From Flavobacterium lipolyticum (GTDB taxonomy: Bacteria; Bacteroidota; Bacteroidia; Flavobacteriales; Flavobacteriaceae), in the NCBI RefSeq assembly GCF_020905335.1, contig NZ_JAJJMN010000001.1, positions 806,001 to 870,000 on the forward strand: a DNA stretch of 64,000 nt. Direction: 5' to 3'. The stretch's first letter is position 1, and every line of letters begins with the position of its first letter. The notes below the pieces were generated by a model that ran no database searches, was not told where the DNA came from, and saw only the letters and a program-made list of their open reading frames with translations. This document shows, one piece after another, positions 1 to 64,000 of this stretch. The translations under genes were made by a program, and so were the position numbers.

Positions 1-621
1 CCCCTGCATTTTACTGTCACCTTTCAACGCCTTGGTTAAATTCAGGGTTTCTTTACTCATTTGGGCATTCATTTCACTCAATCCTAAAATCTGCTGACGC
101 AAAGCCGCATGATAATCAATACTTTCTTTGTGAGTTTGTTCTACCTTTTTTTCGAATCCCTGAATTTTATCCTGCAAAGGCAGCAGGATGCTTTTCATAT
201 TTTCGCTATTCTGCTCCGTAAACTTTGCCGATTTCTCTTCCAGAATTTTATTCGCCAAGTTTTCAAATTCTTTGGTAAATTTCTCCTGAAGTTCGCTTAC
301 TTCATTCTTTTGTTCTTTATGACGTTCCCACAAGTTTTCAAAATCGACTTCTTTTTTAGAAAGCTGAATCGCGAGACTGTCTTTCTCGGTTCGGATATTC
401 TCTTTTTCAAAACTGCTCAGATGAAGCTGCTTTTCGAAATTTCTTCTTTCGTTTTCAAACTGCTCTTTCTGAATTTGCAATTGATTTGTGGTAGCACTCA
501 ACCTTTCTTCCAGGCTCACTTTTTCGGATTGAAATCGCGCAGCAAATAACGTCTTTCCTAAATATATCCCTAGAAATAACGCAGCTACAAAGGCTAACAA
601 ATACGGAAGAAATTCAAACAT
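1..621 (-). CDS. rmuC: DNA recombination protein RmuC, N-terminal part (cut by window edge)
   Basis: The reverse strand reads open from an ATG at 621 to the window edge, giving 207 codons. The protein starts with one membrane segment (about residues 4-20). It continues as a long Glu/Lys/Gln-rich coiled coil (about 25-170) and reaches LKGDSKMQG at the edge, the familiar entry to the RmuC nuclease-like domain (usually followed by NWGE). RmuC proteins are membrane-anchored and limit recombination at inverted repeats. The C-terminal catalytic part lies outside the window. The forward open frame across 109-549 is only a shadow of this gene. Confidence 0.9.
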   Translation of the reverse strand, partial: MFEFLPYLLAFVAALFLGIYLGKTLFAARFQSEKVSLEERLSATTNQLQIQKEQFENERRNFEKQLHLSSFEKENIRTEKDSLAIQLSKKEVDFENLWERHKEQKNEVSELQEKFTKEFENLANKILEEKSAKFTEQNSENMKSILLPLQDKIQGFEKKVEQTHKESIDYHAALRQQILGLSEMNAQMSKETLNLTKALKGDSKMQG

Positions 622-641
622 AATTACATTTTTATATAAAG

Positions 642-684
642 TAAAAGTACACAATAATACGCAGTGCTTTATTCTAAATTAGAA
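642..684 (-). promoter_or_regulatory. Putative rmuC promoter with dyad box
   Basis: On the minus strand a dyad, TTCTAATTTAGAA (684-672), lies 22 bases upstream of TACTTTTA (649-642), a weak TAnnTTTG-like -7 element. Almost the same arrangement precedes carB at 32045-32088. The role is inferred from this similarity only. Confidence 0.35.
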
Positions 685-802
685 ATTTCACGAATCCCTA
701 ATCTCGAAAAATGAAATCATTATTTTTTAAAAAAATAAAAAATTTCACGCAACCATTTCCAAAAGAAGACATCTACTAATTATAAACTATTAAAATATTG
801 TT

Positions 803-1678
803 ATGAAAAAATTAATGCTAAGCTTGTTTATAGCTTTTGGATTCAGTGCCTGCTCCCTTAATAATGAAGATATGAATGTAGTTTGCGGAGAAAGTGAAGA
901 CTTAGCTTTTACAGGAATTCCACTTTTATGCAACTATAGTGTTAAATCTTTACCTACCAATCCTGTTGCATTTTTAGCTGCTTCCGAAGAAAGATTGAAT
1001 GCTTACTTCTCTAAAAAAGAGAATACGTGTCCAAACGCTACCGTTACACCTATCGATTTTACAAAAGAAATGATTGTTGGTATTTTCTCAGGACTTAAAC
1101 CTACAAGCGGTTTTAAAATTAAAATAACCAGCATTGTTCAAAACAAATGTCAGATTTTGGTCAATTACTACGAAAAAGAACCTGAAGTGGGTGAGACAGT
1201 TGCTCCTGGGGCAACGTATCCGTCAGATTTCATTTTGATACCAAAAACAACTAAAACAATACTATTCAATAAAGTAGCAGACAACCGTGACAATGTCGTA
1301 ATAGGAAGTTTCAGCGGTCAATGTACAGGTGCCGATTGTCAAAAATTCTATCAGATCAATGATTTTAATATCCAAAAATTCTTAAACGTTAAAGCCGGTG
1401 CTTACGATTTCGATCAATATCGCTATACGGCGGCTACTAAAAAAGGAGATTACACGCTATTCTTAAAATCGGTACCTGCTGAGATTTTAGCTTTAAAAGG
1501 AAAAACGAAAACATATGGTTCTCCGGACGCTGCAGATCAGGGAGGGGTATATTTTGAATTACGTCAGGGCATAATGGTCACTAAAATTACGATCGACAAC
1601 AAAGATACTGCCGATCAAAGTACCGAGATAAAGGCATTTAAAAAGGCTATTCAGGAAAAAATAACAAGTCTAAAATAA
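803..1678 (+). CDS. Lipoprotein with PrcB-like domain
   Basis: This is a 291-residue exported protein. It has a lipoprotein signal (MKKLMLSLFIAFGFSAC, Cys at about 17), so it is probably attached to the periplasmic or outer membrane. Residues about 85-155 (FTKEMIVGIFSGLKPTSGF, then a Val/Tyr strand, a Gly/Pro loop and a closing strand ending in IPK) resemble the PrcB C-terminal domain, a small protein-protein interaction fold. The region from about 185 to the end is not recognised. The next gene starts 8 bases after the stop, so the two are probably co-transcribed. Function unknown. Confidence 0.7.
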   Translation: MKKLMLSLFIAFGFSACSLNNEDMNVVCGESEDLAFTGIPLLCNYSVKSLPTNPVAFLAASEERLNAYFSKKENTCPNATVTPIDFTKEMIVGIFSGLKPTSGFKIKITSIVQNKCQILVNYYEKEPEVGETVAPGATYPSDFILIPKTTKTILFNKVADNRDNVVIGSFSGQCTGADCQKFYQINDFNIQKFLNVKAGAYDFDQYRYTAATKKGDYTLFLKSVPAEILALKGKTKTYGSPDAADQGGVYFELRQGIMVTKITIDNKDTADQSTEIKAFKKAIQEKITSLK

Positions 1679-1686
1679 TCTGATTT

Positions 1687-2085
1687 ATGAAAAAATGTTT
1701 CTTATTTATCATTGTATGCGGTCTCTTTTCGTCGGCATATTCAGTGGAATCTACGGGTATGAATTCGGGTTCGATTGTAAACACCTGGATTTGGGAAAAA
1801 TCGATTGGAGGGAGCAGTAACCCTTATACGGCAACTCCTAAAACAATCGGATTTAACAAAAAAGTCATTTTTACACCAAACGGAAGAGTAATCACATACA
1901 AAAACAATGTTGAAATAAGAAATAGCACCTATACAATTGAAAAAGGTATTGGTTACTTTGATCAGGCCGAACATGACTTAATCACTTTTGAAGGCAAGAC
2001 TTATATCATAGAAAACCTTGACAATCAAAACCTAACCATTGTCAGCAATAATACCGATGCATCACGTACTATTTACAAAAGGTAG
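1687..2085 (+). CDS. Small exported protein, lipocalin-like
   Basis: The 132-residue product has a clear signal peptide (about residues 1-19, ending SSAYS). The mature part is a run of short beta strands with a GxW-like start (NTWIWEKS) and a TFTPNG-style turn (VIFTPNGRVITYKNN). This pattern is common in Flavobacteriia lipocalin-like proteins. It follows the PrcB-like lipoprotein by 8 bases. No catalytic motif is visible and the assignment rests on strand pattern alone. Confidence 0.6.
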   Translation: MKKCFLFIIVCGLFSSAYSVESTGMNSGSIVNTWIWEKSIGGSSNPYTATPKTIGFNKKVIFTPNGRVITYKNNVEIRNSTYTIEKGIGYFDQAEHDLITFEGKTYIIENLDNQNLTIVSNNTDASRTIYKR

Positions 2086-2105
2086 TTTTATAAGCTTATA
2101 AGAAC

Positions 2106-2113
2106 TATTTTTG
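2106..2113 (+). promoter_or_regulatory. Promoter -7 element upstream of ECF sigma gene
   Basis: TATTTTTG matches the Bacteroidota -7 consensus TAnnTTTG. It ends 22 bases before the TTG start at 2136, so the leader would be very short. A convincing -33 TTTG was not found, only a T-run near 2086. Confidence 0.45.
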
Positions 2114-2135
2114 CAAAACCAAACAAACCACTTTT

Positions 2136-2687
2136 TTGAAAGACGATTTAGAAAAATACATACGACTGTGCATCAAAAATGACAGAGAAGGACAACTGAA
2201 AATCTATCAGTTGTTCTCTCCTGTTTTATATGGTATATGCCTGAAGTATATGAGAAATGAAGACGATGCCAAAGATGTATTTCAGGAGGCTTTTGTCATC
2301 GTTTTTCAGAAAATCGGCCAATATAAATTTGAAGGAAGTTTTGAAGGCTGGCTTAAACGTATTTTCATTAATAAGCTGATTGAAACTCTGAACAAGAAGA
2401 AAAAAGAGAGTTTCTTTTTGGACGTTTTTGATCCGGATACTGATTTTGTCGAGGAGGAGGAATTGGATATTGCTCCGGTCGAACAGGAGAAACTGCTGGA
2501 ATACATTCGGGACCTACCGGATCAGTACCGCACCGTTTTCAACCTGTATGTTTTTGAAAAACTAAAGCATAAGGAAATTGCCGAACTTTTAAAAATCTCT
2601 GAAGGAACATCAAAATCAAATCTAAATCGGGCCAAAAGCATTTTGCAAAAAAAAATAATGAGCATAAAAAATTTTAAAATAGCATGA
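2136..2687 (+). CDS. ECF-type RNA polymerase sigma factor
   Basis: The protein is 183 residues, normal for an ECF sigma factor. Region 2 covers about residues 20-90 (NEDDAKDVFQEAF at 41-53). Region 4 covers about 120-172, with a helix-turn-helix (HKEIAELLKISEGTSKSNL) and the usual NRAK ending. The start is TTG at 2136. An in-frame stop lies at 2091 and there is no ATG before region 2, so a non-ATG start is forced. The stop overlaps the start of the next gene by 4 bases (ATGA), a standard sigma/anti-sigma pairing. Target genes are not identifiable from this window. Confidence 0.92.
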   Translation: MKDDLEKYIRLCIKNDREGQLKIYQLFSPVLYGICLKYMRNEDDAKDVFQEAFVIVFQKIGQYKFEGSFEGWLKRIFINKLIETLNKKKKESFFLDVFDPDTDFVEEEELDIAPVEQEKLLEYIRDLPDQYRTVFNLYVFEKLKHKEIAELLKISEGTSKSNLNRAKSILQKKIMSIKNFKIA

Positions 2688-4480
2688 AAAAGCAAAATAT
2701 AGAAGATCTTTTTTCATCAATGGAAAACTTTTCAAGTGTTCCTCCTCCTGAATTATGGAGCCAGATTGAAGAAAAATTGGACCAGCCAAAAAAGAAGAAG
2801 AAGAAAGCTATTCTTTGGTGGTCGGCTGCTGCATGCTTATTATTGGGCTTGATGCTTCCTTCTGTTTTACATTTTACTTCTACTTCGGCAATTCAAACGG
2901 TAAAAAATGGCGCGATAGAAAACAATAGTGTGGTTCTTGATGAGAAAAAAAACAATCCAAGCTCTAACCAAACAATTCAAAGTAAAGAAAACAATACTGT
3001 TGTAAGTACCACTCAGCAAGAATCAAATGATACCGTTAGTAATTCTTCTCTGAAGAACAGTACGAATTCGTCTGAGCTTTCTATAAAAAAACACAATCAA
3101 AAAACGGCAGTTGCTCATTCTGATGTAACGAATAAGGCTAATTCAGGGAATGCGAATCTGAACTCCACTCTTCAAAAGAGAAATGAAGATCATACTGCAA
3201 CCCAAAAAGTAATTGTTTCTGCAAAAACAAATACAGCCCTTTCAAATCCATCAAATGCATTCAATTCTGCTTCAACAAATCAATTTTTAAATCCAGAGCG
3301 AAAGAGTTCCAATCAAAATGTAGCTGAGAAAGTATATACTATCAACAAAAACAATGGATTGGGTTCTTATTCAAAAAATTATCCTATTAGTGCTGATAAA
3401 AAAGCTGCTAATCAAATAGTAGCGGAACAAACTTTTAATGCAGGAAAGGGAAACCCTTTCCATCCAAATTCAAAAAATAAGGTGTCGGGTTCTGTTTTCG
3501 AAGAGCAATTGCCTGCTAAAAATAGCATTAGTACAGCTTTAAGTGTTGTGAACCCGCTGTCTGACAAACATCAAAAAACTGCTATTGAAAACGCATTCCC
3601 AGGCAGAGAATTAACAGGTAATTCAAAAAACAGTTCGAAATTCAGTACCGTTTTAAGCAAGCAGGATTCCATTCAGTTGGCAGAACTTCAAAACTTAGAA
3701 AAAGGCATTATTAATCCGGAGGAGAAAAACGAGAAAGAAAAGAAAACGACCATTTCTAAAGGAGAAAGATGGGCCGTTGAAGTTTTTGCCGGATTAGCCA
3801 ACTCGGAGAATTATAAAAATGACAAAACGCTGGGCAATGTAAACGACTCTAAACAGGGAAGTACTTACGGTGTTAAAACAAAATATAAAATCAACAAAAA
3901 ATGGGCCGTTGGTTCAGGTTTTAAGATCAACGAATTAGGACAAAGTGTTGCCGATGTTTCGTACATAAGCAATGGTCCGCCTAATGCTGGCATGACTTCT
4001 AATGACTATTTTAATCAAAATGCAACAGTAGTCGCAGCAGCTCCTCAAATTAGCACTAGTTCAGGTTACATTTTTGTTTCTAAAAACACTACAAATGCGT
4101 TAAAACAAAATAACATTGAAAGCAATTCTATTGAAAGTGGGAATCTGGATCAAAACTTAAGATACATCGAAATGCCTTTAGAGGTTTCGTATTCTGTTTT
4201 CAGTAAAAACAGGACCAACATCAATATCAATACCGGTGGTTTTGTGGGAAAACTGATTTCAAATAACATGGCCTTAAACGGAAATTCGATCGGTCAGAAT
4301 GTCAATGCCAATGATTTCATCTACGGTTCTACATTAAGTAGTACTTTGCAATATCGCGTTTACAAGAAAACAAGTGTTTTTGTGGAGCCTGCTATGAATT
4401 ATTACGTTAATCCGTTAAACAGCCAATCGTTTAATCAGTTTCAATGGGGATTAAATTTTGGATTGAATGTTACTTTTTAA
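2684..4480 (+). CDS. Putative dual-membrane-spanning anti-sigma factor
   Basis: The 598-residue protein has three parts. A cytosolic N-terminus (1-42) carries the PPPELWSQIEEKLD motif typical of short Bacteroidota anti-sigma domains. One transmembrane helix follows at about 43-64. Then come some 290 residues rich in Asn, Ser, Thr and Lys, long enough to cross the periplasm. From about 361 to the end there is an outer-membrane beta-barrel-like domain (ERWAVEVFAGLA, YIEMPLEVSYSVF, terminal LNVTF with C-terminal Phe). The gene overlaps the ECF sigma gene by 4 bases. This order matches what I recall of the Dma (dual membrane-spanning anti-sigma) family from Bacteroides. The topology here is inferred. 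Confidence 0.75.
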   Translation: MKKQNIEDLFSSMENFSSVPPPELWSQIEEKLDQPKKKKKKAILWWSAAACLLLGLMLPSVLHFTSTSAIQTVKNGAIENNSVVLDEKKNNPSSNQTIQSKENNTVVSTTQQESNDTVSNSSLKNSTNSSELSIKKHNQKTAVAHSDVTNKANSGNANLNSTLQKRNEDHTATQKVIVSAKTNTALSNPSNAFNSASTNQFLNPERKSSNQNVAEKVYTINKNNGLGSYSKNYPISADKKAANQIVAEQTFNAGKGNPFHPNSKNKVSGSVFEEQLPAKNSISTALSVVNPLSDKHQKTAIENAFPGRELTGNSKNSSKFSTVLSKQDSIQLAELQNLEKGIINPEEKNEKEKKTTISKGERWAVEVFAGLANSENYKNDKTLGNVNDSKQGSTYGVKTKYKINKKWAVGSGFKINELGQSVADVSYISNGPPNAGMTSNDYFNQNATVVAAAPQISTSSGYIFVSKNTTNALKQNNIESNSIESGNLDQNLRYIEMPLEVSYSVFSKNRTNININTGGFVGKLISNNMALNGNSIGQNVNANDFIYGSTLSSTLQYRVYKKTSVFVEPAMNYYVNPLNSQSFNQFQWGLNFGLNVTF

Positions 4481-4531
4481 AGTTCTTTTTGTGGTAGTTT
4501 TACCCAAAAATTACTTAGAAAAAACGATAAA

Positions 4532-5053
4532 ATGATCCTCAAAAACAATTGGACTGATCCGGAGTCACTCCCTAAAGATCTTAGAATTGCCAAAGAAATA
4601 CTTTACGATTGTTGCGATTTTGAACTCACTCAACCTCAACCGGAAGCTGAAAGCAATGAGTACGATGCTTACCGTTTTCGATTGAATCAGAAAAACATCT
4701 GTTACAGGAAAGCGAAAATCACGCCCACCAAAACAGGTCAGTTTGTAACTTTATGGAAACGCAATACGACGGGAATTATTGAGCCATTTGATTTCACAGA
4801 CGCTATTGACTTTGTGATCGTCAGTGTTCGAAATAACGAACTCTTTGGACAATTTGTCTTTCCTAAATCTGTTTTATTAGAGAAAGGTATTTTTACCACT
4901 TCGACCAAAGAAGGTAAAAGAGCCACGAGAGTATATCCTCCCTGGGATGAAACAACAAGTAAACAAGCGCAGAAAACGCAACAATGGCAATTGAATTACT
5001 TTTACTCCATTACGCCCGAAACAAATCTGAAACCATTCAAAACCTTGTTCTAA
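4532..5053 (+). CDS. MepB family protein
   Basis: The 173-residue protein shows the MepB family signatures in order: YDAYRFRLNQKNICYRKAKI, TPTKTGQFVTLWKRN, GQFVFPKSVL, EGKRATRVYPPWD and a final QWQLNYFY. The name comes from a gene in the Staphylococcus aureus mepRAB locus whose biochemical role is undetermined. It is predicted to be cytosolic, with no signal peptide. It stands alone on the plus strand, 51 bases after the anti-sigma gene, and ends at a bidirectional terminator. Confidence 0.88.
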   Translation: MILKNNWTDPESLPKDLRIAKEILYDCCDFELTQPQPEAESNEYDAYRFRLNQKNICYRKAKITPTKTGQFVTLWKRNTTGIIEPFDFTDAIDFVIVSVRNNELFGQFVFPKSVLLEKGIFTTSTKEGKRATRVYPPWDETTSKQAQKTQQWQLNYFYSITPETNLKPFKTLF

Positions 5054-5055
5054 AT

Positions 5056-5100
5056 AAAAAAAGCAGCCCAAATTTTACCTTGGACTGCTTTTACTTTTTT
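5056..5100. terminator. Bidirectional terminator
   Basis: The arms AAGCAGCCCAA (5061-5071) and TTGGACTGCTT (5080-5090) pair with one mismatch, flanked by A- and T-runs on both sides. It separates the convergent mepB and secreted nuclease genes. Confidence 0.75.
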
Positions 5101-5165
5101 ACTGAAAGCTATTGTAAACTGTTCAAAAGAAACCACAAATCAATTTCCTCCTCACATTTCACTTC

Positions 5166-8100
5166 TTACTTTTTAATAATTTTCCCTTTATAAACTACTT
5201 TATTATTCTCGGTTAGCGTATAAAAGTAAATCCCCGTTTGCAAATAACTTACCGGAACAGCCGTAGTACTTACATCCTGTGTTGCATTAATATCAACCGG
5301 ATTCCCTAATAAATGACCTGAAACATCGTAGAACTTCAATTTCAGTTTTTTATCTGTATTGGTTTTTACGATCACATTCACCACATCAGTAGTCGGATTC
5401 GGATAAGCCTGAACCGCATAACCATTCTTGGTTTCAAAATCGATTGTTGACAGATTTGAAGAGTTCAATATAAAACGGGCAATTACCGGACCGTGGTCTG
5501 AAGTTGTGGTGGTGTAACTTGCAATATCATTTCGAGGATCATATACTGCAGTAGAACCTGAAATATATTGATCCGTTAACTCATTAGAAATCATAATATG
5601 ATCTAAAAATCCGCCTGAACTTAGAAAACTAAATGCCCCAGCCTGACTGATTTCTAAAGTCAATGCTTTGTAATTGGCTGTATCTGTAACAAAACTTTCG
5701 TAAGAAGATGGATTTGGTGCAATAACTGATTTACTTACATCGTCATTATAATCTCCTAAAATCATAATATTAGCATTTGGGTATTGAACATCTAAACTAT
5801 CTTTCAACACCTGCGCATCATATTTACGCATGTTATAACGGGAAATGTCCGAACCACTATTAGCACGTGCATGAAGATCGACCAGGTTAATTTCTTTTTT
5901 AATTCCATTTAAGTTAGTTTCAACTGTAACCATATATGGCAGACGACCAGATGAGAAAAAACTGCTGCTGGATCCTCCCGGATAATTATTCAAAGTTTTG
6001 GTACCAGCGCGTAATTCATCATAAAATTTCTTAAACATAACACGTGTCTTCTTAACTGTGGTAGTTTGTGTATTATAAATTACGACCAATTTTTGTGGAG
6101 GAAAACTTGGATCTGAATTCGGATCCCATGAATAGGACCATGACGTAGAAATACTTTTATCGAATGTTTTTCCATTCACACTTATTTTCTGAATCAAAGC
6201 ATCGATCTGAGCATCGCTCGAAACTTCCTGAACTACATATACATCTGCATCAAGTTTATTCATAACTTTTGCTACATTTTCCAATTGTAACGTTTTATTC
6301 GTTGGTCCGTAAGCCGCAGTTGGAGCACCAAAAAACTCCAAATTATAAGTCACCACATCGTAAGTTTCTGCTTTTGGAAGAGAAGATCCCGTTAAAGAAC
6401 CTATTTGTTTGTTTAACAAAGTTCCTGTTACTGTTAATGTACCACCAATTTTAAATTCTTTTGTAGTAGGTATGAATCGCGCATAAAGTGTTTTTCCTGC
6501 CAAAGCATCTGTCTCTGACAATGTAAAACTATTTTGGAACAAAGTATTATCCAAAGATATTTGATAACCAACCGGTGCCTTAATCGTAACGTCTCCATAT
6601 CCTTTAGCTTTAAAAGCAAAAGATTGTGATGTCGAAACCGTATTTTGATCTACAGTCCCAAAATCTAAAACCGGATTTGAAGCTACATAACCCGTTTCAT
6701 TTGCAATTGCATAATCATCAAATGACCACTCTGAAGCATTGTTAGATCCTCCTGCTGTCGTTTCGTACACCCACGCCAGATAAGTACTATTTGTTTTATA
6801 AGCTGTTAATTCTATATATTGAGATGCCGTGTAAGTTCCTGTAGTAGTTGGAAAACTTCCATCAATTTCTGTCCAAGTCGCTGTTTCCGGACTGCTAACA
6901 CCGTCGTAATTTGTAGAAACCATTAATTTTAAGCCAGGTCCCGCATAAAACTTACGAGAATAAAAAGACAATAATGGTAATTTGTCAAATGTATCTAAAC
7001 GCAATTTTGGAGAAATCAACCAATCTTTACTTGCTCCACTATCCGAAAATCCATTCATAAGAACTGCTCCTGTTCCAGAATTTATATTTCTGGCAGCATT
7101 AGTATAAGTCCATTTATTGGCAGTTCCTTCCAAATTGTATTGCGTCCATCCGCTGTTAGATAACACATTAGAGTCATCAAAATTTTGAATATACGGGTTA
7201 ATTCCTCTTCCTGCCAGTGATATATGTTTCGCAACAGCATCGGTAGATTCATGTGTAATTTGACCTGTAAAGGCACCTAATAAATTTGGATTAAACCTTA
7301 CATAAACCGTCTTGGACGCATTTGATGCAAAGTCAGCTGCAGTATATGTTAGTGTTGAACCAAAGGTTACATTATCTTTTGAAATTGAAAAATTTGGAGT
7401 AACACTTAACACTAAATTGTCTTTAAGGTCACTTGCCTGAATTTGATAGCTTTTAGAGCCTGATTCAAAGTTTGTCTCAGAAGCACCTAAATCAAGTGCA
7501 CTAACTGTTGTTGTTATCTCTGGTAATGCAACTGCCGTTGTCGTTACGTCTACTTTAGTTACTGTACTTTGAATATTTTCGTATGCATCTTCAGAAACCG
7601 AGAATACGGAATAAGACGTCGCAGCTGATAAACCTGCAAAATTTTTAGTATAAGCCAGAGTTTTATCAACAATATTTAAAGATCCTGACTGCAGAGCTGC
7701 AGTACCACTAGCATCAAGTCCCAGTTTTACCTGAGCGGCAGTTGGAGCAGTACTTCCGCCAGGAAGCAATACATAATAAGTTTTTCCTATTTCATCTAAC
7801 TTATCTGAAAAATCAAAATTAGTGGATGAAATATTTGTTGCCTTCGGGAACCCTGCTTCGTTTACCGGTGCAATGTGATCCGCATTAATATCAATATTAT
7901 CTATTGCGAAAGATTGACGTGAACCTACAGATCCGGAAATCAGTCGGGCAATCCATCGTATTTGAACTATTTGCTGATTATCACAACTCGCAGGTAATGT
8001 TACTTTAATACGTGTAGTTCTTAAGTCTAATGGAGTTATAACTGCTGCTGTAGTCTGCAAGGTTGTACTATTGTTTGAATATGCAGGTGATAAAGTGGTA

Positions 8101-8585
8101 AAAGCACCGGTAGTTCCAACACGATACTGTAATGCCATTTCTTGCAAACGATTGTTGCTTCCTCCATCATATAAATTACGAATAATCATCGCATCGTAAT
8201 ATACGTTAACTGTTTGGCTCCCCAAACTTGAAAATGCAAAACCAATTGCAAAATCTCCGGATGTTGAATTCAAAAACCCGATTTTATCGTCATAATTATG
8301 AATCCCTCCCGAATTGACATTAGAGTTACTATTTTTCACTAATGCCCTATCTCCAGTTAATCCTGTACTCCAGACAGCAGTATTTTGATTTCCGCCATTA
8401 GCTGTCCAACCCTGAAAACCAGGAATATCAACATAAGTGTCGGCGGCGGCCGGTAACCCATCAAAACTTTGTTTATACGGAATGGACTGCACTGGAGGCA
8501 TAGTTTGAGCTAAAACCGCTCCAGAAAAGCAACCAGAAAAACATAAAAAAGCCAAAAGCTGGCGAGAAAAGTAAAGTTTTTTCAT
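5166..8585 (-). CDS. T9SS-secreted endonuclease/exonuclease/phosphatase-family protein
   Basis: I place the start at ATG 8585 (MKKLYFSRQLLAFLCF), which gives a proper signal peptide ending VLAQ. A longer open frame begins at 8705 but adds 40 residues without signal character. The product is about 1139 residues. The first ~730 are beta-rich exported modules with repeated 'ARF/VRFNP' strands like those of immunoglobulin-type adhesion repeats. Residues about 735-1042 form an endonuclease/exonuclease/phosphatase domain (VTYNLEFFG, VVQEV, DLHARA, ILGDYNDD, FLDHIM, SDHGPV). The last ~80 residues are a type A T9SS sorting domain (YPNPTTDVVNV to GKIIKK). A secreted nuclease or phosphodiesterase is likely; the substrate is unknown. 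Confidence 0.88.
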   Translation of the reverse strand: MKKLYFSRQLLAFLCFSGCFSGAVLAQTMPPVQSIPYKQSFDGLPAAADTYVDIPGFQGWTANGGNQNTAVWSTGLTGDRALVKNSNSNVNSGGIHNYDDKIGFLNSTSGDFAIGFAFSSLGSQTVNVYYDAMIIRNLYDGGSNNRLQEMALQYRVGTTGAFTTLSPAYSNNSTTLQTTAAVITPLDLRTTRIKVTLPASCDNQQIVQIRWIARLISGSVGSRQSFAIDNIDINADHIAPVNEAGFPKATNISSTNFDFSDKLDEIGKTYYVLLPGGSTAPTAAQVKLGLDASGTAALQSGSLNIVDKTLAYTKNFAGLSAATSYSVFSVSEDAYENIQSTVTKVDVTTTAVALPEITTTVSALDLGASETNFESGSKSYQIQASDLKDNLVLSVTPNFSISKDNVTFGSTLTYTAADFASNASKTVYVRFNPNLLGAFTGQITHESTDAVAKHISLAGRGINPYIQNFDDSNVLSNSGWTQYNLEGTANKWTYTNAARNINSGTGAVLMNGFSDSGASKDWLISPKLRLDTFDKLPLLSFYSRKFYAGPGLKLMVSTNYDGVSSPETATWTEIDGSFPTTTGTYTASQYIELTAYKTNSTYLAWVYETTAGGSNNASEWSFDDYAIANETGYVASNPVLDFGTVDQNTVSTSQSFAFKAKGYGDVTIKAPVGYQISLDNTLFQNSFTLSETDALAGKTLYARFIPTTKEFKIGGTLTVTGTLLNKQIGSLTGSSLPKAETYDVVTYNLEFFGAPTAAYGPTNKTLQLENVAKVMNKLDADVYVVQEVSSDAQIDALIQKISVNGKTFDKSISTSWSYSWDPNSDPSFPPQKLVVIYNTQTTTVKKTRVMFKKFYDELRAGTKTLNNYPGGSSSSFFSSGRLPYMVTVETNLNGIKKEINLVDLHARANSGSDISRYNMRKYDAQVLKDSLDVQYPNANIMILGDYNDDVSKSVIAPNPSSYESFVTDTANYKALTLEISQAGAFSFLSSGGFLDHIMISNELTDQYISGSTAVYDPRNDIASYTTTTSDHGPVIARFILNSSNLSTIDFETKNGYAVQAYPNPTTDVVNVIVKTNTDKKLKLKFYDVSGHLLGNPVDINATQDVSTTAVPVSYLQTGIYFYTLTENNKVVYKGKIIKK

Positions 8586-9008
8586 AAGTAATTTAAAAAT
8601 AGAGTTTTTAGAAATCAAATTTATATTCTTTAAAGTTAACAGAATATTGTGAAAACATAAACTTATCGTATCGCGCTTTTGTGAAAATTTTCCAACAATA
8701 AACAAATTATCCGTCAGTTCTTTCCATTATTCTTAGATCTGGCGGGACTTCACAAAACATTTGGTTTTTGTATGAATTAAGAGATTATCACAATTTAACA
8801 AGTTATTTCTTTTTTAAAATTTCTCTGTCTCAAAACCAATCGGGCTTAATTTACCCCCTAAATATTTTTTAACGACATTATTTTTTCTCATTAGTCTGTA
8901 CGATTAGCACTTCTAAAGCTGAAAAATAAATCATTTAACTTCCCTTTTTCTATCTGTACAATTTTCTTTACCCTAAAATCGTTTTAGGTTTAACTAATAC
9001 GATACAAC
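8586..9008. other. Intergenic region with a small palindrome
   Basis: This 423-base AT-rich gap separates divergent genes and holds no coding frame I can support. The only structure I see is a perfect inverted repeat CCTAAAATCGTTTTAGG at 8972-8988, which ends 20 bases before the NlpE-like gene. It could be an operator or a short hairpin in the leader. No clear TAnnTTTG element was found on either strand. Confidence 0.4.
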
Positions 9009-9485
9009 ATGAAAAAGTTATTTATCTTTTCGGCTCTATTTTCTCTGCTACTGTCCTGCAATACAAAAACAACTAAAGAAAACAATACTACAAACAAGGA
9101 AACGGTCACTAAAACCAACAACAGTTTCAGCAAAACAACAATCTATGAAGGAATAATTCCGTGTGCTGATTGTAGCGGAATTCAAATGACTTTGAAAATC
9201 TACACCGATTATAGTGTTTCGCAGAACAATAAATTCGAATTAATAAGTGTCTATCAGGGAAAAGAACCCGGAAATGTCTTTACCCAGAAAGGTAATTTTA
9301 ATACCGAAAGAGGATTAGATAAAGATCCGGACGGTACAATTTATGTCCTAAACTGGGATCAGCCGGAGGAAAAACAGCTGTACTATGGTTATTATAGTTC
9401 TAATCCTGAAAAGATCTATCTACTGGATAAAGACAGAAAAAGGATTAAATCTAATCTAAATTACTTTCTGACTTTAAAAAAATAA
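9009..9485 (+). CDS. NlpE-like copper-resistance family lipoprotein
   Basis: The 158-residue protein has a lipoprotein signal (FSLLLSC, Cys at 17) and a Thr/Asn-rich linker (18-48). The NlpE N-terminal signature YEGIIPCADCSGIQMTLKIY follows, with its CxxC pair at about 57-60. In Escherichia coli NlpE is an outer-membrane lipoprotein that senses surface contact and lipoprotein traffic through Cpx. Bacteroidota lack Cpx, so only the fold can be carried over. It is followed 39 bases later by a small membrane protein. Confidence 0.85.
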   Translation: MKKLFIFSALFSLLLSCNTKTTKENNTTNKETVTKTNNSFSKTTIYEGIIPCADCSGIQMTLKIYTDYSVSQNNKFELISVYQGKEPGNVFTQKGNFNTERGLDKDPDGTIYVLNWDQPEEKQLYYGYYSSNPEKIYLLDKDRKRIKSNLNYFLTLKK

Positions 9486-9524
9486 GCTCTTTAACAGTAG
9501 TTACTAACGATTCAATCCAGAATT

Positions 9525-9737
9525 ATGAACTTCTTCAAAATCAAAACTTCCTGGTCTAATGTTGAATTTATTGGAATCAAATTGTGTATCGCTTCAGCTT
9601 ACGTATTAATTGGAAGTTACTTTCATGATTTTTTCAAAAATTATTATTTCCCAATTCTACTCCTATTTGCAATTACGGCAATCTGGTTTGTTCTTCAATG
9701 GCTAAAAAAAATGAAACATGAAAAATCTAAATCTTAA
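9525..9737 (+). CDS. Small two-helix membrane protein
   Basis: This is a 70-residue protein with two hydrophobic helices (about 17-33 and 40-59) and a Lys-rich C-terminal tail (KKMKHEKSKS), consistent with both ends facing the cytoplasm. No family was recognised. Its position 39 bases after the NlpE-like gene suggests co-transcription. The reading frame is supported by a clean ATG and a sensible hydrophobic profile, but not by homology. Confidence 0.55.
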   Translation: MNFFKIKTSWSNVEFIGIKLCIASAYVLIGSYFHDFFKNYYFPILLLFAITAIWFVLQWLKKMKHEKSKS

Positions 9738-9744
9738 GATTTCC

Positions 9745-9777
9745 TTTTAAACTCTGCAAACAAAGTTATCTTTGCAG
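9745..9777 (+). promoter_or_regulatory. Promoter of rluE with overlapping inverted repeat
   Basis: TATCTTTG at 9767-9774 is a consensus -7 element, with a weak T-rich -33 near 9745-9748. The inverted repeat CTGCAAA (9754-9760) / TTTGCAG (9771-9777) straddles the -7 element, so it could be an operator or chance. Confidence 0.5.
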
Positions 9778-9790
9778 TCAAAAAACAAAT

Positions 9791-10372
9791 ATGCATCATC
9801 ATTTTCTTCTTTTTAAACCTTACGGCTATCTAAGTCAGTTTATTTATGAATTGAAAAGGAAGAAAAAGCTTTTAGGGGAATTATATAATTTCCCCGAAGG
9901 TACTATGGCCATCGGAAGACTTGATGAAGACTCTGAAGGTTTACTTTTATTGACGACAGACGGAAGGATAAGCGAACTGGTAAGAAGCAAAAAGGTAGAC
10001 AAAGAATATTACGTTCAGGTCGACGGAATCATCACTCCCGAAGCAATCGAGGCCTTACAAAAAGGCGTTGAAATAGGTTTTGATGGCGGTAAATACAAAA
10101 CCAGACCCTGCACTGCTTTTATCGTTACTGAAATTCCGGATTTTGGTCCAAGAGCCAAAAAAATCAGAGATGAACGCCATGGTCCAACCTCCTGGGCGTC
10201 GATTACAATAAGAGAAGGAAAATTTCGTCAGGTGCGGAAAATGACCGCGGCTGTTGGATTTCCAACTTTAAGACTGGTTCGTGTTCGCATAGGAAATGTA
10301 TCTTTGCAAAACTTAAAAGCCGGAGAAGTGATGGAAGTAACCCAATTTGAATTAGATAATGAGGCCGTTTAA
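9791..10372 (+). CDS. rluE: 23S rRNA pseudouridine synthase, RluE-type
   Basis: The 193-residue protein belongs to the RsuA/RluB/E/F family. The catalytic loop reads GRLDEDSEGLLLLTTDG (about residues 42-58), with the nucleophile Asp in RLDEDSEG. The family's C-terminal REGKFRQVRKM motif is present at about 145-155. It lacks an N-terminal S4 domain, as RluE does. RluE forms pseudouridine at position 2457 of E. coli 23S rRNA; the exact target here is inferred. It has its own promoter and is followed by trmL, another RNA modification gene. Confidence 0.88.
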   Translation: MHHHFLLFKPYGYLSQFIYELKRKKKLLGELYNFPEGTMAIGRLDEDSEGLLLLTTDGRISELVRSKKVDKEYYVQVDGIITPEAIEALQKGVEIGFDGGKYKTRPCTAFIVTEIPDFGPRAKKIRDERHGPTSWASITIREGKFRQVRKMTAAVGFPTLRLVRVRIGNVSLQNLKAGEVMEVTQFELDNEAV

Positions 10373-10440
10373 TAATTAGATAATTGCCGGGGCGCTTAAT
10401 TAGTTGCCCATAACTCAATAATCAAATCGCAAATTCCAAA

Positions 10441-10475
10441 ACTCATAACTCATAACTCATAACTCATAACTCAAA
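10441..10475 (+). repeat. Heptamer array (ACTCATA)4 + ACTCAAA before trmL
   Basis: Four perfect tandem copies of ACTCATA (10441-10468) are followed by one variant, ACTCAAA. The array ends three bases before the trmL ATG at 10479. The same heptamer family fills the region before cobU. More diffuse related text (CCATAACTCAATAATCAA) precedes it from about 10408. Confidence 0.95.
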
Positions 10476-10478
10476 AAA

Positions 10479-10937
10479 ATGCTAAACATAGTTCTTGTAG
10501 AACCTGAAATCCCTAATAACACTGGAAACATTGGACGTTTGTGCGTGGGTACAGAAAGCAGGTTACATTTAATTCACCCTTTCGGATTTGTAATTAACGA
10601 TAAAAACCTGAAACGTTCGGGACTGGATTACTGGGTACATCTTGACGTTACCGAATACCAAAATATAGAAGAATGGATTGAACAGATTCCTGATCAGTCA
10701 CGTGTTTTTCTGATGAGTTCTCATGCCGAAAAATCATATCTCGAAACTGATTTTCAAGACGGAGACTGGCTTGTATTTGGTAAAGAAAGTGTAGGTTTAA
10801 GTAAAGAAGTACTGGCACGTTTTGAGAATCACCTCACCATTCCCATGTCAAAATTAATCCGAAGCTTTAATATTGCCAATTCTGTGGCTTTTGTGGTAGG
10901 GGAAGCAAAAAGACAAATCGGACTGAAAAATAATTAG
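10479..10937 (+). CDS. trmL: tRNA (cytidine/uridine-34 2'-O)-methyltransferase TrmL
   Basis: The 152-residue SPOUT methyltransferase shows the family motifs PEIPNNTGNIGRLC (9-22), LVFGKESVGL (about 99-108) and the knot-forming LIRSFNIANSVAFVVGEA (about 127-144). TrmL uses S-adenosylmethionine to methylate the wobble base ribose in tRNA-Leu isoacceptors and acts in the cytosol. The length is typical. The leader is unusual because a heptamer tandem array runs right up to the start codon. Confidence 0.93.
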   Translation: MLNIVLVEPEIPNNTGNIGRLCVGTESRLHLIHPFGFVINDKNLKRSGLDYWVHLDVTEYQNIEEWIEQIPDQSRVFLMSSHAEKSYLETDFQDGDWLVFGKESVGLSKEVLARFENHLTIPMSKLIRSFNIANSVAFVVGEAKRQIGLKNN

Positions 10938-10999
10938 TCCTTAATTCCTTTAGTTTTAAACGCTATTCCGGTCTCTTTGTAAAGTGTTCGACAAGTCTG

Positions 11000-11776
11000 C
11001 TATGTAATTACAAACTTTCCTTTTTCGGCATCAAAAATAATATGTTCGCCTTTGAATAGGGTTGCAAAACTTCCTTTTGAGATTAAATTGCATGGCGCGT
11101 CCTGTACCACCAATTCAGGAGTCATAATAATCATTTCATCACTCAACTGAATTGCCAGATCGATGTCATGAGTCGAAAATAAAATACATTTCTGCGTTTC
11201 CTCTGTTAGTTTTTTGAGGAGTTTGAATAGCGAAACTTTGTGCAGTAAATCAAGATGTGTCGTGGGCTCGTCCAGAATAATCAATGGAGTATCTTGTGCC
11301 AAAGCCCGCGCAATTAAAACCTTCTGCAATTGTCCGTCACTAATTTCGAAATGCTTTTTCTGTGCCAGATGCTCTATTTGAGTCAACTCTAAAGCTTCCT
11401 GAACTTTCTCGATATCATTCTGACTTAAAGTCCCAATCCAATTGGTGTAAGGCTGACGTCCTAAAGCTACTAATTCGAAAACAGACAAATTACTTGGCGG
11501 TAGCTTTTCGGTTAAAACTAAGCTTAAATTTTGAGCCAATTCCAGAGGTTTATAAGTACTTATATTTTTTTCATTTAGAAAAACATGCCCTTTCAACGGC
11601 TGCTGAATTCCGGTAATCGTGCGAAGCAAAGTCGATTTCCCAATTCCGTTTGCACCAATTAACGAAATGAGTTTACCCGAAGCTAAATTCAGATTTAGAT
11701 TTTCAGCAATAGTCACAACTCCTTTCTTGGACTTGTAGCCGATACTAAGGTTTGCACTTTTTAAAATAGTAGTCAT
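11000..11776 (-). CDS. ABC importer ATPase, FecE/BtuD type (probable cobalamin)
   Basis: The 258-residue ATPase has Walker A GANGIGKST (about 37-45), signature ISDGQLQKVLIARAL (about 145-159) and Walker B PLIILDEPTTHLD. The usual LSGGQ signature is degenerate (ISDGQ). Length and layout fit the iron-siderophore/B12 importer class. It is the last gene of a three-gene minus-strand set with the permease and binding protein. The adjoining cobalamin assembly genes make a corrinoid the likely cargo, but iron or siderophore cannot be excluded from sequence. Confidence 0.85.
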   Translation of the reverse strand: MTTILKSANLSIGYKSKKGVVTIAENLNLNLASGKLISLIGANGIGKSTLLRTITGIQQPLKGHVFLNEKNISTYKPLELAQNLSLVLTEKLPPSNLSVFELVALGRQPYTNWIGTLSQNDIEKVQEALELTQIEHLAQKKHFEISDGQLQKVLIARALAQDTPLIILDEPTTHLDLLHKVSLFKLLKKLTEETQKCILFSTHDIDLAIQLSDEMIIMTPELVVQDAPCNLISKGSFATLFKGEHIIFDAEKGKFVIT

Positions 11777-11783
11777 TGTTTAA

Positions 11784-11823
11784 AGGTACTAAGGTTCTAA
11801 GCTACTAAGGTTCTAAGTTTTTT
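11784..11823 (+). repeat. Octamer array, AGGTTCTA type
   Basis: Four tandem octamers (AGGTACTA, AGGTTCTA, AGCTACTA, AGGTTCTA) run into AGTTTTTT. The same closing text, AGGTTCTAAGTTTTTT, occurs at 53241-53252 beyond. It lies just upstream of the ABC ATPase start, in the gap between ATPase and permease. Confidence 0.85.
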
Positions 11824-11850
11824 CTTCACCGCTTTTAATTTTTAAAAATC

Positions 11851-11886
11851 AATCTGCGAAAATCCGTTGAATCCGCTTAATCTGTG
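11851..11886 (+). repeat. Nonamer array, AATCYGYN type
   Basis: Four 9-base units follow one another: AATCTGCGA, AAATCCGTT, GAATCCGCT, TAATCTGTG. They occupy the rest of the gap before the permease stop codon. The last unit, TAATCTGTG, recurs in inverted form near 52391-52420. Divergence between units is high, so period 9 is the main evidence. Confidence 0.7.
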
Positions 11887-11896
11887 GCTAATTTAT

Positions 11897-12925
11897 TTAC
11901 TGGAAATTTCTTTTGCGCATGAGCAGCCAAACGACAATTGGTGCGCCAATTATAGACGTGATGGCATTAATAGGTAACGTAGTCTCTAGTCCCGGCATTT
12001 GTGATGCCATATCGCAAAACAACATGATTATTCCTCCGTAAAAAAAAGTACTCCAGTATAAAACTGTATGATTACTGGTCTGAAAAGTGAGCTTTGCAAT
12101 ATGTGGCACTGCCAAACCTATGAATGCAACCGGTCCTGCAAAAGCAGTAACACTTCCGGCCAGAATACTTGTTGCAAAAATAATGATCAATCGGGCTCTC
12201 TTGTAATTCAACCCCATACTTTTGGCGTAATTTTCACCTAAAAGCAAGGCATTTAAAGGTTTAATACTTCCGGCACTCAAAAACAGACCCAAAGCAACAC
12301 AAACTGCCAAAATCAAGATCGAAGTCCAGGAAAGATTCCCAAGACTCCCCAGAGACCAAAAGGTGAATTTCTGCAATTGTTCCGCTGAACTAAAATACGT
12401 CAAGACCCCAACAATAGCACTGGTAAAACTGCCAAACATTAATCCGACGATTAAAATTGCCATCGTATTTCGTAAACGCTGTGCTACCAATAAAACCAAT
12501 AATAAAACCAAAACACTTCCTATTGTCGAAGCCAGTACAATTGCATACGGCGACAATAAAATCGAATTTAAAAATGAAGGCAAAAAACCCGCTCCTAAAA
12601 TCACAATCGCAACAGCCAGAATTGCTCCCGAACTTAAACCTAATACATCAGGTCCTGCGAGTGGATTTCTAAACAAAGTCTGCATCAGCAAACCGCTCAC
12701 CGATAAACCAATACCCACCAACATGGCTGTAATAGCCTTAGGCAGACGATAATTGACAATAATATATTCCCAGGTCGATTTACTGGCATGGCTTCCCGTC
12801 ATACTGTTATATACTTCCTTAAAAGGTATAGTCACTGATCCCAGGCTAATGTCTAAAAAGAACATAAACAATAAGGCCAGACCGAGTACCGAAAACAGCA
12901 TTATATTTCGTTTTTTATGAATCAA
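11897..12925 (-). CDS. ABC importer permease, FecCD/BtuC family
   Basis: The 342-residue protein has about ten hydrophobic helices and the FecCD signatures: NPLAGPDVLGLSSGA (about 87-101), LLLGENYAKSMG (the coupling helix that contacts the ATPase) and GPVAFIGLAVPHIAKL near 260. It probably forms a homodimer in the inner membrane. It lies between the binding protein (5 bases upstream) and the ATPase (120 bases downstream, filled with short repeats). It is assigned to corrinoid uptake by neighbourhood only. Confidence 0.88.
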   Translation of the reverse strand: MIHKKRNIMLFSVLGLALLFMFFLDISLGSVTIPFKEVYNSMTGSHASKSTWEYIIVNYRLPKAITAMLVGIGLSVSGLLMQTLFRNPLAGPDVLGLSSGAILAVAIVILGAGFLPSFLNSILLSPYAIVLASTIGSVLVLLLVLLVAQRLRNTMAILIVGLMFGSFTSAIVGVLTYFSSAEQLQKFTFWSLGSLGNLSWTSILILAVCVALGLFLSAGSIKPLNALLLGENYAKSMGLNYKRARLIIIFATSILAGSVTAFAGPVAFIGLAVPHIAKLTFQTSNHTVLYWSTFFYGGIIMLFCDMASQMPGLETTLPINAITSIIGAPIVVWLLMRKRNFQ

Positions 12926-12930
12926 TGAAC

Positions 12931-14073
12931 TTAGTTTAATTTAGAAGCAAAAGTAAATTCATAGCTTGGCAACAACTCCGGGTGAAAAATCTTGATATAA
13001 TCTTTTAATACTAAATCAGGACGGCTTGGCGCCAGCTCATAATAAACTGTTCCTCCCGTTGCTCCCGCTTTACCTTCAAACGTATAAACATTCTTAGACT
13101 TGAAGGCATCAAACTCTATATAATGAGGATTACTTTTTCCGAATTCGTCCAAACTTTTAAAGGAACCCGCAGCGATCCAGAAATTAGCTGTTTTGGCTTT
13201 CACTAAGACTTTTTCAAAAGACAAGCCTTCGCTTCCCGTGCCTTTCAAATCCGCCCATAGGTAATTGGCCTGTGCATCTTTCATAAACTGCGCCACCCAA
13301 CTGTTTCCTTTAGCAACATACCAAGTATCTTCGTACATAGAACCGTATAAAACACTTGAAGTTGCCGGTTTTCCCGCTACTAATTTTTTAGCCTGGTCAT
13401 AACTCAAAACAATTTTATCAAACAACTCTTTCGCCTGTTCTTCTTTACCAAATAAAGCACCGTAAAGTTTAATCCACTCTGCTTTTCCAAGGGGAGATTG
13501 CTCCATCCAGTCGGCCTGAATCAAAACATTTAAACCGCTTTTTTTCAAATTATCAAGCATCGCATTGTTATTGTCTACTCCGAAAGTCACTATTAAATCC
13601 GGAGATAACTCTATCAATTGTTCGATATTTAATTTCTCGTTTTGCCCCACATTTTTAACGGCACCTTTGTCTATCAGTGCCCTGGTTTTTTCTGAAGAAA
13701 TGTAATCGGTATGAGGAAAACCTACCAATTTATTTTCTACTTCCAACATCTCCAAAAACGGAATATTAGTCGTTGAAGTCACTACAATTGACTCTAAAGG
13801 GACTTTGATAGTTGTGTACTTTTGCAAACTGTCCGGTACTTTCGCCTCTTTCTCTTTCAGTATATAAGTAAACTTGGTATGGGCATCCGGCCAAGGATCT
13901 GAAACGGTTACTACCGAATAACCTTCGTGCTTTATAATCGAGAGTCCGGACGCATATTCGATACTATTTTTTTCGGTTTCCGTTTTTACAATCTCCGAAG
14001 ATTCATTTTTTTTGCATCCGATAAGAAGAAAAAAAGGTAAAACAAAAATCATTTTGGGCAATAAATGTCTCAT
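12931..14073 (-). CDS. ABC importer substrate-binding lipoprotein, BtuF/FecB-like
   Basis: The 380-residue protein has a lipoprotein signal (FFLLIGC, Cys at about 20). Two class III binding-protein lobes follow, joined by a helix near residue 200. Recognisable stretches include VVVTSTTNIPFLEML, NIEQLIELSPDLIVTFG and YELAPSRPDLVLKDYIKI. An internal ATG at residue 8 would also give a signal peptide. It leads the minus-strand importer set. No riboswitch is visible in its leader, unlike btuB. Cobalamin is the likely ligand given the neighbours. Confidence 0.82.
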   Translation of the reverse strand: MRHLLPKMIFVLPFFLLIGCKKNESSEIVKTETEKNSIEYASGLSIIKHEGYSVVTVSDPWPDAHTKFTYILKEKEAKVPDSLQKYTTIKVPLESIVVTSTTNIPFLEMLEVENKLVGFPHTDYISSEKTRALIDKGAVKNVGQNEKLNIEQLIELSPDLIVTFGVDNNNAMLDNLKKSGLNVLIQADWMEQSPLGKAEWIKLYGALFGKEEQAKELFDKIVLSYDQAKKLVAGKPATSSVLYGSMYEDTWYVAKGNSWVAQFMKDAQANYLWADLKGTGSEGLSFEKVLVKAKTANFWIAAGSFKSLDEFGKSNPHYIEFDAFKSKNVYTFEGKAGATGGTVYYELAPSRPDLVLKDYIKIFHPELLPSYEFTFASKLN

Positions 14074-14177
14074 ATATAAGTTCTATTATTTTTTTAAAGG
14101 GCTCAGTTTCATCACGCTGCTTTTATGGCATATAATTTGAATCGTCTTCCTTATAAATTTTACAATTTCATTACTGA

Positions 14178-14185
14178 CAAAGGTA
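14178..14185 (-). promoter_or_regulatory. Probable promoter of the ABC importer operon
   Basis: On the minus strand TACCTTTG (14185-14178) matches TAnnTTTG exactly, about 105 bases upstream of the binding-protein start. No good -33 element was found, and the leader shows no B12 box. Confidence 0.45.
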
Positions 14186-14251
14186 ACGCAATTTCTATTT
14201 TTTTTATCTACCTTTATTCCTACAAAATCAAATAAACATCATTTTTCCCTA

Positions 14252-14614
14252 ATGAATCCCATAAAAACCAAAGTCTGCTCGAGCTGTGAATCTTCTTTCA
14301 GCTGTGGAGATACTTCAAATGAAAACAAGTGTTGGTGTAATGATTTTCCCCCTATTTTTAATCTTTCCGAAGGAGGCGACTGTCTTTGCCCTGTTTGTTT
14401 TAAAGAAGCCTGCGAAGATAAAATTGACGCTTACGTAGAAACGCTTACCCCACAAAAAGCTCTTAAAAATAAAGCCATATCTTTACCCAAACAAGAAAAG
14501 CTAATCGAAGGAATTGATTATTATTTGGAAGACGGAAATTATGTTTTCAAAGCATGGTTTCACTTAAAAAGAGGAAGCTGCTGCGGAAACGAATGCCGAC
14601 ATTGTCCTTATTAA
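14252..14614 (+). CDS. Cysteine-rich CWC / DUF5522 protein
   Basis: The 120-residue cytosolic protein has two metal-site-like halves. The N-terminal part (9-52) has paired cysteines (CSSCESSFSC, CWC, CLCPVC), matching the cysteine-rich CWC family. The C-terminal part (about 80-120) reads IEGIDYYLEDGNYVFKAW and ends RGSCCGNECRHCPY, matching DUF5522. The two domains are common in Bacteroidota but no function is established. It may bind zinc. Its place between B12 import and B12 assembly genes may be coincidental. Confidence 0.85.
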   Translation: MNPIKTKVCSSCESSFSCGDTSNENKCWCNDFPPIFNLSEGGDCLCPVCFKEACEDKIDAYVETLTPQKALKNKAISLPKQEKLIEGIDYYLEDGNYVFKAWFHLKRGSCCGNECRHCPY

Positions 14615-14616
14615 TT

Positions 14617-15168
14617 GTTATGAGTTTTGAATTATGAGTTATGAGTTATTATATATAGATACCTTAAAATCTTAAAACCATAACTCTTAACCCATAATTC
14701 AACAAAAGCTTCGACTCCGCTCAGCCTGACATTCGACTAACCCACATAACTCATAACTCAAAACTCATAACTCAAAACTCATAACTCAACATAAGCTTCG
14801 ACTCCGCTCAGCCTGACATTCGACTAATCCACACAACTCATAACTCAAAACTCATAACTCAAAACTCAACAAAAGCTTCGACTCCGCTCAGCCTGACATT
14901 CGACTAACCCACACAACTCATAATTCATAACTCATAACTCAACAAAAGCTTCGACTTCGCTCAGCCTGACATTCGACTAACCCACATAACTCATAACTCA
15001 TAACTCATAACTCATAACTCAAAACTCAACATAAGCTTCGACTCCGCTCAGCCTGACATTCGACTAACCCACATAACTCATAACTCAAAACTCAACAAAA
15101 GCTTCGACTTCGCTCAGCCTGACATTCGACTAACCTACACAACTCATAACTCATAACTCATAATCAAA
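14617..15168 (+). repeat. Composite repeat array: six 40-base cores and AACTCAT heptamers
   Basis: The whole 555-base gap before cobU is repeats. Reverse-oriented heptamers (GAGTTAT) occupy 14617-14648. Six cores starting AAGCTTCGACTYCGCTCAG follow at 14706, 14793, 14873, 14946, 15033 and 15099. Each core is 40 bases plus a 5-base tail, separated by 6, 5, 4, 6 and 3 heptamers (ATAACTC/AAAACTC), so the spacings are 87, 80, 73, 87 and 66. After the last core, heptamers run to within a few bases of the cobU ATG. No coding frame or terminator-like T-run is evident. Confidence 0.95.
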
Positions 15169-15169
15169 A

Positions 15170-15679
15170 ATGATCTACCTAATTACAGGCGGCGAACGAT
15201 CAGGAAAGAGCAGTTACGCTCAAAACCTGGCCTTACAACTTTCAGATACACCTATATATGTAGCGACAGCCAGAAAATGGGATTCTGATTTTCAAAACAG
15301 AATTGACAGACACCAACAGGAACGTGACGAACGCTGGACCAATATTGAAAAAGAGAAATACTTAAGCGAAATTGACTTTTCCGGAAAAGTGGCTTTAATA
15401 GATTGTGTTACCCTCTGGCTGACCAACTTTTTTGTCGATCATAAAAATGAGGTTACTTTAAGTTTAGAGGAAGCAAAAAAAGAATTTCTATCCATCGCGC
15501 AACAGGAAAATGCTACGCTGATTATTGTCACAAATGAAATCGGAATGGGGGTTCATGCCGAAACTCATATCGGCCGAAAATTCACCGAACTTCAGGGCTG
15601 GATGAATCAGTTTTTGGCTTCAAACGCGGATGAAGTGGTTCTAATGGTTTCGGGCATCCCTGTTAAAATAAAAGGATAA
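15170..15679 (+). CDS. cobU: Adenosylcobinamide kinase / adenosylcobinamide-phosphate guanylyltransferase
   Basis: The 169-residue protein has the CobU P-loop GGERSGKSSYA (7-17), the YVATARKWDSDFQNRIDRHQ guanylylation region (about 30-49), VALIDCVTLWLTNFF (about 75-89) and IIVTNEIGMGVH (about 121-132). CobU phosphorylates adenosylcobinamide and then transfers GMP, activating it for nucleotide-loop assembly. It starts at the ATG where a heptamer repeat array ends. BluB-CobT, CobS and CobC follow on the same strand and complete the step. Confidence 0.95.
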   Translation: MIYLITGGERSGKSSYAQNLALQLSDTPIYVATARKWDSDFQNRIDRHQQERDERWTNIEKEKYLSEIDFSGKVALIDCVTLWLTNFFVDHKNEVTLSLEEAKKEFLSIAQQENATLIIVTNEIGMGVHAETHIGRKFTELQGWMNQFLASNADEVVLMVSGIPVKIKG

Positions 15680-15700
15680 TGATGAAAAGAAAATCCAGAT

Positions 15701-15799
15701 TTTAAATCCCAAATTCCAATACGATACTTTATCTTTACGGTTACTATTCCCCCAACCCAAAGTTTTGGAATTTGGAATTTAAAAATTGGAATTTAAAAA
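15701..15799 (+). repeat. TTGGAAT heptamers with 19-base inverted repeat before bluB-cobT
   Basis: The arms TTTAAATCCCAAATTCCAA (15701-15719) and its near-perfect complement (15765-15783, one mismatch) enclose a 45-base loop. The right arm belongs to five tandem heptamers (TTGGAAT, TTGGAAT, TTAAAAA, TTGGAAT, TTAAAAA; 15765-15799) whose last A is the first base of the ATG at 15799. TATCTTTA at 15730-15737 in the loop resembles a -7 promoter element. Confidence 0.85.
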
Positions 15800-17478
15800 T
15801 GAGCCATTTAGACGATATACTAAAATCACGTCGTGATACCCGCCATTTTACAAAGGATGAAGTTCCTGATGAAGTCATTCAGAAAGCACTTCAAGCCGGA
15901 CATTGGGCTCCGTCAGTTGGATTAACAGATGCCACCCGATATTATCTTATTAAATCTGCTGCGGTTAAAAGTACCATCAAAAATCTTTTTTTAGATTATA
16001 ACAAAAAAGCGGAGGAACTTACCGACAATCACGAACAAAAGGAACACTATAAATCCTTAAAACTGGAGGCCATTGAGGAAGCTCCAATCGGACTCATTAT
16101 CGCTTATGACCGATCTGTACTGAACCAATTTACGATTGGAACGGTTGGCAGCAATGAAGCGGTAAAATTCAGTTCGGTTTGTGCTGCTCAGAACATCTGG
16201 CTCTCTCTCACTGAGCAGGGTTACGGAATGGGCTGGGTGTCTATTCTGAACTATTATCAGTTTAAAAAGATTCTCGATTTACCTGAAAACATTGAGCCCT
16301 TAGGGTATTTCTGCATCGGAAAACCTGCAACGAATTACGATAATCAACCCATGTTGCAGCAATTACACTGGAAACAAAAATCAGAGGCTCCCGATTGTAA
16401 GGAAATCAAAACTACCGTTGAAAATCTAATTCCGAATTTAAATTTAAACCCAAAAACAGCAAACTCAAAAGATTTCAACTTCAGCACTCAGCTACAAGAC
16501 AAAATAGATTCGAAGACCAAACCCATTGGCGCTTTGGGGACTCTCGAGACTTTGGCTTTTCAAATGGGAACTGTTTTCGAAACCTTAAACCCCAAAATCA
16601 TAAATCCTGCTATCGTCGTTTTTGCTGCCGATCATGGTATTGCCAATCATGGTGTTAGTGCTTACCCCCAGGATGTCACAAGACAAATGGTGACTAATTT
16701 TCTGGAAGGCGGCGCTGCCATTAATGTCTTCTGCAAGCAAAATGACATTCAGTTATCCATCGTTGATGCCGGTGTTAATTATGACTTTCCAACCAATGCC
16801 AATCTGATTAATGCCAAAATAGCCAAAGGAACACAATCCTTTCTGCACCTTCCCGCAATGAGTGAAGCAGAGTTACAGTTGTGCTTTGAAAAAGGAAAAT
16901 CAATTGTGGAAGACCTTGCGAGAAAAGGTTCCAATTGTATTGGTTTTGGTGAAATGGGAATTGGAAACACCTCTACTGCCTCGGTATTGATGAGCCTTCT
17001 AACCGGATTCTCTATCGAAGAATGCGTAGGAAAAGGAACAGGTGTTGAAGATGAAAAATTACTGCAAAAACAAAACTTACTGCGAAAAGCTATTGAAAAT
17101 TATACCGGTCCGGCCGAGTTAAAACAGCAGCTGGCCTACTTTGGAGGTTTTGAAATTATACAAATTGCCAGCGGAATGTTAACTGCTTTTGAGAACAACA
17201 TGCTCCTTCTGGTGGATGGTTTTATTTGCAGCACTGCTTTCTTAATTGCTTCAAAAATAAATCCTGCTATTCATAAAAATGCGGTCTTCTGTCATTGTTC
17301 TGCCGAGAAAGCGCATCAGAAATTATTAGATTATTTAAATGCAAAACCTATTCTGAATCTGGATTTACGTTTGGGTGAAGGTACAGGCTGTGCGATTGCC
17401 TTTCCAATTCTGAAATCAGCTGAAGTTTTTCTGAATGAAATGGCCAGTTTCGAAAGTGCGGGAGTGAGTAGGAAATAG
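15799..17478 (+). CDS. bluB-cobT: BluB-CobT fusion: dimethylbenzimidazole synthase and phosphoribosyltransferase
   Basis: The start is ATG 15799 (MSHLDDILKSRRDTRHF); a TTG 27 bases upstream lies inside repeat sequence. Residues 1-200 are BluB, a flavin-destroying nitroreductase-fold enzyme that makes 5,6-dimethylbenzimidazole from FMNH2 and oxygen. Its motifs are RRDTRHF, HWAPSVGLTDATRYY, CAAQNIWLSLTEQGYGMGW and VSIL. Residues about 220-559 are CobT (FAADHGIANHGVSAYPQDVT, GFGEMGIGNTSTASVL, LRLGEGTGCAIAFPIL with the catalytic Glu). CobT joins that base to nicotinate mononucleotide to give alpha-ribazole phosphate. The fusion couples two consecutive steps of lower-ligand synthesis. Confidence 0.93.
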   Translation: MSHLDDILKSRRDTRHFTKDEVPDEVIQKALQAGHWAPSVGLTDATRYYLIKSAAVKSTIKNLFLDYNKKAEELTDNHEQKEHYKSLKLEAIEEAPIGLIIAYDRSVLNQFTIGTVGSNEAVKFSSVCAAQNIWLSLTEQGYGMGWVSILNYYQFKKILDLPENIEPLGYFCIGKPATNYDNQPMLQQLHWKQKSEAPDCKEIKTTVENLIPNLNLNPKTANSKDFNFSTQLQDKIDSKTKPIGALGTLETLAFQMGTVFETLNPKIINPAIVVFAADHGIANHGVSAYPQDVTRQMVTNFLEGGAAINVFCKQNDIQLSIVDAGVNYDFPTNANLINAKIAKGTQSFLHLPAMSEAELQLCFEKGKSIVEDLARKGSNCIGFGEMGIGNTSTASVLMSLLTGFSIEECVGKGTGVEDEKLLQKQNLLRKAIENYTGPAELKQQLAYFGGFEIIQIASGMLTAFENNMLLLVDGFICSTAFLIASKINPAIHKNAVFCHCSAEKAHQKLLDYLNAKPILNLDLRLGEGTGCAIAFPILKSAEVFLNEMASFESAGVSRK

Positions 17479-17508
17479 TTTTCAGTCTCAGTTTATAGTT
17501 TTATCCTT

Positions 17509-17516
17509 TAATTTTG
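17509..17516 (+). promoter_or_regulatory. Possible cobS promoter -7 element
   Basis: TAATTTTG fits TAnnTTTG and ends 19 bases before the cobS ATG at 17536. No good -33 element at the proper spacing was found, so cobS could equally be read through from bluB-cobT. Confidence 0.35.
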
Positions 17517-17535
17517 CCCTAATCAATTATCTTAA

Positions 17536-18321
17536 ATGAAAAAAGAACTGCATATTTTCTTTACTTGCTTAATGTTTTACTCCAGAATCCCGTGCCCTAA
17601 AAACATCAATCATGATCCTGACTATTTAAATAAGGCAACACGCTATTTTCCTTTCATTGGCTGGATTGTTGGGAGTATTTCCTTTCTGGCTTTTTATCTT
17701 TTCTCGCTTTTTCTATCTATTGAAACCGCAGTACTTTTGGCTATTATCGCCTCAATTTTAACCACGGGAGCTTTTCATGAAGATGGTTTTGCTGATGTTT
17801 GTGATGGTTTTGGAGGCGGCTGGACCAAAGAAAAAATTCTGCTTATCATGAAAGACAGTGCGATTGGAGCCTACGGAGCTATCGGTTTGGTTTTACTATT
17901 TCTATTAAAATTCAAACTGCTTTCAGAATCCATTTCACTTTTTACCACTAACATTTTTCTAATTTTCCTTTTGTTTATTTCGTCTCACTCCTTAAGTCGT
18001 CTTGCAGCAATATCTATTATTTTTACGCACGAATACTCCCGCGATGATGCGACGAGTAAAAGCAAACCTATCGCTAAGAAACACAGTTGGAAAGAAATTA
18101 CAGGTTCGTTCTTCTTCGGACTAATTCCATTATTGGCATTTTCATTTTTTCAATCTGAATTTCTTTTGGCAATTATTCCGGTATTCATCATGCGTTATTT
18201 TTTAGCCCGCTATTTCCAAAAATGGATTGATGGTTATACGGGCGACTGTCTGGGAGCAACGCAACAGGTTTGTGAAGTTATTTACTATTTGAGCATTCTT
18301 TTGATATGGAAATTTATCTAG
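17536..18321 (+). CDS. cobS: Adenosylcobinamide-GDP ribazoletransferase
   Basis: The 261-residue inner-membrane protein has about seven hydrophobic helices. It carries the CobS core GAFHEDGFADVCDGFGGG (about residues 78-95) and MKDSAIGAYGAIGL just after it. CobS joins adenosylcobinamide-GDP (from CobU) to alpha-ribazole (5'-phosphate, from CobT), giving adenosylcobalamin or its phosphate. The signature acidic residues expected to bind Mg are present. The last 16 bases overlap the start of cobC, which suggests translational coupling. Confidence 0.95.
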   Translation: MKKELHIFFTCLMFYSRIPCPKNINHDPDYLNKATRYFPFIGWIVGSISFLAFYLFSLFLSIETAVLLAIIASILTTGAFHEDGFADVCDGFGGGWTKEKILLIMKDSAIGAYGAIGLVLLFLLKFKLLSESISLFTTNIFLIFLLFISSHSLSRLAAISIIFTHEYSRDDATSKSKPIAKKHSWKEITGSFFFGLIPLLAFSFFQSEFLLAIIPVFIMRYFLARYFQKWIDGYTGDCLGATQQVCEVIYYLSILLIWKFI

Positions 18322-18839
18322 TTCGTCATACCGAAACAACCTGCGCAAAAGGAATCTGCTACGGTCAGACTGATGTAGATTTGGCTATTCCATTCGAGGA
18401 AATCTTTAAGGATATTGTCTCGCAATTACCTCCTGAGGCCCTACTCTTTTCAAGTCCATTGAAACGTTGTACCCTACTGTCCCAATACATCCAAAATACT
18501 GTAAAACCTCTTTCCTTTGTTATGGACGATCGTCTGATGGAAATGAATTTTGGCGATTGGGAATTGAAAAACTGGGATGCAATTCCTGCGGAAGAACTTA
18601 ATCCCTGGATGGAAGATTTTGTCACCACGCAAGTCCCAAACGGCGAATCTTTTACAACACTTCACGAAAGAGTGGGTGCGTTTTTACAGGATTACGTTTT
18701 CAATCAAACTGCTCCTGTAGTCATTGTCTCACATGCAGGTGTGATCAGAAGTATTTTATGTCATCAGTCCGGATTGCCTTTAAAAGACGCTTTTACCAAT
18801 AAAGTCGCATTCGGACAGGTTATTAAAATAGTGATTTAA
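18306..18839 (+). CDS. cobC: Alpha-ribazole phosphatase, histidine phosphatase family
   Basis: The 177-residue protein has the phosphoglycerate-mutase-like motif LVRHTET (5-11) with the catalytic His, followed by GICYGQTDVDLA, SSPLKRC (second Arg), EMNFGDWE and IVSHAGVIR (second His). In B12 assembly CobC removes the 5' phosphate of alpha-ribazole or adenosylcobalamin phosphate. The 16-base overlap with cobS supports this role over a general phosphatase. Confidence 0.9.
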   Translation: MEIYLVRHTETTCAKGICYGQTDVDLAIPFEEIFKDIVSQLPPEALLFSSPLKRCTLLSQYIQNTVKPLSFVMDDRLMEMNFGDWELKNWDAIPAEELNPWMEDFVTTQVPNGESFTTLHERVGAFLQDYVFNQTAPVVIVSHAGVIRSILCHQSGLPLKDAFTNKVAFGQVIKIVI

Positions 18840-18880
18840 ATGATCATTTGTTCAGAATCCCTCTCTAAAACGAAAACAAA

Positions 18881-18913
18881 TTTGAAAATTCAATAATTTT
18901 AACTTTATCTTTG
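18881..18913 (+). promoter_or_regulatory. Promoter of the riboswitch-btuB transcript
   Basis: TTTG (18881-18884), a 21-base spacer and TATCTTTG (18906-18913) match the Bacteroidota promoter consensus very well. Transcription should begin near 18919, at the 5' end of the riboswitch. Confidence 0.75.
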
Positions 18914-18918
18914 CAGAA

Positions 18919-19100
18919 AATTAAGGTTGTGTTCATTCATACACATTAAAAGGGAATCAAGTCATAAATCTTGAGCTGTACCCGCAACTGTAAGCTTTGT
19001 TCTGAAAAGAATGCTTGTTGTTAACTACAAAACCACTGCTCGCTCTGACGAATGGGAAGGTAAACAACAAGACGCAAGCCAGGAGACCTGCCTTTGTAAT
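18919..19100 (+). promoter_or_regulatory. Cobalamin riboswitch
   Basis: Conserved cobalamin-riboswitch blocks appear in order: GGGAATCAAGT near 18952-18962, GAGCTGTACCCGCAACTGTAA near 18973-18993, and the B12 box GCCAGGAGACCTGCC (about 19078-19092), with a helical insert between. It sits between a strong promoter and the TonB receptor start, so it should reduce btuB-propeller expression when adenosylcobalamin is plentiful. The mechanism (start-site sequestering or termination) is not obvious, as I see no T-run terminator before the ATG. Confidence 0.95.
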
Positions 19101-19136
19101 CAATATCGAGCTCTCGGGAAAAAGAGTGTAGAAATT

Positions 19137-20990
19137 ATGACTTTAAAAAAACTTTTTGCTCTTTGTTTCTTATTGTTGTGCCAGATTACCGTGGCGCAGA
19201 GCGATTCTATTACGAAACTTAAAACAGTAGTCGTTTCTGACGCTAATCTTAAAAAATACTCCAATTCACAATCGGTTTTAAAACTAAATGACTCTGTTAT
19301 TGGCAAGAATGAAGCCTTATTAACGGATTTGTTAAACTTTAATTCGACCATTTATTTTAAAGAGTACGGCCGCGGAATGCTTTCTACAGTTGCTTTTAGA
19401 GGTACAACATCATCGCAAACGGCTGTAATCTGGAACGGAATCAACATTAATTCCCAAATGAACGGAAGTACTGATTTTAATACCATTTCCGGATCCGATT
19501 ATAATTCTATTAGTGTAAAAGCAGGAGGAGGAAGTGTTATTTACGGCAGCGGAGCCGTTGGAGGAACCGTACACTTGAATACGGATCTCGCTTTTTACAA
19601 TAAATTTGAAAACAGTTTAAGATTGGATTACGGAAGTTTCAATACTATCGGGATTAATTATAAAACAAATATCTCCAATAAAAAATGGAGTACTCAAATT
19701 GGTTTTTCCAAAAACAGTTCTACAAACGATTATAAATATCTGAACCAATACAACTGGAAAGGCGAACAGCGTTGGAATCAAAACGGTCAGTATGATGTTA
19801 TTACCCTAAGTGCTAATGCAGGATATAAAATCGATGCCAAAAACAGTTTAAAGCTATATACCCAAACTTCAAACACGGACAGAAATACTTCATTGGTTTC
19901 GGAATCTGAAACTAAAAGCAAATATGTCAATGGCTTTAATCGGAACTTATTAGAGTATGATGGTGATTTTGGCAGATTCAAAACCAATTTCAAAACAGCC
20001 TATATTTTTGAGAATTATAAATATTATGCCGACAATTCCAGCAATATTTATACCTACGGAAAAACAGAAAGCCTGACTACAAAAACCGATTTAGGATATC
20101 AGTTATTAGAATCGCTGCAAGTAAATGGTATTCTGGACTACAACCGAACTAAAGGATACGGAAGTGGTTTTGGTGATAATGTTAGAGAAATAAGTTCTGC
20201 GGCTTTACTTATAAAACAAGAGGTTTCTCCAAACTGGAAAAACGAATTTGGGGTTCGTAAAGAATTTACAGACAATTATAAATCTCCGGTACTATTCTCG
20301 GCAGGTTCTTCTTATCAGTTTGGGAAACTGTACAATTTAAAATTGAATGTATCCCGTAATTTCCGAATTCCAACTTTCAATGATTTGTACTGGGAACAAG
20401 GCGGAAATCCTAATTTAAAACCGGAGAGTTCTTATCAGGCCGAAATTGGAAACGTTTTCACCATTCAGAACTTCTCTTTGACTCAGACTTTTTATTATAT
20501 CAAAATAAAAGATTTATTGCAGTGGGTCCCGGGAGCTAATGGTATCTGGTCACCGCAAAACACAGACAAAGTTAATAGTTACGGCGCCGAAACACTATTG
20601 AGTTGGAAAAAGAGTTTTGGCAAAAACAACCTGACTGCAAATGCGACGTATGCCTATTCAATTTCAGAAAATGTAGAAACCAAAAAGCAATTGTTTTTTG
20701 TTCCTTTTCATAAAGTAACCGCTGCCATCGCTTACTCAAGAAATAACCTATCAGCCCATTATCAATTTCTTTATAATGGCTTTGTGTACACACAAGCTGA
20801 CAATGACCCCGAAAAAATCGTATCGGCTTACACCGTTTCTAATATTGGTGTAGACTACGATTTTAAATTTTTATCTTCTTTCAAAGTAGGTTTTCAGGTT
20901 TTGAATGTTTGGAATACCTTCTATCAAAGTCTGGAATACCGACCAATGCCCGGAAGAAATTATAACCTGTACTTAAACTTTAAATTTTAA
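19137..20990 (+). CDS. btuB: TonB-dependent cobalamin receptor, BtuB-like
   Basis: The start is ATG 19137 (MTLKKLFALCFLLLCQITVAQ), after the riboswitch. The open frame continues upstream to 19011, but that part is riboswitch RNA. The 617-residue protein has a signal peptide, a plug domain (about 30-150, with VAFRGTTSSQTAVIWNGINI and SVIYGSGAVGGTVHL) and a 22-strand-type barrel ending in LNFKF. It has no N-terminal carboxypeptidase-like domain, like BtuB and unlike SusC. The riboswitch and the adjoining cob genes identify the ligand as a corrinoid. It is followed 4 bases later by a propeller lipoprotein. Confidence 0.92.
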   Translation: MTLKKLFALCFLLLCQITVAQSDSITKLKTVVVSDANLKKYSNSQSVLKLNDSVIGKNEALLTDLLNFNSTIYFKEYGRGMLSTVAFRGTTSSQTAVIWNGININSQMNGSTDFNTISGSDYNSISVKAGGGSVIYGSGAVGGTVHLNTDLAFYNKFENSLRLDYGSFNTIGINYKTNISNKKWSTQIGFSKNSSTNDYKYLNQYNWKGEQRWNQNGQYDVITLSANAGYKIDAKNSLKLYTQTSNTDRNTSLVSESETKSKYVNGFNRNLLEYDGDFGRFKTNFKTAYIFENYKYYADNSSNIYTYGKTESLTTKTDLGYQLLESLQVNGILDYNRTKGYGSGFGDNVREISSAALLIKQEVSPNWKNEFGVRKEFTDNYKSPVLFSAGSSYQFGKLYNLKLNVSRNFRIPTFNDLYWEQGGNPNLKPESSYQAEIGNVFTIQNFSLTQTFYYIKIKDLLQWVPGANGIWSPQNTDKVNSYGAETLLSWKKSFGKNNLTANATYAYSISENVETKKQLFFVPFHKVTAAIAYSRNNLSAHYQFLYNGFVYTQADNDPEKIVSAYTVSNIGVDYDFKFLSSFKVGFQVLNVWNTFYQSLEYRPMPGRNYNLYLNFKF

Positions 20991-20994
20991 AATA

Positions 20995-22047
20995 ATGAAA
21001 CTAACTAGATTATTCTTACTAGCATTAAGCGCATCGCTTTTTGTTTCTTGCTCTAATGACGACTCTGATGGACCTAAAGGAGTTTATGATAATGGCGTTT
21101 TCATCTTAAATGAAGGAAACTTTACTGACGGTGGTTCCGTTTCTTTCACATCTGACGATTTAAATACTTTCACGAAAGATGTTTACAAAACTGTAAATAC
21201 GAGCGATTTCGTTGGAAAATATCTTCAAAACATCTTTTTTGACGGAGACAAGGCTTATATTATTGCCGGTGGTTCAAATGTTATTAATGTAGTAGACCGC
21301 TATAGTTTTAAGCTGATTGCAAAAATTGACACCGGACTTGCTAATCCTCGCTATGGTGTTGTTAAGGATGGCAAAGCTTATGTAACTAATGCTAATACCT
21401 ATCCTAGCTACACTGACCCGGAAAAAAACCCTAACGCCAATATTGACGATTATGTTGCCGTAATTAATCTGAGTACAAATACTGTTGAATCTAAAATCGA
21501 ATTGAAAGGTACAGGAAACAGAATTGTGTTAGATAATGGAAAACTATACATCACTGAGCCAAATAACAGCGACAAGTTGTTGGTGGTAAACATTACAACC
21601 AAAACAGTAGAAACTGTTACTATTGGTTCAGATGCAGATTCTATTGAAGAAGAAAACGGAGTTCTTTTTATCCTTAGAAAACCTTACGGTGCTGCCGGAG
21701 AAATTGTAAAAGTAAAAATTTCAGACAAATCTGTTTCCAAAATTGCTTTGCCTGCTAATTTAGGAAATGCTGGTCAATTAGATATTGAAGGTGGTAAGAT
21801 TTATTATACTGCTTCAAGTTCTGTTTATGTTATGAATACTACTGCTACAACAGCTTCTACTACACCAATCTTAACTTCTCCTGTAGGTTATTTATACGGA
21901 TTTGCAGTAAACGATAATCGTATATATCTTGCTGACGGAGGTGATTTTAAATCAAACAGCAAAGCTTACATCTACAATTTAAGCGGAACATTACAAAAAG
22001 AATTAACAGTTGGTGTTGGACCAAACGGTTTTTATTTCAATGATTAA
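20995..22047 (+). CDS. Surface beta-propeller lipoprotein, BtuG-like
   Basis: The 350-residue lipoprotein (LFVSC, Cys at about 19) has an acidic stretch just after the Cys (SNDDSDG), similar to lipoprotein surface-export signals of Bacteroidota. It then forms a YVTN/YncE-like beta-propeller (repeats such as DYVAVINLSTNTVESKIEL and LYITEPNNSDKLLVVNIT). Its gene follows btuB by 4 bases under the same riboswitch. In Bacteroides thetaiotaomicron BtuG is a surface propeller lipoprotein that binds B12 tightly and pairs with BtuB. The match here is by architecture and position; sequence identity was not measured. Confidence 0.82.
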   Translation: MKLTRLFLLALSASLFVSCSNDDSDGPKGVYDNGVFILNEGNFTDGGSVSFTSDDLNTFTKDVYKTVNTSDFVGKYLQNIFFDGDKAYIIAGGSNVINVVDRYSFKLIAKIDTGLANPRYGVVKDGKAYVTNANTYPSYTDPEKNPNANIDDYVAVINLSTNTVESKIELKGTGNRIVLDNGKLYITEPNNSDKLLVVNITTKTVETVTIGSDADSIEEENGVLFILRKPYGAAGEIVKVKISDKSVSKIALPANLGNAGQLDIEGGKIYYTASSSVYVMNTTATTASTTPILTSPVGYLYGFAVNDNRIYLADGGDFKSNSKAYIYNLSGTLQKELTVGVGPNGFYFND

Positions 22048-22079
22048 TTCCAGTAACTCGTTTGGATTATGACATAAAG

Positions 22080-22107
22080 AAGGCTTTCATTTCTGAAAGC
22101 CTTTTTT
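22080..22107. terminator. Terminator after the B12 receptor operon
   Basis: AGGCTTTCA (22081-22089) pairs with TGAAAGCCT (22094-22102), followed by six T. It lies between convergent genes and may serve both. Confidence 0.88.
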
Positions 22108-22108
22108 A

Positions 22109-23581
22109 TTATTTCAATGCTCGTAAAAGTCCTTCCGGAGCTTTATCAATATACATTTGATTTTTAATTCCGTCCATTGCTTTAGCATCTGTAAACGCTT
22201 TCAATACTACCCCACTGTCGTCTCCTGCTTTTTTCGCACTGATTCCTGTTATTTGAGATATTGCTACACTCAGTAACGGTTCATTTGGATCTCCCAGAAC
22301 TCCTAAGTTTGTAATGCGCTCTAATTTTTCATACGTTGGTTTCAAACCGTCTGTGTATTCTCCAAAATCAGATGCATTTACAATTTTTAAAACTAAAGGC
22401 TGCATCGCATACTTATGATTTGGATTACGGTTCGTTTTTCCAAAAGTTGGAGAATCATATAAGGTTACTGATCCTACATTTTTACCAACAGTAGTCTCTC
22501 CTACCTGAACTACAGAGATATAAGGCACCAAACCGTTTATAACCAATTCACTTGCTGATGCTGTACCACTTGTGGTTAAAATATAAACTTTAGTCAGGTT
22601 CAGGCTGTTAATCGCAGCACCGTCCATTTTATCTACAAATTTATTCAGCACCGACTCAGGATCTTCACTTTGATAATATTCGTTGATTTTGGCATTCCAT
22701 TTCTCTTTCGAAAAAACTTTCCCGGTAAACTGTCCGGTAATCATACTGGCCAAACGTGTTGAAGTTTGTATCGAGCCTCCTCCGTTATATCTTAAATCTA
22801 AAACCAAATCCGTAACCCCCTGCGCTTTTAATTCTCCAAAAGCCGCATTAAGCTGCGCATCATAATTGGCATAAAAACCATTGTACATCAAATAACCGAT
22901 TTTGCGACCTCCGGATGTAATCACTTTATTGATAAAAACAGGATTTTCATCTAAAGTTGTTTTTACTAATACCACTGTTTTTCCATTACCATCAAAACCG
23001 GTACCGTTAAAAGTAGCCATATTCAGGGTATAACTATCCGTTGCCAATAGCGACTGATAATTTGAAACCGTCAAAGAAGTTCCGTTAATCCCTGTAAAAA
23101 GATCGCCTCTCTTGATCTCTTTTTTAGAAGCATCAGAATTAGGTATAATATAACGTACGTAACCCACTAAATCAGTAGTACTTCCCGGTTTGTAACTAAG
23201 CCTGAAATCCATACCGTTATTTTTTGAAGTTCCCTGAAGTTCCTGTTCCAAAACCGTATAATCGTCAACAATCCAGCTAAAACGATCAATTGCCTGACCT
23301 TTTGGAAATTTACTTATGGGTTTATTCAATAAATCCTGAAATAAATCCTGCGGTTTAGAATATCCTCTCAAAAATGCATTTAATGCTTCCTGATTGCTAA
23401 AACGGTCATCCGCCAAAGTAGGAACATCAGCTTGCCATAAATAAAACTGATTCAGTCCTTTCCATACAAAATCATTAACCTGCAATGAGGCCGGAGCCGC
23501 AACATCATCCTGATCTTCACAAGATTGCAAAGAAAAAGCAAGTAAAAATAATAACAGTACACTTCTTAATATTGTCTTCAT
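22109..23581 (-). CDS. S41 family carboxy-terminal processing protease, lipoprotein
   Basis: The 490-residue protein has a lipoprotein signal (LLAFSLQSC, Cys at 21). It then has a Bacteroidota-type N-terminal cap (about 30-120), a PDZ-like segment (about 150-215) and the S41 catalytic domain (about 230-420). The Ser sits in TTSGTASASELVING (near 340) and the Lys in TVGKNVG (near 363). LDLRYNGGGS is the family oxyanion-hole region. It is likely periplasmic or outer-membrane anchored. The gene is divergent from an ECF sigma operon, so a link to envelope signalling is possible but unproven. Confidence 0.9.
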   Translation of the reverse strand: MKTILRSVLLLFLLAFSLQSCEDQDDVAAPASLQVNDFVWKGLNQFYLWQADVPTLADDRFSNQEALNAFLRGYSKPQDLFQDLLNKPISKFPKGQAIDRFSWIVDDYTVLEQELQGTSKNNGMDFRLSYKPGSTTDLVGYVRYIIPNSDASKKEIKRGDLFTGINGTSLTVSNYQSLLATDSYTLNMATFNGTGFDGNGKTVVLVKTTLDENPVFINKVITSGGRKIGYLMYNGFYANYDAQLNAAFGELKAQGVTDLVLDLRYNGGGSIQTSTRLASMITGQFTGKVFSKEKWNAKINEYYQSEDPESVLNKFVDKMDGAAINSLNLTKVYILTTSGTASASELVINGLVPYISVVQVGETTVGKNVGSVTLYDSPTFGKTNRNPNHKYAMQPLVLKIVNASDFGEYTDGLKPTYEKLERITNLGVLGDPNEPLLSVAISQITGISAKKAGDDSGVVLKAFTDAKAMDGIKNQMYIDKAPEGLLRALK

Positions 23582-23681
23582 ATAGTAAATATCTATCTAG
23601 TAGTAACGTAAAAATACTATCTTTAGTTTTAACTCTAAGAGTTTTATTGCTTTTTTTATTGCAAAAAAAATTAATCCCCCG

Positions 23682-23708
23682 TGTAACAAAAATAATAGTG
23701 TCTCGTCT
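23682..23708 (+). promoter_or_regulatory. ECF-type promoter of the sigma operon
   Basis: TGTAACA (23682-23688) and CGTCT (23704-23708), separated by 15 bases, look like a classic ECF promoter (AAC in the -35, CGTC in the -10). The position, about 35 bases before the sigma start, suggests autoregulation. The general TAnnTTTG core is absent here. Confidence 0.6.
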
Positions 23709-23743
23709 TCACTATATAAGCTAACGAATAACCAACCAATTTT

Positions 23744-24253
23744 ATGAATCAGAATGTGTTTATAGAATTAATAAATCCTTTTAAAGACAAAGTTTTTCGT
23801 CTGGCAAAAAGATTGTTAACCAGCACCGAAGAGGCTGAAGATGCCACTCAGGAAGTTATGGTAAAGTTATGGAACAAAAAAGACACTCTGGATTCTTACA
23901 ATAGTGTTGAAGCTGTTGCAATGACAATGACCAAGAATTATTGTCTGGATCAGTTGAAATCGAAAAGGGCCGGGAATCTCAAAATCGTTCACAACAATTA
24001 TACGGACCGGGAACCTCAACTGGACAAGAAACTGGAGGATTCGAATAGTTTAGAATGGGTTGAAAAAATTATAAGCCAATTACCCGAACAATTACAAATA
24101 TTAATTCAATTGCGGGATGTAGAACAATATGAATTTGACGAGATTGCAAAAATTGTCAATATGAATGAAACGGCTATACGCGTAGCCCTTTCAAGAGCGA
24201 GAAAAAAAATAAGAGAATCAATGGTTAATACACACAGTTATGGAATTCAATAA
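23744..24253 (+). CDS. ECF-type RNA polymerase sigma factor
   Basis: The 169-residue sigma factor has region 2 at about 10-75 (TSTEEAEDATQEVMVKLW) and region 4 at about 105-160 (YEFDEIAKIVNMNETAIRVALSRARKKI). An ATG start at 23744 follows an ECF-like promoter. The stop overlaps the next gene by 14 bases. The downstream genes encode a short membrane anti-sigma candidate and two DUF4252 proteins, an arrangement that recurs in Flavobacteriia. It probably controls its own operon. Confidence 0.93.
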   Translation: MNQNVFIELINPFKDKVFRLAKRLLTSTEEAEDATQEVMVKLWNKKDTLDSYNSVEAVAMTMTKNYCLDQLKSKRAGNLKIVHNNYTDREPQLDKKLEDSNSLEWVEKIISQLPEQLQILIQLRDVEQYEFDEIAKIVNMNETAIRVALSRARKKIRESMVNTHSYGIQ

Positions 24254-24698
24254 AATAGAAAATATACTAGAAAAATACTTTCAGGGAGAAACCACGATTG
24301 CCGAAGAAAATCAATTAAAAGAATATTTTTCTTCACCGGATGTTGCGCAGCATTTGGAGCAATACAAACCAATGTTTGGTTATTTCTCTCAGGTAAAAGA
24401 ACAGAAATCGACGCAGACGATCCCACTAAAAACTAAAAAACGAAATGTGGCGTGGTTATCGATTGCAGCTTCAGCTGTTGTTTTGCTGGGAATTGGAACC
24501 TATTTCTATACGAGCGAAAAAAATGCAACTCCGGTTACAGCTCAAACAGAATTGGGAACCTATGATGATCCGGAAGAAGCACTTGCCGCAACGCAAAAAG
24601 CTTTGGCCTTATTATCAAACAATGTTAATGTAGGTATTGAAAGTGTACAATACATTAAAGAATACGAACAATCAAAAAACAAAATTTTTAAACAGTAA
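24240..24698 (+). CDS. Putative anti-sigma factor, single-pass membrane protein
   Basis: The 152-residue protein has a cytosolic N-terminus (IENILEKYFQGETTIAEENQLKEYF reads as a typical Bacteroidota anti-sigma helix pair), one transmembrane helix at about 70-86 and a short periplasmic tail (87-152). The 14-base overlap with the sigma gene and the topology support the role. No zinc-binding anti-sigma motif (HxxxCxxC) is present, so it is not a ZAS-type protein. Confidence 0.75.
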   Translation: MEFNKIENILEKYFQGETTIAEENQLKEYFSSPDVAQHLEQYKPMFGYFSQVKEQKSTQTIPLKTKKRNVAWLSIAASAVVLLGIGTYFYTSEKNATPVTAQTELGTYDDPEEALAATQKALALLSNNVNVGIESVQYIKEYEQSKNKIFKQ

Positions 24699-24715
24699 TT
24701 TAAATCTCAATCAAA

Positions 24716-25291
24716 ATGAAATCAACGATTCACGAATACAGAAAAAACAATAAAAAAAGCATGAGTAAAAATTTTATCATAACACTAGTTTTAGTATTCA
24801 TTAGCCATGCTTTTTACGCTCAGGGAGCATTTGACAAATTTGATGGTCAGGACGACGTAACCTCGGTAATCGTAAACAAAAAAATGTTTGATTTAATGAG
24901 TAAGGTAAAAGCTGACACTTCAGATAAAGAAACGCAGCAATACATTAATCTGATTAAAAAATTAGACTACCTAAAAGTGTTTACCACTAAAAACCCTAAA
25001 ATTGAAGCTGACATGAAAGCTTCTGCAGATAAATATATAAAAACTGCCGGTTTAGAAGAATTAATGAGAGTGAACGACAGCGGTAAAAATGTTAGAATTC
25101 TAATCAAATCAGGATCAAGCGATACGCAGGTAAAAGAATTACTAATGTACATCGACGGAGCTAAGGGCAGTGAAACGGTATTACTGTCTCTTATTGGTAA
25201 CTTTGACTTAAACGAAATCTCAGTACTAACAGATAAGATGCAGCTTCCTGGAGGTTCTGACCTAAAAAAAGCTTCTAAAGGCAAAAAATAA
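24716..25291 (+). CDS. DUF4252 exported protein
   Basis: The 191-residue protein has a signal peptide (IITLVLVFISHAFYAQ) followed by a DUF4252 domain (VTSVIVNKKMFDLMSKV, LKVFTTKN, VRILIKSG). ATG 24761 (MSKNFIITL) would give a more compact signal peptide and may be the true start; ATG 24716 gives a longer charged n-region. It lies 17 bases after the anti-sigma candidate. The function of DUF4252 is unknown. Its repeated occurrence with ECF operons suggests an envelope-stress output or sensor. Confidence 0.83.
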   Translation: MKSTIHEYRKNNKKSMSKNFIITLVLVFISHAFYAQGAFDKFDGQDDVTSVIVNKKMFDLMSKVKADTSDKETQQYINLIKKLDYLKVFTTKNPKIEADMKASADKYIKTAGLEELMRVNDSGKNVRILIKSGSSDTQVKELLMYIDGAKGSETVLLSLIGNFDLNEISVLTDKMQLPGGSDLKKASKGKK

Positions 25292-25292
25292 G

Positions 25293-25832
25293 ATGAAAGC
25301 AAGCGTTATTACCTCAGCCCTATTAGTTTTACTAACTTTGGTAAGTTGTAATTCTACCCCTTCATTGCAGAAGTATTTTGTTGAAAACACAGACAATAAA
25401 GATTTTATTGCACTTGACATTTCATCATCGATTCTAAATGTGGAGAAAGCGAAATTATCTGCAGAGCAAAATGAAGCTTTAAAATCGTTCGATAAAATGA
25501 ATATTCTGGCTTTCAAAGAAACCTCAAAAAATCAGGCGCAATTTGAAACAGAACGCAGCAAACTGAAAGAGATCCTGAAAAATCCAAAATATCAGGAACT
25601 AATGAAGGTCGGTTCAGGTAAAGACGGCGCATCGATAAGTTATGTAGGAGCCGACGACAACATCGAAGAATTTGTGGTTTTTGCCAACAAAAAAGAAAGC
25701 GGTTTTGTAGTGGTACGTGTGTTAGGAAAAAACATGAACCCTAACAACATTATGACCTTGATGTCGGTTATGAAACAATCCAATATTAACATGGATCAAC
25801 TAAAGCCTTTGCAGCAATTAATGAAACCATAA
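25293..25832 (+). CDS. DUF4252 lipoprotein, paralogue of preceding gene
   Basis: The 179-residue lipoprotein (LLTLVSC, Cys at about 19) starts one base after the preceding stop. It shares the DUF4252 layout with its neighbour: VENTDNKDFIALDISSSI, LNILAF-type strand, LMKVGSGKDGASISYV, FVVVRVLGKNMNPNNIMTL. The pair therefore looks like one soluble and one lipid-anchored copy of the same domain. A terminator follows at 25859, closing the four-gene operon. Confidence 0.8.
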   Translation: MKASVITSALLVLLTLVSCNSTPSLQKYFVENTDNKDFIALDISSSILNVEKAKLSAEQNEALKSFDKMNILAFKETSKNQAQFETERSKLKEILKNPKYQELMKVGSGKDGASISYVGADDNIEEFVVFANKKESGFVVVRVLGKNMNPNNIMTLMSVMKQSNINMDQLKPLQQLMKP

Positions 25833-25858
25833 CCTTTTACTTTACAGTAAAACAAGAG

Positions 25859-25884
25859 AGCTCCGTAATCCGGAGCTTTTTTTA
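25859..25884 (+). terminator. Terminator of the ECF/DUF4252 operon
   Basis: AGCTCCG (25859-25865) pairs with CGGAGCT (25871-25877), followed by T7. Confidence 0.9.
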
Positions 25885-25927
25885 TTTAACATTTTTAGAA
25901 GATTATACTGAATAATATCGCATGTGT

Positions 25928-25961
25928 TTGTTTTAAGATGACCCGAATTTATCTATATTTG
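25928..25961 (+). promoter_or_regulatory. Promoter of yiaA/B-like gene
   Basis: TTG (25928-25930), a 23-base gap and TATATTTG (25954-25961) match the Bacteroidota consensus. The promoter lies inside the longer possible reading frame starting at 25938, which is why the start is placed at 25995. Confidence 0.7.
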
Positions 25962-25994
25962 TTCATCAACCAAAACAAAATTATTAAACTAAGT

Positions 25995-26393
25995 ATGGTA
26001 CAAAAAACATCGAACGCCTTTATAGCGGCATCATGGGTAGCTCTTGGAGCAGGAACAGTTGGATTTATAGTAGGACTTGCCAGAGCCGAAATGCTCTTAA
26101 ACGAAAAAGGATATTATTTCACCGTTTTAATGTTTGGTCTTTTTGCTGTTGTCTCGTTACAAAAAAGTGTTAGAGACCGACTGGAAAAACTTCCGGTAAC
26201 TGATATGTATTACGGAATCTGCTGGTTCGGAACTCTTTTATCTATTGTATTATTAATTGTGGGTCTATGGAACGCTACGATCTTACCAAGTGAAAAAGGT
26301 TTTTATGCTTTTGCTTTTTTACTGGCTCTTTTTGGAGCTATTTCGGTACAAAAAAACACGAGAGACAATATGGCGTACTCTTCAAATGAATAA
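25995..26393 (+). CDS. YiaA/YiaB family inner-membrane protein
   Basis: The start is ATG 25995 (MVQKTSNAFIAASWVALG). The 132-residue protein has four transmembrane helices in two similar pairs (about 7-25 and 35-52; 75-95 and 103-120). Each pair is followed by the same tail (LQKSVRDRLE and VQKNTRDNMA), so it is an internal duplication of the yiaA/B two-helix domain. The function of the family is not established. Its promoter and terminator are its own, so it is a single-gene unit. Confidence 0.87.
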   Translation: MVQKTSNAFIAASWVALGAGTVGFIVGLARAEMLLNEKGYYFTVLMFGLFAVVSLQKSVRDRLEKLPVTDMYYGICWFGTLLSIVLLIVGLWNATILPSEKGFYAFAFLLALFGAISVQKNTRDNMAYSSNE

Positions 26394-26440
26394 TATTTCA
26401 ACTAGAATTAATCAAAAACAACTTCCAAAATTAACCACAA

Positions 26441-26469
26441 AAAAAGCTCCAGTTATGGAGCTTTTTTTA
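26441..26469 (+). terminator. Terminator after yiaA/B-like gene
   Basis: AAAAAGCTCC (26441-26450), loop AGTTAT, GGAGCTTTTT (26457-26466) with further T. The same stem recurs at 27796 and in related form at 29115. Confidence 0.88.
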
Positions 26470-26650
26470 TGACCGTATTTTGTGGTTTGCACGAACATCA
26501 TTTCCCGTTGTGTTACTAAAGCAATCACAACAGACCAAATAAATCCATTTATCAAACGAAAAATACATCATCACAACCATTTATTACAAATTACAATAAA
26601 ATTAACCATACATAACTTACTTTAGCAGTTTAAAATATTTTTGTATGAAA
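26441..26650 (+). repeat. Tandem duplication, upstream copy 1
   Basis: This terminator-plus-leader segment of about 210 bases recurs at 27796-28005. By eye there are only five or six differences over the first 185 bases (for example GCACG/GTACG and CAGACC/CAAACC), after which the segments diverge near the start codons. It marks the left edge of a duplicated unit that includes the following gene. Confidence 0.9.
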
Positions 26651-27778
26651 AAAAATCTCCTCTTAGCATTAGTATCAGCCTTTAGCCTTAATGCACAAAC
26701 CGTCTCAAATTACACGACAGATTTTCTTCAAACTGCATACGCCGTCCCATTTGGACTTGTGTTTGATTCAACTGGAAACTTATATATTGCTAATAATGAT
26801 TATAATAAAAATTTAGGAATTACCAAAATGACTCCAAATCTGGTTCAAAGTACCTTTATTTCATTAAAAAAATTTCCTAGGCAAATAGCTCTTGATGCCA
26901 ACCAAAATTTTTGGGTAATCAGTCGTACTGAAAATGGGTATAAACTTTTTTCAGGTGAAAACGAAATTACAAAAATAACCCCCGGCGATGTAATAAGTTA
27001 TCCTACTTCTGCAGACATATGGGGAATTGCTATCGATGCAACGGGAAACGTTTTTTATTCAGAAAGGACTGGGAAAATTCAAAAAATAAGTACCACAGGA
27101 GAAATTAGCACCTTTTTTTCAGATCCTGCTACTCTTAAATCCCCATCAGGATTAGCTTTTGATAAGGCAGGAAATTTATTCGTTATTGATGAAAGTGATG
27201 GTAATAATCCCCTCAAAAAAATAAGTCCAGCCGGTATCATTACAAAAATTCCTTTGACTTTTGAAAAGACATCACAAATAATAGAAAATGGATACCTCTC
27301 TTTTGCTTCAAATGGCGACTTATACATTTCTGGAATTACAAGTGAAAATAATTTTTCTGCTAAAATTTTTCGTTTACCTGCTGCTGATGTAAGTGGTAAG
27401 CTAATACTTTTTTACGATTTTCCTGACAGTGCCATTAATGGAATAGCTATTTACAATGGAAATCTTTATGCAAGTATATATGCAAAAAACGAAAGTAAAG
27501 TAGTAAAAATAGCACCTAAAATTCTGGGAGTTGAAAACGCAACCAAATCTATTACTAAAGAAATTACAGTCTACCCAAATCCTGCAATCGACTATTTGTC
27601 TATTGACAGTAAAAACGAAGTTATTGAATCAATCCAATTATTCGACCTTACCGGACACCTGCTTAAAAGCTACAAACCTGCTGAAGTCAAAGAGGATAAA
27701 ATCGCTTTACCGACTTTAACTTCCGGAAATTATATTTTAAAAATTAACAATACTTCTAAAAAGATTATAATCAATTAA
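26645..27778 (+). CDS. Secreted NHL-repeat beta-propeller protein with T9SS sorting domain, copy 1
   Basis: The 377-residue protein has a short signal peptide (MKKNLLLALVSAFSLNAQ). A propeller of NHL-like repeats follows, with the pattern 'GLVFDSTGNLYIANN ... ITKMTP' at about 35, 85, 125, 170 and 230. The type A sorting domain begins near 310 (VYPNPAIDYLSIDS) and ends in KKIIIN. It should be exported by T9SS and displayed or released. The second copy starts 221 bases downstream. The ligand or partner is unknown. Confidence 0.87.
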   Translation: MKKNLLLALVSAFSLNAQTVSNYTTDFLQTAYAVPFGLVFDSTGNLYIANNDYNKNLGITKMTPNLVQSTFISLKKFPRQIALDANQNFWVISRTENGYKLFSGENEITKITPGDVISYPTSADIWGIAIDATGNVFYSERTGKIQKISTTGEISTFFSDPATLKSPSGLAFDKAGNLFVIDESDGNNPLKKISPAGIITKIPLTFEKTSQIIENGYLSFASNGDLYISGITSENNFSAKIFRLPAADVSGKLILFYDFPDSAINGIAIYNGNLYASIYAKNESKVVKIAPKILGVENATKSITKEITVYPNPAIDYLSIDSKNEVIESIQLFDLTGHLLKSYKPAEVKEDKIALPTLTSGNYILKINNTSKKIIIN

Positions 27779-27795
27779 ACAACCTCCATTAAACT

Positions 27796-28005
27796 AAAAA
27801 AAGCTCCAGTTATGGAGCTTTTTTTTATGACCGTATTTTGTGGTTTGTACGAACATCATTTCCCGTTGTGTTACTAAAGCAATCACAACAAACCAAATAA
27901 ATCCATTTATCAAACGAAAAATACATCATCACTACCATTTATTACAAATTACAATAAATTAACCATACATAACTTACTTTAGCTATTTAAATTTCTTGTA
28001 TGAAA
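27796..28005 (+). repeat. Tandem duplication, upstream copy 2
   Basis: This is the second copy of the segment at 26441-26650, with a terminator stem at 27796-27826 (AAGCTCC/GGAGCTT) and a nearly identical leader, including the TTACTTTAG text about 20-25 bases before the ATG. That text may be the -7 region of both genes. Confidence 0.9.
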
Positions 28006-29097
28006 AAAATCCTCCTCTTAGCATTACTATCGGCCTATGGCCTTAATGCACAGACCGCTTCAGATTATGTAACAGGACTTCCTGATGTATCCGGACTTGC
28101 ATTTGACTCAACCGGAAACTTATATATTGGCGATGCTGCTAATAAAATTATCAAAGTAACCCCAAGTCAGGTACAAAGTACTTTTGCAACAACAAATGGT
28201 TACGTAGGGCAACTAGCTTTTGATGCTAACGACAATCTTTGGGCAGTCGAAGTAGATAAAGCTGACAAGCTTAACCAAAAAGTTACAAAAATTCCCCCTT
28301 CGGGTGCTGCAACGAGTTACACCGCCAGTGGATCTGCATACGGAATTGCGACCGATGCAGCCGGAAACCTATTTTACTCAGAACAAAATTTTGGAGTAAA
28401 TACTGGTGAGATCAAAAAAATAAGCACCACTGGTACCATCAGCACTTTTTTTTTAGATCCTAATAGCCTTGACTTTACATCAGGAATGATTTTCGATAAA
28501 ACCGGAAATTTAATTGTTACTGACTATAGCGATACCCCTCTTAAAAAAATAAATCCGGCTGGTGTGATTACCAAAATCTCTACCTCTTTACCTCCAAAAA
28601 CGACAAATAAAAAATTTCTCTCTCTTGCTTCAAACGGCGATTTGTACATTGCTTTTAATCAAAAGATTTTTCGTTTAGCTGCTGACGATGCCACTGGTAC
28701 TCTAAACCTAGTTTACGATTTCGGTCTACGTTGCACTCTATACGGGATGACAATTTACAACGGAAATCTTTACGTTAGCGTTTACGATGACTATACCCCC
28801 TTAGATCAAAAGGGCAAAGTGATAAAAATAACACCACAAACTTTAAGAATTGATACTATAAACAAACCCACTACTGAAGACATTATAATATACCCCAACC
28901 CAGCAAGCGACTATTTGCATGTGGAAAGCAAAAACGAATTGATAAAAACAATTGAATTATACGACCTTACGGGTCGACTAATAAAAAACTACAACCCTTC
29001 TGAGATCAAAGACAATACAATTGCTTTATCGGCTTTAACTTCCGGAAACTATATTTTAAAAATTAACAATACTTCTAAAAAGATTACAATCAATTAA
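28000..29097 (+). CDS. Secreted NHL-repeat beta-propeller protein with T9SS sorting domain, copy 2
   Basis: The 365-residue paralogue of the preceding gene has signal peptide MKKILLLALLSAYGLNAQ, NHL-like repeats (GLAFDSTGNLYIGDAA, QLAFDANDNLWAVEV, GIATDAAGNLFYSEQ, GMIFDKTGNLIVTDY) and a C-terminal type A sorting domain from about 295 (IYPNPASDYLHVESKNE) to KKITIN. The two proteins match closely at both ends but differ in the middle by substitutions and small indels. The gene ends at a strong bidirectional terminator. Confidence 0.87.
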   Translation: MKKILLLALLSAYGLNAQTASDYVTGLPDVSGLAFDSTGNLYIGDAANKIIKVTPSQVQSTFATTNGYVGQLAFDANDNLWAVEVDKADKLNQKVTKIPPSGAATSYTASGSAYGIATDAAGNLFYSEQNFGVNTGEIKKISTTGTISTFFLDPNSLDFTSGMIFDKTGNLIVTDYSDTPLKKINPAGVITKISTSLPPKTTNKKFLSLASNGDLYIAFNQKIFRLAADDATGTLNLVYDFGLRCTLYGMTIYNGNLYVSVYDDYTPLDQKGKVIKITPQTLRIDTINKPTTEDIIIYPNPASDYLHVESKNELIKTIELYDLTGRLIKNYNPSEIKDNTIALSALTSGNYILKINNTSKKITIN

Positions 29098-29114
29098 TAC
29101 TCTTTTATTAAACT

Positions 29115-29150
29115 AAAAAAGCTCCAAATTAGTTATTTGGAGCTTTTTTT
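29115..29150. terminator. Bidirectional terminator between propeller gene and carB
   Basis: AAAAAAGCTCCAAAT (29115-29129) pairs with ATTTGGAGCTTTTTT (29135-29149), with a TAGTT loop, and A/T runs on both sides. Confidence 0.92.
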
Positions 29151-29164
29151 ATCAGAATTTGAGA

Positions 29165-32020
29165 TTATTTACTCAAGTACATTTTTCTTCTGGAATACAA
29201 TTCGTAAAACTGGTCGTCTTTTAAGTCATCAATAAACAAGATACTCTCTCCTGTCGATTTCATTTCAGGCCCTAATGCTTTGTTTACATTGTGGAATTTA
29301 CTGAAGGAGAATACCGGCTGTTTGATCGCATATCCTTTCAACTGTGGATTAAAGTCAAAATCAGTTACTTTATTGTGTCCTAACATTACTTTGGTAGCGT
29401 AGTTCACATAAGGTTCACCATAAGCTTTAGCAATAAACGGTACTGTTCTGGAAGCTCTCGGGTTTGCTTCGATAATGTAAACGGTATCGTCTTTTATCGC
29501 AAACTGAATGTTGATCAGACCCACTGTTTTTAAAGCTCTGGCAATTTTCTTTGTGTGATCTTTGATTTGCTGCATTACGAATTCTCCTAAGTTAAAAGGA
29601 GGCAAAGTAGCATTACTGTCTCCGGAGTGCACTCCACAAGGTTCGATATGCTCCATAATTCCGATAATGTAAACGTTTCCGTCTGCATCACAAATCGCAT
29701 CCGCTTCCGCTTCAATTGCTCCGGCCAAATAGTGGTCTAAAAGCAGTTTATTTCCGGGAATCGTTTTCAATAAATTGATCACATGCTCCTCTAACTCTTT
29801 CTTGTTGATCACGATTTTCATTCCCTGACCTCCTAATACATAAGAAGGACGAATTAATAGTGGGAAATCCAGCTGATCTGCCAGTGCAGAAGCCTCATCA
29901 GCCGTTTCTGCAATTCCGAATTGCGGGAAAGGAATGTGTAATTCTCTCAACAAATCCGAGAATCTTCCTCTGTCTTCGGCTAAATCAAGTGCATCAAAAC
30001 TAGTTCCGATGATTTTCACACCGTATTTAGATAATTTTTCTGCCAGTTTCAAAGCAGTTTGCCCACCTAACTGCACGATAACACCTTCCGGTTTCTCATG
30101 CTGAATGATATCGTATATATGTTCCCAGAAAACCGGTTCGAAGTATAGTTTATCCGCTGTATCAAAATCAGTCGAAACCGTTTCAGGATTACAGTTGATC
30201 ATGATGGTTTCGTAACCACACTCTTTGGCCGCTAAAACTCCGTGTACACAAGAATAATCAAACTCAATTCCTTGTCCAATTCTGTTTGGTCCTGAACCTA
30301 AAACGATGATTTTCTTTTTCTCTGTTACAACACTTTCGTTATCTACATAACGCTCACCGTTTGCTTTTTCAATTTCTGCCTCAAAAGTCGAGTAGTAATA
30401 TGGTGTTTTAGCTTTAAACTCAGCCGCACAGGTATCTACCAGTTTAAACACACGGTTGATACTTTTGTCCATACGCAAAGTGTGTACTTCACTTTCCAGA
30501 CAATTCATCATGTGTGCAATTTGTCTGTCGGCGAAACCTTTTTGTTTGGCTTCAAGCAAAAGCTCTTTCGGAAGAGTCGCTATTTTATAATTTGAAATTT
30601 CTTTCTCTAAAGTATAAAGTTCCTCGTATTGTTTCAGGAACCACATATCGATTTTTGTGATTTCATGAATACGGCTCAACGGAATTCCCATTGCGATGGC
30701 ATCATAAATTACGAAAACACGATCCCAACTTGCAAAAGTCAGTTTTTCGATAATCTGCTCGTAGTTTTTATATCCTTTTCCGTCAGCACCTAAACCGTTT
30801 CTTTTAATTTCTAAAGACTGGGTGGCTTTGTGTAATGCTTCCTGGAACGAACGTCCGATTCCCATTACCTCTCCAACAGATTTCATCTGAAGTCCTAAAG
30901 TTCTGTCGGCACCTTCAAATTTATCAAAGTTCCAACGTGGTATTTTTACGATTACATAATCTAGAGTTGGCTCAAAAAGAGCCGAAGTTGATTTTGTAAT
31001 TTGATTTTGTAATTCGTCTAAGTTGTATCCTAAAGCCAGTTTAGAAGCAATTTTAGCAATCGGGTATCCTGTTGCTTTTGATGCTAAAGCAGATGAACGC
31101 GACACACGAGGGTTGATCTCGATCGCTACGATATCTTCTTTTTCATCTGGTGAAACTGCAAACTGTACGTTACAGCCTCCTGCAAAATTTCCGATACTAC
31201 GCATCATCAGGATTGCATAGTCACGTAATTTTTGGAATGTTGTATCCGATAATGTCATCGCCGGTGCAACTGTAATCGAATCTCCTGTATGAATCCCCAT
31301 TGGGTCCATATTTTCGATTGAACAGATGATCACAACGTTATCATTTTTATCTCTTAAAAGCTCTAACTCGTATTCTTTCCATCCCATTAAAGCTTTATCA
31401 ATTAAAACCTCATGTATTGGAGAAGCTTCAAGACCTCTGGTTAAAAGCTCATCAAAATCTTCTTTTTTATAAACTACCGCAGCTCCGGTTCCTCCAAGAG
31501 TAAAAGAAGGACGAATTACTAACGGAAAACCAAACTCCTGTGCAATTTCTTTACCTTCTAAATAAGAAGTCGCCGTTTTTGCAGGTGCAGTTGGTACATT
31601 TATTCTTTCTAAAAGCTGTTTGAACTGCTCTCTGTCTTCTGTAATATTAATGGCATTGACATCAACTCCAATTAATCTCACTCCGAAATCCTGCCAAATT
31701 CCTTTTTCTTCAGCTTCCAAACACAAATTTAATGCGGTCTGTCCTCCCATTGTAGGTAAAACGGCATCAATTTGTGGATGTTCTTTCAGAATTTCAATAA
31801 TCGATTTTGTCGTTAATGGTTTCAAGTAAATATGATCGGCCATACTTGGATCGGTCATAATTGTTGCTGGATTCGAATTTATCAAGATAACTTCAATCCC
31901 TTCTTCACGAATAGAACGTGCAGATTGAGAACCTGCATAGTCAAATTCGCAAGCTTGACCAATAACAATAGGTCCTGACCCTATTATTAAAACTGATTTT
32001 ATTGATGTGTCTTTAGGCAT
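29165..32020 (-). CDS. carB: Carbamoyl-phosphate synthase large subunit
   Basis: The 951-residue protein has two homologous ATP-grasp halves: about 1-400 (SVLIIGSGPIVIGQACEFDY; carboxyphosphate half) and about 550-935 (IIVLGSGPNRIGQGIEFDY; carbamate half), with the oligomerisation region between. It makes carbamoyl phosphate from bicarbonate, ATP and glutamine-derived ammonia for pyrimidines and arginine. The family is usually about 1070 residues. This one ends directly after the second half (YSRRKMYLSK) and lacks the roughly 120-residue C-terminal MGS-like allosteric domain. Truncation by mutation is unlikely, because a terminator follows directly. Confidence 0.96.
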   Translation of the reverse strand: MPKDTSIKSVLIIGSGPIVIGQACEFDYAGSQSARSIREEGIEVILINSNPATIMTDPSMADHIYLKPLTTKSIIEILKEHPQIDAVLPTMGGQTALNLCLEAEEKGIWQDFGVRLIGVDVNAINITEDREQFKQLLERINVPTAPAKTATSYLEGKEIAQEFGFPLVIRPSFTLGGTGAAVVYKKEDFDELLTRGLEASPIHEVLIDKALMGWKEYELELLRDKNDNVVIICSIENMDPMGIHTGDSITVAPAMTLSDTTFQKLRDYAILMMRSIGNFAGGCNVQFAVSPDEKEDIVAIEINPRVSRSSALASKATGYPIAKIASKLALGYNLDELQNQITKSTSALFEPTLDYVIVKIPRWNFDKFEGADRTLGLQMKSVGEVMGIGRSFQEALHKATQSLEIKRNGLGADGKGYKNYEQIIEKLTFASWDRVFVIYDAIAMGIPLSRIHEITKIDMWFLKQYEELYTLEKEISNYKIATLPKELLLEAKQKGFADRQIAHMMNCLESEVHTLRMDKSINRVFKLVDTCAAEFKAKTPYYYSTFEAEIEKANGERYVDNESVVTEKKKIIVLGSGPNRIGQGIEFDYSCVHGVLAAKECGYETIMINCNPETVSTDFDTADKLYFEPVFWEHIYDIIQHEKPEGVIVQLGGQTALKLAEKLSKYGVKIIGTSFDALDLAEDRGRFSDLLRELHIPFPQFGIAETADEASALADQLDFPLLIRPSYVLGGQGMKIVINKKELEEHVINLLKTIPGNKLLLDHYLAGAIEAEADAICDADGNVYIIGIMEHIEPCGVHSGDSNATLPPFNLGEFVMQQIKDHTKKIARALKTVGLINIQFAIKDDTVYIIEANPRASRTVPFIAKAYGEPYVNYATKVMLGHNKVTDFDFNPQLKGYAIKQPVFSFSKFHNVNKALGPEMKSTGESILFIDDLKDDQFYELYSRRKMYLSK

Positions 32021-32044
32021 TTTATTTGTATTGTGTAGTTATTA

Positions 32045-32088
32045 TAAAAGTACTTCAAAAAACATTCGTAGTGTATTCTAAACTAGAA
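32045..32088 (-). promoter_or_regulatory. Putative carB promoter with dyad box
   Basis: On the minus strand TTCTAGTTTAGAA (32088-32076) lies 23 bases upstream of TACTTTTA (32052-32045). The set is nearly the same as the one before rmuC. Confidence 0.35.
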
Positions 32089-32116
32089 CGTTGCAGATTT
32101 TTTTACCGACAAGGTA

Positions 32117-32150
32117 TAAAAAAAGGCGATACTAAAAAAGTAACGCCTTA
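32117..32150 (-). terminator. rpmH terminator
   Basis: On the minus strand TAAGGCGTTAC (32150-32140) and GTATCGCCTT (32133-32123) form a hairpin followed by a T-run, 19 bases after the rpmH stop. Confidence 0.8.
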
Positions 32151-32168
32151 TTTATGTTTATAGAAACA

Positions 32169-32330
32169 TTATTTCTTGTGTCTAGGTTCGCTAGAAACAG
32201 TTAATTTATGTCTTCCTTTAGCTCTTCTACGCGCCAGAACTTTTCTTCCATTCGCTGAAGCCATTCTGTCCATAAATCCGTGCTTATTTCTTCTTTTTCT
32301 TTTCGATGGTTGAAATGTTCTTTTGCTCAT
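32169..32330 (-). CDS. rpmH: 50S ribosomal protein L34
   Basis: The reverse strand encodes 53 residues starting [19 protein letters not shown] and ending SSEPRHKK, which is typical L34 (core [22 protein letters not shown]). Ribosomal protein of the large subunit, located near the peptide exit region. It is short and easy to miss. Here it stands alone next to carB rather than beside rnpA and dnaA. It has its own promoter (32403-32432) and terminator. Confidence 0.97.
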
Positions 32331-32402
32331 TGTTTTGTATCTTTAAAATGGTATCTAATATCTCTTTTCTGTTTTTGAATATCATTATTCCAAAACCGAG
32401 TG

Positions 32403-32432
32403 CAAATATACAAAGACTTTTTTTTCTGGCAA
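32403..32432 (-). promoter_or_regulatory. rpmH promoter
   Basis: On the minus strand TTG (32432-32430), a 19-base spacer and TATATTTG (32410-32403) match the Bacteroidota consensus, about 70 bases before the rpmH ATG. Confidence 0.7.
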
Positions 32433-32466
32433 GTAGTTTTATAAAAATATTTTTAATTCCTTTTGC

Positions 32467-32474
32467 TATCTTTG
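32467..32474 (+). promoter_or_regulatory. Promoter -7 element of the 32497 gene
   Basis: TATCTTTG fits TAnnTTTG and ends 22 bases before the ATG at 32497. The -33 region is only T-rich. Confidence 0.5.
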
Positions 32475-32496
32475 CAATCACAAATTTACAATCATT

Positions 32497-33012
32497 ATGT
32501 TTCACAAAAATATTAAACTTATTTTAGCCGGACTTCTTGTAGTCGCTGGTATTTGGCAATTTACAGAGAGCAATATCGGAAATGGTATTTTCCTCATATT
32601 ATTAACTGCAATTCCTATTTTTCTTTACTTCAAAAACGAATTTATCCTTTTAGCCTTCCTTAAATTAAGAAAACAAGACTTTGAAGGGGCTAAAAAATGG
32701 CTTGCCTATATCAAAAACCCTGAAGCTGCCTTAGTAAGAAAACAACAAGGATACTTCAATTACCTGCACGGTATCATGTTATCTCAAACCAATATCAATC
32801 TGGCTGAGAAACATTTCAAAAAAGCAATTGAACTTGGATTATCAATGGATATGGATCTTGCGGTTGCAAAATTAAACCTTGCCGGAGTGGCAATGTCACG
32901 CAGAAGAAAGCTTGAAGCAACTAATTTATTAAACGAAGCTAAAAAATTAGACAAACAGGGAATGCTAAAAGAGCAAATCTCCATGATGAAAGAGCAAATG
33001 AAGAAAATCTAA
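32497..33012 (+). CDS. Membrane protein with TPR-like domain
   Basis: The 171-residue protein has two hydrophobic helices at about 8-21 and 29-46. A soluble part follows (50-171) with a tetratricopeptide-like helical repeat (FKKAIELGLSMDMDLAVAKLNLAGVAMSRRRKLEATNLLNEAKKL reads in 34-residue helix pairs). The arginine-rich RRRK and long terminal helix suggest an interaction surface in the cytosol. No named family was recognised beyond TPR. It has its own promoter and is followed by a strong terminator. Confidence 0.75.
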   Translation: MFHKNIKLILAGLLVVAGIWQFTESNIGNGIFLILLTAIPIFLYFKNEFILLAFLKLRKQDFEGAKKWLAYIKNPEAALVRKQQGYFNYLHGIMLSQTNINLAEKHFKKAIELGLSMDMDLAVAKLNLAGVAMSRRRKLEATNLLNEAKKLDKQGMLKEQISMMKEQMKKI

Positions 33013-33032
33013 TTTTTCAATTCCAATATTTT

Positions 33033-33068
33033 AAATCCCAAATTCCACAAGAGTTTGGGATTTTTTAT
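33033..33068 (+). terminator. Terminator (TTGGGAT heptamer type)
   Basis: AAATCCCAAA (33033-33042) pairs with TTTGGGATTT (33054-33063) and T-tail. The stem and the bases before it consist of heptamers related to those at 15701-15799. Confidence 0.85.
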
Positions 33069-33128
33069 TTAGATCTTCTTTCTAATATAAAGATTAACGT
33101 TGAATTTGTCATTTCGACCAATATTGTC

Positions 33129-33220
33129 ATCCCGAGGAACGAGGGATCACACAATTAACTCGACAAAGATTCACGATTCAGCTTACAAAATTTCTGGTGC
33201 CATCCCTCGTTCCTCGGGAT
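33129..33220. repeat. REP-like pair: perfect 19-base inverted repeat
   Basis: ATCCCGAGGAACGAGGGAT (33129-33147) and its exact complement (33202-33220) enclose a 54-base loop. Each arm also has ATCCC/GGGAT at its own ends, so each can fold alone. Such GTCATCCCGAGG text is familiar as an interspersed repeat in Bacteroidota genomes. No coding frame is present here. Confidence 0.9.
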
Positions 33221-33244
33221 AACAAGATTACGGCTAAAAACTTT

Positions 33245-33349
33245 AAAACCTGAAACTTGAAACCTGAAACTTAAAACTTAAAACCTGAAACTTAAAACCT
33301 GAAACTTGAAACCTGAAACCTGAAACTTGAAACCTGAAGCTTAGAATTT
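33245..33349 (+). repeat. Heptamer array, AAACCTG/AAACTTG/AAACTTA type
   Basis: Fifteen consecutive 7-base units (33245-33349), mostly RAAACYT, end at the stop codon of the alpha/beta hydrolase gene (33349-33351, minus strand). The unit differs from the AACTCAT arrays but has the same period and the same tendency to abut a gene end. Confidence 0.92.
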
Positions 33350-34008
33350 TAATTTTCTAAAATGATCGAAGGCAGATTCTCGTTGAGCCATTTGTATTTA
33401 TTAAGAATCATAATATGTGTTCCTCCTTTGACTACAATGCAGCTATTAATATACTTTATAGGAAAAACATCATCCTGATCTCCGTGAATATGAATCACTT
33501 TAGGATCGATTTCACTTCTGTTCCATAAAATAATCGATTCGACCGCCCATTGCAAATAATTGAGATCTCGTACCGCGAGAAACTTTTCATACAACTTAAT
33601 ACGTTTGTTTACTTTTTCTCCAAAAGAATATTTCGCCAGATTTTCGATATTCAAAATTAACTTCATCGGAATGAGCTTATAGGCTTTTGTTGTTTTTCCG
33701 ATTTTCATTCGTCTTGGAAATTCTTTATTACTTCTTACACTCGAAATAATAATTACTTTTCGGGCATTAATATGTTTTGCTATTTCCTGAACCAGAACAC
33801 CTCCGAAAGAAACCCCTACCAGGACCGGATTCTCATGTTTAATGTTTTTAGAAATTCGAAGAGCATAATCTGACAAAGATTCTTTCGGCTGCGGAATCTC
33901 CCATTCCAGCAAACACATTTCAAAAACAGACTCGTCTAAACTGATTCTCTCAAAAATAGCGGGACTAGCCGCAAGACCGGGCATAAAGTATACAGGAATT
34001 TTACTCAT
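33349..34008 (-). CDS. Alpha/beta hydrolase
   Basis: The 219-residue protein has an alpha/beta-hydrolase core: the oxyanion strand VYFMPGLAASPAIFERI (5-21), the nucleophile elbow VGVSFGGVLVQE (Ser about 69), the acid loop HIHGDQDDVFP (about 174-184) and the catalytic His in GGTHIMI (about 196-202). All three catalytic residues are in place, so it is probably active. It has no signal peptide and the substrate is unknown. Its stop codon touches a heptamer repeat array. Confidence 0.85.
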   Translation of the reverse strand: MSKIPVYFMPGLAASPAIFERISLDESVFEMCLLEWEIPQPKESLSDYALRISKNIKHENPVLVGVSFGGVLVQEIAKHINARKVIIISSVRSNKEFPRRMKIGKTTKAYKLIPMKLILNIENLAKYSFGEKVNKRIKLYEKFLAVRDLNYLQWAVESIILWNRSEIDPKVIHIHGDQDDVFPIKYINSCIVVKGGTHIMILNKYKWLNENLPSIILEN

Positions 34009-34298
34009 TTGACTGCAAGAGAATTTAAGGTTACCGCTTTTTTTAAGCTAAAATTACTTTTTTTAGCGATATCCAATGCAAATCTTACACCATAAATTAC
34101 TCCACAAACCAAACAAAAGCAGTAAACATGCACAATTCAGAGCTATTTCAGGGGAATAAAAAATAATTTTATATTGAAAATCAATTGATTAACTTTGCAA
34201 TCCCGTTAACTTATATTGAAACATTTTTTCCAGAATGTTCTTTATAAAATTACCAAATGTTCTTTTCTATTATTTTTTTAAATTCAATCCCCCAAAAC
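34009..34298. other. Intergenic region with one promoter element
   Basis: This 290-base divergent gap is AT-rich. TAACTTTG at 34190-34197 on the plus strand fits TAnnTTTG and could serve the N-acetyltransferase gene about 100 bases downstream. I found no other structure. Confidence 0.45.
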
Positions 34299-34610
34299 AT
34301 GACAAATATGGAACACATTGAAACTATGGAAATCAAAGACAATACTTTTGCAAGACAATTTGAAACCATAGTCCCTGAAGGCTTACTTTCTGTGGAGTAT
34401 TCTTTTCAGGAAAAGAAAATTTTCTTAACCAAAATCAACTCCCCTGAAGGCTTTGATAATCCAGCTACAATTGACACTTTACTAAAAGGCATCATGGAAG
34501 TTGTTAGCGAAAAGAAATTCCGAATAATGCCTATCCATCCAAAAATTGTATTGTTTATTAAAAAGAATCCGGAATACAAAGAGTTACTTCCTCCGGGAAT
34601 CCGCATTTAG
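34299..34610 (+). CDS. GNAT-like N-acetyltransferase, YjdJ/Gcn5-related short type
   Basis: The start is placed at ATG 34299 (MTNMEHIETMEIK); an upstream ATG at 34257 adds hydrophobic residues not seen in the family. The 103-residue protein fits the compact acetyltransferase family (PF14542 type): EGLLSVEYSFQEKKIFLTKI, then PATIDTLLKGIMEVVSEKK and RIMPIHPKIVLFIKKNPEY. The final conserved stretch corresponds to the CoA-binding helix region. The substrate is unknown. Its 3' end overlaps the convergent permease gene by 4 bases. Confidence 0.8.
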   Translation: MTNMEHIETMEIKDNTFARQFETIVPEGLLSVEYSFQEKKIFLTKINSPEGFDNPATIDTLLKGIMEVVSEKKFRIMPIHPKIVLFIKKNPEYKELLPPGIRI

Positions 34611-36037
34611 AAATCCCCAATTAACCGGAGCCACAACCCTCCTATCACCATATAAATAAAGAGCATAACCAGACCGGTTATCAAACCTTTGACCCACCAG
34701 CTTTTCAGGTCGACATAACCGCTTCCGAAGAAAACTGGTGCCGGCCCATGTCCGTAATGGGTTAAAGTTCCATATAGAGAACCCACAAACCCCAACATAA
34801 AAGCCAACAGCAAGCCCGGAATTCCAAGTGAAATTCCAACACCCAATAACGCAGCATACATGGCAGCCACGTGAGCTGTTGCACTTGCAAAAAGGTAATG
34901 ACTAAAAAAGTATACCAATACAATAATAGGAAATGCCATTTGCCAGCTTAAACCTCCTATTTCAGCTTTTACCACATCGCTAAACCAGCCAATAAATCCA
35001 AGTTCATTGAGAGAACTTGCCATCATCACCAAAACCGAGAACCACACTATAGTATCCCAGGCTCCTTTTTCGGCTTTTACATCATCCCAGGTTAATACCG
35101 AAGTCAGCAATAAAATAACCAAGCCGATAAAAGCAGTAGTTGTCGCGTCAATAGAAAACAGATCACCAGTCATCCAAAGAAACAACAGAATAAAAAAGGT
35201 TAACAGCATCATCCATTCGTTTCGCGTGATCGCTCCCATTTCTTTTAGTTTCTGAGCTGCAATTTGCGGAGCATCTCCTGTTTTTTTCAATTCCGGCGGG
35301 TATATCTTGTACAACACCAAAGGAATTACAAAAAAAGCGACCAGACCCGGAACTATCGCTGCTGTTGCCCACGAAATCCAGCTAATTTTAATCCCAAGAT
35401 TCAACGCAAACTTCTGACACATTGGGTTACTTGCCGTTCCTGTTAAAAACATTGATGATGCGATCAGATTTGCATTGTAACTGCTCAGGGTAAGATACGA
35501 TCCTAATTTTCGATGTGTTTCAGGCTGATCCGGCATCGAACCAAAACTCATCGACATTGATTTCATAATAGGGTAAATAATCCCCCCTCCTCTTGCCGTA
35601 TTACTGGGCACTGCCGGAGCCAAAACCAAATCGGCAAGTCCAAGGCCATAAGCCAGTCCAAGTGAACTTTTCCCAAATATCCTGATAAACAAAAAAGCAA
35701 TTCTGTTCCCCAAACCTGTTTTGATAAATCCTCTCGCAATAAAAAACGAAATTCCGATAAGCCAAATTACCTTATCACCAAAGCCTTTCAAAGCCAAAGT
35801 GATTGATTTTCCGGCATCTCCAGGAGCCAGTACCTGTGTAAAAGCGGTTAATGCAATCGCAATCATACACATAGTGCCCATAGGGGCCGCTTTTAAAATG
35901 ATTCCAAGAATAGTAGCCACAAAAATGGCAAACAAATGCCAGGCTTCTGCAACAACACCATCCGGTGCCGGAATAAACCAAATTGCAACTCCAACGGCAA
36001 GTGTAATCAGGGTTTGAGGTATTTGTACTTCTTTCAT
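34607..36037 (-). CDS. DASS (SLC13) family anion permease
   Basis: The 476-residue inner-membrane protein has about 12 helices and the DASS signatures. SNTARGGGIIYPIM (about 144-157) and SSYNANLIASSMFLTGTASNP (split by a loop near 190-210) form the first substrate site. FASATAHVAAMYAALL and GTLTHYGHGPAPV form the second. It resembles 2-oxoglutarate/malate and citrate/succinate exchangers. It probably moves dicarboxylates or sulfate, which sequence alone cannot separate. A porin gene lies 20 bases upstream, giving a two-membrane uptake pair. Confidence 0.88.
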   Translation of the reverse strand: MKEVQIPQTLITLAVGVAIWFIPAPDGVVAEAWHLFAIFVATILGIILKAAPMGTMCMIAIALTAFTQVLAPGDAGKSITLALKGFGDKVIWLIGISFFIARGFIKTGLGNRIAFLFIRIFGKSSLGLAYGLGLADLVLAPAVPSNTARGGGIIYPIMKSMSMSFGSMPDQPETHRKLGSYLTLSSYNANLIASSMFLTGTASNPMCQKFALNLGIKISWISWATAAIVPGLVAFFVIPLVLYKIYPPELKKTGDAPQIAAQKLKEMGAITRNEWMMLLTFFILLFLWMTGDLFSIDATTTAFIGLVILLLTSVLTWDDVKAEKGAWDTIVWFSVLVMMASSLNELGFIGWFSDVVKAEIGGLSWQMAFPIIVLVYFFSHYLFASATAHVAAMYAALLGVGISLGIPGLLLAFMLGFVGSLYGTLTHYGHGPAPVFFGSGYVDLKSWWVKGLITGLVMLFIYMVIGGLWLRLIGDF

Positions 36038-36057
36038 AAAAAGGAAATTAAATTGTG

Positions 36058-37191
36058 TTATAGACGAAGTTGTAACTGAAGCAGGAATAGATTATCATTA
36101 TAAAATGAGGTGTCAGGAATATTTTTATCGAAACGATCTATTTCAAATCCCAATTCTATTCGTCCCGTATACGCTTTTCCAAATTCAAGACTCAACATAG
36201 GCGTATACGTCTGACGTACATTTGAATTGACTTTATAATTATTGTCAAACGATTCAAAACGACAGGACAGTTCCAGTGAAGTTAACTTTTTATAATCGAC
36301 CAAGTATCTCAAATTAGGCAAAAAGTAAATTCCCCGCATTTGATAATCGTCAACATTTGACGTTCTCGCATCTGCCGGTAATGAAAAATACAAATTATGA
36401 TTGGTTCCCTGCTTGTATTCAATCTGCAAATCAAAAGTCAGCCTGTCAGTAAGTTTAAAGTCACTGGTAATATCAATCCCTAAAGCAAAAACTTTCTGAT
36501 TGGATCTTTTCCCGATTCCACCATTTAAGCCCAGATTAATCTTATGTTCCTTAGACAGACCAAAACCCCATCTGGTTGTATACAATTTTCCGTTATCATT
36601 ATCTTTTTCCTGATTTTTTCCGTTACCATTTAAAACAGAAACTGCATAGTTAACCGGAATCTTTCCAATATCAAAAGCTCCCGTTGCCGAAGCTCCAATC
36701 TGAAAACTTGTCCATCCGTTTTTACCAAACTCATAGTACTGATTGGAAAAATCAAATGACTTTATAATATCAACAGGAACCAACTCTTCAATACCAAATG
36801 CAGGACGGAACTGACCACCTGTCAAGGCTAAATATTTACTGAAAGTATATTTTCCATAAGCATTTTCAAGAACTTTAGATTTGGGATCAGACTTAAAATC
36901 GGCAAGATTTACGAGAATTACGACTTCTGTAGCTTCGCTTAATTTGGTATTGAGTCCAACACGCATTCTTTTAATATCAAAGGAGCTTTGTGTTACTTCA
37001 CCCGTAGAATGATGAACTCCCAAAACATCTACATTTTTTCCGGTGTTTTCCAAGTAACGTGCCTGTAGAAGGCCTTTGAACTGAAATTGTGGATATTTAA
37101 CCTCACTTTCTTTATCAGCGGCTGTTTGCGCATTCATAAAAAATGACGTTATAAAGAGAAAAATAATTTTTAGTAGTAGCGTTTTATTCAT
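36058..37191 (-). CDS. Outer-membrane porin, OprP/phosphate-selective family
   Basis: The 377-residue protein has a signal peptide (about 1-21, ending MNAQ) and a 16-strand-type barrel that ends LLQLQLRL. Family marks include FQFKGLLQARYLE, SFDIKRMRVGLNTKL, AYGKYTFSKYLALTGGQFRPAFGIE and a long YYEFGKNGWTSFQIGASATG stretch. Such porins carry phosphate, polyphosphate or other anions. Being 20 bases upstream of the DASS permease suggests shared substrate, most likely a carboxylate or inorganic anion. Confidence 0.83.
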   Translation of the reverse strand: MNKTLLLKIIFLFITSFFMNAQTAADKESEVKYPQFQFKGLLQARYLENTGKNVDVLGVHHSTGEVTQSSFDIKRMRVGLNTKLSEATEVVILVNLADFKSDPKSKVLENAYGKYTFSKYLALTGGQFRPAFGIEELVPVDIIKSFDFSNQYYEFGKNGWTSFQIGASATGAFDIGKIPVNYAVSVLNGNGKNQEKDNDNGKLYTTRWGFGLSKEHKINLGLNGGIGKRSNQKVFALGIDITSDFKLTDRLTFDLQIEYKQGTNHNLYFSLPADARTSNVDDYQMRGIYFLPNLRYLVDYKKLTSLELSCRFESFDNNYKVNSNVRQTYTPMLSLEFGKAYTGRIELGFEIDRFDKNIPDTSFYNDNLFLLQLQLRL

Positions 37192-37235
37192 AAATGCTGT
37201 AAATCAAAAATTAGCTTAATATTTATAATCTAACC

Positions 37236-38426
37236 TTACCTCCTATTGGCACCAGAACCACGATTGGAAGCTGGTGGCGCTGCCATACTTCTATTACCTG
37301 CCGGTCGGGTCGCGGGACGTGTTACCGGCCGGGTCGTTGGTCTTGTAGTTGGGTTTGTTGGCCGATTCACGGGTTGAGATGGTCTTACCGCTGGTCGGGT
37401 TGATGGATTTGTTGGCCGATTCTCTGGCCGAGATGGTCTCGCCTCTGGTCGGGTTGATGGATCTGTTGGGACCACCGGTCTCGTCGTTGACGGATTTGTC
37501 GGACGTGTTACCGGTCTTGTTGACGGATTGACGGGACGAGTGGTAGCGGGTCTCGTTGTTCTTGTATTGGTAACCGGAGCAGGTCTCTTATAATCCCTTC
37601 CGTTATAAGTTGCATTATAACGACCGCTGGTTCTATAATTTCGAACTACAGCCGATGAATTTCTTCTGGTTGTATAATTATTATAATAACGCTGGTTTCT
37701 TATAGTGATCGTTCTTCTGTAATAAGGATTTCTATAGTAATGCCCGTGATATCCCCAATAATCATGATAATAAACCGGACGCCACGGACGCCAATAAGGA
37801 GGGTAATATCCCCAATACCACGGAGATCGGTACACTACATATACAGGAGAAAACAAGTACAATACAACCGGCCATACGTTTATGTTTGTTGTCACATAAC
37901 CCGGATTACCGGCTGTTGTATTATAATTATTGATTGTATTATTATTTACAATTACGGGAGCATCTCCTTTATATCCGGGATTAGGTGTTCCGGCTGCAGC
38001 ACCTGAAGGCTCTACAATATAATTTTTGCCATACAAATCCTTATCTCCTATGATCTGAACATGTACATTATTCTTTTTATCTTTATCTACCTCAATAACG
38101 GCAACGTCCTGCTTTTCTGTACTGCTTACCGCCACCTGAAGTACAATCACATGTGTATTCCCTTTCTTTTGACTTTCGATTTCGATATAATCAATCTCGC
38201 CATCATTATTCAAATCCAGATTATTCACCTTACTATCCTGTTCATTTAAAACTTTTTCAAAATCTTCTAAAGTTTTTGATTTCTGAAAGACGTCTAAAAC
38301 AGCATACAAATTAAGATTATCTCCCGGCAAACCTAAAGCAACAGGTTCGTTATCAGTTTGAGAAAACAATGGCAAACTAAACAAATAGGCTATCAAAACT
38401 ACCAAAAATAAAAAACTCTTTTTCAT
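37236..38426 (-). CDS. Exported protein with aromatic and Arg/Pro/Thr repeat regions
   Basis: The 396-residue protein has a signal peptide (about 1-24). Residues 40-150 are a soluble domain with an EF-hand-like loop (DLNNDGEIDYIEIE). A Tyr/Trp/Pro-rich stretch follows (about 200-250, WYWGYYPPYWRPWRPVYY). From about 290 it is nearly all TRP/NPSTRP/RPTNPSTR repeats, very basic, to the end. No membrane anchor or sorting domain is visible. The repeats suggest polyanion or cell-wall binding, which is a guess. The DNA of the repeat region is itself repetitive, so slippage is possible. Confidence 0.75.
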   Translation of the reverse strand: MKKSFLFLVVLIAYLFSLPLFSQTDNEPVALGLPGDNLNLYAVLDVFQKSKTLEDFEKVLNEQDSKVNNLDLNNDGEIDYIEIESQKKGNTHVIVLQVAVSSTEKQDVAVIEVDKDKKNNVHVQIIGDKDLYGKNYIVEPSGAAAGTPNPGYKGDAPVIVNNNTINNYNTTAGNPGYVTTNINVWPVVLYLFSPVYVVYRSPWYWGYYPPYWRPWRPVYYHDYWGYHGHYYRNPYYRRTITIRNQRYYNNYTTRRNSSAVVRNYRTSGRYNATYNGRDYKRPAPVTNTRTTRPATTRPVNPSTRPVTRPTNPSTTRPVVPTDPSTRPEARPSRPENRPTNPSTRPAVRPSQPVNRPTNPTTRPTTRPVTRPATRPAGNRSMAAPPASNRGSGANRR

Positions 38427-38570
38427 GTTAAAAATAAGTTAATTTGGAAATACATTTACTAAGGTATGAAAAAACAGACAAACTCCAATGCAAGCCGATA
38501 ACTTTCTGTAATACAAGTATAAAATACTAAAAAAGTTCTAATCACTGTTTACTTTTTAATTCCTTCAACC

Positions 38571-38602
38571 TTGATAATGTAAGACTTATATTCTTAACTT
38601 TG
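38571..38602 (+). promoter_or_regulatory. Promoter of the exporter operon
   Basis: TTG (38571-38573), 21 bases, and TAACTTTG (38595-38602) match the consensus, about 90 bases before the tolC-like start. Confidence 0.7.
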
Positions 38603-38693
38603 TAATAATCGCTATTTCGATTCCTTCCCATTTCTTGTACTATCTTACAAAACCTGTTTCATGATTTGTCTAATAACAGAAATAAAAATTGTA

Positions 38694-40076
38694 ATGAAAA
38701 AACACTTACTCCCTTTTCTTTTTTTTCTTTCTTTCCACTCTGTACAAAGTCAGATTGCAGTTTCTTCAACTCTGGAAGAAGCCATTCAGAAGGCTATTGA
38801 AAAAAGTACTTCATTAAAAAATAAAGATTTAGATATTGAAAAATTAAATCTTCAGGAGAAAGGCGTCTGGAACAAATACATTCCAACAATTGAAGCCAGT
38901 GCCTTATATTCATATTTTGACAACAAACTCACGGTCGATCTTCCTACGGCTACCATTCCAATTGTAAACTATCCTTTGTTTGACGGAAAAACCGCTTTTA
39001 AAAACTATGGCAACATTTTTACAGGAAGTGTCATGGCCAAAACGGTACTATTCAGCGGCATGCAAATCCCAAACGGAGCAAAAGCCATCAAAGAGAAAAC
39101 GAAGGGAACGGTATTTTTAAAAGAAACCGAAAAAGATGCCATCACAAAAGAAGTCATCAACACTTTTGACCAACTGGAGCTGCTAAAGGAAATAGACAAA
39201 CTTATTAAAGAAAGTGAAAACCGACTGGATATGGAAACCAAACGTGTTACAAAAGCAATTGAACAAGGACTTGCTATTCCGTATGACAGAGATAAGATCA
39301 AACTAGCGGCACTGGAACTTTCCTCCAAAAAAATTGAACTGGATGGAAAACGAAAACTAATTTATAAAAAAATTCAATATTTAACCGGCTATTCGATTAC
39401 CGAGATAGATCATGTTCAATATACCTTAACACCTTATCTGATTACGGACGAGAAATTAAGCACACAAAACAAGCAGGAAGTAAAAGCTTTAGAATCTTTC
39501 AAATCAGCTTATGAATATTTATTAAAAAAGGAAAAAGGAACTTACTTACCCACACTCGGAGCTTTTGGAGGTGTATCCTATTCCAGTTTATTCAATGCCA
39601 ATGCAACGACTCCCATTGTTACAGGAATCAATCAGGCCTTAAATTTAGGCCTTAATGAACTGACCATAAGTCAGAACTGGGTCGTGGGAGCAGCTATGAA
39701 ATGGGAAGTCTTTTCCGGTTTTGAAAGAAAACACAAAGTACACGAAGCGAAGATTAACATTGAACAGGTACAAAATCAAATTGATGATACGAAAGAAAAA
39801 CTTGAACTGCTTCTTGAAAAAAATCTTGTTGATTATACGGTTCTGACTCAAAAAATAGACATCACCCAGCAACAGGAAAAAGTCGCCAGTAATAATTTGA
39901 ATCTGGCTATAAAACAATACAAAGAAGGCCTCATCAACATATCGGAACGACTTGAAGCAGAAAACGATTCTTATAAAGCGGCAGTAAACAAAACCACCAC
40001 TTTAATCGAGCAAAGACTTGCTGCTATTGAAACCATAATTGCCACTGGCGATCTGTCGAAAAAACTATCCAAATAA
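38694..40076 (+). CDS. TolC-family outer-membrane efflux protein
   Basis: The start is ATG 38694 (MKKHLLPFLFFLSF), which begins a signal peptide; the longer frame from 38661 only adds charged and hydrophobic residues. The 460-residue protein has the repeated TolC pattern: SSTLEEAIQKAIEKSTSLKNKDLDIEKL at the first half, and NLNLAIKQYKEGLINISERLEAENDSYKA in the second half. Long coiled-coil helices and barrel strands between them are as expected. It is followed by a membrane-fusion protein and a permease, so it is the outer-membrane exit duct of that exporter. Confidence 0.92.
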   Translation: MKKHLLPFLFFLSFHSVQSQIAVSSTLEEAIQKAIEKSTSLKNKDLDIEKLNLQEKGVWNKYIPTIEASALYSYFDNKLTVDLPTATIPIVNYPLFDGKTAFKNYGNIFTGSVMAKTVLFSGMQIPNGAKAIKEKTKGTVFLKETEKDAITKEVINTFDQLELLKEIDKLIKESENRLDMETKRVTKAIEQGLAIPYDRDKIKLAALELSSKKIELDGKRKLIYKKIQYLTGYSITEIDHVQYTLTPYLITDEKLSTQNKQEVKALESFKSAYEYLLKKEKGTYLPTLGAFGGVSYSSLFNANATTPIVTGINQALNLGLNELTISQNWVVGAAMKWEVFSGFERKHKVHEAKINIEQVQNQIDDTKEKLELLLEKNLVDYTVLTQKIDITQQQEKVASNNLNLAIKQYKEGLINISERLEAENDSYKAAVNKTTTLIEQRLAAIETIIATGDLSKKLSK

Positions 40077-40088
40077 AAGTTCTGTTTT

Positions 40089-41042
40089 ATGAAAAAAGCA
40101 ATCATTAGCACCACAATCATTTTTCTTTTCGTAGCCTGTCAAAAGACAGAAAAAGGAAATTTAATTCAGGGGAAAATAGAAAAGGAACAAATTGCCGTTG
40201 TGAGTAAAATTCCGGGCAAGATTTTAAAAATATGGGTCAAAGAAGGCGATTTGGTTCAAAAAGGAGACACGCTCGCCGTTTTGGATATTCCCGAAGTAGA
40301 CGCTAAAAAAAGTCAGGCCGAAGGAGCTGTTGTCTCAGCAAAAGCCCAATACAAAATGGCTGTAAAAGGAGCCACGGAAAACCAAATCAAGCAATTGGAA
40401 GCTAAAAGAACGGGGCTGAAAGAACAATACGAATTTGCTCAAAAATCGATCAGACGACTGACCAACATGCTCAAAGATTCTCTCATATCACAGCAAACTT
40501 ATGATGAAACTTTCGCCAAATATCAGGGCGCACAAGCACAATATAACGCTGTTGTCGCGGAATTAGACGACGCTAAAAAAGGAGCCCGAATCGAACAGCA
40601 AACGATGGCACTCGGACAACAGGACCGGGCACTTGGCGCTTTACAGGAAGTAGAAACTGCAGACAAGGAACGCTATATCATTGCTCCGCAAAATATGAGT
40701 ATCGAAACCATCACCTTAAATCTTGGCGAACTGGCCCTACCCGGTTATACTTTGTTTAATGGTTATATCGATAACAGCATTTATTTTCGCTTTACGATTC
40801 CCGAAAATCAATTGGGAGAATTTAAAAAAGGACAGGAAATTACCGTTCATGTTCCCTATAAAAATGAAAACATAAAAGGAAGAATCTCAACGATAAAACA
40901 ACTGGGAGCCTATGGAAATATTGCTACGGCCTATCCTGATTATGAAATGCAGGAAAGCTTGTTTGAAATAAAAATTACACCTGTTAATATAGAACAAACC
41001 AAGGATCTGATTACAAAAACAACTGTCACCTTATCTCTTTAA
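40089..41042 (+). CDS. HlyD-family periplasmic adaptor (membrane fusion protein)
   Basis: The 317-residue protein has a lipoprotein-like signal (FLFVAC, Cys at about 17). A biotinyl-lipoyl-like half follows (KIPGKILKIWVKEGDLVQKGDTLAVLDIPE), then a coiled-coil hairpin (about 70-175), the second lipoyl half (RYIIAPQNMSIETITLNLGE) and a beta-barrel (ENIKGRISTIKQLGAYG). It bridges the inner-membrane permease and the TolC duct. It starts 12 bases after the tolC-like stop and ends 2 bases before the permease. Confidence 0.9.
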   Translation: MKKAIISTTIIFLFVACQKTEKGNLIQGKIEKEQIAVVSKIPGKILKIWVKEGDLVQKGDTLAVLDIPEVDAKKSQAEGAVVSAKAQYKMAVKGATENQIKQLEAKRTGLKEQYEFAQKSIRRLTNMLKDSLISQQTYDETFAKYQGAQAQYNAVVAELDDAKKGARIEQQTMALGQQDRALGALQEVETADKERYIIAPQNMSIETITLNLGELALPGYTLFNGYIDNSIYFRFTIPENQLGEFKKGQEITVHVPYKNENIKGRISTIKQLGAYGNIATAYPDYEMQESLFEIKITPVNIEQTKDLITKTTVTLSL

Positions 41043-41044
41043 CT

Positions 41045-42202
41045 ATGCAAAATTTCTTTTCATTGCTTAAACGGGAATTTCAATTGTTTTGGAAAAACAA
41101 AGTCCTGAGAATCCTTTTTATCGGCGCACCTATTTTATATGGTGTTTTATTAGGCTACGTTTACGGAAAGGGCAAAGTTACCGACTTACCCATTCTTGTA
41201 GTCGATCAGGACCGTTCTGAACTAAGCTCAAAAGTCATTCAAATGTTTGAAGACAACGAAGTATTATCCGTCTCCTCCATTTTATACGACCAGAACAATC
41301 TTTCTAAACTTGCCATACAGAAAGATGCCACTTGCGTCGTTATCATTCCGAAAGATTTTGAAAAAATGACGCTCACCAAAAAATATCCTGAAATTACAAC
41401 TATCGTTAACACCTCTAATGTACTCACTGCTAACTATGCCTCAACAGCCATACAAATTTGCCTAGGTACTCTAAAGGCGGGAGTTCAGATCGAAACCTTA
41501 AGAAAACAAGGAGTTCCGGAAAACTTGCTTGCCTCCCAATATGAACCTTTCAAAACTACGTTTATCAAAAAGTACAACCGAAGTACTAATTATATGTATT
41601 TTCTCTGGCCGGGGGTTTTGGCGACTGTTCTTCAACAGGTTTTACTATTAGGACTGGCGCTTTCATTTGCATCAGAATTTGAGAATGGAACTTTTAAAGA
41701 CCTTGTGAAAAAATGCCCATCAATCTTAAAAATGCTAACTGTAAAAATCATTCCCTATCTGATCATGAGCTTTGGAATCTGGATCATTTACTGGCTTTTC
41801 ACTTTGTGGTTCCGACTGCCATTTTACGAAAACTTAGCCCCTCTTACTTTTATTGCCGGAATTTTTGTGCTGGCGGCTTCTTTCATCGGAATCCTGGTGA
41901 GCATCGTAGTTCCGAATCAGTTAAAAGCAACTGAGATTTTAATGGTAATAGCCACACCAAGCTTTATCTTAAGTGGTTTTACCTGGCCCTTAAGTCAAAT
42001 GCCACAGACAGTACAAGCCATTGCCAATGTAATTCCGCTCACCCATTTTTTACGAGCTTTCAGAATATTAATTATAGAGAACGGTACCTTTTCACAAACC
42101 ACAGCCTCTATACGCAACATGATCATCATTGGACTCGTGTGTGCCATAGCTGCCTACATTGCCTTATACTTTAAAAAGAAAGAAGCACTTAAAGAAATTT
42201 AG
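41045..42202 (+). CDS. ABC-2 type exporter permease (YhiI/YbhR-like)
   Basis: The 385-residue protein has an N-terminal helix (about 21-38), a long periplasmic domain (about 45-190) with DLPILVVDQDRSELSSKV and FEKMTLTKKYPEI, and five further helices. The ABC-2 signature region FILSGFTWPLSQMPQTVQAIANVIPLTHFL lies near 305-335. The usual partner ATPase is not in this operon: no Walker motif is encoded here, and the next gene is a divergent ABC-F protein. The ATPase must come from elsewhere or the transport is energised differently. Confidence 0.88.
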   Translation: MQNFFSLLKREFQLFWKNKVLRILFIGAPILYGVLLGYVYGKGKVTDLPILVVDQDRSELSSKVIQMFEDNEVLSVSSILYDQNNLSKLAIQKDATCVVIIPKDFEKMTLTKKYPEITTIVNTSNVLTANYASTAIQICLGTLKAGVQIETLRKQGVPENLLASQYEPFKTTFIKKYNRSTNYMYFLWPGVLATVLQQVLLLGLALSFASEFENGTFKDLVKKCPSILKMLTVKIIPYLIMSFGIWIIYWLFTLWFRLPFYENLAPLTFIAGIFVLAASFIGILVSIVVPNQLKATEILMVIATPSFILSGFTWPLSQMPQTVQAIANVIPLTHFLRAFRILIIENGTFSQTTASIRNMIIIGLVCAIAAYIALYFKKKEALKEI

Positions 42203-42221
42203 CTACTTTATTATGAGACAT

Positions 42222-42256
42222 AAAAAAAGCACAGAAAATTCAATTCCTGTGCTTTT
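42222..42256. terminator. Bidirectional terminator after exporter operon
   Basis: AAAAGCACAG (42225-42234) pairs with CTGTGCTTTT (42247-42256), with A- and T-runs. It separates the permease from the convergent ABC-F gene. Confidence 0.85.
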
Positions 42257-42278
42257 GTATCTTAAGAGTAAACGAAAA

Positions 42279-43913
42279 TTATTTTTCGATTTCTCGCATA
42301 GAATCCATTTTCTTATGTGCCAGGAATCCTGCAACATCTTCAAAGTGCTCTTTTACACGTTTGTTTCCAAATTCAAACACTTTAGTAGCCAAGCCGTCAA
42401 GGAAATCACGGTCGTGAGAAACCAAAATTAAAGTTCCGTCGAAATCACGTAAGGCATCTTTAATAATATCTTTGGTTTTCATGTCCAGGTGATTCGAAGG
42501 CTCATCCAGAATCAATAAGTTTACAGGCTCTAACAATAATTTAATCATTGCCAAACGAGTTTTTTCTCCTCCTGAAAGCACTTTTACTTTTTTGGTAATA
42601 TCATCTCCCTGGAACATAAACGCTCCCAGAATATTTTTAATCTGAGTACGGATATCTCCTACCGCAATAGCATCGATCGTTTCAAAAATAGTAGCATTTT
42701 CATCTAATAAAGAAGCCTGATTCTGTGCAAAATATCCAATTTGTGCGTTATGTCCAATCTCAACACTTCCGGAATCAACTCCAATTTCCTTCATGATCGC
42801 TTTGATCATGGTCGATTTTCCTTCTCCATTTTTCCCCACAAATGCTACTTTCTGACCACGTTCGATAACGACATTAGCATCTTTAAATACCACATGGTCT
42901 CCATAAGCCTTAGACATTTCTTTTACAATAACTGGGTATTGCCCCGAACGTGCCGCTGGCGGGAATTTTAAACGTAATGCAGAAGTATCTACTTCATCAA
43001 CCTGAACAATTTCAAGCTTCTCCAGCATTTTTACACGAGACTGAACGGCGTCTGTTTTTGAGAATGTTCCTTTAAAACGATCAATAAAAGCCCTATTATC
43101 AGCGATCATTTTTTGCTGTTCATCGTATGCTTTTTGTTGGTGTATACGACGGTCTTTTCTCAATTCTAAATAATGAGAATATTTCGCTTTGTAATCGTAA
43201 ATCCTTCCCATGGTCACCTCAATAGTACGATTCGTAATATTATCTACGAATGCTCTATCGTGTGAAATCACAACTACTGCTTTTGCCGAATTAACCAAAA
43301 ACTCTTCCAACCATTGGATACTTTCAATATCCATGTGATTGGTTGGCTCATCCAGTAAAATCAAATCCGGTTTTTGAAGAAGAATTTTAGCCAATTCAAT
43401 ACGCATTCTCCATCCTCCTGAAAATTCAGAAGTCTGACGAGTAAAATCTTCGCGCTCAAAACCTAAACCAGTTAATATTTTTTCAACTTCAGCTTCGTAG
43501 TTTACTTCTTCGATCGCATAATATTTCTCACTTAAATCTGAAACTCTCTCGATTAGTTTCATGTAAGCATCACTTTCATAGTCAGTACGAACCGTTAATT
43601 GCTCGTTGATTTCATCGATTTCAGCTTTCATTTTAAAAATTTCTCCAAAAGCCTTAGAAGCTTCTTCCATTACAGTAGAACCATCTTTTGTTAACAAATG
43701 CTGAGGCAAATAAGCCACAACAGCATCTTTCGGAGTCGAAACACTTCCGGTAGAAGGTTTACTTTGACCGGCAATTATTTTTAAAAGTGTCGATTTTCCC
43801 GCACCATTTTTACCCATAAGGGCAATTTTATCATTTTCATTGATAGCAAAAGAAACATCGCTAAATAATGTAGTTCCACCAAACTGAACCGAAATATCGT
43901 TAACTGTAATCAT
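42279..43913 (-). CDS. ABC-F family ATPase
   Basis: The 544-residue soluble protein has two ABC domains and no membrane span. Domain 1 has Walker A GKNGAGKST (about 34-42), signature SGGWRM and Walker B LILLDEPTNHMDIES. Domain 2 has GKNGEGKST (about 358-366), LSGGEKTRLAMIKLL and LLILDEPSNHLDM. A helical linker (about 245-315) joins them. ABC-F proteins act on ribosomes (EttA and Uup types). This one has the length and C-terminal end of the widespread YbiT-like type, but which ribosomal state it serves cannot be read from sequence. Confidence 0.92.
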   Translation of the reverse strand: MITVNDISVQFGGTTLFSDVSFAINENDKIALMGKNGAGKSTLLKIIAGQSKPSTGSVSTPKDAVVAYLPQHLLTKDGSTVMEEASKAFGEIFKMKAEIDEINEQLTVRTDYESDAYMKLIERVSDLSEKYYAIEEVNYEAEVEKILTGLGFEREDFTRQTSEFSGGWRMRIELAKILLQKPDLILLDEPTNHMDIESIQWLEEFLVNSAKAVVVISHDRAFVDNITNRTIEVTMGRIYDYKAKYSHYLELRKDRRIHQQKAYDEQQKMIADNRAFIDRFKGTFSKTDAVQSRVKMLEKLEIVQVDEVDTSALRLKFPPAARSGQYPVIVKEMSKAYGDHVVFKDANVVIERGQKVAFVGKNGEGKSTMIKAIMKEIGVDSGSVEIGHNAQIGYFAQNQASLLDENATIFETIDAIAVGDIRTQIKNILGAFMFQGDDITKKVKVLSGGEKTRLAMIKLLLEPVNLLILDEPSNHLDMKTKDIIKDALRDFDGTLILVSHDRDFLDGLATKVFEFGNKRVKEHFEDVAGFLAHKKMDSMREIEK

Positions 43914-43984
43914 TATCTTCTGTGAATTTGTTTAATCGGTTAATCGTTTATTTGACAACCCATTTTTTTCGTGGTGCAAAGATA

Positions 43985-44167
43985 GATTAATTAGATAATT
44001 AGGCAATTAGATTGTTGGATTTTTAGACTTCTTAGATTATTAGTTTCCCCAATTTCAAATTAAAAGAAAAGCTTCGCAGAGTATAAATCTGCGAAGCTTT
44101 TAAATAAATTATCTTGTAGTCGTAAAATCTAAATATTCTAAAGATCTAAAAATCCAAGAAGTCTAAT
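43985..44167. repeat. Inverted pair of octamer arrays enclosing a terminator
   Basis: The left array (43985-44043) has seven octamers (GATTAATT, AGATAATT, AGGCAATT, AGATTGTT and relatives). The right array (44125-44167) has five (AAATCTAA, ATATTCTA, AAGATCTA, AAAATCCA, AGAAGTCT) reading as their complement. The right array ends just before the stop of the GlmU-like gene. The terminator at 44067-44103 is between them. A similar arrangement occurs at 53217-53400. Confidence 0.8.
44067..44103. terminator. Terminator between GlmU-like gene and ABC-F gene
   Basis: AAAAGCTTCGCAGA (44067-44080) pairs perfectly with TCTGCGAAGCTTTT (44088-44101), with a GTATAAA loop. Confidence 0.9.
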
Positions 44168-44168
44168 T

Positions 44169-45344
44169 TTAATCTTTCCTCCATTTTTTAGTTTCTTCGA
44201 AAATGTGTTCTAAAATTGAAGCTTCTGTTTCGTCAAATTCAATATTTCGGCGTCCCATAACTAATTTCGCTGTTTCAAAAGCTTTTTTGGTCACATAAGT
44301 TGTAAAACCAGCTGCCCCGCCCCAGGAAAAACTTGGAACAAAATTGCGCGGAAAACCGCTTCCGAAAATATTAGCACTTACTCCAACTACTGTCCCGGTA
44401 TTGAACATGGTATTGATACCACATTTACTGTGATCTCCCATCATTAAACCACAAAACTGAAGTCCGGTTTTAGCAAAACCTTCGGTTTCGTAGCTCCATA
44501 ATTTCACCTCTTCGTAATTGTTCTTCAGGTTCGAATTGTTGCTATCTGCACCAATGTTACACCATTCGCCTAAAACAGAATCCCCTAAAAATCCATCATG
44601 ACCTTTGTTTGAATTCGCAAAAAGCACCGAGTTCTTAACTTCTCCACCAATTCTCGATCCGGGACCTACTGTTGTAGCTCCGTAAACTTTGGCGTTTAGT
44701 TTCACCTGTGCATTCTCACATAAAGCAAAAGGTCCGCGAATTACGGTTCCTTCCATAATTTCTGCATTCTTACCTATATATATTGGCCCATTAGAAGCAT
44801 TCAGTGTTACGAACTCTAATTTTGCGCCTTCTTCCAGAAATACGTTTTCGGGAGCAATAACGTTTACACTTTTTGGGATTGGCTGCGATTTTCTGTCTTC
44901 GGTCAAATACTGAAAATCTTCACGGATCGCAGCATCGTTTTTAGAAAAAATATCCCAGGTATGTTCTACGGTCAGACAAGCGTCATTGTATGGAATGATT
45001 TCATACGAATCAAAATCAACTTCTTCCTGATTTTCATTCGTAAAAAAAGCAATTACATCATCCCCTTTAAAAATAGCCTGATTAGCCTTTAAATCTGAAA
45101 CCATCTCAGCAAGTGCATCATTTGGTAAATACGCTGCATTGATCATTACATTCTCTTCCATTTCTACCATTGGAAATTTTTCCGATAAATAATCTTCAGT
45201 AATGGTCGTTATAGTAGAACCTAAACGCGCTTCCCATTTCTGACGAATCGTCATAATTCCAATTAATATATCGGCAACAGGTCTTGTAAAAGTAAAAGGT
45301 AATAATGCATTCCGGACGGGACCGTCAAAAAGAATGTAATTCAT
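44169..45344 (-). CDS. GlmU-like putative sugar nucleotidyltransferase / acetyltransferase (Bacteroidota type)
   Basis: The 391-residue protein has an N-terminal half with a nucleotidyltransferase-like start (NYILFDGPVRNALLPFTFTRPVADIL). Its C-terminal half is a left-handed beta-helix (hexapeptide repeats IYIGKNAEIMEGTVI, TVGPGSRIGGEVKNSVLF, GTVVGVSANIFGSGFP). It matches the Bacteroidota alternate GlmU family proposed to make UDP-N-acetylglucosamine. The normal GlmU pyrophosphorylase motif LAAGxGTRM is not present, so the activity is predicted from family. It stands next to rpmE2, a frequent arrangement in these genomes. Confidence 0.85.
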   Translation of the reverse strand: MNYILFDGPVRNALLPFTFTRPVADILIGIMTIRQKWEARLGSTITTITEDYLSEKFPMVEMEENVMINAAYLPNDALAEMVSDLKANQAIFKGDDVIAFFTNENQEEVDFDSYEIIPYNDACLTVEHTWDIFSKNDAAIREDFQYLTEDRKSQPIPKSVNVIAPENVFLEEGAKLEFVTLNASNGPIYIGKNAEIMEGTVIRGPFALCENAQVKLNAKVYGATTVGPGSRIGGEVKNSVLFANSNKGHDGFLGDSVLGEWCNIGADSNNSNLKNNYEEVKLWSYETEGFAKTGLQFCGLMMGDHSKCGINTMFNTGTVVGVSANIFGSGFPRNFVPSFSWGGAAGFTTYVTKKAFETAKLVMGRRNIEFDETEASILEHIFEETKKWRKD

Positions 45345-45455
45345 AAATAATTAAATTTGATACTTGTTAAAATCTTGATTTGGTTATCGGGTTCAAAGTT
45401 ACAATTATTTTATTTGTGTCATTTGTACTGTAACAGATATAGTACATTTTTTTTA

Positions 45456-45495
45456 ACCGCTAAGTGCACTAAGATTTTACGCAAAGTTCGCCAAG
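45456..45495 (+). repeat. Nonamer array (CGCTAAG / GCACTAAG type)
   Basis: Four 9-base units (ACCGCTAAG, TGCACTAAG, ATTTTACGC, AAAGTTCGC) plus CAAG lie in the gap between the GlmU-like gene and L31. CTCGCAAAGCTTTG near 45531 is a related remnant. Period 9 is the main evidence. Confidence 0.6.
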
Positions 45496-45583
45496 TTATA
45501 TTTTCAGGTATGCCTTTTTAAGGAGACAAAGCTCGCAAAGCTTTGTAAATAGAGACTTTACATGAAACCTTGTACTTGTAAAT

Positions 45584-45613
45584 AAAAAAAGCCTTCCGAG
45601 TGGAAGGCTTTTG
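45584..45613 (-). terminator. rpmE2 terminator
   Basis: AAAAGCCTTCC (45587-45597) pairs with GGAAGGCTTTT (45602-45612) around GAGT. It follows the L31 stop on the minus strand. Confidence 0.9.
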
Positions 45614-45631
45614 TATAATTTTAAACCGCTA

Positions 45632-45886
45632 TTATTTTTTAGCGTGTTTTGCATATTTAGTTTTGAATTTATCAATACGTCCTGCAGTATCGATAAGTTT
45701 AGATTTACCAGTATAAAATGGGTGAGATGTTCTAGAAATCTCCATTTTTACAACTGGATACTCAACTCCGTCAACTTCAATTGTTTCTTTTGTATCTGCA
45801 GTAGATTTAGTGATAAAAACTTCGTCATTTGACATGTCTTTAAATGCAACTAATCTGTAATTTTCTGGGTGAATTCCTTTTTTCAT
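45632..45886 (-). CDS. rpmE2: 50S ribosomal protein L31, type B
   Basis: The 84-residue protein reads [19 protein letters not shown], with [20 protein letters not shown] near the end, which is standard L31 type B. It has no CxxC zinc ligands, so it is the zinc-independent paralogue. Located at the ribosome's central protuberance. Its leader is long: the promoter at 46004-46033 lies about 115 bases upstream. Confidence 0.97.
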
Positions 45887-46003
45887 CTTTTTATTTTATT
45901 TATTGTTTAGAGCATTTTTATTTTGAAGCTTTTCCATGGTTAGAAAAAGGTGTAAACAACGATACTCTTTTTTGTTTAAAACTTTTAATTATTTTTAAGT
46001 GTG

Positions 46004-46033
46004 CAAATTTACAACTTTTTTCGAATTAACAAA
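46004..46033 (-). promoter_or_regulatory. rpmE2 promoter
   Basis: On the minus strand TTTG (46033-46030), an 18-base spacer and TAAATTTG (46011-46004) fit the consensus. It gives a leader of about 115 bases before rpmE2, which could hold regulation. Confidence 0.65.
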
Positions 46034-46112
46034 TCTTTTAATCAATATTTTTAACGAGTCGGCGATTTGCATTAAAATTTTTAATATCTATCTGCTGTGT
46101 ACTCGTAATTAC

Positions 46113-46120
46113 TATATTTG
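46113..46120 (+). promoter_or_regulatory. Promoter -7 element of DUF4199 gene
   Basis: TATATTTG fits TAnnTTTG and ends 27 bases before the chosen ATG at 46148. It overlaps the first possible start codon at 46118, so the later start is preferred. Confidence 0.55.
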
Positions 46121-46147
46121 TGGATTAATTTTAAAACATATACAAAT

Positions 46148-46678
46148 ATGATCAATGAAGTTATTAAAAAGAATGGAATTACTTACGGTGTAATGATTGG
46201 AATTGCATCTGCATTATTTACTGCTACGATATACGCGATTGATCTGAATCTGTTCACAGCCTGGTGGATGGGTATCATAGGTATTGTAATCAGTTTGACA
46301 ATCAGCATTGTTTTACTTTCTAAAACCAAGAAAGAATTAAAAGGAGTTTTCCCTTTCAAAGATGCTTTTACCACTTACTTTATAGCAGCTGTAATTGGGG
46401 TTCTAATTTCTACTTTATTTAATATTGTTTTATTTAACGTTATTGATCCGGGCGCAAAAGATACTTTAAACGAAATCATGATCAAATACACTGCAAACAT
46501 GATGCAGAAATTTGGAGCTCCTGCTTCATCAATTAATGAAGCCATTAGCAAAATGAAAGAAAGCAGCCCTTACTCGACTTTTGAATTATTAAAGGGATCT
46601 GTTTTTGCAATTGTTATCAGTGCCATTTTCGGATTAATTTTCGCCGCATTTTTTAAAAGCAAAACTACACAAGAATAA
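46148..46678 (+). CDS. DUF4199 membrane protein
   Basis: The start is ATG 46148 (MINEVIKKNGITYGVM). The 176-residue protein has four transmembrane helices (about 10-28, 35-55, 75-95 and 148-167) with a soluble loop between the third and fourth. It fits DUF4199, a Bacteroidota family of unknown function often placed ahead of a glycosyltransferase. Here the glycosyltransferase begins 9 bases after the stop. A role in glycolipid or membrane physiology is possible but unproven. Confidence 0.85.
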   Translation: MINEVIKKNGITYGVMIGIASALFTATIYAIDLNLFTAWWMGIIGIVISLTISIVLLSKTKKELKGVFPFKDAFTTYFIAAVIGVLISTLFNIVLFNVIDPGAKDTLNEIMIKYTANMMQKFGAPASSINEAISKMKESSPYSTFELLKGSVFAIVISAIFGLIFAAFFKSKTTQE

Positions 46679-46687
46679 AAAAAATAA

Positions 46688-47644
46688 ATGAATTTATCTA
46701 TACTTATACCGCTTCTTAATGAGGAGGAATCACTAAAAGAACTCTATTCGTGGATTATTAAAGTGATGCAATCTAACAATTACTCTTATGAAATCATTTT
46801 TGTGGATGATGGAAGTACGGATGATTCTTGGAATATCATTGAAAGTTTCTCTAACGAAAATCCGAATGTAAAAGGAATTCGTTTTATGAAAAACTTTGGA
46901 AAATCGCAGGCTCTGCATGCCGGTTTTGCCAAAGCACAAGGAGATGTTATCATCACCATGGATGCGGATTTACAAGATAGCCCGGACGAAATTCCGGGTT
47001 TATATGAAATGATCACAGTTCAGAAATTTGATTTGGTTTCAGGATGGAAAAAGAAACGTTACGATTCTGTAGTAGCAAAAAATCTTCCTTCAAAACTATT
47101 TAACTGGGCCGCCAGAAAAACTTCAGGTGTCGAGTTAAACGATTTCAACTGCGGATTGAAAGCTTATAAAAATGCAGTAGTTAAAAACGTTGAAGTTTCG
47201 GGCGAAATGCACCGTTACATTCCGGTTTTGGCCAAGAATGCCGGTTTTAATAAAATCGGAGAAAAAGTGGTTATTCATCAGGCCCGTAAATATGGTGAAA
47301 CTAAATTTGGAATGGAACGTTTTATAAACGGCTTTCTTGATTTGATTACGATTTGGTTCTTATCCCGTTTCGGAAAAAGACCTATGCACTTGTTTGGTGC
47401 CATTGGATCTTTGATGTTTATCATCGGATTTTTACTGGCGGGTTATATCGGAATTTCAAAATTATACCATATGTATAACGGAATGAAATACAGCCTAATC
47501 ACCAATAATCCATGGTTTTTCATTGCTTTGACTACCATGATACTGGGAACGCAATTGTTCCTGGCTGGTTTTCTGGGTGAAATTATCCTGAGAACCAAAA
47601 ACAACGAAGCTCGTTACAAAGTAGCCCGAGAGGTTAATTTTTAA
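46688..47644 (+). CDS. Family 2 glycosyltransferase, DPM1/GtrB-like
   Basis: The 318-residue protein has an N-terminal GT-A domain. LSILIPLLNEEESL, EIIFVDDGSTDDSW and ITMDADLQDSPDEIP (DxD-type metal site) are typical of polyprenyl-phosphate glycosyltransferases. Two C-terminal transmembrane helices follow (about 235-260 and 275-298). This is the GtrB/ArnC architecture, which moves a sugar from a nucleotide donor to undecaprenyl phosphate. The sugar is unknown. It probably forms a unit with the DUF4199 gene. Confidence 0.9.
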   Translation: MNLSILIPLLNEEESLKELYSWIIKVMQSNNYSYEIIFVDDGSTDDSWNIIESFSNENPNVKGIRFMKNFGKSQALHAGFAKAQGDVIITMDADLQDSPDEIPGLYEMITVQKFDLVSGWKKKRYDSVVAKNLPSKLFNWAARKTSGVELNDFNCGLKAYKNAVVKNVEVSGEMHRYIPVLAKNAGFNKIGEKVVIHQARKYGETKFGMERFINGFLDLITIWFLSRFGKRPMHLFGAIGSLMFIIGFLLAGYIGISKLYHMYNGMKYSLITNNPWFFIALTTMILGTQLFLAGFLGEIILRTKNNEARYKVAREVNF

Positions 47645-47770
47645 CGCAAAACCTTAGCCCCGATAGTAGTGAAAATCCTTTTTCTTTTTCCTTTAAAAAG
47701 AAAAAGATTGAAACGGATAGCGGGAATAAGCTCTATAAAAAACTTATTATTTTAATACAAAAAGACACGA

Positions 47771-49501
47771 ATGATGAATATAGCACCTAATATTCTAAAT
47801 GCAGTAAACGAATGGCTAACCCCTACATTTGATAGCGAAACGCAAGCTGCTGTTAAAGAATTAATGACAACCTCACCAAAGGAACTAGAGGAAAGTTTTT
47901 ATAAAAATCTGGAATTTGGAACTGGCGGAATGCGTGGTGTGATGGGTGTTGGAAGCAACCGAATTAACAAATACACCCTTGGAAAAAACACTCAGGGCTT
48001 ATCTGATTATTTACATATTGCATTCCCAAACCAACCATTAAAAGTAGTTATTGCGTATGATTGTCGTCACAACAGCAATACCTTAGCAAAGATTGTTGCA
48101 GATGTTTTTTCGGCAAACGGAATTCACGTGTATTTATTTTCAGATTTGAGACCAACTCCGGAATTATCCTTTGCTCTTAAATATTTAGGCTGCCAATGTG
48201 GAATTGTATTAACGGCTTCTCACAACCCACCGGAATATAACGGTTATAAAGTATACTGGGAAGATGGCGGACAAATTGTACCTCCACAGGATACTGCAAT
48301 TATCGACACGATCGAGAATTTAGGTTATGATAAAATTAAATTTAAAGCTAACGAAAGCCTGATCGAGTATATCGATAGCGAAATTGACAAAGCTTTTGTA
48401 AAATCGTCTATCGAAAACGCAAGCTTCAATACTCCTGCTAAAGCAAAAGACAACCTACATATTGTTTTTACTTCTTTGCACGGAACCTCTATAAAATCTA
48501 TTCCTGATACTTTATCGCAGGCAGGTTATAAAAACGTACACATCGTACCGGAACAAGCTATTCCTGATGGAAATTTCCCAACGGTAAAATCTCCAAATCC
48601 TGAAGAACCTGAAGCTTTAACTATGGCTTTGGCTTTGGCTGATAAAACGAATTCCGATATTGTAATCGGAACAGACCCTGATTGCGATCGTCTTGGAGTT
48701 GCTGTTAGAAACAACGAAGGCAAACTGATTTTACTGAACGGAAATCAAACTATGGTTATGATGACTGCTTTCTTATTGAAACAATGGAAAAAAGCGGGTA
48801 AAATTAACGGAAAACAATTCATTGGATCTACCATTGTTTCCACTCCGATGATGATGGAATTAGCCACTAATTATGGTGTTGAATGCAAAATAGGATTGAC
48901 AGGTTTTAAATGGATTGCCAAAATGATCAAAGATTTTCCTCAACTTCAATTTATTGGAGGCGGTGAAGAAAGCTTTGGTTTCATGGTTGGTGATGCCGTA
49001 AGAGATAAAGATGCCGTTGCTGCAACCTTATTAATCTGTGAAGTTGCCGCTCAGGCAAAAGCAGCAGGAAGCAGTGTTTACAAAGAACTTCTTCAGCTTT
49101 ATGTTGAAAACGGTTTCTATAAAGAACATTTGATTTCTATAACAAAAAAAGGAATGCAGGGTCTGGAAGAGATCAACCAAATGATGATCAGTTTGCGCGA
49201 AAATCCATTGAAAGAAATCAGCGGACAACGTGTGATCATGATGGAAGACTACCAGACATCAATTGCTTTGAATTTATTGACCGGAGAAGAATCTGTAATG
49301 GATATTCCAAAATCAAATGTATTGATTTATTACACTGAAGACGGTTCTAAAATTTGCGCAAGACCAAGTGGAACTGAGCCAAAAATTAAATTCTACATTA
49401 GTGTTAATGCACAGTTGGATTCCGTTGAGGATTTCGATGCGGCAGAAAGCTACCTGGACGAAAAGATACAAAGCATTATTGCAGGTATGCAATTGAAATA
49501 A
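47771..49501 (+). CDS. Phosphoglucomutase / phosphomannomutase
   Basis: The 576-residue protein has the alpha-D-phosphohexomutase domains in order: [20 protein letters not shown], the phosphoserine loop [17 protein letters not shown] (about 148-164), the metal-binding [10 protein letters not shown] (about 300-309), the sugar loop [10 protein letters not shown] (about 397-406) and the phosphate-binding [13 protein letters not shown] near the end. Length fits the PgcA/ManB long type. It converts hexose 1- and 6-phosphates, supplying sugar nucleotides. Two ATGs are adjacent at the start. Confidence 0.93.
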
Positions 49502-49505
49502 AACA

Positions 49506-50546
49506 ATGAGTGACAAGCCTGACACAAATGACAAACCTGAACTATTAGACTCGATAATTGGACTAATAGATCAGACACGTCATTTTGTTGCCAAAACGGT
49601 TAATCAGGAATTAACAATACTTTATTGGAAAATCGGAAAAACGATTAATGAAGAGATTCTAAAAAATGATCGGGCCGATTATGGAAAAAAAACAGTTCAA
49701 ATCTTAAGCCTGGAATTATCCAAAAGATACGGAACGGGGTTTAGTAAAAGAAACATTCATAGTTTTATAAAACTTAACACTATTTTTCAAGACTTTACAA
49801 TTGTGCAGACACTGTCTGCACAATTGAGTTGGTCTCATTTATATTCAATACTAAGCATTGACAACAATATAAAACGTGAATTCTACATCCAAATGAGTAT
49901 TCACGAAAGATGGAGCGTTCGAACTTTACAAGACCGCGTGGACAGCATGCTTTTTGAAAGAACTGCGATCAGCAAAAAACCCGAAGAAACAATCATTAAT
50001 GATTTAGCTTTACTCAAAAACGAAAAACTAATTAGTCCGGACTTAACTTTTCGCGATCCGTATTTCTTAGATTTTTTAGGATTACATGACACTTATTCCG
50101 AAAAAGACTTAGAAAGTTCCATCTTAGCTCAATTACAAAACTTCATCACAGAGATGGGCAGTGAATTTGCTTTTCTAGCCCGTCAAAAAAGAATCACTAT
50201 TGATAATGAAGATTTTTATATTGATTTACTTTTTTACCATAGGGGATTAAAATCTCTGGTCGCTATTGATCTAAAACTTGGAAAATTTAAAGCCGGCTAT
50301 AAAGGCCAAATGGAATTGTATTTACGCTGGTTAGAGAAAAACGAACAAAAAGAAGGAGAAAACAAACCAATTGGATTAATTTTATGCAGTGAGAAATCAC
50401 CCGAACAGATTAATTATCTAATGCTGGACAATGACGAACAAATCAAAGTCTCAGCCTATTTAACCCAATTACCTGAAAAAAAATTATTATTAGAAAAGCT
50501 AGAAAAAGCAATTGCCATAGCAGAAAATAACATCAAAAATAAATGA
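49506..50546 (+). CDS. YhcG/DUF1016 PDDEXK nuclease family protein
   Basis: The 346-residue protein has the DUF1016 N-terminal helical domain (about 15-150: TRHFVAKTVNQELTILYW, LSKRYGTGFSKRNIHSF). The C-terminal nuclease domain (about 175-335) has the PDDEXK-like core DFYIDLLFYHRGLKSLVAID with the following LKLGKFKAGYKGQM. YhcG proteins often accompany restriction-modification and other defence genes. Here it starts 4 bases after the mutase stop and overlaps the exporter start by 4 bases, so it is tightly set in a housekeeping operon. Confidence 0.9.
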   Translation: MSDKPDTNDKPELLDSIIGLIDQTRHFVAKTVNQELTILYWKIGKTINEEILKNDRADYGKKTVQILSLELSKRYGTGFSKRNIHSFIKLNTIFQDFTIVQTLSAQLSWSHLYSILSIDNNIKREFYIQMSIHERWSVRTLQDRVDSMLFERTAISKKPEETIINDLALLKNEKLISPDLTFRDPYFLDFLGLHDTYSEKDLESSILAQLQNFITEMGSEFAFLARQKRITIDNEDFYIDLLFYHRGLKSLVAIDLKLGKFKAGYKGQMELYLRWLEKNEQKEGENKPIGLILCSEKSPEQINYLMLDNDEQIKVSAYLTQLPEKKLLLEKLEKAIAIAENNIKNK

Positions 50547-52372
50547 GTAATTTCAAAAAAATAGTTCCTTTTATATACCCGTATAAAAGATATGCATTCT
50601 TAAATATCTTTTTTAATATTTTGTATGCACTTTTTAGCACGCTTTCTTTCATGGCATTAATTCCGATGCTTCAGGTTTTGTTTGACAAAACGAAGAAGAA
50701 TTATGTAATGCCCACTTATGACGGAATTACTCATGCAAAAGAATTTGCCGAAAACTATCTGAGCTATTACATTACAAAGAATACCGATCCTAATAATCCC
50801 GGATTTATACTTTCTGTGATGGTTGCTCTTATCATTTCGATCTTTTTACTGAAAAATTTAGCCGACTATCTCGCTATGTTTTTCATTAATTTTTTACGAA
50901 ATGGTGTATTGAGAGACATGCGAAATGCATTGTATAAAAAAACATTGGAACTGCCTTTGGCTTTTTATTCTGAAAAAAGAAAAGGAGACGTTATCTCCCG
51001 AATTTCTGCTGATGTCAATGAGGTTCAAACTTCGTTTTTAGCGATCTTAGAACTTATCGTAAAAGAACCCTTAACGATTGTTTTTACCATATGTGCTATG
51101 TTAATCATCAGTGCTAAACTCACCCTGTTTGTATTTGTTTTTATTCCTGTTTCGGGATATATTATCTCCTTAATCGGAAAACAATTAAAAAAACAGTCGG
51201 GTAAAGCTCAACAGGAACAAGGCAGCTTTTTATCGACTATCGAAGAAACGATTGGTGGTTTAAAAGTGGTAAAAGGATACAATGCTGAGAACTATTTCAA
51301 TACTATCTTTCAAAATTCAACGGAACGTTTTTTCAAACTGTCCAACAGTATTGGAAATCGCCAAAACTTAGCCTCGCCTGCCAGTGAGTTTATGGGAATT
51401 ACTGTAATTGCAATATTACTTTGGTACGGAGGCCAAATGGTTCTGATTGAAAAAACACTCGACGGTCCCTCTTTTATTGCCTATATGGGATTAGCTTATA
51501 ATATTTTAACTCCTGCAAAAGCAATCTCTAAGGCTTCTTACGGGGTAAAAAGAGGAAACGCCGCTGCAGAACGTGTTCTTGAAATTTTAGAGCAGGAAAA
51601 CACCATTACCTCTAAAGACAAAGCAGTTGAAAAAACAACGTTCGACAGTAACATTAGCGTTCAGAATATCAACTTCAAATACGAAGATGAAACAGTTCTG
51701 AAAGACTTTTCTCTTGACATCAAAAAAGGACAAACCGTTGCACTTGTTGGACAATCCGGTAGCGGAAAAAGCACAATTGCCAATTTATTAACCCGTTTTT
51801 ATGATGTAAACGACGGAACAATTTCGATTGACGGCATCAATATAAAAGATATGAACTTACAGTCTCTTCGCAGTTTGATGGGACTGGTAACTCAGGACAG
51901 CATTTTATTCAATGATACCATCAAAGCCAATATCGCCTTAGGAAAACTAAACGCTACAGACGATGAAATTATCGAGGCCTTAAAAATTGCAAATGCTTTT
52001 GAATTTGTAAACAACCTTCCTTTAGGCATTTACACCAACATTGGCGACAGCGGAAACAAACTTTCAGGAGGACAAAAACAACGATTATCAATTGCCAGAG
52101 CGGTCTTAAAAAACCCGCCAATTATGATTCTGGATGAAGCCACATCGGCATTGGATACTGAAAGCGAAAAATTTGTTCAGGTGGCTTTAGAGAACATGAT
52201 GCAAAACAGAACTTCAATTGTAATTGCTCACCGACTTTCAACCATTCAGAAAGCGGATGTCATTGTTGTGATGCAAAAAGGTAAAATCGTAGAACAAGGA
52301 ACTCATGACGAATTGATTGCCCACAACGGAACCTACAACAAACTGGTGACTATGCAATCTTTCGAATCATAA
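50543..52372 (+). CDS. MsbA-like ABC exporter (fused permease-ATPase)
   Basis: The 609-residue half-transporter has six transmembrane helices (about 1-345) and an ATPase domain: Walker A GQSGSGKST (about 405-413), signature LSGGQKQRLSIARA and Walker B PIMILDEATSALD, with the switch His in IVIAHRLSTIQKAD. Length and layout are those of MsbA and related lipid or drug flippases. MsbA moves core-lipid A across the inner membrane; this substrate is inferred. It overlaps the nuclease gene by 4 bases, so the two share a transcript. Confidence 0.9.
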   Translation: MSNFKKIVPFIYPYKRYAFLNIFFNILYALFSTLSFMALIPMLQVLFDKTKKNYVMPTYDGITHAKEFAENYLSYYITKNTDPNNPGFILSVMVALIISIFLLKNLADYLAMFFINFLRNGVLRDMRNALYKKTLELPLAFYSEKRKGDVISRISADVNEVQTSFLAILELIVKEPLTIVFTICAMLIISAKLTLFVFVFIPVSGYIISLIGKQLKKQSGKAQQEQGSFLSTIEETIGGLKVVKGYNAENYFNTIFQNSTERFFKLSNSIGNRQNLASPASEFMGITVIAILLWYGGQMVLIEKTLDGPSFIAYMGLAYNILTPAKAISKASYGVKRGNAAAERVLEILEQENTITSKDKAVEKTTFDSNISVQNINFKYEDETVLKDFSLDIKKGQTVALVGQSGSGKSTIANLLTRFYDVNDGTISIDGINIKDMNLQSLRSLMGLVTQDSILFNDTIKANIALGKLNATDDEIIEALKIANAFEFVNNLPLGIYTNIGDSGNKLSGGQKQRLSIARAVLKNPPIMILDEATSALDTESEKFVQVALENMMQNRTSIVIAHRLSTIQKADVIVVMQKGKIVEQGTHDELIAHNGTYNKLVTMQSFES

Positions 52373-52390
52373 ACATAAGCAGACAGGCTT

Positions 52391-52478
52391 AGCCACAAAT
52401 TATACAGATTACCACAGATTATTTTTCTCTCAACGAATTAAAATCTTATATTTATCTGTATAATTTGTGGCTTTTTTA
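52391..52478 (+). terminator. Long-armed terminator made of nonamer repeats
   Basis: AGCCACAAATTATACAGAT (52391-52409) pairs perfectly with its complement at 52454-52472, enclosing 44 bases and followed by T6. The left arm reads as 9-base units (ACAAATTAT, ACAGATTAC, CACAGATTA), the complement of the TAATCTGTG unit at 11878. Confidence 0.8.
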
Positions 52479-52504
52479 TTTCGAATATTCTTAAATCCGT
52501 AAAA

Positions 52505-53206
52505 ATGTACCTTAATACTTCAAACATAAAACTTCCGGATGACCCGGATACAATTGTCTGGAAATACTTAGACTTATCTAAATTCCTTGATTTATTAATG
52601 TCCAAAAAACTATTCATGTCCCGTTCTGACAAGTTTGAGGATCAGTACGAGGGCACTTTTAGCGAGCCAACCTTTGAAGAGATTAAAAAACTGGCCATAG
52701 ACAATCCTGATTTTTTAAATTACTACAAAACCCATCGCGAACAGGTAGCCATAAGCAGCTGGCACATCAACGAATATGAATCGTTTGCCATGTGGCAGAT
52801 TTTCACCAAAAACAATGAGGGCTTAGCTATTCAGTCTACCATTAGAAGATTACAGAATGCTGTAAAACCGGAAAACAATTTCGATCAATACATTGGCGAA
52901 GTAAATTATATCGACTACAAAAAAGAATACATTCCGTTTGAAAATTTATTTTTCCCCTTTTTATTTAAGCGCAAAAGCTTTCAATATGAGCGCGAAGTTC
53001 GAATTCTTACCGATACTTCAAAAAGTGACATTAAACTAAACGATGGATTAAAAATCAACGTTGACCTAAAGCAATTGATCGAAAAGATCTACATTCATCC
53101 AAAATCCGAAAACTGGTACAAAAAACTGGTAATTGATTTAACGGAACGCCTGGGATTTGATCTCGATATTGAGAAATCGGATCTGGAAAGTGATATTTTG
53201 ATATAG
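52505..53206 (+). CDS. DUF2971 family protein
   Basis: The 233-residue cytosolic protein shows the DUF2971 pattern: VWKYLDLSKFLDLLMSKKLFM near the start, SRSDKFEDQYEG (about 40-51), AISSWHINEYESFAMWQIF (about 79-97) and a conserved FQYEREVRIL (about 155-164). The family is widespread, patchily distributed and often found near defence or mobile genes, but its biochemistry is not established. It stands alone between two terminators. Base composition looks like the surroundings. Confidence 0.85.
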   Translation: MYLNTSNIKLPDDPDTIVWKYLDLSKFLDLLMSKKLFMSRSDKFEDQYEGTFSEPTFEEIKKLAIDNPDFLNYYKTHREQVAISSWHINEYESFAMWQIFTKNNEGLAIQSTIRRLQNAVKPENNFDQYIGEVNYIDYKKEYIPFENLFFPFLFKRKSFQYEREVRILTDTSKSDIKLNDGLKINVDLKQLIEKIYIHPKSENWYKKLVIDLTERLGFDLDIEKSDLESDILI

Positions 53207-53216
53207 TTTTTTTTAA

Positions 53217-53400
53217 AGGTGCTGAGATTCTGAGATGCTAAGGTTCTAAGTTTTTTTTGCGACAGATTGCACAGGTTAAAAGGATTTTACGCATCATCTC
53301 AAAGAAAAAGGCTTTTAAAAATTAATTTACTTAATTTTTAAAAGCCTTTTTTCTGGTTTCAAAATCTTAGGATCTTAGAATCTCAGCACCTTAGAACCTC
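53217..53400. repeat. Inverted octamer arrays flanking a terminator
   Basis: The left array (53217-53252) is AGGTGCTG, AGATTCTG, AGATGCTA, AGGTTCTA, AGTTTTTT. The right array (53365-53400) is its inverted relative (GATCTTAG, AATCTCAG, CACCTTAG). They align over about 25 bases with two or three mismatches. The terminator at 53305-53351 is between them. The right array ends at the stop codon of the lipoprotein gene. Confidence 0.88.
53305..53353. terminator. Bidirectional terminator with 21-base perfect stem
   Basis: The arms 53305-53325 (AAAAAGGCTTTTAAAAATTA and one more A) and 53331-53351 pair perfectly across all 21 bases around a TTTAC loop. A- and T-runs are built into the stem. It separates two convergent genes. 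Confidence 0.93.
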
Positions 53401-54123
53401 CTAAATAGGTTTATAACTCTTCACTTCCCATTTTTTTGAAGCTAAGTCAATATAGTTATAGTGTAAAACATCATTTTTATCAAACTGCCCGTTTTGATTG
53501 GTATCTTCAATCGTTCTAAAATACAAACGATTTCTTGATTCGATTAAATTCCAGTCTACCAATTCCTGAAAATCTTCTGAAACTTTAGTAAAGTGTTCAC
53601 CACTGATATTACTTAAATACAAGGTCTTAATATCACTAGTATCAATTTTACCATCTTTATTGGTATCTGAGTCGGCCAGAGTATAGACCATAATCTGATT
53701 CTGTGTTTTATCAGCAACCGTTTTTAAATAAGTAGCCGTCAAAATCAGGGCTGGTTTATCTGTCAAAGGACGTATGGAATCTGAATCAACTTTCTGAAAC
53801 TTCAGGTTCTGCAAATAACCCGTGATTTCAAATTCTCCTAAATTAGAGATTGTAAAACTTACATCATTTACACTCGAAGAGCCATAACGGGCTTTTGTTC
53901 CTTTTTCAAAAACACGCAAGTCTCCAACCGGATGAATCAAATAACTTGTTCCTTCCATTTGAATCGGCAAATCGGCTATTTCAATCTGTGTAGAATCTGT
54001 TTTTGCAACAGTACTCGTTTTACTGGCGGTATCGTAAATTACTTTAGGTTTCTTCACTTCATCTTTACAACTTGTAAGTGTTCCGATGCTTGCCAGGGCT
54101 ATATAGGTTAAGATCTTTTTCAT
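53401..54123 (-). CDS. Lipoprotein with EF-hand-like calcium loops
   Basis: The 240-residue lipoprotein (IGTLTSC, Cys at 19) has two EF-hand-like loops in its C-terminal half: DSDTNKDGKIDTSD (about 153-166) and DTNQNGQFDKND (about 207-218). Each resembles a dockerin or calcium-binding loop of Asp/Asn-rich type. The first 150 residues are beta-rich (SYLIHPVGDLRVFEKGTKARY). Family not recognised. Possible calcium-dependent surface protein. Confidence 0.8.
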   Translation of the reverse strand: MKKILTYIALASIGTLTSCKDEVKKPKVIYDTASKTSTVAKTDSTQIEIADLPIQMEGTSYLIHPVGDLRVFEKGTKARYGSSSVNDVSFTISNLGEFEITGYLQNLKFQKVDSDSIRPLTDKPALILTATYLKTVADKTQNQIMVYTLADSDTNKDGKIDTSDIKTLYLSNISGEHFTKVSEDFQELVDWNLIESRNRLYFRTIEDTNQNGQFDKNDVLHYNYIDLASKKWEVKSYKPI

Positions 54124-54262
54124 GTATGCTAATTCTATTAGGATATCAAATATAGTATTTTTGATTGTATTATCTAGTTTTATTGAATTTTACTAGAATC
54201 CACTTCTATAAGTTGTTCACGCAGATACTTGCCTGCTTAGTAGAAAGAACGAAATCAATATT

Positions 54263-56722
54263 TTATAATCTCGCATTCAGCTTCACATTAAAAACCCTTG
54301 AGGTCATATAATTTGGAATTGCATACTGGTTTTTAGAATACACATCACGAACCCAGGTATTGGTAATCGCATTTTGATTATTGAAAAGATTAAAAATTTC
54401 AACTCCAACAGACAATTCTTTAAAATTCTTCAACCATTTAGCCTTAGCAACTTTCGTGTTTCCATCTACAAAAACTTTCGCAAAACCAACATCGGCTCTG
54501 CGATAATCATTCAATCTCCTTTGGTACAGATATGGATCTGAATAGGCCGGTGCTCCTCCGGGTAAACCGGTATTATAAACCAGATTCAAATACAACTTTA
54601 CACTTGGAATACTTGGCATATAATCCTGAAACAGCATCGCAAATTTCAATCGCTGATCTGTAGGCCTCGCGATATAACCTTTGTTTTCATAGTTTTCTTC
54701 AGTTTTTAAATACCCAAAGCTAATCCATGATTCTGTTCCGGGTACAAACTCGCCATTCAGTCTGAAATCAACTCCTTGCGCGTAAGCTTTTGCATTATTG
54801 TTGGCAACATATCGAATTCTGACATTATCGATCGAATACACATTTACATCCGAAAGCGATTTATAATAAAGTTCTGTAACCCATTTAAAAGGACGGTTCC
54901 ACATTTTAAAATTATAATCGTTCCCCAAAACGATATGAACGGATTCCTGCGCTTTCACATTTGGATTTACCACACCATTTAAATCCCTAAGCTCTCTATA
55001 AAAAGGGGGCTGATGGTACAATCCTCCGGAAAGTCGGAAGAGCATGTCCATATCCCAATCCGGTTTTAAAGTAAATTGGGCACGCGGACTGAAAACGGTT
55101 TGAGTCTTACCTTCAACAGCACTTCCTGAAACATTCCAACTCTGAAAACGAGCTCCGAGATTGTACCAAACCTGACTGGATCCTATTTCTGATTTTTTAT
55201 TCCATTGCGCATATCCCGAAAAGCGGTTTATGGTATTAAAATTTGTCGCTCGTACCTCCTGATACGGTAATAACGGCCCCGTATAAGGCTTATAAGGCTG
55301 ATTGTTCTTCGGTAAAAAAGCGATAGGTGGATTAATCGAGAATCCAGCCGAATCAATCATCTCCCACTCTACAATTCGATCCCGAATCGATTCACGCGTA
55401 TATTTCAAACCAAATTCCAACTGGCTGTCATTTTTCCATTCTTTAAAACCTTTGATTTCTGCATTGGCAATTAACGCATCCAAATCATTTCGGGCATGGC
55501 TCAATTGCGAACCTATTCCACGAGTGAAATCAACATTTGAGGTGTCTTCATTCTCTATATTACCCAAACGATATTGTGCGAGAATATCAAAATGCTCCTG
55601 TTCTATGGTATGAAAAAGGGAACCAATTAATTTCAAAGTAAAAGTAGGTGAAGCTTTGTAAGTCGTTTTCAAGGCACCGAAGTAGGTATTGTACTGATCC
55701 CGTTCCCTGCCTTCATAATACACGGCAAGCGCCATCGGTTGATCTATGGTCCCGAATTTTGTCTCACGGGTTAAAGGCTGATACAAATATTTGTTTTGGG
55801 AGATATTCCCTAAAAAGCTCATTTGCCATTTTTTAGAAATATCATAATTAACATTGGTCTGAATATCTGCAAAAGTTGGAGTATAATTCGTTTGCGTGTC
55901 CTGACTATTCACCAACAAGCTATTATTTCTATAACGAACTCCGGTTACAGCCGACCATTTCTTATTTTTAGAAACCGCATCGACCGATATACTTCCGCCA
56001 AGCAAACTGGCTTCAAGCGAAGCGCCGAACTGCGTTGGTTTTCTATAAGTGATGTCTAAAACAGAGGATAATTTATCTCCAAACTTTGCCTGAAATCCTC
56101 CTGCCGAAAAGTCAACATTCTGCACTAAATCGGTATTGGTAAAACTCAATCCTTCCTGTTGCCCGGAACGAATTAAAAACGGGCGATAGACTTCGACTTC
56201 GTTCACATACACCAGATTTTCATCGTAATTTCCACCCCGAACAGCATATTGTGTACTCAGTTCATTATTGGAATTTACACCTGGCAGTGTTTTCAAAATA
56301 TTCTCGATTCCGGCATTGGCTCCCGGTATTTTTTTAATGGTAGCGACATCGACATTTGCGATACCCTGAATCCTCTTCTTACTTTTAGAAGAAACAAAAA
56401 CTTCTCCCATTTGTTCTTCGGAACTGCTCATTAAGGGATTAAAAACGAAAATCTCATTTGAGGCTAAATGTACGGTCAGACTCATCATTTTTAAAGAGAC
56501 GTGGGTAAAAATCAACGAAATCTTTTTACCTGACGGCACTATAATTTCATAAAAACCATCTGAATCAGATTGCGAAACATTCCCGGAAGAACTGATATTT
56601 ACTCCAGCCACAGGATGTTTCTGCTCATCCAGAATAACACCTTTTACATGAGCCTTCTGAGCAAATGAAATACTGGTCGTGCATAAAAAAAGGAAAACGG
56701 CTATTAACTTAATTTGATTCAA
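54263..56722 (-). CDS. TonB-dependent receptor with N-terminal carboxypeptidase-like domain
   Basis: The 819-residue receptor has a signal peptide (ending SFAQ) and a CarboxypepD_reg-like domain (about 25-105: HVKGVILDEQKHPVAGVNI). The plug (about 120-215) has PGANAGIENILKTLPGVNSNNELSTQYAVRGG (split by a loop), and a long barrel ends in VKLNARL. It lacks a neighbouring SusD lipoprotein, so it is not a typical SusCD pair. It lies 11 bases after the M23 peptidase stop, on the same strand. The ligand is unknown. Confidence 0.9.
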   Translation of the reverse strand: MNQIKLIAVFLFLCTTSISFAQKAHVKGVILDEQKHPVAGVNISSSGNVSQSDSDGFYEIIVPSGKKISLIFTHVSLKMMSLTVHLASNEIFVFNPLMSSSEEQMGEVFVSSKSKKRIQGIANVDVATIKKIPGANAGIENILKTLPGVNSNNELSTQYAVRGGNYDENLVYVNEVEVYRPFLIRSGQQEGLSFTNTDLVQNVDFSAGGFQAKFGDKLSSVLDITYRKPTQFGASLEASLLGGSISVDAVSKNKKWSAVTGVRYRNNSLLVNSQDTQTNYTPTFADIQTNVNYDISKKWQMSFLGNISQNKYLYQPLTRETKFGTIDQPMALAVYYEGRERDQYNTYFGALKTTYKASPTFTLKLIGSLFHTIEQEHFDILAQYRLGNIENEDTSNVDFTRGIGSQLSHARNDLDALIANAEIKGFKEWKNDSQLEFGLKYTRESIRDRIVEWEMIDSAGFSINPPIAFLPKNNQPYKPYTGPLLPYQEVRATNFNTINRFSGYAQWNKKSEIGSSQVWYNLGARFQSWNVSGSAVEGKTQTVFSPRAQFTLKPDWDMDMLFRLSGGLYHQPPFYRELRDLNGVVNPNVKAQESVHIVLGNDYNFKMWNRPFKWVTELYYKSLSDVNVYSIDNVRIRYVANNNAKAYAQGVDFRLNGEFVPGTESWISFGYLKTEENYENKGYIARPTDQRLKFAMLFQDYMPSIPSVKLYLNLVYNTGLPGGAPAYSDPYLYQRRLNDYRRADVGFAKVFVDGNTKVAKAKWLKNFKELSVGVEIFNLFNNQNAITNTWVRDVYSKNQYAIPNYMTSRVFNVKLNARL

Positions 56723-56733
56723 GTGTTTGGGTT

Positions 56734-58437
56734 TTATTTTTGTTGGCTTCTAAAAAAATGAGTCTCAAAGATAGCAGAATTTCCTACATTATCAATCACT
56801 TCAATTTTTAAATCATTTGCTCCTTCTGCAAGGAGAGTATCATCAAAAGTATGCGTTATTTTTCTTGATTTACTTTCATATTCAAACAGAATCCAGTTCC
56901 CATTAAGATAACCGTTGTACGATTTGATTCCGGAAGAAGCATCATTAATGGTAAATTCTATCTTTTTAACTCCCGTAATCCACTTGTCCTGAATTGGTTT
57001 TACGATTTTAATGACAGGCGCTATAGTGTCCAGAACTAATCCAAATTGCCCTAATATTTTTGATTTGGCAGTAAAAACATCTCCTTTTCTCACTGTTCCG
57101 TTATAACTGGCAGAGTTTCCGCTAAATCTTCCAATAAAAAGTTTATCCTTCAGGGTTTCCGGAAACGAGCTGTCCTTAATCGTAATGGTAAAATTGGAGT
57201 GTACCGGAACGGTATCGTCGTGAACGTAAATACGATTATTTTTAACATCAAAGTTTAAATTAAAATCATCATAAAAAGTTCCAGCCGGAAAAAACACAGA
57301 CATATTGTCTTTTTCAAAATTTGAATCTTTATTGGCTTTAATAAAGTATTTTGAAGTTACTGGCTCCTCTTTGACAATTGGCGTTGCCGTGTCGTATTCA
57401 ACCGGAACAGTAACCGTGCTTAAATTTCCAAAATAATCCGAAACCTCAATTCTGTAAGTGGATGCTAAATTAGGTTGGGCTGAAACAATTCCACGTAAGG
57501 AATCAGTCTTAATAATGCTCAACGCGTAAGGTGTTTTCATAAAGAGTTTCTGAACCCGCTGACCCGACTTTTTATATTTACCATAATCGATAAAAGCATT
57601 TATGTATCGCATCTCATCGAAGGAATAGGTATTGAATTGATAATTGTAATTTTGATTTCCGTTCAGAAAAGTAGAAACATTAAAAACACCATTTTTATTA
57701 AACGAAACATCATCATAATCTACTGCAGAAATTCCGAAACCAATTCTACCATTGGCTTTTACTTTACCAGCCAGATAAGTCCCGTCTTTCTGCAAGGCGA
57801 CATTCAGTAACAAAGGCTGTTTGGACTGATTTACCGTTGCATTATCCATCGGATAAACATACACACTCGAAATACCAGGCTTTTTAGTGTCTTTTAGATT
57901 TTTATCGAAGCCAAAAAATAGGGGATTAATCACAAATTCTGTTTTAGTATCCCGAATTTCAAAATGAAGATGCGGTCCTTCTGATGAACCTGTATTGCCG
58001 GAAAGTCCAATCAGATCACCTTTTGCAACCGGTAGTTCGTTGGGTTTTGGAAACATTTCAATTTCATAGGCCTTTTCTTTATAATGCGTTTTTGTCACAT
58101 AATCCAAAATGGATCCTACCGGAGTTTGCAAATGTCCATATACCGAAGTGTATCCGTTTGGATGTGTAATGTAGATGCATTTACCGTTGCCGAAAGTCGA
58201 AATTTTAATTCTCGACACATATCCGTCAGCAATGGCGTAGACATTTAATCCTTCTCTCTGATTCGTTTTCAAATCAAACCCCGCATGGAAATGATTTGGC
58301 CTCAACTCCCCGAAATTACCGGAAAGCTGCATGGGAATATCCAGTGGCGGACGAAAATAATCTTTTGGATATTGCGTCTGCGCAAAAATAAACGGACTAA
58401 AAAGCAGGGCAAGTAACGAAAATCTCATAAGTAACAT
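56734..58437 (-). CDS. M23 family metallopeptidase (LytM-type)
   Basis: The 567-residue protein begins MLLMRFSLLALLFSPF, a signal peptide ending FAQ; an ATG at 58428 gives an equivalent start. The peptidase domain (about 35-180) has the zinc ligands HFHAGFD (about 51-57) and GPHLHFE (about 152-158). The remaining ~380 residues are beta-rich modules (VEYDTATPIVKEEP, TINDASSGIKSYNGYLNGNW) like immunoglobulin-type domains. Likely periplasmic or exported, cutting peptidoglycan or secreted protein. It is probably co-transcribed with the TonB receptor. Confidence 0.9.
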   Translation of the reverse strand: MLLMRFSLLALLFSPFIFAQTQYPKDYFRPPLDIPMQLSGNFGELRPNHFHAGFDLKTNQREGLNVYAIADGYVSRIKISTFGNGKCIYITHPNGYTSVYGHLQTPVGSILDYVTKTHYKEKAYEIEMFPKPNELPVAKGDLIGLSGNTGSSEGPHLHFEIRDTKTEFVINPLFFGFDKNLKDTKKPGISSVYVYPMDNATVNQSKQPLLLNVALQKDGTYLAGKVKANGRIGFGISAVDYDDVSFNKNGVFNVSTFLNGNQNYNYQFNTYSFDEMRYINAFIDYGKYKKSGQRVQKLFMKTPYALSIIKTDSLRGIVSAQPNLASTYRIEVSDYFGNLSTVTVPVEYDTATPIVKEEPVTSKYFIKANKDSNFEKDNMSVFFPAGTFYDDFNLNFDVKNNRIYVHDDTVPVHSNFTITIKDSSFPETLKDKLFIGRFSGNSASYNGTVRKGDVFTAKSKILGQFGLVLDTIAPVIKIVKPIQDKWITGVKKIEFTINDASSGIKSYNGYLNGNWILFEYESKSRKITHTFDDTLLAEGANDLKIEVIDNVGNSAIFETHFFRSQQK

Positions 58438-58549
58438 TTTTGCTAAGATAAAAAATTAAGAAGCGAAAACCGAGTATCACGCCACAAAAATACAATCGAT
58501 TGAATTTCATTCGTTTGTTTATTTTTAATGTAAAAAAATCGATAAAAAA

Positions 58550-58579
58550 TTGCATTAATAAAAAGGAATACTAACTTTG
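58550..58579 (+). promoter_or_regulatory. Promoter of the zapB-like/zapA unit
   Basis: TTG (58550-58552), a 19-base spacer and TAACTTTG (58572-58579) match the consensus, 28 bases before the start at 58608. Confidence 0.75.
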
Positions 58580-58607
58580 TAGGATTAAGTAATGAATAGG
58601 ATTTATA

Positions 58608-58898
58608 ATGAGTGTAATTGCCGAAATAATTGATACTCTTGAATATAAAGTCGAAAAGCTTTTTGAGAAATCGAAAGGCTTGGAGCATAATAATCAGGCT
58701 TTACAATTAGAATTAGCCAAAGCTGCGCAAATTATCCAGAAACAATCTGAAGAAATTGAAGCTTTGAAAAGGCAACATGAAACACTTAAGATCGCCAATT
58801 CGTTACTCGGCAGTGACAACAACAAGAGAGAGACAAAGCTTAAAATAAATTCATTAATTCGCGAAATTGACTACTGTATAGCACAGTTATCCGATTAA
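58608..58898 (+). CDS. ZapB-like coiled-coil protein
   Basis: The 96-residue protein is nearly all coiled coil (about 5-90: EIIDTLEYKVEKLFEKSKGL, IIQKQSEEIEALKRQHETL) and ends ALEIDYC-like IREIDYCIAQLSD. Its gene is 10 bases before zapA, as in many Flavobacteriia. In gammaproteobacteria ZapB is a coiled-coil partner of ZapA and FtsZ. The similarity is architectural; sequence homology cannot be asserted. It should act in the division ring. Confidence 0.75.
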   Translation: MSVIAEIIDTLEYKVEKLFEKSKGLEHNNQALQLELAKAAQIIQKQSEEIEALKRQHETLKIANSLLGSDNNKRETKLKINSLIREIDYCIAQLSD

Positions 58899-58908
58899 CC
58901 AAGACGAC

Positions 58909-59202
58909 ATGGACGGAAAGCTTAAAATTAAAATATCAGTTGCAGACAGAGTTTACCCTTTAACGGTTGAACCTGCTCAGGAAGAAGGACTCAGAAGTGC
59001 TTCTAAAAAAATTGATGCTATGATTAAGCAATTCGAAGAAAGTTACGCGGTTCGTGACAAACAAGATGTTCTGGCGATGTGTGCCCTGCAATTTGCATCG
59101 CAAGTCGAACAAAAACAAATTGACAATGCGATCGATGGAGAAGAAACTATCGAAAGAATTAAAAGATTAAATGCGCTATTAGATCAATATCTCGAAAATT
59201 AA
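58909..59202 (+). CDS. zapA: Cell division protein ZapA
   Basis: The 97-residue protein has the ZapA fold: LKIKISVADRVYPLTVEPAQ (5-24), EEGLRSASKKIDAMIKQFE (25-43) and a C-terminal coiled coil with QDVLAMCALQFASQVEQ. ZapA binds FtsZ and bundles filaments at mid-cell. It follows the coiled-coil gene by 10 bases and precedes 6S RNA, the usual order in this group. Confidence 0.93.
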   Translation: MDGKLKIKISVADRVYPLTVEPAQEEGLRSASKKIDAMIKQFEESYAVRDKQDVLAMCALQFASQVEQKQIDNAIDGEETIERIKRLNALLDQYLEN

Positions 59203-59227
59203 ACGTTCTTTTACAACAACTAAGATA

Positions 59228-59391
59228 CTGCCTACATTAGTTCACAATTGGTAAACTCAACACTAACAATTTAGAATGAGCAAATCGTCGCTACTATAGT
59301 ATGCCATGCTTCGGCTTGGAAACTTGAACAGTGAGTTAGCTCAAAACTTGTCTTTACGAGTTTATTCAAGCAATTAATGTAGGCTTTTTTT
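59228..59391 (+). ncRNA. ssrS: 6S RNA (6S-Flavo type)
   Basis: The 209-base gap between zapA and rny holds an RNA with closing stem GCCTACATTA (59230-59239) / TAATGTAGGC (59375-59384), followed by a T-run. The middle has the expected large bulge and hairpins (for example GCCATGCTTCGGCTTGG near 59312). Position between zapA and rny is characteristic of the Flavobacteriia 6S RNA (Rfam 6S-Flavo family, from memory). 6S RNA mimics an open promoter and binds RNA polymerase in stationary phase. Confidence 0.85.
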
Positions 59392-59411
59392 ATATATAAA
59401 TTTTTACAAAC

Positions 59412-60974
59412 ATGGACATAATAACGATCATTATTTCAGGTATTATAGGAATTGCGGTAGGTTTTGCAATTGCTAAAATTATCGAAAAAAGCAATATTTC
59501 TAACCTCATTAAAAACGCCAAAAAAGAAGCAGCTTCCATTTTAAAAGATGCTAATTTAGAAGCAGAAAATATCAAAAAAGATAAAATTCTTCAGGCAAAA
59601 GAGCGTTTTATCGAACTAAAATCAGAGCACGAACAAGTTATTTTAGCGAGAGACAAAAAAGTAGCGGAGGTTGAAAAAAGAGTACGCGATAAGGAATCAC
59701 AAGTTTCTAACGAACTTTCGAAGGCAAAAAAAGTAAACGACGAGTTTGAATCCAAAACACAGGAATACAACAACAAAATTGACGTTTTAGACAAAAAACA
59801 AACTGAAGTTGACAAATTACACAAAAGTCAACTGCAACAGCTTGAAGTAATCTCAGGACTTTCTGCCGAAGAAGCAAAAGAGCAATTAGTAGAAGGATTA
59901 AAAGCCGAAGCTAAAAGCAAAGCAATGTCTCACATTCAGGACACTATCGAAGAGGCAAAACTTACTGCGCAGCAAGAAGCGAAGAAAATTATCATCAATA
60001 CGATCCAGAGAGTTGGAACCGAGGAAGCAGTTGAAAATTGCGTTTCAGTATTCAACATTGAATCTGATGATGTAAAAGGTAGAATCATTGGACGTGAGGG
60101 ACGTAACATTAGAGCTCTTGAAGCTGCAACGGGAGTTGAAATCATTGTTGACGACACACCTGAAGCGATCATCCTTTCTTGTTTTGACCCTGTTCGTAGA
60201 GAAATTGCCCGTTTATCTTTGCATAAACTAGTAACAGACGGACGTATTCACCCTGCAAGAATTGAAGAAGTAGTTGCTAAAACAGCGAAACAAATTGACG
60301 ACGAAATTATCGAAGTTGGTAAGCGTACTGTTATCGACTTAGGAATTCACGGTTTACATCCTGAATTGATTAAAGTTGTAGGTAGAATGAAATACCGTTC
60401 TTCTTACGGACAAAACTTATTACAGCACTCCAGAGAAGTTTCTAAACTTTGTGGTATCATGGCTGCCGAATTAGGCTTAAACGTAAAATTAGCCAAAAGA
60501 GCTGGTTTACTTCACGATATTGGTAAAGTTCCGGATACTGAAAGTGATTTACCTCACGCCTTACTAGGTATGCAGTGGGCAGAGAAATATGGCGAAAAAG
60601 AAGAAGTTTGCAACGCTATTGGAGCGCATCACGACGAGATCGAAATGAAATCTTTACTTTCTCCGATTGTTCAGGTTTGTGATGCTATTTCAGGTGCACG
60701 ACCAGGGGCGAGACGTCAGGTTTTAGATTCATACATTCAGCGTTTGAAAGATCTTGAAGAAGTTGCTTACGGATTTAGCGGTGTGAAAAATGCATACGCA
60801 ATTCAGGCTGGTAGAGAACTTCGTGTAATTGTAGAAAGCGAAAAAGTTTCTGATGACAATGCTGCGAATTTATCTTTCGAGATTTCACAAAAAATCCAAA
60901 CTGAAATGACTTATCCGGGTCAGGTAAAAGTTACTGTAATTAGAGAAACCAGAGCGGTTAATATTGCAAAGTAA
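59412..60974 (+). CDS. rny: Ribonuclease Y
   Basis: The 520-residue protein has an N-terminal membrane helix (about 4-22) and a long coiled coil (about 25-195). The KH domain is at about 205-270 ([21 protein letters not shown]), the HD domain at about 335-430 ([31 protein letters not shown]), and the C-terminal end carries the family's [16 protein letters not shown]. RNase Y is the membrane-bound endonuclease that starts mRNA decay. A strong terminator follows. Confidence 0.96.
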
Positions 60975-61000
60975 TCTTTCTATATATTATTCATAAAAAT

Positions 61001-61037
61001 AAAGGCTATCTTCTAAAACGGATAGCCTTTATTTTTT
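61001..61037 (+). terminator. rny terminator
   Basis: AAAGGCTATC (61001-61010) pairs with GATAGCCTTT (61021-61030) and is followed by a T-rich tail. Confidence 0.9.
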
Positions 61038-61082
61038 ATATCACTACCACTACGGTCTGGTAATTTACACTTAGCTCATCAG

Positions 61083-61205
61083 TCTTCGACTTCGCTCAGA
61101 CTGACACTCAAATCTTCGCTCAGACTGACACTCAAATCTTCGCTCAGACTGATACTCGAATCTTCGCTCAGACTCACATTTTCGACTTCACTCAGGACGA
61201 CAACC
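61083..61205 (+). repeat. 24-base tandem repeat with shared CTTCGAC-CGCTCAG core
   Basis: The unit TCTTCGCTCAGACTGACACT plus CAAA repeats at 24-base intervals from about 61103. About four units are followed by diverging copies ending CTCAGGACGAC. The core TTCGACTTCGCTCAG is shared with the composite array at 14706-15139, 46 kb away. No coding frame spans it. The remaining gap to 61294 holds only a short CTGCCATGACTACTGTCACTG-like stretch with no clear feature. Confidence 0.85.
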
Positions 61206-61294
61206 GTGATAAACCGTCCTAAATATTGATACTAACATTATCAATAAAACTACTGCCATGACTACTGTCACTGCGACTGAGACTGCAACACCCC

Positions 61295-62815
61295 CTAAAT
61301 ATCGTTAAAGATAATTTTAAAGCTCGTTCCTACTCCCACTGTACTTTCTACTGAAATACTCCCTTTCATTGCCTCGATTTGATTCCTGGTAATATAAAGT
61401 CCAATTCCCCTTGCCTCCTGATTTTTGTGAAAAGTTTTATACATTCCAAACAACAAATCACCGTACACCGCCAAATCGATTCCCAAACCATTATCCGTAA
61501 TTTTTAACGACTTGTAACCGTCCGGTTCGATTGAAAAATCAAAAACAATAACAGGATCTCTGTCCGGATGCGCATACTTTATAGCGTTTGTTGTAAAATT
61601 CAGTAAAACACTTTCCAGATAAGCCGGGTTAAAATTAATTGTCAAATACCTTGGAACATTATTTACAATGGTAACTTTCTTATCCTTGTCATACCCTCTA
61701 ATCGTTGAAATTGTTTTCTCAATGTATTCTGAAAGCTTTAATGGCGCCACAGCAATATTGATATTACTTTGTGTCTTTACAATCTGGGTTAAATTGGCAA
61801 TCGTATCGTTCAGATCATTAGAAACAGTTCGCAAATGTTCTAACATTTCGTTTACAGTTTGTTTGTCAACATCCGCGTCAATGAAATCGAGGATCGACTT
61901 TATATTTCCGGCCTGCGTATTCAAATTATGTGAAACGATATGTGAAAAATTCACCAATCGGCTATTTTGATCACTGTACAATTTCATCGTTTTTAAGAGC
62001 TCCAACTCTTTCTCTTTTTGCAAAGAAACATCAGTATGTGTCCCGATCACACGCAATGGCTTTCCATTTTCATCCCTTTCAATCACCTTTCCACGATCCA
62101 GAATCCACTTATAATTACCACTTGAAGTCATGACGCGATGGTAATTTTCGTAATATGGGATCTTATTATCAAAATGCTCCTGTATATCCGAATAGTACTT
62201 TGGAAGATCCTCGGGATGCACAATCTTATCCCAACGTTCCGGATCATCGAAAATATCAGCGGAATCTAATTCTAAAATTTTTAACGACAATGACGAATAG
62301 AAAACCCTATTGGTTACCATATCCCAATCCCAAATTCCGGCAGTAGAGGCCTCTAGAGCAAATTGAAAACGCTCTTCAGAAATACGTAGTTTTTCTTCCT
62401 TATCTTTCAATTCCGTAATATCCGAAACATGTCCAAAAAAGCTAACACACCCGTCAGCGGACTGCTCTGTTTTGGCAGAAACCTTGAACCATCGCATCCC
62501 TTTTTTAGGTAAAACAGCTCTAAATTCAACATTCCAGGGCTTTGCTTCTTTACGTGCTTTGACTAAAGACTGAAAAAACACATCACGATCCTGAGGAAAA
62601 ATCCGGTCGTAAATGACCAATTTAATGTCATTGGTAAACTCTTTTACACTAAGTTCAAAAATATCGTCAGCTGATTTACTAACCAAAGGGAAAGTATACC
62701 TGTTTTCGCTGTCCACAACAAACTGAAACAGCAGATCCGGCATTTCGGCAAGCAATTTTTTATAAAAATTATTTACCTCTAAGCAATTCTCATTTCCATA
62801 TAAATCAAAAACCAT
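61295..62815 (-). CDS. PAS-PAS sensor histidine kinase, soluble
   Basis: The 506-residue protein has no membrane span. Two PAS domains (about 16-130 and 145-270, each ending in a PAC-like FGHVSDITELKDKEEKL or GTHTDVSLQKEKEL segment) lead to a kinase core. The phosphoacceptor His is in FSHIVSHNLNTQAGNI (about 290-305), a variant with HN rather than HE. The ATP-binding parts are NFTTNAIKYA, DNGLGID and GIGLYITRNQ. It probably senses a cytosolic signal. No response regulator is adjacent. Confidence 0.92.
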   Translation of the reverse strand: MVFDLYGNENCLEVNNFYKKLLAEMPDLLFQFVVDSENRYTFPLVSKSADDIFELSVKEFTNDIKLVIYDRIFPQDRDVFFQSLVKARKEAKPWNVEFRAVLPKKGMRWFKVSAKTEQSADGCVSFFGHVSDITELKDKEEKLRISEERFQFALEASTAGIWDWDMVTNRVFYSSLSLKILELDSADIFDDPERWDKIVHPEDLPKYYSDIQEHFDNKIPYYENYHRVMTSSGNYKWILDRGKVIERDENGKPLRVIGTHTDVSLQKEKELELLKTMKLYSDQNSRLVNFSHIVSHNLNTQAGNIKSILDFIDADVDKQTVNEMLEHLRTVSNDLNDTIANLTQIVKTQSNINIAVAPLKLSEYIEKTISTIRGYDKDKKVTIVNNVPRYLTINFNPAYLESVLLNFTTNAIKYAHPDRDPVIVFDFSIEPDGYKSLKITDNGLGIDLAVYGDLLFGMYKTFHKNQEARGIGLYITRNQIEAMKGSISVESTVGVGTSFKIIFNDI

Positions 62816-62967
62816 ATATCACTTATTTATGTAGATTGAAATATTAAAACAATGATCCCAATAGTAAAAAACAAAAGCTGAAACTGGCTCTTTTATTCTC
62901 TAATTACCACAAAATATTATACAATATATTACTTTTTTGATTTAAAAACGACTTCCGGCTTCAAAAA

Positions 62968-63864
62968 TTACTTCCGTGGATGAAAAGATAACATTACCTC
63001 TTTCAAAAAACTCCTGTCTAAATGCACATAAATTTCGGTCGTAGTAATCGATTCGTGCCCTAACATCAACTGAATTGATCTTAAGTCGGCACCATTTTCA
63101 AGTAAATGAGTTGCAAAAGAATGTCTTAATGTATGTGGACTAATACTTTTATGGAGGTTAATTTTTACAGCAAGATCTTTTATAATGGTAAAAATCATGG
63201 CGCGTGTAAGCTGATTACCTCTCCTGTTCAAAAATAAAGTATCTTCACAACCTTTTTTTATTTTAAGATTCACCCGAATCTCCTTCTGATAAATCTGGAT
63301 GTATTTCTGAGCGAATTTACCCACCGGAACAAAACGCTCTTTATTTCCTTTTCCGGTAATCTTAACGAACCCTTCTTCAAAGAATAAATCTGAAATTTTT
63401 AAAGAAACCAATTCCGAAACCCTAAGTCCGCAGCCGTACAAAGTTTCTAGCATTGCCCTATTTCGTTCACCTTCATTGGTACTCAGATCAATTGCCGCAA
63501 TAAGAGAATCAATTTCATCTAAAGACAGCGTATCGGGCAATTTCCGCCCTGTTTTAGGAGTTTCGATCAGCTCCATCGGATTGTCGTTTCTGTAATCTTC
63601 AAAAACCAGATAATTAAAAAAACTTTTCAATCCCGAAATAATTCTCGCCTGTGATCGTGGATTGACTTCTTTAGCTACCGCATAAATAAACTGCTGAACC
63701 GTTTCGTCATCAATCTTTATGGGAGAAATCTCTATACTATTGGTTTCCAGAAAAAGACACAGACGCTCGATGTCAAAACCATAGTTTTCGATCGTGTTTT
63801 TAGACAAACCTCTCTCGATGCGCAAATACGACTGATAATCTTTTATGTAACGGGTCCAATTCAT
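62968..63864 (-). CDS. xerD: Tyrosine recombinase XerD
   Basis: The start is ATG 63864 (MNWTRYIKDYQSYLRIERGL); the open frame from 63882 adds six residues. The 298-residue protein has an N-terminal SAM-like core-binding domain (about 1-85) and a catalytic domain with the Arg in GCGLRVSEL, Lys in TGKGNKERFVP, HTLRHSFATH, LGHESITTTEIYVHL (Tyr nucleophile). Length and motif spacing match XerC/D, which resolves chromosome dimers at dif. No phage or element context is seen, so this is the housekeeping enzyme. Confidence 0.93.
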   Translation of the reverse strand: MNWTRYIKDYQSYLRIERGLSKNTIENYGFDIERLCLFLETNSIEISPIKIDDETVQQFIYAVAKEVNPRSQARIISGLKSFFNYLVFEDYRNDNPMELIETPKTGRKLPDTLSLDEIDSLIAAIDLSTNEGERNRAMLETLYGCGLRVSELVSLKISDLFFEEGFVKITGKGNKERFVPVGKFAQKYIQIYQKEIRVNLKIKKGCEDTLFLNRRGNQLTRAMIFTIIKDLAVKINLHKSISPHTLRHSFATHLLENGADLRSIQLMLGHESITTTEIYVHLDRSFLKEVMLSFHPRK

Positions 63865-63890
63865 AGCTACAAAGTAAAACATTTTCAGGC

Positions 63891-63921
63891 ATAAAAAAAC
63901 CTTCCGGATTAGGGAAGGTTA
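63891..63921 (-). terminator. Terminator of the edge outer-membrane gene
   Basis: On the minus strand AACCTTCC (63920-63913) pairs with GGAAGGTT (63906-63899), followed by a T-run (63898-63892). It follows the stop at 63944. Confidence 0.85.
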
Positions 63922-63943
63922 CAAATTTTATTATTGGATAAAA

Positions 63944-64000
63944 TTAGAATTTGTAGGCTAAAGATAACGCAAGGTTACTGTTTTTAGCACTATCATAATA
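63944..64000 (-). CDS. Outer-membrane protein, C-terminal end only (cut by window edge)
   Basis: The last 19 codons on the minus strand read YYDSAKNSNLALSLAYKF and stop. Alternating residues and the terminal Phe are typical of an outer-membrane beta-barrel's last strand, the BAM recognition signal. The rest of the gene lies beyond the window, so the family cannot be assigned. Confidence 0.6.
   Translation of the reverse strand, partial: YYDSAKNSNLALSLAYKF

Follow-up and report, generated by a model that had tools for sequence, protein, structure and literature searches.

Flavobacterium lipolyticum encodes an ECF sigma factor and, in an overlapping gene, an anti-sigma factor that is by profile comparison of the Dma (dual membrane-spanning) type, and the pair likely works as a Dma-type trans-envelope stress switch. 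The predicted topology places an inner-membrane helix and an outer-membrane barrel in a single chain, and because the C-terminal domain is predicted to be a barrel seated in the outer membrane, that one chain would join the outer membrane to the cytosol. The Dma design is already known and the F. lipolyticum pair adds another case; new here are a promoter, a lipoprotein-rich candidate regulon, a small-RNA candidate and variants with a sorting domain. A literature search of titles and abstract openings, with subscription papers mostly outside its scope, found no studies of Flavobacterium Dma proteins or of anti-sigma factors with sorting domains.

Organization and Conservation of the Locus

The window analyzed here is a stretch of 64,000 nucleotides (positions 806,001 to 870,000 of contig NZ_JAJJMN010000001.1), and the features around the pair are as follows.

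747..775, + strand: ECF-type promoter motif ACGCAACC-ATTT-N11-CATCTA, preceding the putative operon and conserved in orthologous stretches
803..1678, + strand: lipoprotein gene with a PrcB_C domain (PF14343, E 2.1e-8, above cut-off; lipobox FSAC), gene 1 of the putative operon
1687..2085, + strand: gene for a 132-aa exported protein with an N-terminal signal-like sequence
2106..2113, + strand: TATTTTTG, a TAnnTTTG-type box matching the flavobacterial primary-sigma -7 box
2136..2687, + strand: ECF sigma factor, 183 aa, TTG start (PF04542 and PF08281, sigma-70 regions 2 and 4, above cut-off)
2684..4480, + strand: anti-sigma factor, 598 aa
4532..5053, + strand: MepB-like gene (PF08877, E 2.7e-52), possibly the final gene of the operon

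The gaps from the PrcB_C lipoprotein gene through the MepB-like gene are 8, 50, -4 and 51 bases, which suggests that the genes from 803 onward form a single putative operon. A family scan of the 132-aa protein returned nothing above cut-off.

At E 0.001 a class A profile matched 75 of 121 Flavobacterium genomes, which were split by E-value into 37 of class A, the type found in the window, and 38 others. The fetched members of the latter set are mostly class B ('MSEKKNIDRLFQ...GLYSGISF.F'), likewise coupled to a sigma gene, while at least three (G085, G022 and G018) matched solely via anti-sigma factors of other sizes. Homologues of the flanking genes are found at class A loci, namely the 132-aa protein upstream of sigma (28/37, some loci being cut short), the MepB-like protein downstream of the pair (31/37) and the PrcB_C lipoprotein (15/37, many loci ending short of it), and each is absent from all 29 class B loci. 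The closest anti-sigma protein, from Flavobacterium tructae, is 95% identical. One close homologue (P0093) is filed as Pseudomonas shirazensis, a record that is probably mislabelled or contaminated, and the orthologue at L025 (G066) contains internal stops and may be broken or misassembled.

A first-pass annotation of this DNA had described a TTG-started sigma gene overlapping a 598-residue protein by 4 bases, and both points hold for the reading frames given above, the overlap being ATGA. The TTG start and the overlap each occur in 28 of 28 loci read (out of 30, F. lipolyticum included; L039 and L042 were missed), and since both are kept throughout, neither is likely to be due to chance. The overlap is not universal among wider relatives, because the anti-sigma gene starts 34 bases past the sigma stop at L042 and the spacing at L074 is 63 bases. 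The same annotation had begun its feature at 2106; this is not the start of the sigma gene but the position of the TATTTTTG box, which is likely an internal promoter for sigma and recurs in 26 of 28 aligned sigma upstream regions, L027 and L038 being the exceptions. The available text of PMC9723704 assigns TAnnTTTG to the primary sigma of flavobacteria as its -7 box.

Another open frame for an ECF-like sigma (173 aa, L120) lies at about 23732-24253 (+) of the window and overlaps a frame at about 24240-24698 (+) whose 152-aa product has one hydrophobic stretch and is a candidate for an ordinary small anti-sigma factor.

Anatomy of the Anti-sigma Factor

The segments of the 598-residue protein are listed with their positions in the window.

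2684..2800, + strand: residues 1-39, cytosolic segment, helices 4-11 and 22-32 at low confidence
2801..2866, + strand: residues 40-61, inner-membrane helix by hydropathy (AF2 helix 40-56)
2870..3634, + strand: residues 63-317, disordered tether (about 255-300 residues), structureless in AF2 with pLDDT <50
3656..3703, + strand: residues 325-340, conserved pre-barrel helix, present in both AF2 models at low confidence
3770..4477, + strand: residues 363-598, predicted 8-stranded outer-membrane barrel (AF2 model m70a4b6890f90; VIA-align and Foldseek matches to outer-membrane barrels)

The sole hydrophobic helix, at about residues 40-61, is preceded by a K/R-rich region with 7 K/R among residues 30-42, and residues 1-62 show 91% mean pairwise identity over 55 homologues. 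From residue 61 to 325 AF2 gave no structure, with pLDDT mostly 25-35, and the full-length model as a whole was poor (pLDDT 44.7, pTM 0.33). The tether is 16% Asn and 15% Ser in its composition over residues 63-317, and in the 55 class A homologues it varies from 195 to 410 residues between two ends of constant length, 61-62 and 271-282. These data support the anatomy proposed in the first-pass annotation, i.e. a cytosolic segment, one membrane helix, a long low-complexity stretch and a terminal Phe.

The barrel-like C terminus named there is likewise borne out by structure prediction, as AF2 closes it into eight strands and the VIA-align and Foldseek matches are outer-membrane barrels. Pfam OMP_b-brl_2 matched residues 361-596 with E 1.9e-4, yet its 22 bits fall short of the 27-bit cut-off. 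The protein ends in NFGLNVTF, and a C-terminal strand ending in Phe would let the usual assembly machinery insert the barrel into the outer membrane. We consider it very improbable that the domain is instead a soluble periplasmic barrel of the lipocalin or YceI kind, in which case the protein would never get to the outer membrane. When solved relatives were sought by sequence, the single match (E 0.0044) fell on the tether region and was taken as low-complexity.

The chain might, alternatively, be cut soon after export, so that the barrel resides by itself in the outer membrane while the N-terminal part acts as an ordinary inner-membrane anti-sigma factor; there would then be no one-chain signalling, because the two parts are normally separate. 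The tether, fast-evolving and of low complexity (43% pairwise identity over the 55 homologues), would suit a dispensable linker, and other F. lipolyticum anti-sigma factors that stand beside sigmas of the same group are short (321 aa at L125, 245 aa at L115). Against this, the anti-sigma segment and the barrel-like end have stayed fused in proteins of class A, of class B and of the Bacteroides type, residues 318-342 just ahead of the barrel are 86% identical pairwise in the same 55 homologues, and the tether never falls below 195 residues in these class A proteins, although the Bacteroides-type proteins, with a total length of 351-439 aa, have a shorter one. We regard an early cut as quite unlikely.

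Comparison with Bacteroides-type Dma Proteins

Dma proteins are described in the available text of PMC13088901 as having an anti-sigma domain, a helix, a disordered tether and a C-terminal barrel, next to an ECF21 sigma gene. That text also places dma2, das2 and the DUF4943 gene BT_1557 together, has the loss of dma2 work via das2, and describes Dma3 as a sigma-barrel fusion. A Bacteroides-type set was accordingly picked by dma2-operon synteny with DUF4943 (PF16301) as the marker; among 247 class-level genomes this family had matches in 7, of which 6 were above cut-off. Two genomes of one genus (G346 and G354) carry the DUF4943 gene 3' of a sigma gene and a gene for a 351-356-aa Dma-like protein, several homologues of which bear Bacteroides names in the source databases, and for this reason we treat the set as Bacteroides-type Dma. 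Five further Dma-like proteins of 409-439 aa come from the same Bacteroides family. Two other loci of this family, L169 and L171, hold natural fusions, in which a single ORF (553 and 574 aa) carries sigma, a membrane segment and a barrel-like end.

In profile-profile comparison with this set, which is known by synteny and database names rather than by any named BT locus, A1 matched with probability 97.8 (E 9.6e-13) and A2 with probability 99.1 (E 1e-18). Both ends of the protein match separately, residues 1-62 with the Bacteroides-type N terminus (probability 96.8, E 2.7e-10) and the barrel alone with probability 98.6, E 9.2e-16 and a score of 105.2, so the likeness to Dma that the first-pass annotation had noted is supported by HMM comparison. 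Twelve F. lipolyticum barrel proteins of the PF13568 type served as controls; the Flavobacteriaceae barrel profile gave them scores of 16.7-40.9 and the Bacteroides profile scores of 14.8-49.7, and general barrel likeness was set aside as the source of the match, although these controls are single sequences and the 105.2 is from profile to profile, which is not like for like. When seven single Bacteroides-type sequences were compared with the Flavobacteriaceae barrel profile, five scored above the control range (53.0-95.2) and two fell inside it (34.5 and 26.3), so the claim of homology leans mainly on the profiles.

Several candidates for further Dma proteins were rejected. A search for F. 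lipolyticum paralogues with the anti-sigma protein gave a sole match at E 0.001, and the profile match at C1:696255 is a 321-aa anti-sigma factor without the full span. L012 and L013 encode barrel proteins of 409-411 aa with signal-like N-terminal sequences, and the THC0290_1774/1773 pair of F. psychrophilum, known by description only, was set aside.

Sigma Phylogeny and Spread in Bacteroidota

The sigma factor groups with the Dma-linked sigmas of the Bacteroides family by tree. In a tree of 76 rows, rooted for drawing only and including three non-Dma sigmas of the Bacteroides family, it falls within a Dma-linked clade of Flavobacteriaceae (support 97/90), and a group of 55 rows (99/98) holds this clade together with all 10 Dma-linked sigmas of the Bacteroides family, which themselves form one group (96/90). 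Of the other F. lipolyticum sigma rows 17/20 lie outside the 55-row group, and the group is not confined to Dma since sigmas with short anti-sigma factors are also inside it. When the sigma profile was run on five genomes of the Bacteroides family, the 10 best matches were Dma-linked, two of them being fused and one partial, and the next three fetched were not.

The first-pass annotation had expected a wider use of the design, and anti-sigma homologues are indeed present in 24 of 27 sampled Flavobacteriaceae genomes, among the 52 of 247 phylum-sampled genomes matched by a mixed profile. At the Flavobacteriaceae loci L063-L085 a sigma gene adjoins the anti-sigma match in 23 of 23 cases; outside the family many matches comprise the N terminus only. 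In 20 further regions, chosen for long open frames rather than at random and including three within Flavobacteriaceae, 18 have a matching sigma gene followed by a long anti-sigma gene. At the Flavobacterium loci L060 and L061 sigma is followed by proteins of 861 and 982 aa with an N-terminal segment of the same type and another C terminus, which by their sequence are another large anti-sigma type.

At five loci in Bacteroidia (L142:855-1973, L143:1114-2061, L148:831-1736, L151:1317-2450 and L152:1505-2452) genes adjoining same-group sigmas encode products whose C terminus is a type B sorting domain of type IX secretion (TIGR04131) in place of a barrel. TIGR04131 was above cut-off in four of the five, the fifth reaching 34.7 against 35 bits, and an N-terminal anti-sigma-like segment with a helix can be seen by eye in four of the five (L143 was read from an inner start). 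Their sigmas take two places in the best tree, while the supported branches force one origin only. L150 is similar in look.

Promoter and Predicted Regulon

The promoter sequence ACGCAACCATTTCCAAAAGAAGACATCTA (747-775) lies 27 bases 5' of the ATG of the lipoprotein gene. Within 16 orthologous upstream stretches a strict expression recovered it in nine, and six more show by eye the same -35 box and ATCTA; the site of the remaining genome falls a little outside the fetched stretch (G079:C13:36761). A search of the 121 Flavobacterium genomes with ACGCAACCNTTN(10-14)ATCTA returned 139 sites in 65 genomes, compared with 10 sites for the reversed pattern. Both motif and anti-sigma gene are present in 59 genomes, the anti-sigma gene only in 16, the motif only in 6 and neither in 40 (Fisher 1.2e-12, uncorrected for genome size and for relatedness, related genomes not being independent). 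In 48 of the 59 genomes the motif stands 1,009-2,511 bases upstream of the anti-sigma match on the same strand, one per genome, where about 0.06 genomes would be expected on a rough genome size.

It is conceivable, though rather unlikely, that another ECF sigma reads this promoter, and that the operon, the lipoprotein genes and the small-RNA gene lie outside the regulon of the sigma studied here. The presence of motif and anti-sigma gene is imperfectly matched, as the counts above indicate, and the available text of PMC9723704 has ECF regulons that may overlap in F. psychrophilum and an ECF motif with a CGT box ahead of another sigma/anti-sigma pair. This possibility is opposed by the sole exact site in the F. 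lipolyticum genome, which heads the present operon in spite of 22 sigma region 4 matches above cut-off, and by the 48 co-located genomes, made up of 28/37 of class A and 20/38 of the others. These data favor control of the promoter by the sigma of its own operon. Relaxed sites (three mismatches or fewer) were not enriched in F. lipolyticum, with 12 against 17 for the reversed control, and a regulon drawn from the relaxed motif in this species was dropped.

We inspected 51 distinct sites out of the 139, comprising the returned loci and 20 regions picked away from the anti-sigma gene. An ORF starts within 80 bases of 36 of them, the other 15 having no such start, and 30 of these 36 ORFs begin with a lipobox (rough background, 25/232 ORFs). 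Half of the 30 are the first gene of the sigma operon itself in different genomes, and the other 15 encode small lipoproteins elsewhere. A likeness of the class B first-gene lipoproteins to NigD was discarded, as Pfam NigD was absent from the 6 proteins scanned.

Two such -35 boxes, 166-185 bases apart, occur at 16 of 26 loci, eight of the 26 having been chosen since a pair was expected there. In F. lipolyticum tandem ECF-type promoters of this kind are found just downstream of recA (L196; G000:C1, 1859407 and 1859577), each two bases off the strict motif, and pairs are present in 15 other genomes. The first box is followed by about 110 bases that end in a terminator hairpin, a candidate small RNA; 4 of the 13 predicted pairs of the hairpin have changed on both sides, and a consensus structure was not found in the rest of the candidate RNA. 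The second box is followed at 16/16 loci by a basic ORF of 34 aa, which matches 27 of the 121 genomes, i.e. 26 of the 37 of class A and one weak match (G117) that lies inside the anti-sigma tether of that genome. An Rfam search with the recA-side transcript from 10 loci gave nothing reaching the gathering score, and Rfp18 of F. psychrophilum, known by description only, was set aside as its counterpart. The regulon predicted from these sites would comprise the sigma operon itself, small lipoprotein genes, the candidate small RNA and the 34-aa protein gene.

Discussion

Our best reading of the pair is an envelope-stress system with its sensor end in the outer membrane. Sigma would be kept bound by the cytosolic helices for as long as the barrel sits properly in place. 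The trigger may be outer-membrane damage, failed barrel seating, a ligand or a pull on the tether, upon which the anti-sigma chain would be cut in the periplasm or the membrane and sigma set free; we give release by proteolysis about an even chance. Free sigma would then read the ACGCAACC...ATCTA promoters of its own operon and of genes for small lipoproteins, and most class A genomes would add the candidate small RNA and the 34-aa protein to its targets, with the internal TAnnTTTG box and the TTG start giving a low basal supply of sigma.

The founding paper on Dma1/Das1 and Dma2/Das2 of Bacteroides thetaiotaomicron is said to be that of Pardue et al. in 2024; PMC13088901 is by Pardue et al. 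in 2026. These systems share with the F. lipolyticum pair an ECF sigma gene next door and, in the anti-sigma factor, an anti-sigma segment, a membrane helix, a long disordered tether and a barrel at the C terminus. The F. lipolyticum protein is larger than the Bacteroides-type Dma (598 versus 351-439 aa), and the PrcB_C lipoprotein and 132-aa protein genes stand in front of its pair, whereas Bacteroides dma2 has a DUF4943 gene behind. In Escherichia coli the envelope-stress ECF system is sigma-E/RseA, in which RseA senses unassembled barrels through DegS. The Flavobacterium regulon is likewise predicted to contain exported proteins and a candidate small RNA, but here, unlike RseA, the anti-sigma factor itself bears the barrel, and no sequence relation is claimed. 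EcfO/Reo of Bacteroides fragilis was reportedly described by Ndamukong in 2013. In Phocaeicola vulgatus, the sigma gene of M0N98_03761/03760 is similarly followed by that of a large anti-sigma factor, which is predicted to cross the periplasm and to carry an outer-membrane barrel; a toxin that targets the envelope induces the pair, and EcfO/Reo is called similar to it (PMC9308784; PMC13114119). According to the available text of PMC9308784, sigma is freed when the anti-sigma factor is lost, and the system responds to attack on the envelope. Both pairs are likened to the Flavobacterium pair by description.

In the literature surveyed, one-protein signalling from the outer membrane to transcription has been studied in gut Bacteroides and Phocaeicola. 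We tentatively propose, at somewhat less than an even chance, a general modular sensor of Bacteroidota, built on one sigma group with either a barrel or a type B sorting domain at the far end, together with a sigma-E-like programme in Flavobacterium. If true, this programme would include lipoproteins, a dedicated small RNA with a conserved terminator and a 34-residue protein. In the available text of PMC12045153, loss of TamL in F. johnsoniae leads to more outer-membrane lipoproteins and more vesicle release, an outcome that this regulon could partly explain. With a conserved version in Flavobacterium, the sensing step becomes directly open to tests in bacteria from outside the gut, and the phylum as a whole may have a counterpart of the sigma-E response.
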